NCBI GenBank assembly: GCA_040757335.1
Contig: JBFLXB010000032.1
Location: forward strand, 1-41,628
Length of the DNA stretch: 41,628 bases
From: Nitrospirota bacterium
Lineage (GTDB): Bacteria; Nitrospirota; Nitrospiria; 2-01-FULL-66-17
Direction of reading: 5' to 3'
Shown: one piece after another, positions 1-41,628 of the stretch
Numbering within the stretch: the stretch's first letter is position 1
How the letters are laid out: each line of letters opens with the position of its first letter
Position numbers and translations under genes: made by a program
The notes under the pieces: model-generated
The model's input: only the letters and a program-made list of their open reading frames with translations
The model's database searches: none
What the model was told of the DNA's origin: nothing

Positions 1-2
1 CC

Positions 3-296
3 CCGCCGCCTCCTCCTCCGCCGCCCCCGCCTCCACCACCTCCGCCTCCACCGACCGAAGCCGAATTAGCGGCCCAACGCGCGCGGGCAGAGCTGGCGCA
101 GAACAAGTATCGGGTGTTCTTGAGTCGCGGCGGGCGGGACCAGGCGTTCGTGTCGCGCGGAACCGAGACGTTCACGGTCGGACGCGGCGACCCCTTGGTC
201 GGCGGCGTGGTGCTCAAAGATCTGACTCCGGCGTACATCGTGCTCCACCACACCGACACCCAGCTCGAACTGACCGTTGCCCTGAGCGGCTCGTAA
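3..296 (+). CDS. C-terminal part of a PilP/GspC/GspB-like pilus biogenesis protein (5' truncated)
   Basis: The frame is open from the left edge to a TAA at 294-296. It starts with about 17 consecutive proline codons, then an Ala/Glu/Arg-rich linker, then a compact domain of about 60 residues containing GRGDPLVGGVVLKDLTPAYIVL. That pattern (a short strand, a 'gd.v' turn, 'v..i.pd.vvl') resembles the small beta domain of PilP, GspC and GspB, the periplasmic proteins that link the inner-membrane platform to the secretin. A proline-rich linker before this domain is usual for such proteins because it spans the periplasm. The gene lies directly upstream of the assembly ATPase, where MSHA loci carry mshM/mshN. 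The N-terminus, probably with a membrane segment, is outside the window. PilP, GspB and MshK/N cannot be separated from this fragment. Confidence 0.55.
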   Translation, partial: PPPPPPPPPPPPPPPPPTEAELAAQRARAELAQNKYRVFLSRGGRDQAFVSRGTETFTVGRGDPLVGGVVLKDLTPAYIVLHHTDTQLELTVALSGS

Positions 297-320
297 GCGC
301 TCCGCAGTAAATCCCCCCTA

Positions 321-341
321 CCCCCCTTTTTCAAAGGGGGG
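321..341. repeat. Perfect C-rich inverted repeat, first of an intergenic pair
   Basis: The arms CCCCCCTTT (321-329) and AAAGGGGGG (333-341) are perfectly complementary around a 3-base loop. The element lies 24 bases after the stop of the truncated gene and could act as a transcription terminator. From memory, C-rich elements of this kind occur as dispersed intergenic repeats in several GC-rich environmental genomes; copy number cannot be tested here. Confidence 0.6.
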
Positions 342-385
342 ACAACAACTGACTCCCCCGGTTTCTGATGGTGAATGTTCCTTCC

Positions 386-409
386 CCTTCCCCCCCTTGC
401 GGGGGAAGG
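386..409. repeat. Second C-rich hairpin repeat upstream of the pilus ATPase gene
   Basis: The arms CCTTCCCCC (386-394) and GGGGGAAGG (401-409) form a perfect 9-bp stem with a 6-base loop. With the hairpin at 321-341 it fills most of the 240-base gap between the truncated gene and the ATPase gene. The pair looks like a small intergenic repeat cassette; either hairpin could terminate or insulate transcription. Confidence 0.55.
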
Positions 410-474
410 CGGGATGGGGGGTACGCCTGCTGGTGGCCTGTGCCTCTTGGCGGTGCGGGCCGGGCCGCCTTGCC

Positions 475-502
475 TTGCGCATTTTCGGACCTCTGCTACA
501 TT
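475..502 (+). promoter_or_regulatory. Candidate sigma70-type promoter for the pilus operon
   Basis: TTGCGC (475-480), a 16-base spacer and TACATT (497-502) lie 34 bases before the ATG chosen for the ATPase gene and after the two C-rich hairpins. The -35 match is partial, so this is tentative. If real, it excludes the longer open frame that begins near 375. Confidence 0.35.
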
Positions 503-536
503 GAACCGCGTTACGCGCAGGAAGCGGCTCACGTTG

Positions 537-2228
537 ATGGCACAGCCTCAACAAAAGCGTAAGAAGATCGGCGAAATGCTGATCGCCGAGGGGTTGCTCA
601 CGCAGGAGCAGCTTGAAACTGCCCTCGAGGAGCAACGTCGGCACGGCGGTCGCATCGGTGCGATCTTGAAGAGCCTCGGGTTCGTGACCGAGGAAGGCAT
701 CATCAAAACTCTGGGACGCCAAACCGGAATTCCGCACCAGGTCCTGTCCACCGTCATCATCGACTCCGACGTGGTCAAGCTCGTCCCGGAATTGATGGCG
801 CGGCGCCACCAGGCGATCCCGCTTTACAAGAAGGGAAGAGTGCTGACCCTCGCAATGGTCGATCCCCTCAACGTGGTCGCCCTGGACGACGTCGGGCGCG
901 CCACGGGGCTGGAGATCCAGCCGGTGGTGGCGACCGAGCAGGACGTGATGCGCGCGATCGAACGCCAATACGGCATGACGTCGACCATCCAGGAGGCGGT
1001 CAAGAACTTGGAGCCGCTGGAGGTGGAAGAGCCGTCCACGGCCGAGGCCGAACGGCTGGCCGAGGATACGCCGGTCGTCAAGTTCGTCACCACCGTCATC
1101 ACACAAGCGGTCCATGAAGGCGCGAGCGACATCCATATCGAGCCCGACGCGGACGTGTTGCGGGTGCGTCACCGCGTGGACGGCGTGCTCGTGGAGGTGA
1201 CCACGGCGCCCAAGGGCCTGCAGGGCGGGGTGCTCTCGCGCGTCAAGATCATGGCGGATCTGGATATCTCGGAACGACGCGTGCCGCAGGACGGCCGCAT
1301 CCAAATGAAAGTGGGCGAGCGCGATATCGATCTCCGCGTGTCCACGTTGCCCACGATCTATGGCGAAAAGGTGGTGCTCCGGATCCTGGACAAGCGCCAA
1401 GGCATCGTCAAGCTTCCGGATCTGGGCTTCGCCCCGGGTGCGTTCGAAGTCGTGAAGCGCCTGGTGGCCAGACCCTACGGGCTCTTTCTGGTCACTGGCC
1501 CCACCGGGAGCGGGAAAACCACCACGCTGTGCGCGGCATTGAACACGATCAACACCATCGCCCGCAACATCGTGACGATCGAAGACCCGGTCGAATACCA
1601 GTTGAAGGTTGTGAATCAAGTCCAGGTCAACGCCAAGGCCGGGGTCACGTTTGCCAACGGTCTGCGGTCCATCCTGCGTCAGGACCCGGACGTGATCATG
1701 ATCGGCGAAATCCGCGACCGCGAGACCGCCACCATCGCGATCCAGGCCGCGCTGACCGGCCACCTCGTCTTCTCCACGTTGCACACGAACGACGCGCCCA
1801 GCGCCGTGGCGCGGTTGATCGACATCGGGGTGGAACCCTACTTGATCGCGTCGTCGTTGATCGGCGTGGTGGCCCAACGGTTGGTCCGCAAAATTTGTCC
1901 CACCTGCCGCAAGCCCACCGTGGTGCCGGCCGACGCGTTCGCCGGGATCACCCCGGAAAGCGGGACGTTGTCGCCGGCCAAGGGGGCGGGTTGCTCGGGT
2001 TGCCGCAACACCGGGTACAGCGGCCGTATCGGCATTTTCGAATTGTTGACCGTGACCGACGCGTTGCGCGATCTGGTCATCAATCGCGCGCCCGCCACGC
2101 TACTCAAGAACACGGCGTTGCAAGGAGGGTTCGTGCCGTTGCGGCAGGCTGGATTGGCCAAAGCTGCGGCCGGGATCACCACGCTCGAAGAGGTCTACCG
2201 CGTCACGCAGGAAGCGGATGGCGAGTGA
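537..2228 (+). CDS. mshE: MshE-like pilus assembly ATPase (GspE/PilB family) with MshEN c-di-GMP-binding domain
   Basis: Hexameric cytoplasmic ATPase that powers pilus extension, 563 residues. The N-terminal MshEN domain shows two 24-residue motifs, K10-Q33 (KIGEMLIAEGLL...) and R39-Q62 (RIGAILKSLGFV...), separated by the 5-residue spacer RRHGG; this is the arrangement known to bind cyclic di-GMP in MshE. The catalytic domain has Walker A GPTGSGKT (321-328), the Walker B region DPDVIMIGEIRD with E391, and a C-terminal zinc finger (CPTC then CSGC). The ATG at 537 was chosen because it lies 12-14 bases after AGGAAG and directly precedes the MshEN domain; an upstream extension to 375 would run through the hairpin repeats. 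It is followed by the platform gene after 144 bases. The c-di-GMP motif and the following genes favour MshE over PilB or GspE. Confidence 0.9.
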   Translation: MAQPQQKRKKIGEMLIAEGLLTQEQLETALEEQRRHGGRIGAILKSLGFVTEEGIIKTLGRQTGIPHQVLSTVIIDSDVVKLVPELMARRHQAIPLYKKGRVLTLAMVDPLNVVALDDVGRATGLEIQPVVATEQDVMRAIERQYGMTSTIQEAVKNLEPLEVEEPSTAEAERLAEDTPVVKFVTTVITQAVHEGASDIHIEPDADVLRVRHRVDGVLVEVTTAPKGLQGGVLSRVKIMADLDISERRVPQDGRIQMKVGERDIDLRVSTLPTIYGEKVVLRILDKRQGIVKLPDLGFAPGAFEVVKRLVARPYGLFLVTGPTGSGKTTTLCAALNTINTIARNIVTIEDPVEYQLKVVNQVQVNAKAGVTFANGLRSILRQDPDVIMIGEIRDRETATIAIQAALTGHLVFSTLHTNDAPSAVARLIDIGVEPYLIASSLIGVVAQRLVRKICPTCRKPTVVPADAFAGITPESGTLSPAKGAGCSGCRNTGYSGRIGIFELLTVTDALRDLVINRAPATLLKNTALQGGFVPLRQAGLAKAAAGITTLEEVYRVTQEADGE

Positions 2229-2372
2229 CAATTTCCGGCAGATCTATGGAGCACACTTCTCAGTCGGCGCGACGTGTGTACACGCTCGATCAAAAACCTC
2301 TTTTTCTTCAAATCGATCAGAGGAATCTGGAAGGACGATCCATAGCACGTCCCTTGCAGAGCGCACCCGCCG

Positions 2373-3605
2373 ATGGCTCTATATCGCTACAAAGCCCGTG
2401 ATAAGTCGGGGAGTATGATGACCGGAGTCCTCGACTCATCGGGCCGCGACGCCGTTGCGACCCACCTCAGCCAGATCGGGTACCTCCCGGTCCGCATCGA
2501 AGAGGCGAGGGGGTGGGACTGGCGAGAGGCGATCAAAAATCTCGAAGAATCGCTCACCCAAGTCACGCCACAGGACAAGATCATCCTGACCAGGCAGATG
2601 GCCACGCTGATCGACGCGGGTCTGTCGTTCGTGGCGGTGTTCGACGCGCTGATCGAGCAGACGCCCAACCCCCGGCTCAAAAACATCCTCACTCAGGTCC
2701 GACGTGATGTGGAAGGCGGCATGCGATTCTCGGACTCACTCGCCAAACACCCCGCGGTGTTCGAAACGCTCTACGTCAGCATGGTGCGGGCGGGGGAAGA
2801 ATCCGGAACTCTGGATGAGATGCTTAACCGCTTGGCGTCATTGGCCGAACATGATGCCGAAGTCCGCGCACGAATCAAATCCGCAACGCGTTATCCCAAG
2901 ATCGTGATCCTAGCGCTAGTGATAGCGTTTGGAGTGATTGCAGGGTTTGTCATGCCCCGCTTCACCGCACTTTACTCACAGTTCAACGCGACGTTGCCGC
3001 TTCCCACCCGCATCATGATTGGCATCAGCCACACCGTCCAGTCCTACGGGCTCGTAATGCTAGCCGCGATCGTCGCCGTGTCCGTCGGCGTGTTGTATTA
3101 CGTCCGATCGGAAACCGGCCGTCCGGTGTGGGATGCCTTCAAACTCAAGCTGCCGATCTTTGGGCCGATCTTTCTCAAGTCGGCACTCTCCAAGTTTGCT
3201 CGTGTGTTCGGCACGCTCAACCGCTGTGGATTGCCCGCGCTTCAGGCCTTGGAGATCGTGTCGAAAACCGTCAACAACGTGGCCATCGCTCGGGCGATCG
3301 ACATGATCCAGGATGGCGCCCGGCAGGGAAAGGGTCTCGTCCAGCCGATGAAAGGCGCCAGGCTCTTTCCGGCCGGCGTACTCCAGATGGTGGCTATTGG
3401 AGAAGAAACTGGTCAGCTCGAACCAATGTTGATGAAAGTGTCCGAGTACTACGATCGAGAGGTCGACTACTCGCTGCGGACATTGGCCACGTCCATCGAG
3501 CCCATTCTGCTGACAGTCATCGGTGGGGTGGTGCTGTTCCTGGCGTTGGCCGTGATGATGCCGTGGTGGAATCTGATCAACGTGTATCGGGGCGGCGGGG
3601 GGTGA
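2373..3605 (+). CDS. mshG: MshG/PilC-like inner-membrane platform protein (T2SS F family)
   Basis: Polytopic platform protein of 410 residues, the usual family length, that couples the ATPase to pilin insertion. It begins with the characteristic MALYRYKARDKSG and carries two T2SSF domains, at about residues 70-190 and 275-395. Hydrophobic helices lie at about residues 172-195 and 220-245, and a last one is near 380-402. Motifs such as RQMATLIDAGLSF, a MVRAGEESG-type helix and its second copy MVAIGEETGQLEPML are clear. The gene sits after the ATPase, as in mshE-mshG. The 144-base gap before it contains a direct repeat TCGATCA (2286-2292, 2313-2319) and no clear promoter. The stop is a UGA followed by C, and the next gene lies in the same reading frame. 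Confidence 0.92.
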   Translation: MALYRYKARDKSGSMMTGVLDSSGRDAVATHLSQIGYLPVRIEEARGWDWREAIKNLEESLTQVTPQDKIILTRQMATLIDAGLSFVAVFDALIEQTPNPRLKNILTQVRRDVEGGMRFSDSLAKHPAVFETLYVSMVRAGEESGTLDEMLNRLASLAEHDAEVRARIKSATRYPKIVILALVIAFGVIAGFVMPRFTALYSQFNATLPLPTRIMIGISHTVQSYGLVMLAAIVAVSVGVLYYVRSETGRPVWDAFKLKLPIFGPIFLKSALSKFARVFGTLNRCGLPALQALEIVSKTVNNVAIARAIDMIQDGARQGKGLVQPMKGARLFPAGVLQMVAIGEETGQLEPMLMKVSEYYDREVDYSLRTLATSIEPILLTVIGGVVLFLALAVMMPWWNLINVYRGGGG

Positions 3606-3629
3606 CACATCGACCGATTCTCGGGACGG

Positions 3630-3992
3630 GTGTTCGATGCGGCGCTGGTGGTTACCCTCGCCGGGCTGCTTGCTGCGGGAATCTTCCTGTATTTCCCGCC
3701 GCTGCTGCGAGCGGCCAGGGAGTCGGCGCTTCAGATGACGCTCGCGAATGTGCGCACCGCGGTCACGCTGTTCCGCATCCGGGAGGGTCGTCTTCCCGGA
3801 GACGTGCGCGAGTTGCTCGACCGGGGATATGTAGTGGATGGGCCCCAGGGGCCCTTGTATGTCGGGACGTATCTCACCCATGAACAGCGGGACGTGGAGG
3901 GGTTCCCGCTCGATCCATTTGGACATCGGTTTGAGTACGACCCGGTCAAGGGTCGGGTGTGGTCCACAACGCACCGGTATCGGGAGTGGTAG
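3630..3992 (+). CDS. MshF-like small pseudopilin without a prepilin leader
   Basis: A 120-residue protein with a hydrophobic N-terminal helix (about residues 4-25), then an amphipathic helix and a pseudopilin-like segment (ANVRTAVTLFRIREGRLP, then ELLDRGYV) resembling GspG-type proteins. There is no G|FTLIE processing site, so the helix probably stays as a membrane anchor. It sits where mshF occurs in MSHA operons, between the platform and pilin genes. It is in the same frame as the platform gene, separated only by that gene's TGA and eight sense codons. GTG at 3630 is the first usable start and lacks a convincing Shine-Dalgarno, so translation may depend on coupling. MshF assignment rests on position and type, not on detailed similarity. 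Confidence 0.65.
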   Translation: MFDAALVVTLAGLLAAGIFLYFPPLLRAARESALQMTLANVRTAVTLFRIREGRLPGDVRELLDRGYVVDGPQGPLYVGTYLTHEQRDVEGFPLDPFGHRFEYDPVKGRVWSTTHRYREW

Positions 3993-4057
3993 CGGAGTCG
4001 TCACAGGAGAACGCTTCGCCACCGGAGGGCAATTCACTAATCGGAAAGGAGTGAACG

Positions 4058-4531
4058 ATGCGGTTGATTCGGAGTGAAAGGGGCTTCACGTTGATCGAGT
4101 TAGTGATCGTGCTGGTGATTCTGGGCATCTTGGGTGCGGTAGCAATGCTGGGATACGTCGATCTGAGCGCCCAGGCGCGTGACGCGGCCATCGAAGGGAC
4201 GTTCGGATCACATTCTTCTCAGCTGGCCATTGCCATCGGTTTGTGTCGAAGCCTCCCGGCCCAAGCCAGCGGGACCGGTGCTTGTAATGGCACAACCGAC
4301 TTTGCGGGCGACTTCGAAACCACCGTCTACAACGCAGTCGGTGTCACCGGCAGCGAAATTGCGAGAAGCGCGTATGGGACCCCTGCTGCGGGACAATTCA
4401 ATATCTGCTCGGGTTCAACAGGGAACGGGCGGTTTACGACGGTCACATACAACCCCGCAGCGACTCCACAGCTCGTAAGGGCGGCTATCGCGAACTGGGC
4501 CGGGGGATTGACCTGCGCAACGGCTTCGTAA
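4058..4531 (+). CDS. Type IV major pilin, first tandem copy (MshA/MshB-like)
   Basis: Prepilin of 157 residues with leader MRLIRSERG and the processing site G|FTLIEL, including Glu5 of the mature chain. A hydrophobic helix of about 22 residues follows, then a soluble domain with four cysteines (GLC, GAC, ICSG, LTC) that could form two disulfides. AAAGGAGTG upstream is a good ribosome-binding site. The next gene encodes a close paralogue (clearly over half identical, with cysteines and spacing conserved). Mature position 22 is Leu instead of the usual helix-bending Pro. Copy number, position after the mshF-like gene and the downstream hairpin suggest that one or both copies build the fibre shaft. 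Which is MshA and which MshB cannot be told. Confidence 0.9.
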   Translation: MRLIRSERGFTLIELVIVLVILGILGAVAMLGYVDLSAQARDAAIEGTFGSHSSQLAIAIGLCRSLPAQASGTGACNGTTDFAGDFETTVYNAVGVTGSEIARSAYGTPAAGQFNICSGSTGNGRFTTVTYNPAATPQLVRAAIANWAGGLTCATAS

Positions 4532-4558
4532 GTCGTATCGGTTAGGTAGCGTGACGCG

Positions 4559-4587
4559 AGGAGGGAGGGGGTACGCCCCTCCCTCCT
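4559..4587 (+). terminator. 12-bp perfect hairpin between the tandem pilin genes
   Basis: The arms AGGAGGGAGGGG (4559-4570) and CCCCTCCCTCCT (4576-4587) pair perfectly with a 5-base loop. No T-run follows, so it may be an attenuator, an mRNA 3'-end stabiliser or a partial terminator instead of a classical intrinsic terminator. A second small stem-loop, TCTGG/CCAGA (4591-4605), lies directly after it and before the next ribosome-binding site. Confidence 0.6.
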
Positions 4588-4625
4588 GCGTCTGGTGAGT
4601 CCAGACGAACGAGGAGGAGCTAAGA

Positions 4626-5096
4626 ATGACACGGCGTCGAAATGAAAAGGGATTCACCCTGATTGAGTTGGTCGTTGTGCTGGTGATTCTGGCCATCCTG
4701 GGCGCCGTGGCTATGCTTGGCTACGTTGACCTCAGCACACAGTCGCGCGATGCCGCGCTGGAGGGGACTTTTGGTTCCCATGCATCCCAGTTGGCGATCG
4801 CGGTCGGGCTCTGTCGGAGTCTACCGGCCCAGGCGAGCGGTGCCGGCTCCTGCGACGGCGTTGCGGATTTCTCAGGTGATTTTGAAACAGCGGTCTACAA
4901 TGCGGTGGGTGTAACGGGCAGTGAAATCTCAAGGGGCGCGTACGGATCGCCTGCGGCCGGCCAGTTCCAAGTCTGTAGTGGCTCGGCGGGTAACGGGCGC
5001 TTTATTACGGCGACCTACAACCCTGTAGCGACCCCGCAGCTCACGAGAACCGCGCCCGCGGCTTGGGCGGCTGGGGCGTGCGGGGCGGCGACCTAG
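4626..5096 (+). CDS. Type IV major pilin, second tandem copy (MshA/MshB-like)
   Basis: Prepilin of 156 residues with leader MTRRRNEKG and processing site G|FTLIEL, Glu5 present. The region from LGAVAMLGYVDLS to CRSLPAQASG is almost identical to the upstream copy; most differences fall in the middle and C-terminal parts. The four cysteines are conserved. As in the first copy, mature residue 22 is Leu instead of Pro. GAGGAGGAG ahead of the ATG is a strong ribosome-binding site. A 16-bp hairpin follows the stop, as expected for an abundantly transcribed pilin. It probably arose by recent tandem duplication; both copies are intact with good translation signals, so both are probably functional. 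Confidence 0.9.
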   Translation: MTRRRNEKGFTLIELVVVLVILAILGAVAMLGYVDLSTQSRDAALEGTFGSHASQLAIAVGLCRSLPAQASGAGSCDGVADFSGDFETAVYNAVGVTGSEISRGAYGSPAAGQFQVCSGSAGNGRFITATYNPVATPQLTRTAPAAWAAGACGAAT

Positions 5097-5117
5097 CCGG
5101 ACTGTCTGCTGACGCAC

Positions 5118-5154
5118 TGAGGCGACGTGGAGAGGTTGTCTCCACGTCGCCTCA
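5118..5154 (+). terminator. 16-bp perfect hairpin after the second pilin gene
   Basis: The arms TGAGGCGACGTGGAGA (5118-5133) and TCTCCACGTCGCCTCA (5139-5154) pair perfectly around a 5-base loop, 21 bases after the pilin stop codon. There is no T-run. Its strength and position suggest it ends or protects the pilin mRNA, so that minor-pilin genes downstream are made at lower level. Confidence 0.65.
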
Positions 5155-5170
5155 TGGGCAGCGCCCTCGT

Positions 5171-5806
5171 ATGGTCCGAAGTGCTCGATATCGTCTCCGA
5201 CACTCGGGCATCGCGACAAGGTCCCGCGCACGGCTGACTGCCGAATGGAACCGTCTCGCAGACTTGGTGGGGAGGCTGCTCTGTTCGAGGCGGCGCGATG
5301 GTTTTACGCTCGTCGAACTAATTCTCATCATTCTGATCCTGGTCACTATTGCGGCCGCGGTCATTCCCACAATCGGTGACACCACGGGTATGCGAATGTC
5401 GGCTACCGCACGCAAGGTCCAGTCCGACATCGCGTATGCGCAATCTCTCGCCATGACGAGCGGTCAGCGGTATCGGGTGTATTTCAACCTGGCTCCAGCG
5501 CCAGCGGCGGGTTACGCCGTGGTTAACAACGCCGACGGAGACGCCAACTGGGGTGAAGCGGGCGAATTCGCCCGCGATCCCAATGGCGGCGATTCTCTAT
5601 CCGTGACCCTGAATGCGGGCACGTATGCGGGAGTCACCATCTCTGCGGTGGGCTTTTCGGGCTCGTTTGTAGAATTCGATAGTTTGGGGAGGCCGTACGA
5701 CAATCTCGGACTCCTGGCGGCGGCCAATACCGTCACCCTCGCCGGAGGCTCGGCGACCCAGACCGTTACCGTGACGCCGCAAACCGGGCGAGTGACAGTT
5801 CCATGA
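5171..5806 (+). CDS. GspH/MshC-like minor pilin
   Basis: Minor (pseudo)pilin with the type III signal site DG|FTLVEL, Glu5 and Pro22 present. The soluble domain has GspH features: the helix TARKVQSDIAYAQSLAMTSG followed by beta strands and the motif FDSLGRP. The start is uncertain. ATG 5171 is the first start after the 16-bp hairpin and gives a 46-residue leader, which is long. GTG 5267 would give a conventional 12-residue basic leader. Neither has a clear ribosome-binding site, and the long N-terminal stretch is Arg-rich and may not be translated. The 3' end overlaps the next gene by 4 bases (ATGA), so the minor pilins are translationally coupled. Position matches mshC. Confidence 0.8.
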   Translation: MVRSARYRLRHSGIATRSRARLTAEWNRLADLVGRLLCSRRRDGFTLVELILIILILVTIAAAVIPTIGDTTGMRMSATARKVQSDIAYAQSLAMTSGQRYRVYFNLAPAPAAGYAVVNNADGDANWGEAGEFARDPNGGDSLSVTLNAGTYAGVTISAVGFSGSFVEFDSLGRPYDNLGLLAAANTVTLAGGSATQTVTVTPQTGRVTVP

Positions 5807-6228
5807 GCCGGAGAAGGCCCAACGCTCCAGACAGCGGAGTTCGCGGTTTCACGCTGATCGAAGTCACTATCACCATTCTTGTAATTGCGATTATCGGAAC
5901 CGCTGTTCTCCTGCCGTTTGTCAGCAGTCTGAGCGGTAGTCCGAACCCTGTGGTCATGCAACAGGCGATCGACCTCGCCCAAGGGGAGTTGGAGCAGGTG
6001 ATCGCCACGAAGCGTGCGAACGGATTCGCGGCCATTGTTTCCGGCTGTAGCGCGTTTCCCATGCCCGCAGGATTTACGTGCACTCGGACAGTCTGTTACG
6101 TGCCGGCCGCGAATCTCAATGACACGTCGACCTGCGCCGCGGCGACGGCCTACAAACGGGTAGCTGTCACAGTCAATCATGCTCTGGTGGGCGACGTGTC
6201 GGCCGTGTCGTTAGTGACGAACCCGTAG
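5803..6228 (+). CDS. MshD-like (GspI/PilV type) minor pilin
   Basis: A 141-residue prepilin with a 15-residue basic leader ending RG, then FTLIEV, with Glu5 present. After the hydrophobic helix comes a segment typical of GspI/PilV proteins (VVMQQAIDLAQGELEQVI), then a cysteine-bearing domain (GCSAF, FTCTRTVCY, TCAAA) ending with a strand, YKRVAVTVNH, as in MshD-like proteins. It starts inside the stop of the previous gene (ATGA). Position after the MshC-like gene matches mshD. It is probably part of the tip-initiating minor pilin complex. Confidence in the pilin family is high; the MshD name rests on synteny. Confidence 0.82.
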   Translation: MSRRRPNAPDSGVRGFTLIEVTITILVIAIIGTAVLLPFVSSLSGSPNPVVMQQAIDLAQGELEQVIATKRANGFAAIVSGCSAFPMPAGFTCTRTVCYVPAANLNDTSTCAAATAYKRVAVTVNHALVGDVSAVSLVTNP

Positions 6229-6235
6229 GCGGTGC

Positions 6236-6790
6236 ATGACACTGAGGCATTCAAGGCGACTGGGTACCGTCGGGAAGCTGTTGATCGATTCTCTGTCCAA
6301 CGCCTCCGTTCGCCGTGGCGAGCGCGGCTTCACCCTGATCGAGCTGATCATGACGATCGTGCTCGTTGGCATTATCGGGGGCATCATCGGGGCGTTGTTG
6401 CTGGGTGGGACCCAGGCGTTCGTAGCGGAGGACACCAAGGCTTCCCTAACGACCCAAGGACGCTTGGCCGTAGAGCGGATGGTTCGCGATATCCGTCTGG
6501 TGCGTAGCCGAACCGCGGGAGACATTCCCACCATGACCGCGGCCACGCTCAATTTTATCGACACGTCCGGGAACGCGATCGCGTACACCTCCGGGGGTGG
6601 GTCGATTACGCGTAACGGGGTTGTGCTCGCGGCTGCACCGACGGCCAACTTGGCCTTCTCGTATTTCCAACAGGACGGCACGCCGGCCGCCTCGGCCGCT
6701 CAAGTGTGGGTGATCCAGGTGGACCTCACGTTTGGAGGAACCAACGACAGCCAGGATTTTAGGGTGCGGATTCATCCGAGGAACTTCTAA
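6236..6790 (+). CDS. MshO-like (GspJ/PilW type) minor pilin
   Basis: A 184-residue prepilin with a long basic leader of about 31 residues ending ERG, then FTLIELIMTIVLVGIIGG; Glu5 is present. The mature chain has the PilW/GspJ-type helix (TTQGRLAVERMVRDIRLVRS) and a beta-rich tail that includes IQVDLTFGG. It begins 7 bases after the MshD-like stop, and its own stop overlaps the next start by one base (TAATG). The fourth position in the minor pilin series matches mshO. Confidence 0.82.
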   Translation: MTLRHSRRLGTVGKLLIDSLSNASVRRGERGFTLIELIMTIVLVGIIGGIIGALLLGGTQAFVAEDTKASLTTQGRLAVERMVRDIRLVRSRTAGDIPTMTAATLNFIDTSGNAIAYTSGGGSITRNGVVLAAAPTANLAFSYFQQDGTPAASAAQVWVIQVDLTFGGTNDSQDFRVRIHPRNF

Positions 6791-7689
6791 TGACGGGGTT
6801 GGTCCACGACGAACGGGGCGCATCGCTCGTGGCCGCGATATTTCTGTTGGTAGTCGTGGCGTTCTTGGGCACGACCGTGGTGTCGCTGATGAGCACTCAG
6901 ACCATGACGTCGTTCGGGGAGACGCAATCGACGCAAGCCCTGTATGTGGCCGAAGGCGGTAGCGAGTTTACCCAACGGGCGCTGGCGCAAAACCTGAATT
7001 GGTACCGCAGCGCAACCGACCCGATCGTCACGCCGGCGACCGCGCTGGGTGCGGGCACGTTTGCCGTGAACACGAATCTGCCGGCCACTCTGTTGAGGCG
7101 GCGAGTCACGCCGGCGTCACTCGACATCTCCGTCTTCACCACAGCACGCTTCCCCGGCACTGGCTACATTCAGCTTGGGGACGACATTACGACCAACGCC
7201 GAGTTCGTCCGGTATACGGGGACCACCGCCACCACGTTCACGGGACTGACCCGAGACGACACGATAGGAGGGGTCAACGGGGGTGCTGTGGGGACCTTTC
7301 TTCGTGGCACGCGCGTCTACCCCGTGACGACTCTCGCGGCGAACCTGGCGCCCGTGGCCGCCGCCTGTACTCCCACACCGTCCGCGGCCACCATCCAGAT
7401 CAACCCGCACTCGAAGTTTCTTGCCGCCGGAACAATCGTCGTCGAAACAGAAGAGATCACGTATACGGGTTCGAGTACGGCCGGAGGCGTGACTACGCTG
7501 ACCGGTATCGTGCGGTGTGTCAATTCTCAGTCGAGCGGTACCCCCCACGGTCCCGGATATCCAGTCACCACGCTGCTAGTCGACGGCGTCACGCCGGACT
7601 ACCAAACGTTTCTCTCGTCAACAGGAGCGGTCGGTGGTGCGCCTTTGGGTTCTGCGACTCGGGTGGTGCAGAAGACGGTTCAGCGGTAG
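6790..7689 (+). CDS. MshP-like (PilX/GspK type) minor pilin with duplicated beta domain
   Basis: A 299-residue protein starting with leader MTGLVHDERG and the MshP-type segment ASLVAAIFLLVVVAFLG. Glu5 is replaced by Ala, as is usual for GspK/PilX-type tip pilins. A segment of the type QALYVAEGGSEFTQRAL follows. Unusually, the C-terminal half holds two related beta units, about 7156-7338 and 7387-7590. Each has the pattern 'E.(V/I).YTG', 'T.(F/L)TG(L/I).R', a Gly-rich turn and a (Y)PVTTL end. MshP proteins are normally shorter (about 140-180 residues). The repeat resembles a turn-rich beta unit seen in some phage and adhesin proteins. A role at the fibre tip is inferred. Confidence 0.75.
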   Translation: MTGLVHDERGASLVAAIFLLVVVAFLGTTVVSLMSTQTMTSFGETQSTQALYVAEGGSEFTQRALAQNLNWYRSATDPIVTPATALGAGTFAVNTNLPATLLRRRVTPASLDISVFTTARFPGTGYIQLGDDITTNAEFVRYTGTTATTFTGLTRDDTIGGVNGGAVGTFLRGTRVYPVTTLAANLAPVAAACTPTPSAATIQINPHSKFLAAGTIVVETEEITYTGSSTAGGVTTLTGIVRCVNSQSSGTPHGPGYPVTTLLVDGVTPDYQTFLSSTGAVGGAPLGSATRVVQKTVQR

Positions 7690-7698
7690 AGGGCGAAC

Positions 7699-9417
7699 AT
7701 GTGGCGATGGCTGACATCGGGTGGCGTAGTTGTCCTAGTGCTGGGTCTTTGGGGGGGCTGCGCGGAGGCCGCTCGCAACTTCGTCGCAGCGCAGACTCCA
7801 GCGCCGAATGCACCGGTGACCATGGGTTCCACGGGAACCCTGACTTACCGCATCACCAACGCGAACACGGGAGGAAACACCGGCGAGCGGATCTACGAAG
7901 TCCGATTCCGAGTCGGGGGCGGAGGCAGGCGTGGCGGAGGTGCAAGCAGCACGTTTTCAGCAGCCACTGCTGCGCCCGCGGGGTGGACGCGCACCTCGTT
8001 CAGCACCACGTCGGTGACGTTTCGCGCCAACTCGTGGGCCAATGCGATTATCACAGGGTCGTACCTGGATTTCCCGATCGTCTTCAACTTCCGGCAGACC
8101 ACAGCGGATACCACTGAACGCCTACGGGACATCCGTGCCAGGTATACGAATAGTGTGGGTGGACCGCCGTTTACCAACTTGGGGTCCGATACGGACAGCA
8201 ACCAGGGCGGCTGGACGCTCAGATCGCTCGAAATCACCTCGCTCCAAATCACGGATACGAGCGGTGTTCCGATCACTGCCCTAAGCGCTGGTAGCAGTTT
8301 TCGCCTGGTCATGAGCGTGACGAATCGCTCGACAGCTACGATGACCGCGATCAGGTCAGGCCCGACCGACCCACCAGTAGCTTCAGTTTTGACTGGGACA
8401 GCCACGGTCGGGTGGACATCGACCGTAAATAGCCCCAATCCCTTGACCCTGGCTCCAGGGGCCAGTGGCACGATCACGTATACGTACACCACAGGCCTTG
8501 CGGATAGCGGGACGATCAACTTTGCCAACATCTACGCCCGCAACAATACCGGGAGCGGCACGTCTGCCCTCGCCACGTCGCCCACCCTTGCTATTGGTCG
8601 GTTCACCGCAGCGATCAACGTTTCGTCGGCGTGTCTCTACAGCGGCCAAAGTTTTACGGTCGACATGGTCCTCACCAATCGATATCCCTATGCCATCGAT
8701 AACGTCACTCCCACACTCACGGTGTCTCTCGCCGGAGCGCCGCTGACCCTGACCTCCGGTCCAAATCCCACTCCGCCGAACGGACCTGTTCCGGCAAGTG
8801 GGGCGGCGACATACACGTTCACGTGGGTGTACCTCGTTACATCGGCCGCCAATGGTCAGACCTTCACCTTCGACGGGTCCGCAACCGGCACCGGCGTGGT
8901 CCTCGGAAGTCCGGTTCATACCACACCCACGTCCTCGTCGTTAGTAACAAAAGCCGGAGGGTACTCGATCAGCGCCAACCAGACCAACGGCACGAGTACC
9001 AACGAGGAGATCAGTTGGGCGTTTCAGAACAACGGCTGCGCCGCGACCAACAACGTGGCCATTGACCTTCCCGCAGGGTGGGTGTGGGCTGGAGGAGGCG
9101 AGGACAGCTATGCACTCGTTGACACAGGCGTCGGGACGTCTTCTGAGAACTGGAGCGCTTTGGGTCCCGACCCAGTGACGTTTACCGCCCAGACGGTTGC
9201 GGATCGCCTGTACGTGGGGGGACAAGGGGAGTACCGGCTCGCGTTTTCCAGCACACCGACCGCGACCGTTCCCACTGTGTATACGTTTAACGTGACGATC
9301 ACGGACGCCACCGGGGCTCCGGCCGTTACGGTGCCCGCCTCGGTCACGCTGAATCCATTCAATACCGGTGGACTCAACGATGCCAACGGACTGATCTGGC
9401 AAGAACAATTCCGGTGA
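7699..9417 (+). CDS. Large secreted beta-sandwich protein, MshQ-like candidate tip protein
   Basis: A 572-residue protein with an N-terminal signal segment (residues 1-25, ending CAEAARNF). It is otherwise Thr/Ser/Asn/Gly-rich and predicted to be all beta. Several stretches look like DUF11/CARDB-type extracellular repeats: GSTGTLTYRITNANTGG, FRLVMSVTNRSTATMTAI, FTVDMVLTNRYPYAIDNV and EISWAFQNNGCAATNNVAI, each followed by a WT/W strand. It follows the MshP-like gene after 9 bases, exactly where MSHA loci carry mshQ, a large exported protein. No enzymatic motif was seen. It could be a pilus-tip adhesin; this is an inference from position and build. No clear terminator follows. Confidence 0.7.
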   Translation: MWRWLTSGGVVVLVLGLWGGCAEAARNFVAAQTPAPNAPVTMGSTGTLTYRITNANTGGNTGERIYEVRFRVGGGGRRGGGASSTFSAATAAPAGWTRTSFSTTSVTFRANSWANAIITGSYLDFPIVFNFRQTTADTTERLRDIRARYTNSVGGPPFTNLGSDTDSNQGGWTLRSLEITSLQITDTSGVPITALSAGSSFRLVMSVTNRSTATMTAIRSGPTDPPVASVLTGTATVGWTSTVNSPNPLTLAPGASGTITYTYTTGLADSGTINFANIYARNNTGSGTSALATSPTLAIGRFTAAINVSSACLYSGQSFTVDMVLTNRYPYAIDNVTPTLTVSLAGAPLTLTSGPNPTPPNGPVPASGAATYTFTWVYLVTSAANGQTFTFDGSATGTGVVLGSPVHTTPTSSSLVTKAGGYSISANQTNGTSTNEEISWAFQNNGCAATNNVAIDLPAGWVWAGGGEDSYALVDTGVGTSSENWSALGPDPVTFTAQTVADRLYVGGQGEYRLAFSSTPTATVPTVYTFNVTITDATGAPAVTVPASVTLNPFNTGGLNDANGLIWQEQFR

Positions 9418-9436
9418 CGTGCCCAAAGTTCCTTTC

Positions 9437-9464
9437 TTGACAGGTGGTTAGGGGGGGCTAGACT
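9437..9464 (+). promoter_or_regulatory. Promoter of the merR-pilMNOPQ unit
   Basis: TTGACA (9437-9442), a 16-base spacer and TAGACT (9459-9464) precede the regulator start by 43 bases. The core TTGACAGG...CTAGACT closely resembles the promoter at 14224-14252. A poly-G run lies in the spacer. Confidence 0.55.
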
Positions 9465-9507
9465 TGGCCGGCGGTGTAGAAAAACGGATTTATCAGTCGA
9501 GGGCCTT

Positions 9508-9774
9508 GTGAAGACCAGCGAACTGCTGAAGCACGTCGATATTCCGCGCCACAAGCTCTACTACCTCGAACAGAAGGGCTACGTGGCGCCCACAAGAATC
9601 CCAATGGGGGATTTGGAAGCTCGCGAGTACTCCAAAGCCGATGTGGAGCTGATCGCGGCGATCTGGAAGTACTTGAAAAAGGGCTTCAAGCACAAGATCG
9701 CTCACCAGAAAGCGCTCGAGGAACTCGGGCACGCACCGGCGGCACGCCGAGCCGCCTTGCGGGAGGCGGCGTGA
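9508..9774 (+). CDS. Small MerR-type DNA-binding protein heading the pilMNOPQ operon
   Basis: An 88-residue protein that is essentially a single MerR winged-helix domain: a first helix (TSELLKHV), a recognition segment (RHKLYYLEQKGYVAPTR), a wing with REYSKADVELI, then the helix IAAIWKYLKKGFK. It has no effector-binding or coiled-coil dimerisation domain beyond a short tail. GTG 9508 follows GAGGG at a short spacing. Its stop overlaps the pilM start by 4 bases (GTGA), so it is co-translated with the pilus genes and may autoregulate or control the pilus loci. The regulatory role is inferred; it could instead be a structural nucleoid-type protein. Confidence 0.75.
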   Translation: MKTSELLKHVDIPRHKLYYLEQKGYVAPTRIPMGDLEAREYSKADVELIAAIWKYLKKGFKHKIAHQKALEELGHAPAARRAALREAA

Positions 9775-10805
9775 AGTTTCTTCGCGGTCGACGCTCCATC
9801 GTGGGTTGCGATCTGGGGCGCAGTGCGGTCAAGCTCGTCCAGTTGCAGCGCACCGGCAGCGGGTGGTCCGTGGTGCAGGCGGAGTTACGCGAGTTGACGC
9901 CCGAGGCGCACGAGGGGGACCAGTGGCCCAGCCCGCAGGCCGTGCAATCGGCGGTCGAGTGTCGGTGGGCCAATGGGGAAGACGTGGCGGTCTGCCTGCA
10001 AAGCCGGCCTGCTATCGTGCGCCATCTTGATTTGCCGGACATTCCCAAACGGGAGCTCCGAGAAGCGCTGCAGTGGGAAGCCAAAAAAGCCGCGTCGCAG
10101 GCGGTTGAGGACCTGGTGGTGGACCATCTTCGCGGCCCGTCGGTGAAGTCTGACCAAGGCCGGACCATGCCGGTCACCATGGTGGTGGCCGAGCGCGAAG
10201 CGGTGGAGCAAGAGTTCCGCCGGTATCAACAGGCCGGGCTTCGCGTCAAGGTGATGGACATCAACGCATGCGCGTTCTATTACGCTGCGCATCGCCTGGG
10301 CCGGGATCAGACCGGAACCGGCTGCGTGGCGTTCGTGGATATCGGCGCCGGACGCATGGACATCAACATCGTCAAACACGGCACGTTGCGTTTCTCGCGG
10401 AGCGTGCCGCTCGGCGGCGAGATGTTGACGCAGGCTCTGGTCCGAACGTTCGGGACCGACCCCAATGAAGCAGAGACCATCAAGCGAGAGCAGGGCCTTT
10501 CCGGGAAGGCCAAGGCCCTCGAAGTGCTGGGACCCCACGTGGATCGATTGGTTGTCGAGATCCAGCGTTCGATCGACTATTACCGCGCGCAATCGCACGA
10601 CGGTGCGCTGGAGGCGCTCTGGCTGGGTGGAGGCACGTCGCTGATGCCGGGCTTTGTCGAGTACGTGGCGCGATTTGTCGATACCAAGGTGGACCGGTTC
10701 AATCCGTTCGAGGGGATGGACTGTCGCGGCGTGCGCCTCGACCTCGAGGCGCTTGCGCCTCGGTTCATTGCCAGCGTCGGTCTGGCGATCGGAGGGCAGG
10801 CGTGA
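9771..10805 (+). CDS. pilM: PilM (MshI-like) actin-like pilus alignment ATPase
   Basis: A 344-residue cytoplasmic actin/FtsA-fold protein that recruits PilN and links the motor to the periplasmic alignment complex. Nucleotide-binding segments are visible: phosphate-1 GCDLGRSAVKLVQL (from G12), phosphate-2 FVDIGAGRMDINIV (D190) and the adenosine motif GGGTSLMPGF (from about G286). The helix IPKRELREALQWEAKK is typical of PilM. GTG start overlaps the regulator stop, and its own stop overlaps the PilN start (GTGA). In MSHA systems the equivalent is MshI. Confidence 0.9.
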   Translation: MKFLRGRRSIVGCDLGRSAVKLVQLQRTGSGWSVVQAELRELTPEAHEGDQWPSPQAVQSAVECRWANGEDVAVCLQSRPAIVRHLDLPDIPKRELREALQWEAKKAASQAVEDLVVDHLRGPSVKSDQGRTMPVTMVVAEREAVEQEFRRYQQAGLRVKVMDINACAFYYAAHRLGRDQTGTGCVAFVDIGAGRMDINIVKHGTLRFSRSVPLGGEMLTQALVRTFGTDPNEAETIKREQGLSGKAKALEVLGPHVDRLVVEIQRSIDYYRAQSHDGALEALWLGGGTSLMPGFVEYVARFVDTKVDRFNPFEGMDCRGVRLDLEALAPRFIASVGLAIGGQA

Positions 10806-11413
10806 CGCGGCGGATCAATCTGGTCGCCGACCTTCTGCTGGCGACCGAACCTCCGCCCTCGCCGTGGACCGTGCTCTCGGTGGCCGGGGCCGCGTTGGTG
10901 ATCCCGTTGTTGGTGTGGGGCGTCCACGTCCGGGCCGCGACCCGCTTGGACCCGCAAGTAGCTGAGCTCAGGGCGGTGCGGGACCGGTTGACCACCGAAG
11001 GGAACCACGCGCGCCAGGTCATCGCGGACCTGGAGGCGCAAAACGCCCGCCGCATCCAAGAGCAGGCGCAGGCCGAGCAGATCAACTGGCTGGAGGCGTT
11101 CCGAGAGCTCACGCTGGTGGTTCCGCACGGGATGTGGCTGTCGGATCTGGGCGGGGAAACGGGCGCGCCGCAATCGGCGGGTTCCATACCCCAGGACGGG
11201 GACATCCCGATTCGCATCCGTGGTTTGGCGGTCTCGCAGGGCGTGGTGGCCGATCTCTTGGTGAATCTCGAAACGTCCACGCACTTTCGCGATCCCGTGG
11301 TGATGTACACGCAGCGGGAACAGGGCCGGGGAATCGCGCGGGTGGGATTTGAAATCCAGTGCGCGTTGCGACGGGCGTCGGTCGACGGGCGCCAGCCGGG
11401 CAGGGCCGCATGA
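10802..11413 (+). CDS. PilN-like inner-membrane alignment protein
   Basis: A 203-residue bitopic protein. The N-terminus MTRRINLV carries the short INL(L/V) motif by which PilN binds PilM. A transmembrane helix follows at about residues 22-42, then a periplasmic coiled coil (about 50-95) and a ferredoxin-like domain that includes VVPHGMWLSDL and RIRGLAVSQGVVADLLVNLE. GTG start overlaps the PilM stop; the PilO start overlaps its stop (ATGA). Size and order match pilN (mshI2 or mshJ side of MSHA loci). Confidence 0.87.
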   Translation: MTRRINLVADLLLATEPPPSPWTVLSVAGAALVIPLLVWGVHVRAATRLDPQVAELRAVRDRLTTEGNHARQVIADLEAQNARRIQEQAQAEQINWLEAFRELTLVVPHGMWLSDLGGETGAPQSAGSIPQDGDIPIRIRGLAVSQGVVADLLVNLETSTHFRDPVVMYTQREQGRGIARVGFEIQCALRRASVDGRQPGRAA

Positions 11414-12018
11414 CGGATGGGTTTCGCCGCATCGTTGCGCTGAGGCTGACCAAGGTGGAACGCGTGGTCGGCGCGACGTCATTGGCCGGGGCCATCATCT
11501 TCGGGGGCCTGTTGCTCGACATGCCCACGGTCAAACGCGCCAAGGCCCTTGAGGTCGAACGAGCCGCGCTCAACGTCGAGGTGGCGGGGTTGACCGTGCA
11601 GATCGATCAGCTCGCCGCGCAGCGTCGAACAGTGCAGGCCGAAGCCGAGCGCCTTCAGTCGGCGCCGCCCGATCCACGCGCGTCGGCGTTGATGCGCGCG
11701 ATCACCGCGATCGAGGAGCGGGGCGACGTGCAGTTCCTATCGGTCCGGCCGGTTCCGTCCGTGGGCGAGGGGACGGCGGTGGCGGTCGAGGTCAATGCCC
11801 CGCTTCGGATATTGGGAACGTACTTGGATGAATTGGAACGGTCCAGGTGGGCCCTCCGCATCCGGGATCTTCAACTGGCGAGAAACCCCGAGCGGGTGCC
11901 GCCGGTCTCCGCGAGGTTCGTCGTGGACACGGCGGTGCGGGTGAACGGATTCGGAAGCGTGGGTGCGCCGGGCAGGGTGGGAGTAGCCCCTGCGGACGCG
12001 GACGACGGGGTGCCATGA
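11410..12018 (+). CDS. PilO-like inner-membrane alignment protein
   Basis: A 202-residue bitopic protein. A short cytoplasmic stretch is followed by a transmembrane helix (about residues 24-43), a coiled coil (about 50-90) and a PilO-type ferredoxin-like domain (VEVNAPLRILGTYLDELERS). The C-terminal tail is Gly/Ala/Asp-rich. ATG 11410 was preferred to an upstream in-frame start because it makes the ATGA overlap used throughout this operon and begins near the expected N-terminus. It pairs with PilN and binds the PilP-like protein. The MshJ equivalent. Confidence 0.83.
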   Translation: MTDGFRRIVALRLTKVERVVGATSLAGAIIFGGLLLDMPTVKRAKALEVERAALNVEVAGLTVQIDQLAAQRRTVQAEAERLQSAPPDPRASALMRAITAIEERGDVQFLSVRPVPSVGEGTAVAVEVNAPLRILGTYLDELERSRWALRIRDLQLARNPERVPPVSARFVVDTAVRVNGFGSVGAPGRVGVAPADADDGVP

Positions 12019-12395
12019 AGGAACCGCTTCTCCGCACTTTGGTCATGAGCATCGGTCTGGCTGCCTTGACAGGGCTCGCAGCGGAGGTGGTCGGTTCCCG
12101 GCCGGTCCTGGCCGCGGACGGGGCGGTGTGGGGCCAAGACCCCTTCGGAGCCCCGCCGGGCGCGGTTGACGAGCCCGGTGGGCAAGCGCACGAGCCCACG
12201 GCTCCGGCCGAGTTACAAGGGATCATCGCGGGACCAGGAGGAATGGTGGCGATCATCGATGACCGCATCGTCCGCATCGGAGATCGCGTGGGCGCCGAGC
12301 TCGTCGAGGAAATTACCCCGCGCATCGTGGTGTTGCGGCGCGGATTGCACGTCCGTCGGCTGGCGATTTCGGGCTTGCCGACGCACGGGCGCTAA
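12015..12395 (+). CDS. PilP/MshK-like periplasmic protein
   Basis: A 126-residue protein. An N-terminal hydrophobic signal segment (about residues 8-33, ending VLAADG) precedes a Pro/Gly-rich linker (DPFGAPPGAVDEPGGQ) and a small beta domain (LQGIIAGPGGMVAIIDDRIV, then RIGDRVGAELVEEITPRIVVL). This is the PilP/GspC-like fold that contacts the secretin. ATG 12015 overlaps the PilO stop (ATGA); the longer open frame upstream lies within pilO. A strong AAGGAGA follows its stop for the secretin gene. The beta domain resembles that of the truncated gene at the left edge, so the locus has two such proteins. Confidence 0.75.
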   Translation: MKEPLLRTLVMSIGLAALTGLAAEVVGSRPVLAADGAVWGQDPFGAPPGAVDEPGGQAHEPTAPAELQGIIAGPGGMVAIIDDRIVRIGDRVGAELVEEITPRIVVLRRGLHVRRLAISGLPTHGR

Positions 12396-12404
12396 GGAGA
12401 ACGC

Positions 12405-13784
12405 ATGAAGACAACCGGTCGATGGGTACGCACGTTCGTCTTCGCGGCGGCGGGAGCGGCGATGATCGCGGCGTGGGCCGCCCAAGGCGACGCGCAGGAT
12501 CGCCGTGACATTCGCGTCGAACGATCCGCGGGGGATCGCTACTCGCTGGAACTTCGGGAGGCGGACATTCGGGACGTGCTCCGAGCCATCAGCCAAGAGC
12601 GCGGGATCAACGTGGTGATCGGCGAGGGAGTCACGGGCAAAGTGACGTTGAGTTTTCAGAGCGTGACGCTGTCGGATGCCATGGACGCGATCCTCAAGAC
12701 CGGGGACTGGGCCAAGGTCGAGGAGGGGGACATTACTCGGATCGTGAAGTCACAGGAGGGCACCGGAGATCTCGTGACCCGAATGCTGCCCGTCCAGTAC
12801 GCCAACGCCAAGGATCTTCACGAGGGCGTCAAGGACCTCCTCAGCAAAAAGGGAAGCGCCACGGTGGATGAACGAACCAACACCTTGATCGTGCGCGATG
12901 TCTCGGCCAGCGTGGAGTGGATCACCACGCTGGTCAGACAGTTGGACTCTCGGACGCCGCAGGTCCTCATTGAGGCGCGCATCGTGGAAGCCAGCACGAA
13001 TTTCACCCGTGAGATCGGCGTGCAGTGGGGCGGCGCGTACACCACGCAATCCGGAAATCGGATCACCACGCTCCACGGGGGCGCGACCAAACAGTTGTCC
13101 ACGGACACCTTTGCCGAGCCCCTGACAGGCGGCATCGGGCTCAGCGGGGGGCCGTTTGCGGTCAACCTTCCGGCTGCGGTCGGCCCGGGAAGAGGCGGGG
13201 CGCTGGGCATCTCGTTCGGCAACCTGGCGGACACCGTGCGCTTGGACTTGCAGTTGTCGGCGCTGGAGGATTCAGGCAGGGGCCGCATCCTATCCACCCC
13301 GCGGGTGTTAACCCTGGATAACAAGGAAGCCAAGATCTCGGCCGGGACCGAGATCCTTATCCCCACCACCACGATCGTAACCGCCGGCACAGACACCGGT
13401 GGAGGCGCCGCAGAGGCGCCGACAGGCGTGCAAACCATCGACGCCAAATTGGAGCTGGCTGTCACACCCCATATGACGCCGAACCGGGAAATCGTCATGC
13501 ACGTCAAGGTCGACAAGAAGGATCCGGACTACACTCGGGAAGTCCAAGATATTCCCCCGCTCAACTCCCGCAGCGCTGAGACGCATCTTCTGGTGAAAAA
13601 TGGGGAAACCGTGGTCATTGGCGGAATTGTCATCAACAGCACGTCGTTCGCGGAAAACGGGGTGCCCTGGCTGTCGAAGATCCCGATCCTGGGTTGGTTT
13701 TTCAAAAAACAGTCGACGGTGGAGAGCCAGAACGAATTGTTGGTCTTTATCACGCCGACAATCTATGAAGGACAGGCCTTGTAA
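12405..13784 (+). CDS. Short pilus secretin (PilQ/MshL-like)
   Basis: A 459-residue outer-membrane secretin forming the exit pore. A signal peptide (about residues 1-30) is followed by an N0/STN domain (LELREADIRDVLRAISQERG), a NolW/N1 domain (LPVQYANAKDLHEGVKDLL to TNTLIVRDV) and the secretin core, with PQVLIEARIVEAS, RILSTPRVLTLDNKEAKI, PPLNSRSAETHLLVKNGETVVIGG and the C-terminal VPWLSKIPILGWFFK. It lacks the AMIN domains of long PilQ proteins, so it is compact like MSHA-type secretins. No lipobox was seen. The start is well supported by AAGGAGA 4 bases upstream. It ends the operon; a small stem-loop overlaps its stop codon. Confidence 0.92.
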   Translation: MKTTGRWVRTFVFAAAGAAMIAAWAAQGDAQDRRDIRVERSAGDRYSLELREADIRDVLRAISQERGINVVIGEGVTGKVTLSFQSVTLSDAMDAILKTGDWAKVEEGDITRIVKSQEGTGDLVTRMLPVQYANAKDLHEGVKDLLSKKGSATVDERTNTLIVRDVSASVEWITTLVRQLDSRTPQVLIEARIVEASTNFTREIGVQWGGAYTTQSGNRITTLHGGATKQLSTDTFAEPLTGGIGLSGGPFAVNLPAAVGPGRGGALGISFGNLADTVRLDLQLSALEDSGRGRILSTPRVLTLDNKEAKISAGTEILIPTTTIVTAGTDTGGGAAEAPTGVQTIDAKLELAVTPHMTPNREIVMHVKVDKKDPDYTREVQDIPPLNSRSAETHLLVKNGETVVIGGIVINSTSFAENGVPWLSKIPILGWFFKKQSTVESQNELLVFITPTIYEGQAL

Positions 13785-13790
13785 AGGCCT
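13774..13790 (+). terminator. Stem-loop overlapping the secretin stop codon
   Basis: AGGCCTT (13774-13780) and AAGGCCT (13784-13790) form a perfect 7-bp stem with loop GTA, followed only by TT. The stop TAA lies inside it. It is a weak candidate terminator for the pilMNOPQ unit. Confidence 0.35.
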
Positions 13791-13816
13791 TTCCCGTCCG
13801 TGTCGGTTGTGTGGCC

Positions 13817-13845
13817 TTGATTCCGCGTAGCCGTTTCCCTATCCT
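13817..13845 (+). promoter_or_regulatory. Promoter of cutA, implying a leaderless mRNA
   Basis: TTGATT (13817-13822), a 17-base spacer and TATCCT (13840-13845) are followed by exactly 6 bases and the GTG start. Transcription would begin at or next to the start codon. No Shine-Dalgarno is present, which agrees with leaderless translation. Confidence 0.45.
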
Positions 13846-13851
13846 CTCGGC

Positions 13852-14187
13852 GTGGCCGAGCCGTTGCCTCAACCCGTCGCCGTGTTCATGACGTTCCCAT
13901 CGCTAGAAGACGCCAATCGCGTCGCGACCGCGTTGGTGGACGAGCATTTGGCCGCATGTGTCAACCTCTTGCCCGGAGTGCGCTCGGTGTTCTTTTGGGA
14001 AGGTGCCCGAGAGGAAGCGACCGAGGTTCTGGCCGTGGCCAAAACCACCCAGCAGCGCTTCGGCGATCTCGCCGCCCGGGTCAAATCGCTCCATGGTTAC
14101 TCGGTCCCGGAGGTCATTGCCCTGCCGATTGTCGAGGGGAACGAGTCCTACCTCCGGTGGCTGGCGGAGACCGTCTCGAAGTCCTAA
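13852..14187 (+). CDS. cutA: CutA1-family divalent cation tolerance protein
   Basis: A 111-residue cytoplasmic protein, the usual length for the trimeric, PII-like CutA1 family. Clear motifs are FMTFPSLEDANRVATALV, LAACVNLLPGVRSVFFWEG and the C-terminal helix preceded by HGYSVPEVIALPI. CutA binds divalent metals such as Cu(II) in some bacteria, and its true role is unsettled. It is a single gene between the pilus locus and the M23 gene. The GTG start is set by the -10 hexamer 6 bases upstream and by alignment of the first strand. Confidence 0.9.
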   Translation: MAEPLPQPVAVFMTFPSLEDANRVATALVDEHLAACVNLLPGVRSVFFWEGAREEATEVLAVAKTTQQRFGDLAARVKSLHGYSVPEVIALPIVEGNESYLRWLAETVSKS

Positions 14188-14223
14188 ATTTTCAAGTAAT
14201 TTCAATAGATTATTCCGGTTTTC

Positions 14224-14252
14224 TTGACAGGCTAGAAACCCTGTGCTAGTCT
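14224..14252 (+). promoter_or_regulatory. Promoter of the M23 peptidase gene
   Basis: TTGACA (14224-14229), a 17-base spacer and TAGTCT (14247-14252) lie 46 bases before the ATG. The sequence matches the merR-pilM promoter in TTGACAGG and in the CTAG-(A/T)-CT around the -10. Confidence 0.55.
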
Positions 14253-14298
14253 CTGGCCCGAATTTTCACGGGAAGGCAGGAAGCGAGAAAGGGCACGC

Positions 14299-15333
14299 AT
14301 GGACGAAAGGACCAAAGAATCCTACACCGTAATGATCCTGCCCAACCCGACGTCTAAAGCCTACCGGTTTAGCGTCAGCAAAAAACAAGTCAAGGTGGCG
14401 CTTTCGATCACCGCGGCGACGGCGATTCTGCTGCTGGTATTCGTGGTGCAGTATTTTTATATGGTCGGCAACATCTGGGAACTCACACTGCTGCGGAAAG
14501 AAACCGCGGTGCAGAAGTCGAAAATCGAGGCTTTTGCGCAATCCGTCGATAGTCTGAAGCAGGAAATGGATCGGCTCAAGGAGTTCGACGTCAAGCTGCG
14601 CATGATTACCGATTTGAATGTGCCGGCTGACGCTGGCAGGTTCCTCGGCGTCGGGGGGCAACCCGAGGCGGAAGCCGCTTCACTGGGGCCGGCGGTGGTT
14701 CAAGAGCCGATTCCGGCTGCGCTGACGTCGCCGCCGATCCAGAACCCTGCTCCGGGCGGCGAGGGCGGTACGGAAGACCCGATCCCGTCGATCGGATTGA
14801 CCGAGATTCCCCGTGAACCGCATGCGGCAATTATCCGCGGCTTGGAAGAAGACCTCGCCACCTTACAGATCGTTGCCGCCAAGCAGCAACAAAGCTTTGA
14901 GGAACTCACCGAGGCGATTCAGCACCGGCGTGCGAAGTGGGCCTCGACCCCGTCGATCTGGCCGGTTCGCGGCTGGGTGACCTCCGGGTTTGGTCGTCGG
15001 CTGTCGCCCTTTACCGGCGAACCCGCCATGCACCGCGGGGTGGACATTTCCGTTCCGGAGGGCACGCCCATCGTGGCGCCGGCCAACGGGACCGTCGCCT
15101 CGGCGGGCTGGGACGGCGGGTTGGGCAACGCGATCAGAATCAACCACGGCTACGGGTACGAAACCATCTATGGGCACCTGAACAAGGTTCTGGTGCGTAA
15201 GGGCCAATGGGTCAAACGCGGTCAGACCATTGGGCTGGTCGGCAATACCGGTTTCAGCACCGGACCGCACCTTCATTACCAGGTGCAGGTCAATCTGGTT
15301 GCAACAAATCCGCTTCGCTACATTCTGAACTAA
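14299..15333 (+). CDS. Membrane-anchored M23/LytM-type murein endopeptidase
   Basis: A 344-residue protein with a short cytoplasmic N-terminus, one transmembrane helix (about residues 35-55) and a periplasmic coiled coil (about 60-100). A Pro-rich linker, a second helical stretch (about 175-210) and a C-terminal M23 domain follow. Zinc ligands are visible as H245xxxD249 (MHRGVDISV) and HLH (H324, H326), so the enzyme should be active on peptidoglycan cross-links. GFGRRLSPFTGEPAMHRG and VGNTGFSTGPHLHY are classic. It may help cell division or growth, or insertion of envelope machines such as the pilus. Its 3' end overlaps the convergent CapA-like gene by 44 bases. Confidence 0.9.
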   Translation: MDERTKESYTVMILPNPTSKAYRFSVSKKQVKVALSITAATAILLLVFVVQYFYMVGNIWELTLLRKETAVQKSKIEAFAQSVDSLKQEMDRLKEFDVKLRMITDLNVPADAGRFLGVGGQPEAEAASLGPAVVQEPIPAALTSPPIQNPAPGGEGGTEDPIPSIGLTEIPREPHAAIIRGLEEDLATLQIVAAKQQQSFEELTEAIQHRRAKWASTPSIWPVRGWVTSGFGRRLSPFTGEPAMHRGVDISVPEGTPIVAPANGTVASAGWDGGLGNAIRINHGYGYETIYGHLNKVLVRKGQWVKRGQTIGLVGNTGFSTGPHLHYQVQVNLVATNPLRYILN

Positions 15334-16564
15334 CGTCCGCGCCGCAGGTCTCGGTTTGGCGCTGGTCCTGCGTCTCAGGTTGTACCCGCAATTCTCCCGT
15401 CTCCGTAATGGTCAAGGGACTCGTTGGAAAATCTTCCCGGGAAAGCGTGGAAATCATCCGAATGGCGGTGCCTTCGGGATCAGGTTCAGGAATTCCGGGT
15501 AAACGTTGCCGCATGGAGAACAGTCGGCCTGACAGGAAGGTGCCGTCGCGCGCAACAGTCACTCGTAATAGCGGCATCACGCCTCTGGCCCCTTTGATCG
15601 AGATGTTGCCGTACGTCCAGAAGTTTCCCAACGAGTAGGCGATCAGCCGTCCTCGGTAGAGCTCGACCGCTCTGGGAACGTGGGGGCCGTGCCCCAGCAC
15701 CACGTCCGCACCGGCGTCCACCACCGCGTGGGCGAATTGCAGCACGTTGCCGCGATCCTCACCATAGTATTCTTCGGCCATGTCCGTGACCCGGGAAGCG
15801 GTCTCGCCTTCGGACCCTCCGTGAAACGAGACGATCACCACGTCGGCGCTGCGACCGGCCTCGGCCACGATCGAGCGGGCCGTCTCCAGATCCGAGACGT
15901 GAAACGATCGCCCCGAGAACCCAAACGGGACCACCGCGACCACGACGTCGCGGACCGCCAGTGCGGTGGGCGTGCGTTTGGGGACGGCGACAAGACCGGC
16001 CTGAGCCAACAACCCTTGGGTGAAGGCGTATCCGGGGAGACCGTAGTCGTCCGAATGATTGTTGTCGAGAGACAGGACGGTGAAGCCCGCGGCCTTGAGA
16101 AACGACGCCAAAAACGGAGGGAAGCCGAACTCATAACAGCGCCCGGCTTCACGAGACTCCGGGCGACACTTGGCCGGCATCATCCCGTCGACCACAAACG
16201 TGCCTTCCAGATTGCCGAACACGAGATCAGCCTCCGGGATCGTGCCGCGAATCCCTTCGGGGATGTCGCGGTCCGCGGGCGTCGGGACGAAGGGAATGGG
16301 GGTCATGGAGCCGGGCATGACGTCGCCCACCGCCACGATCGTGATCGGAACCGGGGAGGGGAGAACGGGCGCCGAATCGGGCAGCGTGGGGTTCGGGCCA
16401 ACCGACGGGCTGGCGGGCGCCATTTCGGCGGGGAGCGGGTGAGGGGGCATGGGTTCCACGGATGGGGCGGCGCTGCACGCGATCACCGTCCACGCGGAGA
16501 ACCCCACGCCAATCAGCCGAACGATCACTGATTCACTCAGTCGTGACGGGAGCGACACGATCAT
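15290..16564 (-). CDS. CapA-like metallophosphatase-fold lipoprotein
   Basis: A 424-residue protein of the CapA/PgsA family (poly-gamma-glutamate synthesis type), which has a calcineurin-like fold. The N-terminal hydrophobic segment ends in a lipobox-like TVIAC, suggesting a lipoprotein, followed by a Pro/Ser-rich linker to about residue 72. Motifs in order: VAVGDVMPGS, VFGNLEGTF, LSLDNNHSDDYG, VIVSFHGGSE, VVLGHGPHVPR and AYSLGNFW. These give the metal-binding Asp, Asn and His set of the family. No capB/capC genes are nearby, so the substrate is unknown. It is divergent from secA and convergent, with overlap, to the M23 gene. The ATG at 16564 is the only good start. Confidence 0.82.
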   Translation of the reverse strand: MIVSLPSRLSESVIVRLIGVGFSAWTVIACSAAPSVEPMPPHPLPAEMAPASPSVGPNPTLPDSAPVLPSPVPITIVAVGDVMPGSMTPIPFVPTPADRDIPEGIRGTIPEADLVFGNLEGTFVVDGMMPAKCRPESREAGRCYEFGFPPFLASFLKAAGFTVLSLDNNHSDDYGLPGYAFTQGLLAQAGLVAVPKRTPTALAVRDVVVAVVPFGFSGRSFHVSDLETARSIVAEAGRSADVVIVSFHGGSEGETASRVTDMAEEYYGEDRGNVLQFAHAVVDAGADVVLGHGPHVPRAVELYRGRLIAYSLGNFWTYGNISIKGARGVMPLLRVTVARDGTFLSGRLFSMRQRLPGIPEPDPEGTAIRMISTLSREDFPTSPLTITETGELRVQPETQDQRQTETCGADVSSECSEADLLQPD

Positions 16565-16593
16565 CTTACAGGAACTGAGGGCGTAGGCAACTA

Positions 16594-16602
16594 TGTTATA
16601 AT
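16594..16602 (+). promoter_or_regulatory. Extended -10 promoter of secA
   Basis: TGTTATAAT (16594-16602) is a perfect extended -10 element 36 bases before the secA ATG. No good -35 hexamer is seen at 16-18 bases, which extended -10 promoters tolerate. The near-symmetrical TTATAA could also serve the divergent CapA-like gene. Confidence 0.5.
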
Positions 16603-16638
16603 GTCGCCCGCGTCGGCACCAGTCCTCGAGATCTATCC

Positions 16639-19284
16639 ATGTGGAGTATCATTCGAAAACTCGTCGGAAGCAAGAACGACCGTGAACTCAAGCGTATTGC
16701 GCCCGTTGTCGACCGCGTCAACGCGTTCGAACCCGCGGTTCGAACGCTGAGCGACGAGGCGCTGAGAGGCAAGACCGTCGAACTTCGCGCCCGCGTGGCG
16801 GCGGGAGAATCTCTGGACGCTCTGCTGCCGGAGGCCTTTGCGGTGGTGCGCGAAGCCTCATCCCGCGTGCTCGGGATGCGCCATTTCGACGTGCAGTTGA
16901 TCGGGGGCATCGTCCTCCACGAGGGAAAGATCGCCGAGATGAAGACCGGCGAGGGGAAGACCCTCGTCGCCACGCTCCCGGTCTACCTCAACGCGCTCGC
17001 CGGCAAGGGCGTTCACGTAATCACCGTCAACGATTATTTGGCCAAACGCGACAGCCAGTGGATGGGGGAGATCTATCGCTTCCTCGGTCTCACCGTGGGC
17101 GTGATTCAACACGATCTCGACGACGCGGCGCGGCAGGTGGGGTACGCCGCGGACGTGACGTACGGGACCAACAACGAATTTGGGTTCGATTATTTGCGCG
17201 ACAACATGAAGTTCGACCCCCGTCAGTTCGTCCAGCGTCCCCTCAACTTTGCGATCGTGGATGAGGTCGACAGCATCTTGATCGACGAAGCGAGGACGCC
17301 GTTGATCATTTCGGGACCGGCCGAAGATTCGACCGAGTTGTATTACAAGATCAACCGGGTCATCCCGTATCTCAAGGCCGAGGTCGACTTCACGATCGAG
17401 GAAAAGACCAAAACCGCGGCCCTGACGGAAGAAGGCAACGCGAAAATCGAGCGGTTCTTGGGCGTCGAGAACCTCTACGACCTCGGCAACATGTCGTTGG
17501 TCCACCACGTACATCAAGCGCTCCGCGCCCATTCGCTGTACAAACGCGACGTGGACTACGTCGTCAAAGAGGGCGAGGTCATCATCGTGGACGAGTTCAC
17601 CGGCCGCTTGATGCCGGGTCGGCGTTGGAGCGACGGTCTGCACCAGGCGGTGGAGGCCAAAGAAGGCGTTAAGATCGCCAACGAGAACCAAACGCTCGCC
17701 ACGATCACGTTTCAGAACTACTTCCGGATGTACAAGAAACTCAGCGGGATGACGGGAACAGCCGACACCGAGGCCGCCGAGTTCGCCAAGATCTACAACC
17801 TGGACGTAATGGTCATTCCGCCGAATCGAGCCATGATTCGGGCCGACTACGCGGATGTCGTCTATCGCACCGAGCGGGAAAAGTTCGCGGCGATCGTGGA
17901 AGAGGTCGTGGAGTGTCATCAGCGGGGCCAGCCGGTGTTGGTCGGTACGATTTCGATCGAAAAGTCCGAACGCCTTTCGGCCCTACTGAAAAAGCAGGGG
18001 GTCAAACACGCGGTTCTCAACGCCAAGTTCCACGAGAAAGAAGCGGAAATTATCGCGCAGGCGGGGCGAAAAGGGACGGTGACCATCGCCACCAACATGG
18101 CCGGCCGGGGCACCGACATCCTGCTCGGCGGAAACGCCGACTTCCTGTTCAAACAGGAGAGCAGCCGCGACGCCGACCTGTCGGCGCCGGAGCGCGAGGC
18201 GGAACGGACCCGCCTCCGTGAGCAGTTGCGAGCCGCGTGTGAAGCCGAAAAACAGGAGGTCGTGTCGCTCGGCGGGTTGCACATCATCGGCACCGAGCGA
18301 CACGAGAGTCGGCGCATCGACAACCAGTTGCGCGGTCGTGCGGGCCGCCAGGGCGACCCGGGGTCCTCGCGGTTCTATCTGTCGCTCGAAGATGATCTCT
18401 TGCGGATTTTCGGATCCGAGCGGATCTCCGGCTTGATGCAGCGGCTGGGAATGGAAGAGGGGGTGCCCATCGAGCACCGGATGGTCACCCGCGCCATCGA
18501 AACCGCCCAGAAGAAAGTCGAAGCCCACCATTTCGACATTCGCAAACAACTGCTCGAGTACGACGACGTCATGAACAGACAGCGCGAAGTGATCTACGAA
18601 CAACGCCGCCAGGTGCTGGGCGGGGAGCCGTTCGTGGACGACATCAACGAGATGGTGGACGACTTGGTGGCCGGGACCGTGGCGCAGTATTGTAATGAAG
18701 CGAGTTACGAAGAGGCCTGGGACCTCAAAGGACTGGCCGATGCGTTGGGCGCGCAGTTTTCGCTGCCGTTCGATCCGGCGTCGTGGAAGGACTCGGGCGT
18801 TGACGGGATCAAAGACGACGTCCTCACGCGGGTGCGGGAGGCCTACCGGCGCAAAGAGCAGGAGTTCGGTCCCACGGTGCTGCGCGAGTTGGAAAAGGCC
18901 GTGATGCTCCGGGTGATCGACACGCACTGGAAAGACCATCTTCTGACCATGGACTACCTCAAAGAGGGGATCGGGTTACGAGGGTACGGACAGAAGGATC
19001 CCTTGGTGGAGTATAAGCGGGAAGGGTACGATCTGTTTGTCGGACTGATCGAACGCATCAAAGTCGATGCCGTCGGGCACTTGTTTCGGATACAGGCGGT
19101 CCACCCCGATGTGGCGGCGGCCCCGCGGTCGCTCCCCCGTCAGGCCCCCACGATCCTGAGCGCGCCGGGTCCGGCGCCGACCAACTCTCCGACTCCCGCC
19201 GCCCGCGAACGCGAGCGCGTTGGGCGGAACGATCCCTGCCCCTGCGGAAGCGGCAAGAAATACAAAAAGTGTCACGGCGCCTGA
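16639..19284 (+). CDS. secA: Preprotein translocase ATPase SecA
   Basis: An 881-residue SecA motor that drives Sec-dependent export, full length for the family. Visible motifs are Walker A MKTGEGKT (101-108), [15 protein letters not shown], the DEAD-type [20 protein letters not shown] (about 208-228), [28 protein letters not shown], the helicase motif VI-like [25 protein letters not shown], and the helical scaffold [14 protein letters not shown]. The C-terminus ends in a SEC-C zinc site, C867, C869, C878 and H879 ([16 protein letters not shown]). Prepilins, the secretin and the other exported proteins in this window would use it or the SRP branch. The downstream cyclase gene begins at or just before its stop. 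Confidence 0.97.
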
Positions 19285-19289
19285 CGCGC

Positions 19290-20450
19290 GTGAAGCCCGC
19301 TCGGCCCCAGCTTGCCGCGGAGCTGAAGCGGGAGGTGGCCGTCCTTCGAGCGCGTCTCAAAGACAAGGGCCGGGAGCTGGCCTTCTTCATCAATACCGCC
19401 AAAGCGCTGACCTCCACCCTTGACCTCGACAAAGTCCTCGATGTGATTCTGGAGCGAGCCCGCCGACTCATTCCCTGCGAGCGGTGGGCGCTGTTCCTGG
19501 TCGACGAAATCGACGGTCGTCGGGAGCTCAGGCCCCACCGCGCGCTGCTTCGGGGCCGGGCTCGGGATGCCCGCGCGGTTCCGTGGGGGGTCGGACCCAG
19601 CGGCTGGGTCGCACAACACGCCAGGCCGCTGCTGATCCAAGATCCTCGCGTGGCGCTGCCGACCGGATTGCGAAACTTGAAACGTTCGGGCCCGAGGCTG
19701 CGGTCGCTGCTGGCGATTCCGATCGTCAACAAGCGCAAAACGCTCGGGGTGTTGGAGTTGGTCAACCGGTTGGACGGCCGTCCGTTCGACGTGGCCGACC
19801 GCGACATGCTGATGCAATTGATGGGTCAAGCCGCGATCGCGATCGAGCGCTCTCAGCTCTATCACCGCAAAGAGGAGTTGTCCATCCGGGACGACCTCAC
19901 CAAGCTGTTCAACTTCCGGCACCTGGATCAGGTCCTGGACAATGAGATCCGGCGGTGCATCCGCTATGGGTCGGTGCTCTCGGTGATTTTCCTCGATCTG
20001 GACTATTTCAAGGTCGTCAACGACCGGTACGGCCACCTCATGGGGAGCCGGGTGTTGGTGGAGGTCGCGGAGCTGCTCATCCGAAATCTCCGCGACGTGG
20101 ATATCATCTCGCGGTATGGCGGCGACGAGTTCGTGGTGGTGTTGCCCGAAACCGGGTTGCGGACCACCTTCGCGATCACCAAGCGGCTGCACCGCGCGTT
20201 CCATCGTCACGAGTTTCTGAGCGCGGAAGGCCTCAACGTCCACCTCACCGCGAGCTTCGGCATTGCGGGGTTTCCGGACCACGCCCGCAACAAGAAGGAC
20301 CTGATTCGATTGGCGGACCAGGCGATGTACGAGGCCAAATACGGCGGCCGGGACCGCATTTGTGCGGCCACGCGTCGCGCCTCCGCGCTTCGCGCGCCCG
20401 GTTCCCTGTCGGGGAAGCGGCGCCCGATCAGAAGGGTTGCCCAGCCGTGA
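19290..20450 (+). CDS. GAF-GGDEF diguanylate cyclase
   Basis: A 386-residue cytoplasmic protein. An N-terminal helix (about residues 1-35) leads into a GAF domain (about 40-190; LIPCERWALFLVDE, VPWGVGPSGWVAQH, SLLAIPIVNKRKTLGVLELVNR), a linker (YHRKEELSIRDDLTKLFNFRHL) and a GGDEF domain. The active site is GGDEF (277-281), and an I-site RxxD (R268-D271) lies exactly five residues before it, so it should make c-di-GMP and be product-inhibited. GTG 19290 follows the secA stop by 5 bases; GTG 19269, inside secA, is an alternative in the same frame. Neither has a good ribosome-binding site. Its 3' end overlaps the convergent gene by 23 bases. The GAF ligand is unknown. Confidence 0.9.
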   Translation: MKPARPQLAAELKREVAVLRARLKDKGRELAFFINTAKALTSTLDLDKVLDVILERARRLIPCERWALFLVDEIDGRRELRPHRALLRGRARDARAVPWGVGPSGWVAQHARPLLIQDPRVALPTGLRNLKRSGPRLRSLLAIPIVNKRKTLGVLELVNRLDGRPFDVADRDMLMQLMGQAAIAIERSQLYHRKEELSIRDDLTKLFNFRHLDQVLDNEIRRCIRYGSVLSVIFLDLDYFKVVNDRYGHLMGSRVLVEVAELLIRNLRDVDIISRYGGDEFVVVLPETGLRTTFAITKRLHRAFHRHEFLSAEGLNVHLTASFGIAGFPDHARNKKDLIRLADQAMYEAKYGGRDRICAATRRASALRAPGSLSGKRRPIRRVAQP

Positions 20451-23070
20451 GATAGAAGTGGGGTTGCTGCTCCTCGGCCTTGAGCGCTTCGTCGACATTG
20501 ACAGGCCAGGCCACGTCGAGCCTCGTGACGAGCGGATACAGGCCCAAGACCTCGTGGGTAAGGCGGAGGCCCAAACCCACATCGTACAGGAACTGGATGA
20601 AATTGCGGGGCTCACCCACGGTTCCCGCGTCGGCGAACACGGCGGCCTGAAGGCGGCGCAGCAGCGTCAGGCCCCAGACATTGGTTCCCATGTCGCGTAC
20701 CAGCGGGTGTCGGTACTCCAGCGAGGCCAGGAGGACCGACTCGCCGGACACGCTGCCCGGTGAGTACCCCCGCATCCCACCCGAACCCGCCAGGTCGAAC
20801 TGGCGGGCGTCATGAAATCCCCCCGCGGACTGGCCGATCGTCCCGCGCGCCGCGACTTCGTGTAAGGTGGCGAACGACCACTGATGTCGAGCGTCCAACT
20901 GGACCTTCAACGCGCTGGGGTACTCACCGCCCGACACGCGTTGGGCGAACGTGGTCGTCAGGGCGGAGTACGGGATCGCTCCGAAGAAAATCTGTTGGAT
21001 CTCCTCGGAGTATACCAGCGGCGTTTCAGCGTTCGAAATGACGTGGGCGAGTTGAACCGATGTGACCGTTTCGGGCAGATCTCCCGGCGTGATCGGGATC
21101 AACCGCCGGCTCGCCTCCACCCCCACAGAAACGGATTGACGCGTCGTGTACGAGAAAACCGGTTGCTCGAAATCGTGGGTCGCCGCGATGCCGCCTTGCG
21201 TCTCGATGTCGTCTTTGGAGTAGCGAAGGCGCAGGATATTGTGCTCGTCGTACCGTCGCTGGAAGTACGCGCTGAGGTCGTAGCTGATGTTCTGGGTCTG
21301 AAAGTCGTAGCTGATCCCGGGCAATTTTTCGAGGATGAATTTGATGGCCGGTGGCGTCCGATTGTTGAACCGGTTCGGGTCGCTGGTCTTGTGGTCCGGG
21401 TCCAGTTCGATCACCTTGACCGGTGAACGGGTCACAAATGTTTCTTGGAACTCGGGTCCGTACGACAACCAGGTGGTGGTGAGCGGAGGGCCCTCGCCCA
21501 GCCTTAGGTTTACCGCGACCGGTTCGATGCCTTCTCCGGTCTTGGTCAGCGCCAAGGTCGTATGATGCCCGTCGGCACGGGTTTCGCGCTGGACCGACGC
21601 CACCGAGAAGTCGGTGGTGGGATTGGTCGTCAACCACTGGGAATAGAACCAGTCGAGGTCTCGGCCGGTCTCCTCTTGGGCCACCTCACGAAACGGGCGG
21701 GGGGCGCCGCCCACCACGCGTTCGGTGTACCGTTCCAGCACGGTATTCACCGCCTCGGTCCCGATCAGCGCCGACAGCTTGAAGAAGACGCTGGACCCGT
21801 CGGGTCGCCGATTGTTGAACACCGCGAAATCCTCTCGGGGCAAAATCGGGGTCGTTTCTTTGAAGTACACCTGACGGAGGGGGAGGCGGTTGGAGTACAG
21901 GATCTGGTCAACGATCGGAATGAACGCGACAGGCTTGAGCAGCCCCAGCAGGTTCGGCGGCCGCCGGAAGCGCTCCCGCAGGTAGGCCTGAGTGGTGGCA
22001 TCGGCCAGGCCCTCGAGCACCCACGCTTCTTCGTCGGGAAGTCGGGCGCGCCAGAGCGCGAAATAGAGCCCCTTGGCCACTTCGGCCTCGTGGTACTTCT
22101 TCAGAGGGGCGAACACTTTGTAGGTGCGCGTCGCCAAGAAGATCACACCGGGGTCCGGTGACACCACTTCTTGATGAAGGTAGACCTCCGCCACGCGGAT
22201 CTCATTGAGCGCGAGGTTGCCGAATTGCTCGCGAAAGAAGGTCAGGCCTCGACGGAGCGCCGCGAGTACGGGCGGGGTGTAGGCCCGATCGTGGGGAAGA
22301 AACGCGTAACGGATGCGGGTCGAGTCGTGTTGCTCCACCCGTTCCTGGTAGTAGGGGCTGAGGGCCAACGCCACGTTCACCGCGCGCGGCAGGTGGAGCC
22401 GCCAGCGGCGGTGCGGCGCGCCCGCATCGTCGTCGGCCATGTCCGCGCCCACCACCATGACGTCGCGCGGAGCCAGGATCTGCACGGAGTACTCCGCGGG
22501 GTCCGGCAATGTGTCGAGCGCCCAGTTCCCTTCGCGGAACGCGGGCACGTACGGGTACCAGCCGCCTTTCAGCGCGGTCACATTGTGGAAGTAGCCGAAC
22601 ACCCCGTATTTCTCAGGGATGAAGGTAATGAACGTGAGCTGGAGCTCGATGGAGCCGTTCGGCGGCACGGGGTGCGGGAGGATCGCGTGCGCCACAGTCT
22701 GGGGCGGATGGGCCGGCGGCGCGCCGATTTCGAACGCCACGGCGTCGCCGGTGTCGGCCTGGATGGCGGTCACGGCCATTGAGCCGGGATTAAACGCCCG
22801 CGGATAGATCCGTTCGAGAGCGTCTTTGTCCAGATCGCGGTTCGGTTCGCGGTAGATGTTGGGGTACAGCAAGAACGGGACGTCGCGCAGCGGGTTCTCG
22901 GACCGGTTCGTGATCAGGACCCGTGCGGTGCCGGAGAGGACATGGTCGGTGGGAGAAAAGCGCGCGCTGATGTCGTACCGGACCTGCAGCGACGCGGCGG
23001 GGAGGGGGCTGGCGACCCCGAGCAGCAGGACGGTCGCCACGGCGGCCGGCCCCCACGCGATCCAAACCAT
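20428..23070 (-). CDS. M1-peptidase-like (apparently inactive) domain fused to an Omp85-like outer-membrane barrel
   Basis: An 880-residue exported protein. Residues 1-26 look like a signal peptide. Residues about 27-500 resemble the M1 aminopeptidase family: an N-terminal beta saddle (YDISARFSPTDHVLSGTARV, LLYPNIYREPN), then a catalytic-like domain (YFHNVTALKGGWYPYVPAF). The zinc motif HEXXH is HEAEV at 327-331, lacking the second His, and no GxMEN motif is present; WVLEGLADA (E353) keeps the position of the third ligand. After a linker (about 510-590), residues 591-880 resemble an Omp85/surface-antigen barrel, with GSGGMRGYSPGSVSGE (762-777), LEYRHPLV and a terminal Phe. It may be a periplasmic binding or chaperone-like module on a barrel. 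Function unknown. ATG 23070 is the only good start. Confidence 0.75.
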   Translation of the reverse strand: MVWIAWGPAAVATVLLLGVASPLPAASLQVRYDISARFSPTDHVLSGTARVLITNRSENPLRDVPFLLYPNIYREPNRDLDKDALERIYPRAFNPGSMAVTAIQADTGDAVAFEIGAPPAHPPQTVAHAILPHPVPPNGSIELQLTFITFIPEKYGVFGYFHNVTALKGGWYPYVPAFREGNWALDTLPDPAEYSVQILAPRDVMVVGADMADDDAGAPHRRWRLHLPRAVNVALALSPYYQERVEQHDSTRIRYAFLPHDRAYTPPVLAALRRGLTFFREQFGNLALNEIRVAEVYLHQEVVSPDPGVIFLATRTYKVFAPLKKYHEAEVAKGLYFALWRARLPDEEAWVLEGLADATTQAYLRERFRRPPNLLGLLKPVAFIPIVDQILYSNRLPLRQVYFKETTPILPREDFAVFNNRRPDGSSVFFKLSALIGTEAVNTVLERYTERVVGGAPRPFREVAQEETGRDLDWFYSQWLTTNPTTDFSVASVQRETRADGHHTTLALTKTGEGIEPVAVNLRLGEGPPLTTTWLSYGPEFQETFVTRSPVKVIELDPDHKTSDPNRFNNRTPPAIKFILEKLPGISYDFQTQNISYDLSAYFQRRYDEHNILRLRYSKDDIETQGGIAATHDFEQPVFSYTTRQSVSVGVEASRRLIPITPGDLPETVTSVQLAHVISNAETPLVYSEEIQQIFFGAIPYSALTTTFAQRVSGGEYPSALKVQLDARHQWSFATLHEVAARGTIGQSAGGFHDARQFDLAGSGGMRGYSPGSVSGESVLLASLEYRHPLVRDMGTNVWGLTLLRRLQAAVFADAGTVGEPRNFIQFLYDVGLGLRLTHEVLGLYPLVTRLDVAWPVNVDEALKAEEQQPHFYLTAGQPF

Positions 23071-23105
23071 GCCGGGAGTATAGCAGGAGCCCAGCGAGCG
23101 GTCGA

Positions 23106-23117
23106 TCCCCTAGGGGA
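23106..23117. promoter_or_regulatory. 12-bp perfect palindrome in a divergent intergenic region
   Basis: TCCCCTAGGGGA lies between the divergent M1-like/Omp85 gene (start 23070) and the FIST gene promoter. It could be an operator; no protein is assigned to it. Confidence 0.25.
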
Positions 23118-23154
23118 ATCGGGTGCGAAACTATGCAATGGGCGACGCTGCGCC

Positions 23155-23184
23155 TTGCGCGGCGTCAAAGCCTTCTGTTAGAGT
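23155..23184 (+). promoter_or_regulatory. Candidate promoter of the FIST gene
   Basis: TTGCGC (23155-23160), an 18-base spacer and the extended -10 TGTTAGAGT (23176-23184) lie 17 bases before the ATG at 23202. This supports that ATG over an upstream in-frame one at 23133. Confidence 0.4.
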
Positions 23185-23201
23185 GGTCGCCGAGATTCGC
23201 G

Positions 23202-24383
23202 ATGACATCGTACGGAGCCGGAGTTTCCCTTCAAAGCGACGCGGCCGCAGCGGCCAAAGAAGCCTGCGCCCAGACGTCGCCTGATCCGGATGTTCCGGTG
23301 GATCTCGCCCTGGTGTTCGTCTCGCCGCACCACGCCGAGCGCTTCGGCGATGCGGCGTCGGTGGTTGCGGAGCACCTGAGGCCGCGAGTCCTGCTGGGGT
23401 GTACCGGAGAGGGCATCATCGGCGATGATCGGGAAATCGAGCGTCAGCCTGCGCTCGTGGTGTGGGCCGCGCGGCTTCCCGGCGTGACCCTGTCACCCTT
23501 TCATGCCACCTTCCATCAAACCGACGAGGGGATCGGGGTGTCCGGCTGGCCGGCCGACATGCCCAACGATCCGTCCACCGTGGTCGTGCTGTTGGCCGAT
23601 CCGTTTTCGACCCCCGGCACCGAGTTCCTCGCCTTTCTCGACCAGCAATGCCCGGGCGCCCGAGCTGTTGGCGGGATGAGCAGCGGCGGCGGTGCGCCGG
23701 GCGAGAATCGATTGCTTCTGGGAGAGGCCGTGGTCTCCGAGGGAGTCGTGGGTGTGGCGCTCACCGGTGACGTGCCGATCGTGACCGTGGTGTCCCAGGG
23801 GTGTCGACCGGTGGGCGGGCGATTTCTGATCACCCGCTCAGAGGGCAACATTATCTATGAACTCGGGGGGCGGCCGGCGTTTGTCTGCCTGCAGGAGATG
23901 TACGCGTCGCTTCCGCCGGCCGAGCAGGAGATGGCTCGGCGGGGCTTACACATCGGCGTGACCATCAATGAAGCCAAATCGCAGTTCGACCGGGGAGACT
24001 TTCTGGTCCGCGGTTTGGTGGGCGCTGACCAACAGGAAGGCAGCTTGGCGATCGGGGACCTGGTCCACGAGGGCCAGACCGTGCAGTTTCACATCCGGGA
24101 TCGCGAGACCGCGAGCGAAGACCTCAGCGCGCTGCTCGAAACGCAAGCGCACGCCCCGCAGCGGCTGATGCCCGAGGCTGCTCTGCTCTTCAGCTGCAAC
24201 GGGCGGGGCCGCCGGTTGTTCGGACGGCCACACCACGACATCACCATGGTGCGCTCCCACCTCGGGGACGTCTCGATCGCGGGGTTCTTTGCCCAAGGCG
24301 AGGTGGGGCCAGTGGGCGGAAACAATTTCCTGCACGGATTTACCGCCAGCGTCGCGATCTTCGGTCGCCCGGTGGGCGGCTGA
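23202..24383 (+). CDS. FIST-domain signal-transduction protein
   Basis: A 393-residue soluble protein made of FIST_N (about residues 20-215) and FIST_C (about 220-370), thought to be a small-molecule (perhaps amino acid) sensor module. Typical segments are LGCTGEGIIGDDREIE, GARAVGGMSSGGG, VVSEGVVGVALTG, VVSQGCRPVGGRFLITRSEGN, FLVRGLVGADQQEG, ALLFSCNGRGRRLFG and IAGFFAQGEVGPVGGNNFLHGF. It has no output domain, unlike the FIST proteins fused to kinases or cyclases, so it may signal through a partner. It is a single gene with its own promoter. ATG 23202 was chosen from the promoter position and the fit of the N-terminal domain. Confidence 0.87.
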   Translation: MTSYGAGVSLQSDAAAAAKEACAQTSPDPDVPVDLALVFVSPHHAERFGDAASVVAEHLRPRVLLGCTGEGIIGDDREIERQPALVVWAARLPGVTLSPFHATFHQTDEGIGVSGWPADMPNDPSTVVVLLADPFSTPGTEFLAFLDQQCPGARAVGGMSSGGGAPGENRLLLGEAVVSEGVVGVALTGDVPIVTVVSQGCRPVGGRFLITRSEGNIIYELGGRPAFVCLQEMYASLPPAEQEMARRGLHIGVTINEAKSQFDRGDFLVRGLVGADQQEGSLAIGDLVHEGQTVQFHIRDRETASEDLSALLETQAHAPQRLMPEAALLFSCNGRGRRLFGRPHHDITMVRSHLGDVSIAGFFAQGEVGPVGGNNFLHGFTASVAIFGRPVGG

Positions 24384-24415
24384 CCTGACCCGCACGCCAG
24401 GCTCCCTCCTCCTCT

Positions 24416-25936
24416 CTACCACCGATACACGGTCGCGTATTTGTCTTCCAGGTAGTTCAGGAAATGATCGGGGTTGAGAGGTTCGCCGGTCACTCGCACC
24501 AAGAACTCTTCAGAAGAGTACATTCGGCCCCACCGGTGGAGGCGGTCGCGCAGCCACTCGCGGAGCGGATCGAGCCGCCCCTGTTCGATCAGGGTGGGCA
24601 GGTCCGCGATGTCCCGCAGGGCCTGTTGCCACAACTGGGCGGCGTAGAGATTGCCCAACGTGTAGGTGGGAAAGTACCCGAACGCACCGTGTGCCCAGTG
24701 GATGTCCTGGAGCACGCCTTCGCCGTCGTGGGTGGGGCTGACCCCCAGCGTGGCTTGCATGGCCGCGTTCCACGCCTCGGGGAGGTTGCGAGGCAGCAGG
24801 GTCCCGGCGATCAACGCCAGCTCCAACTCGAAACGCACGATGATGTGAAAGTTGTACGTCAATTCGTCCGCTTCGGTCCGGATCAACGACGGCCGGACCA
24901 CGTTGATCGCGGCGTGGAACGCGTCCAGCGACACGGCCGACAGGGCGTCGGGAAACGTTTCCTTCAACAGTGGGAAGAAGTACCGCCAGAATTCCGGTGA
25001 TCGCCCCACGCAGTTTTCCCACAGGCGCGACTGGCTTTCGTGAACCCCGAGCGACACCGCCTCTCCGAGCGGCGTGCCCCAGTACGTCGGGTCGAGCCCC
25101 TGGTCGTACAACCCGTGTCCGCCCTCGTGAAGACAACTGAAGAGACACGTGGCGAGATCGTCGGCCGCGACGCGGGTGGTGACGCGCACGTCGGTGGGAT
25201 GAAAGCCGGTGGTGAAGGGGTGGGCCGATTGATCCAACCGGCCGCGGGTGAAGTCGTATCCCATCGCGTCGAGGACCACACGTCCGAACCGGATCTGGCG
25301 GGCCAGATCGTACGGCCCGGGCGGGAGCGGGGCGATGCGTACCGAGGCGCCTTCTACGCGACGGAGCAACGGTAAGAGCCGGGCCTTGAGGTCGGTGAAC
25401 AGGGCGGCCACGCGCGCGGTTGTCATGCCCGGTTCGAACGCATCCAACAACGCGTCGTAAGGCGTGTCGGGATACCCGAGGAGCGCGGCTTCCTCGCGTT
25501 TGAGCGTGACGATCTGCTCCAGCAACGGGAGAAATCGGCTGAACCGCCGCGTCTCCCGCGCCTCCTGCCACGCGTCTTGCGCGAGCGCACAGGTCTTCTC
25601 GAGCAACGACACGAACGCGGTGGGGAGGCGCTTGGCCCGTCGATAATCGCGGAAGACCTCGCGCAACAGGGCCCGGGCCGCGGGCTCCGGCTCCGGGTCG
25701 AAGATCGCCCCGGTGTCCAGGTCCATCCAACGCGCGAGCAGGTCCTCGGTCGTCGATGAGACGAAGCGCTCGTGCGCCGCGCCCTGCAGCGCGGCCAGCG
25801 TGTCGGCTCGCGTCGCGGCGCCGCCGCGCGGCATATACGTTTCCTGGTCCCACGACAGCACCGCGGCGGCGCTGTGCACATGCGCGATTTCGATCAGATG
25901 CGCGGTGAGCGGTCGGAGGTCGGCCAGGGTCAGCAC
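24416..25936 (-). CDS. Carboxypeptidase Taq (M32 family metallopeptidase)
   Basis: A 506-residue cytoplasmic zinc carboxypeptidase, normal length for M32. The zinc motif HEGGH is at 270-274, with the third ligand in HESQSR (H299, E300), together with SWDQETYMPRGGA near the N-terminus, a GTPLGEAVSLG segment and the helical end DIHWAHGAFGYFPTYTLGN. It should remove C-terminal residues from peptides and so works in protein turnover. The open frame extends upstream to 26065, but that part overlaps the esterase gene; GTG 25936 lies 13 bases after the esterase stop and gives the family length. It forms an operon with the esterase. Confidence 0.93.
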   Translation of the reverse strand: MLTLADLRPLTAHLIEIAHVHSAAAVLSWDQETYMPRGGAATRADTLAALQGAAHERFVSSTTEDLLARWMDLDTGAIFDPEPEPAARALLREVFRDYRRAKRLPTAFVSLLEKTCALAQDAWQEARETRRFSRFLPLLEQIVTLKREEAALLGYPDTPYDALLDAFEPGMTTARVAALFTDLKARLLPLLRRVEGASVRIAPLPPGPYDLARQIRFGRVVLDAMGYDFTRGRLDQSAHPFTTGFHPTDVRVTTRVAADDLATCLFSCLHEGGHGLYDQGLDPTYWGTPLGEAVSLGVHESQSRLWENCVGRSPEFWRYFFPLLKETFPDALSAVSLDAFHAAINVVRPSLIRTEADELTYNFHIIVRFELELALIAGTLLPRNLPEAWNAAMQATLGVSPTHDGEGVLQDIHWAHGAFGYFPTYTLGNLYAAQLWQQALRDIADLPTLIEQGRLDPLREWLRDRLHRWGRMYSSEEFLVRVTGEPLNPDHFLNYLEDKYATVYRW

Positions 25937-25949
25937 GAAGGTTTCGGCG

Positions 25950-26618
25950 TCAGCGGGTGAGCAGGGGGCGGAGAATCGGCCAGATGTGGTCCACGATGAC
26001 CTGATACCCCTCGGCATTGGGGTGAATGCCGTCGCTCTGGTTGAGCGCGGAATTCGCGGCGACACCCTCGAGAAAAAACGGGATCAGCGACAGGCCGTAG
26101 CGGCGGGCGAGGTCGGGAAAGATCATCGCGAACGCGCCCGCGTAGTCGTCGCCGTAATTCGGAGGCATCCGCATGCCGGCCAGGACCACCGTCACTCCGG
26201 CCGCCTGAAGCCGTTCGATGATCTGGGCGAGATTCTCGCGGGTCCGCTCGAGCGAGAGGCCCCGCAGCCCGTCGTTGGCACCCAACGCCAGAATCACGAT
26301 GCGGGGCTGCGCTTTCAGGACCCAATCGACGCGCCGGAGTCCGCCGGCCGTGGTGTCGCCGCTGACTCCGGCGTTGACCACCCGGTAGTCGAATCCCTGC
26401 TCGCGAAGGCGGCGCTCCAACCGGGCCGGGTACGCGTCGCTGACCGGCACCCCCAATCCTGCGGTCAGGCTGTCGCCGAACGCCACGAGCGTGGGGGGCG
26501 CGCCCACCCGTTCATCGGCCCGGGCTGTTCCCGCCGTGGCGTACAGCAGCGCCCCCAAGACCGCGGCGGCGCCCAACGCCGCGCGGTGGGCCGGAGAGTG
26601 ATCGCGCAACCCGCGCAT
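25950..26618 (-). CDS. tesA: TesA-like GDSL/SGNH esterase (lysophospholipase/thioesterase)
   Basis: A 222-residue exported hydrolase with a signal peptide (about residues 1-34, ending TARADE). SGNH blocks are all present: GDSLTAGLG (Ser), VSGDTT (Gly), LGANDGLRG (Asn) and DGIHP (Asp, His). It would cleave acyl esters or thioesters in the periplasm. It is divergent from an ABC transporter of the YbbA/YbbP type, the same gene association as tesA-ybbA-ybbP in E. coli. It is followed by the M32 peptidase gene after 13 bases. The start at 26618 lies in a divergent promoter region of about 50 bases. Confidence 0.9.
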
Positions 26619-26626
26619 CGGCCCAG

Positions 26627-26634
26627 TGTATAAT
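26627..26634 (+). promoter_or_regulatory. -10 element of the ybbA-ybbP operon
   Basis: TGTATAAT contains a consensus TATAAT (26629-26634) that overlaps the first in-frame ATG (26633). Transcripts starting about 7 bases later would exclude that ATG and leave ATG 26672 as start. No good -35 is seen. Confidence 0.4.
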
Positions 26635-26671
26635 GGCCGGCGATGGGCTGCAACCCGCTTCGTTCCTCCGG

Positions 26672-27361
26672 ATGATCACCCTCCGGGACGTGACGGTCCG
26701 TCTCCGTGCCGCCGGACGATCCGTGACCGTGTTGGACGAGGTCTCGATCGAGATTCCCGCCAACCAGGCTCTTGCCATCGTGGGGCCTTCGGGGAGCGGG
26801 AAGAGCACGCTCTTGGCCGTGATCGCGGGATTGGAGCGGCCGACGTCGGGGTTGGTCTCGGTCCGCGGCGTGGATCTCACGGCGCTCGACGAAACCGCGC
26901 TGGCGCACTTTCGGCTGAGTCAGGTCGGATTCGTTTTTCAGTCGTTCCACCTCATCCCCACCTTGACCGCGCAGGAGAACGTGGCCGTGCCCTTGGAACT
27001 GGCGGGTGATCCCGCCGCCCCGGACCGAGCCAGGGCGTTGCTCGACGCGGTCGGGTTGGCGGAGCGGGCGGATCACTACCCGGCCCAGCTGTCCGGCGGT
27101 GAGCAACAGCGCGTGGCGTTGGCCCGAGCGTGCGCGCGGCGTCCGCCGATCCTGCTGGCCGACGAGCCCACTGGAAATCTCGATGCCGAGAGCGGATCGC
27201 AGGTCATGGCGCTGCTTCGCGCGCTGCACCAGGAGCAAGGGGGGACGCTCGTCCTGGTCACCCACGATGCCGACCTGGCCGCGATCGCGGATCGGACCGT
27301 CACGCTCCGCAGCGGCCGGGTGACCGCGGACTCCGCCGGCCCGGACCGCGTATCGACCTGA
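26672..27361 (+). CDS. YbbA-type ABC transporter ATP-binding protein
   Basis: A 229-residue nucleotide-binding subunit of the LolD/MacB/YbbA class. It begins [15 protein letters not shown] and shows Walker [10 protein letters not shown] (38-46), the Q-loop [16 protein letters not shown], the signature [14 protein letters not shown], Walker [13 protein letters not shown] and the H-loop LVTHD. ATG 26672 was chosen because an upstream in-frame ATG overlaps the -10 hexamer. The permease gene starts 2 bases after its stop. Together with TesA this resembles the E. coli tesA-ybbA-ybbP group, whose substrate is not established; related systems act on lipids or lipoproteins. Confidence 0.93.
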
Positions 27362-27363
27362 CC

Positions 27364-29898
27364 GTGGTCCCGCGCACGTTTGCGATCACCATGGCCCGCC
27401 GCAACCTGCGCGCGGGGTCTCGCCAGCACGCCCCGATCGTGGCGGCGATCGCGCTGGGCGTGGGCGCGGTGGTGGCGGTCGCGACGGCCACCGACCACGC
27501 CCGCCGCGCGATTGCGCGGGACGCCAAAAGCCTGCTGGCCGCCGACGTGGAAGTTCGTTCCACCCGCCTTCCGTCGGCAACCACTCAAGCCGCGGTCGAC
27601 CGGCTGACCAGCGGGGGCGCCCGAGTCACCCGCGTCGCCGAGTTGATCGCGATGGCAGCCGCCTCGGGCCGGAGCGTGCTGGTAGAGTTGCGGGCGGTCG
27701 AAGACGCCTATCCCTTTTACGGCGAGGTGGAGACAGATCCCCCCCGTCCGCTGAGAGACTCGCTGGCCGGAGGGCCGGTGTTCGGCGCCGTGGTCCAGGA
27801 GGCCCTGCTGATCCGTCTCGGGTTGTCGCTGGGCGATCGGTTTCAGCTGGGCGACGCGGAGTTCGCGGTGGCCGCCACGTTGCGGGCCGCTCCGGACCAC
27901 GCGGTCGGCGCGTTCAGCCTGGGGCCGCGGGTCCTCATCACCCGAGACGCCTTGGACCACACCGCGCTCGTGCGGCCGGGGAGCCGGGTGCGGTATCGCA
28001 CCTTGGTGGCGCTCCAGCCCGAGGGTCCGTCCGCCGAGTCGGTGCGGGACGCCCTGCGCACCGAACTGGCCGGTGAGCCGGTGCAGGTCAGCGCGTTCAC
28101 CGACGGCCAACCCCAACTGCGTCGCACGCTGGAGCGACTCAGCGTGTATTTGGGCCTGGTGGGCGTGACCGCCCTGCTGCTCGGCGGCATCGGCGTTGCG
28201 GGAAGCGCGCGTGCCCTGATCGTCGAGCGCTGGCGCACGCTCGCGCTGTTGAAGTGCGTGGGGGCCGACTCACGCACCATCGTGTGGACCACGCTGAGTG
28301 AATTGGCCGTGCTCGGCTTGGCCGGCGGACTGCTCGGCGCGGCGTTGGGCGCGATCGGCCAGCACGTGTTGACGGCCGCTGCGGGCTCCTTCTCCGCGGT
28401 GTCCTTGAAGGCTTCGGTACAGCCCTGGCCGTACGTGCAGGGGGTTGCGGTGGGCTCGCTGGCCGGCGTGGCGTTTTCGCTGTGGCCGTTGGCGGCCGCG
28501 GCCGGCGCTCCCGCCGCCGCGGTGCTCAGACACGAGGCCGCCCCGCTTCGCGTAAGACCGCGCGCGGCGTGGGGGATGGCTGCGGCGGGAGCCACGGGTG
28601 CGGCGGGACTGGCCTGGTGGCAGTCGGACTCTCCGGCCGCGGCCGCGCTCTACGTTGGCGGGTTGGCGGTGGCCGCGGCCGCGTTGACCGCGTCGGGGTG
28701 GGTGGTCGCGCGAGCGGCTCGGGCCGCGCCCGCGCCCCGGTCGTTTGCGTGGCGACGCGGATTACGGGCGCTCGCGCGTCCAGGGGCGCACACGGCTGCG
28801 GCCGTGTTGTCCATCGGACTGGGCGTGACCGCGGTACTGACCGTGGGGCTGGTGGAGCGGGGGGTTCGTGCGGAGCTGACGGAACAGATTCCGCGAGACG
28901 CGCCGAGCCTCTTCTTCATCGACATCCAGCCCGATCAGCGCGACGCCTTCGTTGCGCTCGCTGCGGAGCGCGCGGTGCCGCTCGACCTGGCGCCGGTGGC
29001 GCGATCGCGCCTGCTCGCGCTCGATGGCCGGCCGGTCGGCTCCGAAGGGCCGCCGGGCACGGATCCCGAACATCGGTGGTATTTCACCCGCGAATACGTG
29101 GTCACCGCCGGATCCGACCTCCCGCGCGGGAACGAGATAGTGGAGGGCCATTGGTGGGATGCGACCCCGGCAGCATCCGGCCCCGGCGCGATGGTGTCGG
29201 TGGAACAAGAGGCGGCTCAACGGTTGGGCATTGGGATCGGATCGACGATGGTATTCGACATCGCCGGGGTACCGCTCGAAGCGCGGGTGGCCAGCCTGCG
29301 CTCGGTCGATTGGGACACCCGGGCCTTGAACTTCTACGTGATATTCTCGCCCGCTGCGCTCGACGGGGCTCCCATCACGTATCTTGGCGCTGCGCAGGCT
29401 TCCCGGTCCGAGGAGATCGCATTGCAACAGGCGGTCGTCAACGCGTTCCCGAACGTGACCGCGATTCCGGTCAGCGACGTGCTGGCGTCGGCCGAGCGCG
29501 TGGTCCGTCGCGCGGCGTCCGCGGCGCGCGGCGTGGCGCTCTTGGTCGCGGTGGTGGGGTTCGTGGTGCTCGGCGGCGCGCTGGCCGCATCACGGGAGGC
29601 GCGCTTGCGGGAAGCCATGCTCCTGAAGACGGTCGGCGCGAGCCGCGGCGCGGTCGCGCGCGCGCTGGCGGTCGAGTTCGGTCTGTTGGGCGGAGCCGCC
29701 GGTCTGATCGGCGGGGTGCTGGCGTCCATGTTGGCGTGGGCGATCACCCGGTGGCTGCTCGACCTCCCGTGGAGCTGGGCTCCCGGCCTTGTGCTCGCCA
29801 CCGCAACGCTGACCGCGGTCGGAACGATCGGCGTGGGGCTCGCGAGCACGTACCGCCTCCTGGGTCGGCGGCCGTTCCCCGTGTTACGCGGCGAGTAA
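27364..29898 (+). CDS. YbbP-type FtsX-family ABC transporter permease
   Basis: An 844-residue inner-membrane permease. The N-terminal membrane helix (QHAPIVAAIALGVGAVVAV) precedes a first periplasmic domain, a three-helix FtsX block (about residues 260-390), a central hydrophobic pair of helices, a second periplasmic domain and a second FtsX block (about 710-840; VALLVAVVGFVVLGGALAAS, REAMLLKTVGASRGAV). This double-FtsX layout is typical of YbbP. GTG 27364 follows the ATPase stop by 2 bases; ATG 27391 is an alternative. The longer upstream frame lies within the ATPase gene. It is convergent with the next gene. Confidence 0.9.
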   Translation: MVPRTFAITMARRNLRAGSRQHAPIVAAIALGVGAVVAVATATDHARRAIARDAKSLLAADVEVRSTRLPSATTQAAVDRLTSGGARVTRVAELIAMAAASGRSVLVELRAVEDAYPFYGEVETDPPRPLRDSLAGGPVFGAVVQEALLIRLGLSLGDRFQLGDAEFAVAATLRAAPDHAVGAFSLGPRVLITRDALDHTALVRPGSRVRYRTLVALQPEGPSAESVRDALRTELAGEPVQVSAFTDGQPQLRRTLERLSVYLGLVGVTALLLGGIGVAGSARALIVERWRTLALLKCVGADSRTIVWTTLSELAVLGLAGGLLGAALGAIGQHVLTAAAGSFSAVSLKASVQPWPYVQGVAVGSLAGVAFSLWPLAAAAGAPAAAVLRHEAAPLRVRPRAAWGMAAAGATGAAGLAWWQSDSPAAAALYVGGLAVAAAALTASGWVVARAARAAPAPRSFAWRRGLRALARPGAHTAAAVLSIGLGVTAVLTVGLVERGVRAELTEQIPRDAPSLFFIDIQPDQRDAFVALAAERAVPLDLAPVARSRLLALDGRPVGSEGPPGTDPEHRWYFTREYVVTAGSDLPRGNEIVEGHWWDATPAASGPGAMVSVEQEAAQRLGIGIGSTMVFDIAGVPLEARVASLRSVDWDTRALNFYVIFSPAALDGAPITYLGAAQASRSEEIALQQAVVNAFPNVTAIPVSDVLASAERVVRRAASAARGVALLVAVVGFVVLGGALAASREARLREAMLLKTVGASRGAVARALAVEFGLLGGAAGLIGGVLASMLAWAITRWLLDLPWSWAPGLVLATATLTAVGTIGVGLASTYRLLGRRPFPVLRGE

Positions 29899-29927
29899 CG
29901 GGCCGGCCTGTCGGGGGAGTTGCGAGA

Positions 29928-30653
29928 TCAGAGGCGTTTCCCGCCGGAGGCCGTGCTCAACACCGCGACCAGCGGCAGGTGGTCCGAGCCTTGGGCGGAC
30001 CAGGGCGTGACCGCCACGTGGGAGGCAATGGGCGTGAGGCGGGAGCCCACGTAGATATAGTCGAACCGCACCCCCGGGAGCCGCGCGTGAAACGTCGCGG
30101 CGCGGCCGGTACCCACCGCCGCGAACCCGGCGGTAAAGCGGCTCCGAAGTTGGCCCGAGACGCGGCTCCGCGGCACGGTGTTGAAATCGCCCATCAGGAG
30201 GATGGGTTCGTGGACTTCTTCGGCCGCGATGATCTCCTCGGTCAGCCGCGTGACCTGGACCATGCGTTCCTGGGGCAACAGCCCCAAGTGCGTGACGTAA
30301 CAGCGGAGCGTGCCTTTCGGGGTGGTGAGGTGAACCTCCAGACAGGCCCGTCCCGGCTGCGGCCACACCGTGAGGTTATGGTTCATCACAAAGGTCGCGG
30401 GCCAGCGGGTGAGCAGCGCGTTGCCGTAACGGCCTTGACGGCGAGTCCCGCCGACGATGGCGTGCATCTTGAGCTGAGCCGCGAGCCACTGGGCCTGGTT
30501 GACGTACCCGGTTCGCCGCAGCCCGAAGTCCACTTCCTGCAGCGCGACCACGTCCACGCGCTCGTGTTCGATCGCGGCGCCGATGGCGTGCAGGTCGTAG
30601 CCGTTCTGTCCGAAGCCGCTGTGGATGTTGTAGGTCATGGCGCGGAGGTGCAT
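29928..30653 (-). CDS. Endonuclease/exonuclease/phosphatase family protein
   Basis: A 241-residue metal-dependent phosphoesterase of the DNase I/exonuclease III/sphingomyelinase superfamily. Active-site motifs are MTYNIHSG (Asn), VVALQEVD (Glu), THLGL (His), LLMGDFNTV (Asp-Asn), FDYIYVG and GSDHLPLVAVL (Asp-His). No signal peptide was seen, so the protein is probably cytoplasmic. The sequence does not tell DNA repair from lipid or phosphate hydrolysis. It follows the FAD/Fe-S oxidoreductase gene by about 50 bases on the same strand. ATG 30653 or ATG 30638 could be the start. Confidence 0.85.
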   Translation of the reverse strand: MHLRAMTYNIHSGFGQNGYDLHAIGAAIEHERVDVVALQEVDFGLRRTGYVNQAQWLAAQLKMHAIVGGTRRQGRYGNALLTRWPATFVMNHNLTVWPQPGRACLEVHLTTPKGTLRCYVTHLGLLPQERMVQVTRLTEEIIAAEEVHEPILLMGDFNTVPRSRVSGQLRSRFTAGFAAVGTGRAATFHARLPGVRFDYIYVGSRLTPIASHVAVTPWSAQGSDHLPLVAVLSTASGGKRL

Positions 30654-30702
30654 GATGAGTTACCCGGCGGCGAGGCGTGATCCGAAGGCGATGCGCATTG
30701 CG

Positions 30703-33510
30703 TCAGTCGGGGGGGTGATCCCCGCGGCCTGTTGTCTCGGCCTCATCCGCCAGTTGCGCCACGTGAGCCACGCGCACGGTGCCGGGGAGCCCGGCGCGCA
30801 GCCGAATCATGCAACCCGGGCAGCTCGTGGCCACCAGTTCGGCGCCTGAGTCCTCGACCGCGCGCTGTTTGCGCGCAAAAATCCGATTCGAGAGGTCGGG
30901 GTCTTTCACCAGGAACGTTCCGGCACCTCCTGCGCAGCGGTCCGCATCGGCCATCTCAACGAAACGCATGCCGGGCAGCCGTTGCAACACCTCGCGCGGC
31001 GCCGTGCTCACACCCGCGGCCCGCAGGTGGCAGGAGGAGTGGTAGGTGACGGTGAGGCCCGAACCCGCGACGGGGCGAGGGGGAGAGGGGGCGAGTGAAT
31101 CGTGGGCCAGGACTTCGGAGATGTGCTTCACTTTGCCGGCGAGGGCTTCGGCGCGACGCTGTTCGTCACCGGAGAACAAGGTCGGGTAGTCCTTGAGCAT
31201 CAATGTGCACGAGGCGCAACCGGTCACGACCGTCTCGAAAGGAGCCAGGTGCTCCAAATTGAAGCGCGCGGCCTGCAACAATGGCTTGGTCTGGCCGTAG
31301 GTCTGAATCGGCGTCCCGGAGCAGCGTTGGGCCGGGAGAACCGGTCCCATGCCGCGGCGGCGCAATAACCGGATCACCGCGTCTCCCACGCCGTCGTCGA
31401 AGTAGTTGGCCGCGCAGCCGTGGAAATACGCGGTCGGGCCGGTGGCGCCTGCTTCGGCGGTCAGCGCCCGGTGGCGCTCACGGAGGGTGGTGCGGGCCAG
31501 GCGAGGGAGAAGCAGCTCGCGGGGGAGCCTGGCGGCCGGAGCGAGCCGGCGGAAAAACGGCCGCGTGAGGGTCTCGATGATCCGTCGCGGGAGCGGGCGG
31601 TCCCACAGCGGCTGCGTGGCGGCGAGAGCCTTGACCGCGGGCTCGAACAGCCGCGGCCTGAGCAACGCCCGCGCGACCAAGCCCGCGGCGGGGTTGGGTC
31701 GCTCCGCGCGTCGCGCGAGCGCGTGGCGCGACACGTCGATCCCTGCGGGGCACACCACGGCGCAGGACCGACAGTTCAAGCAGGCCTCCACCACCCGGCC
31801 GTCCCGTTCGTACGAATAGTCCGTTGCGGTCAACACGTGGTACCAGCCGCGCGCCCCGTTGGATTCTTCGCGGGCCACGTCGTAGGCCGGGCACACGGTG
31901 TTGCACTTGCCGCAGGTGGCGCAGGGTTTGGCGAGGCGCTCGACATCGACCCGCTCGGTGAACGGAACGGACGAGAGTTTGACGCCGGGGTTCAGCAGGT
32001 TTTCCGGGTCGAGCAGTTGCTTGGTCTCGACGAACAGCTCGTATAATTCCGGCCCGTACATGGCCGGGAGAAACTCCGCGCGCACCCGGCCGTCGCCGTG
32101 CTCGCCGCAGAGCGAGCCCCCGAACCGCTCGATCACCACGGCGTGAATCGTTCGCGAGAGGCGATCCATCCGCGCAAAGTCCGCGGGATCCCGTAGGTTC
32201 AGGAGGGGATTGATGTGCGCGTTGCCGTCGCCGATGTGCCCGTAGATCGCGACGGTCACGCCCTCGGCTTTGAATAGCGATTCCAAATAGGCGACCAGTT
32301 CCGCGAGCCGCTCGGCCGGCACGACCACGTCGTCCACGAAATTCACGGGGTGACGCAGCGCGTCGTAGCGGTACAAGGTCGGATAGATCGCCTTCCGGAC
32401 GGCCCAGAGCGCGGCCTGTTGGTCCTGATCCACCGCGAGCGCGGGCGGAGCCGCCTGAGCGAGGCCGCGGCACGCGGCGTCGGCCTGCGTAAGGCGCTGA
32501 GCCGCCGGCGCTTCGTCGAATTCCACGATCAACACGGCCGCGGCGCGCTCCGGAATGCTGAATCGCGATCGTCCAATCAGGTCCAACGTGTGACCGTCGA
32601 TCAGCTCCAGCGCGCTCGGTCCCAGCGGCCGCAGCGCGCTCACGGCGCGCGTCACCTCGGTCAGTTGGTCGAAGAAGAACAGTCCGGCGGCGGTTTCCTG
32701 CGGCAGGGGGACGAGCTTGAGCGTCGCCGCGGTGACGAGTCCGAGCGTGCCTTCGCTGCCCACGAACAGCCGGGGCAAGTCGAGCACCCCGCGCTCCAGA
32801 CCCTCGGCCAACGCGAACAAGTTGTAGCCGCTCGAATTCTTGCTCACGGCCGGCCGCTTGGCCAAAATGTCGTCGCGGTGGCTGCGAACGAGCCGCTCCA
32901 GCTCACGGATCGCGGGAACCGACGCGAACAGGTGCTCGCACTCGGGAGAGCCCACGCGATAGGGTTTGGCCTCCAGTTTGGTGCCGTCCGCCAACCACAC
33001 GTCCAGCCCCAGCACGTTGTCCTTGACCGCGCCGTATTTGAGCGAGCGCGGACCCGCGGCGTTGTTGCCCAGCATCCCGCCGAGCTTGCACATTTCTCCG
33101 CTGGACGGATCAGGGGCGAATTTCAGGCCGTGGCGTGCCAACGCGGCGTTCAAATCCGCGTAGACGATCCCCGGTTCAACCCGGGCCCAGCGGGCCTGCA
33201 CGTCGATCGCCCGGATACTCCGTAGGCGCGAGCAGTCCGCCACGATCCCTTCGCCGACGGCGTTGCCGGTGAGGTTGGTGCCGCCGCTTCGAAACGTGAG
33301 CGGGATTCGGCGCTGCCGCGCGAAGGCCAGGATCTTCGCGGCGTCGGTTTCAGACTCGATGAGCACGACCGCGCGCGGCGGGATCCGGTAGATGCCCGCG
33401 TCGATGGCGTAGGCGGTGAGGGCGGGGTGGTCGCCCAGGACCTGGTTGGGTCCGACCAGGCGGGCAAGGTCGTCGATCAGCGCACGGGTTGGGACTGCAA
33501 GATCCGACAC
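30703..33510 (-). CDS. FAD-binding and Fe-S-binding oxidoreductase (GlcD-GlcF type fusion, YdiJ-like)
   Basis: A 935-residue single-chain 2-hydroxyacid dehydrogenase-like protein. Residues about 30-165 are an FAD_binding_4 (PCMH) domain (PLTFRSGGTNLTGNAVGEG), about 220-470 an FAD-oxidase C-terminal domain (YGHIGDGNAHINPLL, GGSLCGEHGDGRVRAEFL). Two ferredoxin-type cysteine sets follow (CATCGKCNTVCP and CLNCRSCAVVCP), then two CCG-type domains. In both of these the tandem cysteine is altered: CSG and CAG replace CCG, while CASC and CPGC are kept. It should pass electrons from a 2-hydroxyacid such as D-lactate or glycolate to an acceptor. GTG 33510 lies 6 bases after a strong -10, which suggests a leaderless mRNA. 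Confidence 0.88.
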   Translation of the reverse strand: MSDLAVPTRALIDDLARLVGPNQVLGDHPALTAYAIDAGIYRIPPRAVVLIESETDAAKILAFARQRRIPLTFRSGGTNLTGNAVGEGIVADCSRLRSIRAIDVQARWARVEPGIVYADLNAALARHGLKFAPDPSSGEMCKLGGMLGNNAAGPRSLKYGAVKDNVLGLDVWLADGTKLEAKPYRVGSPECEHLFASVPAIRELERLVRSHRDDILAKRPAVSKNSSGYNLFALAEGLERGVLDLPRLFVGSEGTLGLVTAATLKLVPLPQETAAGLFFFDQLTEVTRAVSALRPLGPSALELIDGHTLDLIGRSRFSIPERAAAVLIVEFDEAPAAQRLTQADAACRGLAQAAPPALAVDQDQQAALWAVRKAIYPTLYRYDALRHPVNFVDDVVVPAERLAELVAYLESLFKAEGVTVAIYGHIGDGNAHINPLLNLRDPADFARMDRLSRTIHAVVIERFGGSLCGEHGDGRVRAEFLPAMYGPELYELFVETKQLLDPENLLNPGVKLSSVPFTERVDVERLAKPCATCGKCNTVCPAYDVAREESNGARGWYHVLTATDYSYERDGRVVEACLNCRSCAVVCPAGIDVSRHALARRAERPNPAAGLVARALLRPRLFEPAVKALAATQPLWDRPLPRRIIETLTRPFFRRLAPAARLPRELLLPRLARTTLRERHRALTAEAGATGPTAYFHGCAANYFDDGVGDAVIRLLRRRGMGPVLPAQRCSGTPIQTYGQTKPLLQAARFNLEHLAPFETVVTGCASCTLMLKDYPTLFSGDEQRRAEALAGKVKHISEVLAHDSLAPSPPRPVAGSGLTVTYHSSCHLRAAGVSTAPREVLQRLPGMRFVEMADADRCAGGAGTFLVKDPDLSNRIFARKQRAVEDSGAELVATSCPGCMIRLRAGLPGTVRVAHVAQLADEAETTGRGDHPPD

Positions 33511-33516
33511 GCGCGA

Positions 33517-33545
33517 ATTATAGCAAGTGGCCAGAGGTGGCTCAA
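33517..33545 (-). promoter_or_regulatory. Strong promoter of the FAD/Fe-S oxidoreductase, implying a leaderless mRNA
   Basis: On the minus strand TTGAGC (33545-33540), a 17-base spacer and an extended -10 TGCTATAAT (hexamer 33522-33517) are followed by exactly 6 bases and the GTG at 33510. Transcription should start at the start codon itself. Confidence 0.58.
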
Positions 33546-33611
33546 ACACGCGCGGTGCGACGAGGTCCCGTAGGCCGAGCCGTTGCGTCAGGTCCTCGCC
33601 CGGAGGCTGTT

Positions 33612-34430
33612 TCACCCGGAGGATCGTCGCCAGATGCCGCGGCTCCCGCCCCACTCCGCAAATCCCACGGCGGGTTCGGGAAGAGATTCGGTCGAGCCGA
33701 TGACAAGCGCTCCTTGGGTGACCAGACGAGCCGTGATCGTCGCGAGGACGTTGCGCTGCATGGCCTCGTCGAAGTACGTGAAAGCGAGGTTTCGACAGAG
33801 GATCAGGTGGAACGGGCCCTCCGGGGTCACCGACCGGATGTCCTGGCGTAGGAAGACGACGGGCCGGCGGTATTCTTCCGGCAAGCAGTAGAGCCCGTTT
33901 GACCGGGTGAATGCCGCTGCGAGCCAATCTGGCGGCAACTCCTTGACGCTACTCGCGGGGTAACAGCCGATCCTGGCCCTGACGAGCAACTCGTCATCGA
34001 TGTCGGTCGCCATGATTCGGAGATCGCAAGGCACGGGGTCCTTGAGCCCGAGCCTCCAGATGATGGAGAGGGTGTACGGCTCTTCTCCCGAGGCGCACCC
34101 GATGCTCCAGCACCGCAGCGCAGGTTCTCCCCGGCCGACCACGAGTTGAACCAAGGCGGGAAGCACGTCCTGCTGAAGGGCCGCAAAGGCCTGACGGTCC
34201 CGATAGAACCTTGAGATCGTGATCGTGCACAACGTGTCGAGCACGCGCCACTCCTCCGCATGGGCTTCGAGGTAGGCTCGATACGCGGCGTGGTCCGGCA
34301 CCCCAAGCTCGCGGAAGCGGCGCTCAAGCCGTTTGCAGACCGTTCGGCGGACTTTGCGGAAACCCGGCCAGCGAAAGCGAAGCCGGGGCAAGGCCCATTG
34401 AAGGAACTGGACGCACTCGGGATCTGTCAT
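33612..34430 (-). CDS. Orphan CheR-like SAM-dependent methyltransferase
   Basis: A 272-residue protein with an N-terminal helical CheR domain (PECVQFLQWALPRLRFR to AYRAYLEAH) and a C-terminal Rossmann methyltransferase domain. Visible motifs are SRFYRDRQAF, the SAM site IGCASGEEPYTLSII, MATDIDDELLVRARIGCYP, and the segment CRNLAFTYFDEAMQ, where most CheR proteins have CRNVLIYF. CheR methylates glutamates of chemoreceptors, but no receptor, CheA or CheB genes are present here, so the target is unknown. ATG 34430 is preferred over an upstream frame extending to 34556 because it starts the helical domain and has GGAG just ahead. Confidence 0.82.
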   Translation of the reverse strand: MTDPECVQFLQWALPRLRFRWPGFRKVRRTVCKRLERRFRELGVPDHAAYRAYLEAHAEEWRVLDTLCTITISRFYRDRQAFAALQQDVLPALVQLVVGRGEPALRCWSIGCASGEEPYTLSIIWRLGLKDPVPCDLRIMATDIDDELLVRARIGCYPASSVKELPPDWLAAAFTRSNGLYCLPEEYRRPVVFLRQDIRSVTPEGPFHLILCRNLAFTYFDEAMQRNVLATITARLVTQGALVIGSTESLPEPAVGFAEWGGSRGIWRRSSG

Positions 34431-34575
34431 CTCCGATCGGGTCCGTCGTGGAACGCGCTCCGCAGCCACGTCAAAAGTCTGGCCCCAGCCCGTCGCATCA
34501 TAGCAAGGGCCACCGGGCCGCTCAAACCCTGGTGCCTGACGGCCCGCGCTCCTCACTCATAATCTCGTGAGGACT

Positions 34576-34607
34576 AGCCCGTTCGGGGGATATCCCGAAC
34601 AGGGGCT
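34576..34607. promoter_or_regulatory. Long imperfect hairpin in the cheR/cupredoxin divergent region
   Basis: The left arm AGCCCGTTCGGG (34576-34587) and right arm CCCGAACAGGGGCT (34594-34607) pair with one two-base bulge around a 6-base loop; GGGATATCCC at its centre is a perfect palindrome. It could be an operator for either gene or a leader structure of the cupredoxin mRNA. The rest of the 290-base region holds a pentanucleotide repeat and no clear promoter. Confidence 0.4.
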
Positions 34608-34660
34608 GATTGGCGATACTGGGAGCGGTCGTTACAGGTGAAGCGATGCAGCGCGAATCA

Positions 34661-34685
34661 TTGGCTTGGCTGGGCTTGGCTTGGC
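34661..34685 (+). repeat. Five-copy TTGGC pentanucleotide tandem repeat
   Basis: The units are TTGGC, TTGGC, TGGGC, TTGGC and TTGGC, with one mismatch, 36 bases upstream of the cupredoxin ATG. Nothing comparable was noticed in other intergenic regions of this window. Confidence 0.7.
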
Positions 34686-34720
34686 TGAACTGCGGAGACG
34701 GACAAGAGGAGGGCTGTCAT

Positions 34721-35569
34721 ATGTGGAGACACACAAGGTGGGCGGCGATGGGGCTGGCGATCATCGGATTCGGCATCGCGCCTGATGGCGTGTCGGTGGC
34801 CGAGGCCGGGGAACACTATCGGATCGTTTCGTATGAGGCGTTCGAATACGGTTTCCGCGGAGCGGACCGAGTGGAACCCGGTTTGGCGAATCTACAGGTG
34901 GTGAACACCGGCAAAGAGCAGCACCAGATGCAACTCGTCAAGCTGGAAACCGGACATTCGGCTGCGGACTTCGCTGCTGCGGCCAAGGCCAATCCGCGAC
35001 GTCTGCCGAATTGGAGCCGGCTGGTGGGAGGTCCCAACGGCATCGTGGCCGGAGAGCGCACGAGCACGCTGCAGTTCCTCGCCCCCGGCGATTACGTGTT
35101 GGTGTGTTGGATGCCGGCTGCCGATGGAACGCCCCATTTCACCTTGGGCATGACCAAATCCATCACCGTGACCGCAGGTGAGGTGAAGCCCGAGCCGGAG
35201 ATCGTGCCCGACATCACGATCACCCTCGCGGATTTCTCCTATAGACCGTCCAAGCCCATCACCGCCGGTCGTCATACCATCAAGGTCGTCAATCAGGGCC
35301 AACAAGTGCACGAAACCCTGGTGGTCCAACTTCCCGCCAAAGGGACCGCCAAGGCGTTCGGCGCGGCGCTGACTCCCGGCAAACCGATTTCCAGCTCGCC
35401 GCCCGGCAAGCCCATGGGCGGCGTGGTGGGGCTGGCGCCCGGCGATTCCGCGGTGTTTGAAATGGACTTCAAGCCCGGGCGCTACGGGTTGCTCTGTCTC
35501 TTTCCTGATCACGACACGGGCCAGCCGCACTTTGAAAAGGGCATGGCGATGGAGTTCGACGTCAAGTAG
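34721..35569 (+). CDS. Exported protein with two cupredoxin-like copper domains
   Basis: A 282-residue exported protein with a signal peptide (about residues 1-29, ending VAEAGEHY). Two similar domains follow, about 35-155 and 160-282. Each retains a His (KEQHQM; QVHETL), a Cys (VLVCWM; LLCLF), a His (TPHF; QPHF) and a Met (LGM; KGM), which matches the His-Cys-His-Met set of type 1 copper sites. An AGGAGGG ribosome-binding site precedes ATG 34721; an in-frame ATG at 34610 would put the TTGGC repeats in the coding region and is less likely. A periplasmic electron-transfer or copper-binding role is inferred. It stands alone, divergent from cheR. Confidence 0.82.
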   Translation: MWRHTRWAAMGLAIIGFGIAPDGVSVAEAGEHYRIVSYEAFEYGFRGADRVEPGLANLQVVNTGKEQHQMQLVKLETGHSAADFAAAAKANPRRLPNWSRLVGGPNGIVAGERTSTLQFLAPGDYVLVCWMPAADGTPHFTLGMTKSITVTAGEVKPEPEIVPDITITLADFSYRPSKPITAGRHTIKVVNQGQQVHETLVVQLPAKGTAKAFGAALTPGKPISSSPPGKPMGGVVGLAPGDSAVFEMDFKPGRYGLLCLFPDHDTGQPHFEKGMAMEFDVK

Positions 35570-35580
35570 CCGGTCACTCC

Positions 35581-36063
35581 TTACGCGAAGCGCGCGAGCA
35601 GGAAGACACCGATCATTCCGAACCCCAGGGCGAGTTTGGCGGCTGCGCCCAACGCCAGTCCAATCGACGCCCCCAGCCCGGCTCGTCCTGCGGCCTTGAG
35701 GTCGCGTTGCGCCGACAGCTCTCCAGCCACGGCTCCCACGAACGGACCGAGCAGCAACCCGGGCAAGCCAAAGATCACTCCAACCAGTCCGCCGAGCACT
35801 GCACCCCAGATCGCGCGATTGGACGCTCCGACTCGCTTGGCGCCGAGCGCCGTGGCCGCAAAGTCCACCCCGTAGGTCAGCAGCGCCACCACGCCCAGCA
35901 CGATCAGCGTCTGCGCTCCCACGTAGGCGAAGTCGTCCGCCCAGGCCCCGAGCAGGAGCCCGGCGAACAAGATGGGAGCACCGGGCAGAACCGGAAGGAC
36001 AAGGCCCAGCAGGCCGATCGCGACCAACAGAGTGGCAAAGATCCACAAGAGGGTCGGGGTCAC
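35581..36063 (-). CDS. DUF456 family membrane protein
   Basis: A 160-residue very hydrophobic protein with about four membrane helices and Gly-rich motifs typical of DUF456 (LPVLPGAPILFAGLLLGAWA, FGLPGLLLGPFVGAVAGEL). Its function is unknown; the glycine-rich helices suggest a compact oligomeric membrane protein. GTG 36063 overlaps the stop of the SDR gene (GTGA), so translation is coupled. It is the last gene of the trxC-SDR-DUF456 operon and converges on the cupredoxin gene with an 11-base gap. Confidence 0.85.
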   Translation of the reverse strand: MTPTLLWIFATLLVAIGLLGLVLPVLPGAPILFAGLLLGAWADDFAYVGAQTLIVLGVVALLTYGVDFAATALGAKRVGASNRAIWGAVLGGLVGVIFGLPGLLLGPFVGAVAGELSAQRDLKAAGRAGLGASIGLALGAAAKLALGFGMIGVFLLARFA

Positions 36064-36776
36064 GTGCCGATGGCGCCCTTGCGCTCGATCACGATCTCTT
36101 TGATCACGGTATACGCGGAGAGGTGCAGCAGCCCTACCACCAGCTTGCCGATGTCTTCCGGCGGAATCATTTCCTCTTGAGGAACCGGCGCACCCTGGAC
36201 CATGGGGGTGGCCACGTAGCCCGGGCAGATGGCGGTGGCCCTGATATTGTGTATGATGGCTTCTTCCAGCAGGCTCTCGGTCAAGCCCACCACCCCGAAT
36301 TTCGACGCACTGTAGGCGGCCGCGCCACCGAAGCCGGTCTTTCCAGCTAGGGATGCTATGTTGACGACGTAGCCGGATCGTTGCCGTTTCATGATGGGCA
36401 GAACGGCCTTGGTGCAAAGAAAAGTCCCCTTCAAATTGATGGCCTGTATCCGGTCCCATTCGGCTTCCGTGGATTCGGCAATGGATTTCAACCGGCCGAC
36501 ACCCGCGTTGTTGACTAGAACGTCGATCCTGCCGAACGCGTTCTTGACGTGTTTGATGAGGGTTGCGACCTGATCGGCCGCGGACACATCCGCCGGAATT
36601 GCTAGGACCTTCCCATCGCTCGCCTCGAGAGTCTTTGCCGCTTGCCGGAGTTTCTTTTCATCGCGAGCGCAAATCCCCACACGCATGCCCTCAGCCACGA
36701 GTGATGAGGCGATGGCGAGCCCGATCCCGCTGCTCCCGCCCGTGATCACGGCAACCTGATCTCTAAGATGCGACAT
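36060..36776 (-). CDS. Short-chain dehydrogenase/reductase (SDR)
   Basis: A 238-residue classical SDR. Visible are the NAD(P) motif TGGSSGIG, the ADP-binding region ICARDEKKL with an Arg that suggests NADPH, NNAGVG, the Ser of VVNIASLAG and the catalytic YSASK. Substrate is not predictable from the sequence. It starts 8 bases after trxC and overlaps DUF456 by 4 bases, so all three are one operon. Confidence 0.92.
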   Translation of the reverse strand: MSHLRDQVAVITGGSSGIGLAIASSLVAEGMRVGICARDEKKLRQAAKTLEASDGKVLAIPADVSAADQVATLIKHVKNAFGRIDVLVNNAGVGRLKSIAESTEAEWDRIQAINLKGTFLCTKAVLPIMKRQRSGYVVNIASLAGKTGFGGAAAYSASKFGVVGLTESLLEEAIIHNIRATAICPGYVATPMVQGAPVPQEEMIPPEDIGKLVVGLLHLSAYTVIKEIVIERKGAIGT

Positions 36777-36784
36777 GGTTGACC

Positions 36785-37225
36785 TCACAGGCCGTGTATT
36801 TTCCCTCGAATCCAGTTGGTGAGCTGGGCGCTGCTCAGGGCGCCGGATTGGCGGGCGACTTCGCGGCCTCCCTTGAAAAGGATCAGGGTGGGGATGCTTT
36901 GGATGCCGAAGCGTGCGGCCAATTGCTGCTCCCGGTCGGTGTTGACCTTGGCGAAGCGGACCGTGGGTTCGAGCTGTTTGGCAGCGGCTTCGTACGCCGG
37001 AGCCATCATGTGGCACGGTCCGCACCACGGCGCCCAGAAATCGACCACCATCGGGATGTCGTTGCGCTCCACGTGTTGGGTGAATGCGCTCGCGGTCAGC
37101 TCGATTGGATGGCCGACAAAGAGTGCGTTGCCGCACTTGCCGCATTTGCCCGCGGCCAGCTTGTTCTGTCGCACGCGGTTGGTGGTCTGACAATTCGGGC
37201 AAACGATATGCAGAAGCTGATCCAT
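36785..37225 (-). CDS. trxC: Thioredoxin 2 (TrxC) with N-terminal zinc finger
   Basis: A 146-residue thioredoxin. The N-terminal zinc ribbon has CPNC and CGKC pairs (about residues 10-33), which distinguishes TrxC from TrxA. The thioredoxin fold carries the active site WAPWCGPC and the cis-Pro segment IQSIPTLILFKGG. It reduces disulfides in the cytoplasm, and the zinc finger is associated with oxidative-stress responses in E. coli. ATG 37225 lies 6 bases after a TATAAT; the longer frame upstream extends into the divergent dinB and is not coding. First gene of the trxC-SDR-DUF456 operon. Confidence 0.93.
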   Translation of the reverse strand: MDQLLHIVCPNCQTTNRVRQNKLAAGKCGKCGNALFVGHPIELTASAFTQHVERNDIPMVVDFWAPWCGPCHMMAPAYEAAAKQLEPTVRFAKVNTDREQQLAARFGIQSIPTLILFKGGREVARQSGALSSAQLTNWIRGKIHGL

Positions 37226-37231
37226 GCGGCG

Positions 37232-37237
37232 ATTATA
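37232..37237 (-). promoter_or_regulatory. -10 element of trxC, implying a leaderless mRNA
   Basis: A consensus TATAAT (37237-37232 on the minus strand) is followed by exactly 6 bases and the trxC ATG. No good -35 hexamer is seen. There is no Shine-Dalgarno, in line with a leaderless message. Confidence 0.42.
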
Positions 37238-37292
37238 CCGTGGCCGGAGCGGTGACGTACGCGGTATGATCACGGCGGTCGCGGAGTGGGGC

Positions 37293-38393
37293 ATGCCGCC
37301 CAGAATCATCGCGCATCTGGACATGGACGCGTTTTTCGCCGCGGTGGAGGAGCGCGAGCGTCCGGAGCTCAAGGGTTTGCCCATTGTCGTGGGGGCTGAT
37401 CCGCTGGAGGGCAAGGGGCGCGGCGTGGTGTCTACCGCCAACTATGCGGCGCGTGTCTACGGGATCCATTCGGCCATGCCGATTACGCAGGCCTGGCGTC
37501 GGTCGGAGTGGGCGCGCCGCCAGGGCAAAGCCGCGGTGGTGTTCCTGCGGCCGAACTTCGCGCAGTACACCGAGACGTCGGGCCGTATCCGTGCCATCGT
37601 GGAACGGCACGCATCCACCATCGAACAGGCCGGCATCGACGAGATGTACGTGGATCTGAGCGCAACCGGCGGGTACGAGCAGGCTCGGGAGGTCGCGTTG
37701 GCCATCAAGCGCGACATCGCGGCGCAGGAACACCTGACCGCGTCCATCGGGCTGGGCCCCAACAAGCTGATCGCCAAGATCGCGTCGGACGCGCACAAGC
37801 CGGACGGGCTCACAATCGTTGCGGAGCAGGATGCCGAGGCCTTTCTCGCGCTGCTCTCGGTCAGGAAGATCCCCGGGATCGGGCCCAAGACCGAGGCCAC
37901 GCTCCGGCAGCACGATATCGCGGTGGTGCAGGACCTCAGACGGTTCTCGGAAGCGGATTTGGTCGAGCGGTTCGGCAAGTGGGGGCGGGTGTTGTATGAA
38001 CGCGTGCGCGGGCGGGATGACGACCCGGTTCAGGAGAGCGACGAGGTCAAGTCCATCGGCGAGCAGGAGACGTTCCTCCGCGACACGCTCGATTCCCAGA
38101 CCCTGGTCGAGCACGTGAAAGGGATGGGCCGGGACGTGCTGAGCCGTCTGGAACGATCCGGCTATTCGACCTTTCGCACCGTGGTGGTCACGGTTCGTTT
38201 TGCGGACTTTGAAACCAAGGCCCGGTCGCACACGTTGCCGCAGCCCACGGCCTCATTGAAAGACTTGGAAGTGGAGGCCATGAAACTGTTCCTGCCGTTT
38301 TTGGATCGGCGCGAGAATCCGCGGCTCAAATTGATCCGCCTAATCGGGGTGCGGGTCGAAAAGCTGGGAAGACCGGCGACCGCCCAACCCTGA
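37293..38393 (+). CDS. dinB: DNA polymerase IV (DinB, Y-family)
   Basis: A 366-residue translesion polymerase. It starts MPPRIIAHLDMDAFFAAVEE with the metal-binding D10, then the catalytic pair D116-E117 (AGIDEMYVDLS), a HhH motif VRKIPGIGPKT, and a little-finger domain (FADFETKARSHTLPQPT, ENPRLKLIRLIGVRV). The GADPLEGKGRGVVSTANYAAR region resembles archaeal Dpo4-like enzymes. ATG 37293 has GGAG 6 bases ahead; ATG 37266 overlaps a possible TATGAT -10 (37265-37270) and is less likely. No LexA box was recognised. It is divergent from trxC. Confidence 0.95.
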   Translation: MPPRIIAHLDMDAFFAAVEERERPELKGLPIVVGADPLEGKGRGVVSTANYAARVYGIHSAMPITQAWRRSEWARRQGKAAVVFLRPNFAQYTETSGRIRAIVERHASTIEQAGIDEMYVDLSATGGYEQAREVALAIKRDIAAQEHLTASIGLGPNKLIAKIASDAHKPDGLTIVAEQDAEAFLALLSVRKIPGIGPKTEATLRQHDIAVVQDLRRFSEADLVERFGKWGRVLYERVRGRDDDPVQESDEVKSIGEQETFLRDTLDSQTLVEHVKGMGRDVLSRLERSGYSTFRTVVVTVRFADFETKARSHTLPQPTASLKDLEVEAMKLFLPFLDRRENPRLKLIRLIGVRVEKLGRPATAQP

Positions 38394-38409
38394 CCCTCGA
38401 TGTCGGCGC

Positions 38410-38439
38410 TTGCCTGAACCAGCACATAGGAAGTATGCT
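38410..38439 (+). promoter_or_regulatory. Candidate promoter of nadE
   Basis: TTGCCT (38410-38415), an 18-base spacer and TATGCT (38434-38439) precede the leader peptide start codon by 21 bases. It lies just past the dinB stop. Confidence 0.42.
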
Positions 38440-38460
38440 GCTGACACGAGGAGCTCGTCC

Positions 38461-38481
38461 GTGACGGATCCCCGACCTTGA
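38461..38481 (+). CDS. Six-codon leader peptide overlapping the nadE start
   Basis: GTG-ACG-GAT-CCC-CGA-CCT-TGA encodes MTDPRP. It has the best Shine-Dalgarno in the region, AGGAG (38449-38453), 7 bases ahead. Its stop TGA overlaps the nadE TTG start codon (TTGA, 38478-38481). A ribosome finishing here could restart at the otherwise poorly signalled nadE TTG. This is an inference from layout; peptide expression is unproven, and a nadE start frameshift is an alternative. Confidence 0.4.
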
Positions 38482-40556
38482 AGAGAGCCCACGACTCGTT
38501 CTTCAACCTCTACACCCACAACTTCGTCCGGGTTGCGGTGGCCATCCCCGAGGTCCGCGTGGCGGACCCCGCATTCAACGCGGAGCAGACCATGGCGTTG
38601 ATGCAGCGGGCCGCTGACCAGCACGCCATGCTCGCGGTGTTCCCGGAATTGGGGCTGTCCGCGTATTCGTGCGAAGACCTGTTTCAACAGCAGGCGCTGC
38701 TTGACGGGTGCCGCGCGGCACTGGCCGACATCGTGGCCGCGTCCCTGAAGCTCCCGGTGGTCATCGTCGTGGGGGTGCCGTTACACATCGATTCGCTGCT
38801 CTTCAACTGCGCGGCGGTAGTGCATCGCGGGCGCATCTTGGGCGTCGTGCCCAAGACCTATCTGCCCAACTACCGCGAGTTCTATGAAATGCGCCAGTTC
38901 GCGCCGGGGGATACGGCCGTCCGGGAGACCATCGCGCTGCTCGGTCAACGCGACATTCCGTTCGGCAACCGGTTGCTGTTCCAGGCCGACAACCATCCGC
39001 TGCTCGCCTTCCACGTCGAAATCTGCGAAGACCTGTGGGTGCCGATCCCGCCGTCGTCCTACGCCGCGCTGGCCGGAGCTTTGATTTTGATCAACCTCTC
39101 GGCGTCCAACAGCACCATCGGCAAGGCAGATTACCGACGGCAACTCGTGGCGAGCCAGTCCAGTCGCGGCCTGGCTGCATACCTCTACAGCGCGGCCGGA
39201 TGCGGAGAGTCGACCACGGACCTGGCCTGGGACGGCCACGGCATGATTTACGAGAACGGCACCCCGCTGGCCGAGACCACTCGATTCGCCGAAGGGCCGC
39301 AGCTCATCACCGGCGACGTGGACCTGGACCGTCTCGCCCAGGACCGCATGCGCCAGACCAGCTTCGGGCAAGCGGTCCTTCGCCACCGCGAAGCGTTAGG
39401 GGCATTCCGCCCGATCCGGTTTGCAGCGGATTTGCCGCGCGAGGGACGCCTCCCGCTGGTGCGCCGGTACGAGCGCTTCCCGTACGTGCCGAGCGATCCG
39501 ATGCAACGCGACGAGCGGTGTCGCGAGGTGTATGAAATCCAAGTGCAGGGGCTGGTGACCAGGCTGCGTGCCATCGGACCGGAGGTCAAGATCGTGATCG
39601 GCGTGTCGGGGGGGCTGGATTCGACTCAGGCCCTGCTGGTCTGCGCCCAGGCCATGGACCGGTTGAACCGCCCGCGAAGCCATATCCTGGCCTACACCAT
39701 GCCGGGATTCGCGACCTCCAGTCGGACGTTGAACCAGGCGTGGCGGCTCATCAAGGCCGTGGGCTGCGCGGGCCAGGAGATCGACATCAAACCCAGTTGC
39801 CTCCGGATGTTCCAGGACATCGGCCATCCGTACGCCCAAGGCAAGCCCGTCTACGACGTCACCTTCGAGAACGTGCAGGCCGGGGAGCGGACCAGCCACC
39901 TGTTCCGTCTCGCGAACCAGTACGGCGGTCTGGTGGTGGGAACCAGCGACCTGAGCGAGCTGGCGCTCGGTTGGTGCACCTACGGGGTCGGCGACCACAT
40001 GGCGCACTACGACGTGAATGCGAGCGTGCCCAAGACCTTGATCCAATACCTGATCCGCTGGGTCGCCAAGACCCACCAGCTTGGGACCGACGTCAGTTCG
40101 GTGTTGGAGGAGGTGCTGGCCACCGAGATCAGTCCGGAGTTGGTGCCCGGCGCGCGGTCCGAACCGCAGCCCACCCAGCGTTCGGAGGATGTGATCGGGC
40201 CGTACGCGCTGCAGGACTTTCATCTGTATTACACGTTGCGGTTCGGCTACCCGCCGCCCAAGGTGGCGTTTCTCGCCTGGTCCGCGTGGCATGCGCCGAA
40301 AGAAGGCGTGTGGCCGGACATTCCCGAGGGCGAGCAACGAGCCTACGGCATCGACGAGATCAAGCGCTGGCTGCGCGTGTTCGTCGAGCGATTCTTCGCG
40401 TCCAGCCAGTTCAAGCGGAGTTGTCTGCCCAACGCGCCGAAGGTGGGCTCCGGCGGGTCCCTCTCCCCGCGCAGCGATTACCGCGCGCCGAGCGACAGCG
40501 CCGCCACGGTCTGGCTGTCCCAGATCGAGAAGATTCCGGAGTCGGATTCGGAGTAG
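38478..40556 (+). CDS. nadE: Glutamine-dependent NAD(+) synthetase
   Basis: A 692-residue two-domain enzyme that makes NAD from nicotinate adenine dinucleotide with glutamine as ammonia donor. The N-terminal nitrilase-like glutaminase has the triad E57 (FPELGL), K126 (PKTYLPNY) and C183 (EICEDLW). The C-terminal synthetase has the PP-loop SGGLDS (377-382), [20 protein letters not shown] and [21 protein letters not shown]. Length and sequence resemble the long Mycobacterium-type NadE. The TTG start is set by the N-terminal match [11 protein letters not shown], which aligns with the start of that family, and has no Shine-Dalgarno of its own; the leader peptide overlaps it. Confidence 0.95.
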
Positions 40557-40569
40557 TCCGCGTGACTAC
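40553..40569. terminator. Small stem-loop at the end of nadE
   Basis: GTAGTC (40553-40558) and GACTAC (40564-40569) form a 6-bp stem with a 5-base loop that includes the stop codon. It has no T-run and is weak evidence for a terminator in the gap between the convergent nadE and UspA genes. Confidence 0.25.
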
Positions 40570-40640
40570 CGGGCAGGCCGAGTCCTAACGCCCCTCTTCC
40601 AGATCCAAGAGATCCACCCAGGTCGTGACATCGGCACCCG

Positions 40641-41120
40641 TCACGCAGCAGAGCCCTTTTTCTGTTCCGGCGTCCGCACGGTCAGCACCGGGCAGGGCGC
40701 GGTGCGCACCACTCGCTCGGCCACGCTGCCCATGAAGGCGTGGCTGACGCCCCGTCGACCGTGCGTCCCCATGACGATGAGATCCGCGCCGGCCTTCTTG
40801 GCTTGAACCCCGATTTCCTCATACGCCGTGCCCTGCACGAGAACGCGTGACGCGGAGACGTGTTCTTTTTGGAGGTCCTGGACCATCTCGTCCAAGACCG
40901 GTTCGACCGCCGTCTTGATCAAGTTGTACACGTTCACTACCTGGAGCGACTCGGTCATGGTGTAGGTAAACGTCTCGATCACGTGGAGTAGCACGATCTT
41001 CGCCCCGAAAACTGCGGCGAGCGCCGTCGCGTGGTCGAGGGCGGTCTGCGCGCCGTCTGAGAAGTCGGTGGGAACCAGGATGGTCTTGACGTCGAACCGG
41101 GTGGTCTGTTCGGTCGGCAT
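40641..41120 (-). CDS. Universal stress protein (UspA family)
   Basis: A 159-residue UspA-fold protein, one domain of normal length. It begins KTILVPTDFSDGAQTALDHA and ends with the nucleotide-binding loop MGTHGRRGVSHAFMGSVAERVV followed by CPVLTVR, so it should belong to the ATP-binding group (G-x2-G-x9-G-S). Such proteins help cells survive starvation and other stress. An AAAGGA ribosome-binding site precedes ATG 41120. It converges on nadE. Confidence 0.93.
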   Translation of the reverse strand: MPTEQTTRFDVKTILVPTDFSDGAQTALDHATALAAVFGAKIVLLHVIETFTYTMTESLQVVNVYNLIKTAVEPVLDEMVQDLQKEHVSASRVLVQGTAYEEIGVQAKKAGADLIVMGTHGRRGVSHAFMGSVAERVVRTAPCPVLTVRTPEQKKGSAA

Positions 41121-41166
41121 ACGCGTCCTTTCTGAGGGAGGGAAGCCCGTGTCACGGTGCCGTTAC

Positions 41167-41196
41167 ATTGTACGGATCACCGACGCGGTTCCACAA
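41167..41196 (-). promoter_or_regulatory. Candidate promoter of the UspA gene
   Basis: On the minus strand TTGTGG (41196-41191), an 18-base spacer and TACAAT (41172-41167) precede the UspA ATG by 46 bases. The -35 match is modest. The remaining bases up to 41370 hold no recognisable gene. Confidence 0.4.
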
Positions 41197-41370
41197 GCTC
41201 GGTGCGGTTTTCGGCGCATCGCTCGCTGCTCCGGTGCGGCCGCTCCTCGACACGGACATTCGGATCAACGGCGCACGATCCAAAAGTGTCGCGGTTTGCC
41301 TGACAAAGTTGTTTCGAAGATGAGCGATCTCCCGCCACGGCGGAAGCTCTCCGCGCGCTCGCCGCGAATA

Positions 41371-41386
41371 GCGCGGTTTTCCGCGC
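41371..41386 (-). terminator. Stem-loop after the truncated right-edge gene
   Basis: GCGCGG (41371-41376) and CCGCGC (41381-41386) pair around a 4-base loop (AAAA on the minus strand), 27 bases past the stop of the minus-strand gene that enters from the right edge. It is a candidate terminator without a clear T-run. Confidence 0.3.
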
Positions 41387-41413
41387 CGCGGTGACGATGC
41401 GCGTTCCGGCATG

Positions 41414-41610
41414 CTATTCGCAATACCAGACGATCGAGGCGTCGAGAAGCTCAGAAACCGGATACATCGCGCGGACCCGTGTGGTGCGCGGCCATGGACG
41501 CTCGGGCATTGAGGCGCTGAAACGGATCTCGAAGCGCCGGAAGACGTAGCCATTCCCGCGAACGACGCTGGCCGTGTCCGCCCACCCCCACGGCCCAGCA
41601 GCGGGTCGGG
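41414..41610 (-). CDS. C-terminal fragment of an unrecognised protein (truncated by the window edge)
   Basis: On the minus strand an open frame runs from the right edge to a TAG at 41416-41414, giving about 65 residues. It includes WADTASVVRGNGYVFRRFEI and ends PVSELLDASIVWYCE. The composition (aromatics, alternating beta-like pattern) looks like a real protein instead of antisense noise. I do not recognise the family. The last bases of the window form a C9G9 palindrome that is unlikely to be true sequence, so the fragment should be read only to about 41610. Confidence 0.4.
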
Positions 41611-41628
41611 CCCCCCCCCGGGGGGGGG
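41611..41628. other. C9G9 palindrome at the contig end (likely artefact)
   Basis: Nine C followed by nine G form a perfect palindrome at the last bases of the window. This is more typical of an assembly or sequencing break than of a biological feature. Confidence 0.7.

Follow-up and report, generated by a model that had tools for sequence, protein, structure and literature searches.

Omp85 proteins have been sorted into ten Omp85/TpsB subfamilies, none of which has an M1-like N-terminus; the word 'peptidase' appears nowhere in that survey, the WD40 group included (Heinz and Lithgow, 2014; PMC4104836). The best-studied fusion of an enzyme to an Omp85 barrel is PlpD, in which a patatin fold whose Ser-Asp dyad is active is combined with a single POTRA domain. 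PlpD was first described as self-secreting, with type Vd surface display (PMC4104836), a view that has been overturned: its patatin N-domain is periplasmic, the protein dimerises, and phospholipids change when it is lost (PMC11116518). BepA, a periplasmic metallopeptidase, helps LptD at BAM (PMC8423444). No M1–Omp85 fusion was found in the literature searched, and the Manganitrophaceae genomics paper mentions neither peptidases nor Omp85 proteins. The original prediction, which knew of no described function for a fusion of this kind, is therefore in keeping with the literature, with the qualification that PlpD is itself a described enzyme-on-Omp85 protein and that related barrels with an intact gluzincin-like domain occur in the same phylum. 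We accordingly regard the fusion reported here as a further variant of Omp85 fusions, not a categorically new system.

The gene and its surroundings

The window, by which we mean the whole 41,628-nucleotide stretch that was analysed, contains a genuine gene for this fusion. The strand had not been given previously; it is the minus strand, and the coding part (20431-23070, plus the stop) specifies 880 aa, hereafter the window protein. The features of the gene are collected in the table, together with related proteins from other genomes.

Table. Features of the M1-like/Omp85 fusion gene, and gluzincin-like relatives
Feature	Position	Strand	Basis
M1-like/Omp85 fusion gene, 880 aa	20428..23070	-	ORF; 24-member family alignment
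Putative signal peptide, residues 1-25 (PLPAAS after a hydrophobic helix)	22996..23070	-	sequence; model helix 6-19
M1-like domains I and II, residues 26-484, with degenerate site H327-E328-A-E-V331 ... E353	21619..22995	-	VIA Z 27; hhalign E 8e-21; site table
M1-like domain III, beta sandwich, residues 485-560	21391..21618	-	model strands 486-556; M1 alignments reach 574
Conserved linker from domain III to barrel, residues 561-575, SDPNRxNNRxP	21346..21390	-	alignment; model
Omp85-type barrel, residues 576-880 (both models with 14 strands)	20431..21345	-	Pfam PF01103; TamA/BamA Z 18-20
Omp85 loop-6 motif GGMRGY and next residues, 764-773	20752..20781	-	R767 and G768 invariant, 24/24
FADAGTV, the FxDxG motif, residues 812-818	20617..20637	-	F812 and G816 24/24; D814 22/24
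Promoter-like site near start codon, TCGACC-17-TATACT, TG preceding second hexamer	23077..23105	-	scan, 1 found vs 0.5 expected; weak
Gluzincin-like/Omp85 proteins	L104:1071-3992, L105:864-3800, L106:708-3833, L110:2874-5885

The TATACT of the promoter-like site ends about 6 bases 5' of the ATG, a spacing at which transcription might yield a leaderless mRNA. A FIST-domain gene (23133-24383, plus strand) is the divergent neighbour, followed by a gene for an M32 carboxypeptidase of the Taq type (24416-26065, minus strand), which served below as a negative control. The convergent neighbour is a GAF-GGDEF gene (19269-20450, plus strand), itself preceded by secA. The genes near the family loci include secA, the GAF-GGDEF gene, nuo genes and others; we read the secA/GGDEF and nuo neighbours as chromosomal context. 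Neither a partner gene nor a widely conserved operon was found around the family loci, and the fusion gene is solitary. An Rfam scan of the window gave no match.

A degenerate M1 module

Whole-genome searches yielded a family alignment of 24 full-length or nearly full-length sequences, 26-58% identical to the window protein. A Pfam search, one of the checks suggested for both halves of the protein, gave no M1 match in the window protein, and Peptidase_M1 was matched weakly in 6/24 relatives (best E 0.0033). When the family profile was aligned by hhalign with 11 M1-like proteins having an intact HExxH, E was 8e-21 across 463 columns, compared with 0.17 for the unrelated M32 zincin; at the level of sequence profiles, the M1 homology of the N-terminal module is therefore well above chance. 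The PepN-like sequence of the same genome gave E 7e-4 in a profile–profile comparison with the family.

The AlphaFold model of the full protein (mean pLDDT 79.9, pTM 0.75) points in the same direction, with VIA Z scores of 24-27 to ERAP1, IRAP, PepN and LTA4 hydrolase (LTA4H; Z 24). The alignment with ERAP1 (Z 27.4, 450 residues, rmsd 5.8) spans residues 26-574, and all three M1 core domains are present in the predicted structure. The proposal that the N-terminal half is M1-like thus holds by both routes. The three-domain fold is common to the family, the M1 aminopeptidases (PepN, ERAP1) and Nitrospira M1-like proteins of 730 aa (hhalign E 8e-21 to the latter group); the barrel, however, occupies the place of helical domain IV of PepN and ERAP1. 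Foldseek matches of the model include the TFIID chain 7edx_B, which we take to be TAF2. TAF2 is an inactive M1 fold that works as a scaffold, although it is a eukaryotic transcription factor without a membrane domain.

We then considered the zinc site, which in the window protein reads HEAEV (H327–V331), with E353 lying within WVLEGLAD. Across 30 sequences spanning the active site, the first zinc His (H327) is kept in 30/30 and the third-ligand Glu (E353) in 29/30, whereas the position of the second zinc His is never His (0/30) and always Val, Leu or Ile. The catalytic Glu position (E328) varies among E, D, N, A and R, and position 422, the counterpart of the catalytic Tyr, holds R, P, A, S, M or Q in 29 sequences (Tyr 0/29). 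GxMEN, whose absence had been remarked upon in the original prediction, is missing from the window protein and from the aligned segment of its relatives, but this carries modest weight because it is missing also from the comparison set A2, in which HExxH, the Tyr and the third Glu are all invariant. With the second His, the Tyr and GxMEN all gone and the catalytic Glu variable, peptidase chemistry is, judged by these residues, lost throughout the family. That the site was lost by chance in a single genome is ruled out, as the loss is family-wide. One genome (G020) has two copies of the gene, and the second paralogue (L099:7548-10178) has HRMRIARG, with Arg in place of the catalytic Glu, which, read as a motif, is further evidence of relaxed chemistry.

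The suggestion of a dead peptidase is on these counts stronger than originally put, although the near-universal retention of H327 and E353 leaves room for a remodelled metal or ligand site. Together with D388, Y392, R399 and E413, each invariant in the family alignment (24/24; E405 is kept in 23/24), these residues argue for a conserved site of some kind, either structural or ligand-binding. We consider it unlikely that they make a new enzymatic or metal-binding site, given the variation at E328 (D, N, A and R) and an aliphatic residue always replacing the second His. Residues 391-420 are modelled at a pLDDT of about 57-63 and belong to the strongly conserved N-domain stretch 380-420; their low confidence would fit an interface with something absent from the model.

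The barrel and its relatives

The sole Pfam match in the window protein is Omp85 (PF01103; residues 700-880, E 7e-7), which is found also in 21/24 relatives. Folded alone, residues 557-880 matched TamA and BamA with Z 18-20 across 250-276 residues, and an Omp85-like barrel ending in Phe, as expected for the C-terminal third, is supported by sequence and by model. The barrel has the Omp85 fold and retains the loop-6 RG(Y/F) motif, the FxDxG motif and the C-terminal Phe. Taken together, profile comparison, structure prediction and the 24-member family bear out the central claim, that of an inactive M1-type fold joined to an Omp85 barrel.

The barrel as modelled nevertheless differs from those of BamA and TamA. 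In both predicted structures, full-length and barrel alone, we count 14 strands as against 16 for Omp85; five strands follow loop 6, as in BamA, which places the shortfall before loop 6. We regard this count, taken from models, as suggestive only. No POTRA was matched by Pfam in the window protein or its relatives, and because domain III and the first barrel strand are only about 15 residues apart, the model leaves no room for a POTRA domain between the M1-like module and the barrel. At least one such domain is demanded of Omp85 proteins by Hanson (2024), but not by Heinz and Lithgow (2014). Pfam likewise detected no patatin domain in the window protein or its relatives and no PD40 propeller in the window protein.

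The lower strand count in the models raises the alternative that the barrel has lost insertase function and is a mere membrane anchor, the M1 module being a partner-binding scaffold in an envelope process other than protein insertion. Inactive M1 folds do act as scaffolds elsewhere, TAF2 being the example; the RG(Y/F) and FxDxG motifs, however, are invariant or nearly so, and we think this arrangement improbable.

The same genome encodes BamA, a multi-POTRA Omp85 protein and a TamA-sized Omp85 protein adjoining a YhdP-like gene. Because BamA and other Omp85 proteins are already present, the fusion is probably an accessory Omp85 protein. A dead copy of BamA is ruled out as its identity, BamA and the other Omp85 proteins being separate genes, and the genome's BamA is only weakly related in sequence to the family barrel (hmmsearch E about 0.001). 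At L103 (G000:C20:35000-38500), a 451-aa ORF with an Omp85 match lies beside a 473-aa ORF with a YhdP-like match, an arrangement like that of a TamA/TamB-type pair; near L103, another Omp85 match sits in a separate open frame of 132 aa.

Outside the family, the best barrel matches include Nitrospirota proteins of 970-1060 residues (L104, L105, L106 and L110). Their N-terminus is a gluzincin-like domain, so called from its motif and without a Pfam peptidase match, with HEYAH or HEYTH intact and an EG(L/Y)AT segment after it. The two that were scanned, L104 and L105, have a PD40 propeller ahead of the barrel. Nitrospirota members of the WD40/PD40-Omp85 subfamily are thus among the nearest barrel relatives; unlike the window protein, those compared here combine an intact HEYAH/HEYTH motif with a propeller that separates the barrel from the peptidase-type domain. 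Also close to the family barrel (E about 1e-21) are barrel-only Omp85 proteins of about 400 aa (L107:2754-3932 and L108:2192-3403). A peptidase-type domain on an Omp85 barrel is therefore not unique to the window protein's family, and in Nitrospirota such fusions seem to have arisen more than once. Among the barrel proteins compared, site loss is confined to the window protein's family.

Conservation and possible function

A survey of the fusion across genomes, as had been proposed, took in the 98 nearest genomes. Of these, 23/23 from six families (f1, f5, f8, f9, f11 and f13), which belong to its class and include Ca. Manganitrophaceae, carry the gene, as do 0/75 from the other sampled families, the large family f2 included. 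A profile search added more members to the 24 aligned, and all the named ones are Nitrospirota, Ca. Manganitrophaceae and Ca. Troglogloeales among them. This pattern would fit a gene that is core to one sub-lineage and has additional members in other parts of the phylum, and its presence in all 23 genomes from the six families indicates a maintained function. Scanning 84,980 genomes with a single sequence returned no relative, and a profile scan found 14, all Nitrospirota; the latter relied on one 10-residue motif, which divergent members in other phyla could escape. Plasmid records gave no match. In one relative, L031 (G116:C411), the copy is broken by an in-frame TAG.

What might this function be? 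The reading that we tentatively prefer, while placing it somewhat short of probable, is that of an accessory Omp85 outer-membrane protein in which a complete but dead M1 fold replaces POTRA as a non-catalytic binding or scaffold module. The protein would be exported by Sec and its barrel would lie in the outer membrane; by analogy with PlpD and its patatin domain, the M1 module would sit in the periplasm directly beneath the barrel. The former substrate cleft would no longer cut; it would bind a polypeptide or partner protein and present it to the barrel, and so help, in the manner of a chaperone or scaffold, to assemble some component of the outer membrane or the surface. The evidence on the M1-type fold (residues 26-574), family-wide peptidase loss, an Omp85 barrel with signature motifs, lack of POTRA and conservation (23/23) establishes or strongly supports those parts; the accessory status of the protein and the parallels with TAF2, PlpD and BepA also favour this reading. 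A chaperone-like role on a translocator would be plausible. Against it stand the lack of a partner gene or conserved operon, the partly low model confidence of the conserved stretch 380-420, and the retention of H327 and E353, which exceeds what drift of a dead site would give.

PlpD cuts both ways, since this fused Omp85 protein appears to act in lipid homeostasis and not in protein assembly. A PlpD-like role, in which the periplasmic module binds or extracts lipids where the Omp85 barrel thins the membrane, draws also on the presence among the structural matches of LTA4 hydrolase, an enzyme with an M1 fold and a lipid substrate. We nevertheless judge it an unlikely alternative, as no lipid-binding feature was identified in the window protein and, in addition to the lost second His and Tyr, the catalytic base is variable. 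Far less probable still is a self-secreting, type Vd-like protein with the M1 module shown on the surface: PlpD was the precedent for such display until that view was overturned, and a folded module of about 60 kDa hardly fits through an Omp85 pore.

A bolder extension of the preferred chaperone-like reading, which we consider rather doubtful, would make the family the eleventh Omp85 subfamily: a dead M1 peptidase would have inherited from POTRA the task of receiving substrates, on a barrel shortened to 14 strands, a conversion of peptidase to chaperone at the outer membrane. If true, this would be set in a phylum that also holds gluzincin-Omp85 proteins with intact HExxH, and the family would form a natural pseudoenzyme series beside these relatives. 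The lineages in which this is probably a core gene include the manganese-oxidising Ca. Manganitrophaceae, and the literature found contains no study of how these bacteria assemble their outer membrane. The best-studied Omp85 proteins take their substrates via POTRA, and a conserved family with a dead peptidase in the place of POTRA would put to the test the idea that the barrel can work with a different peptide-binding module.
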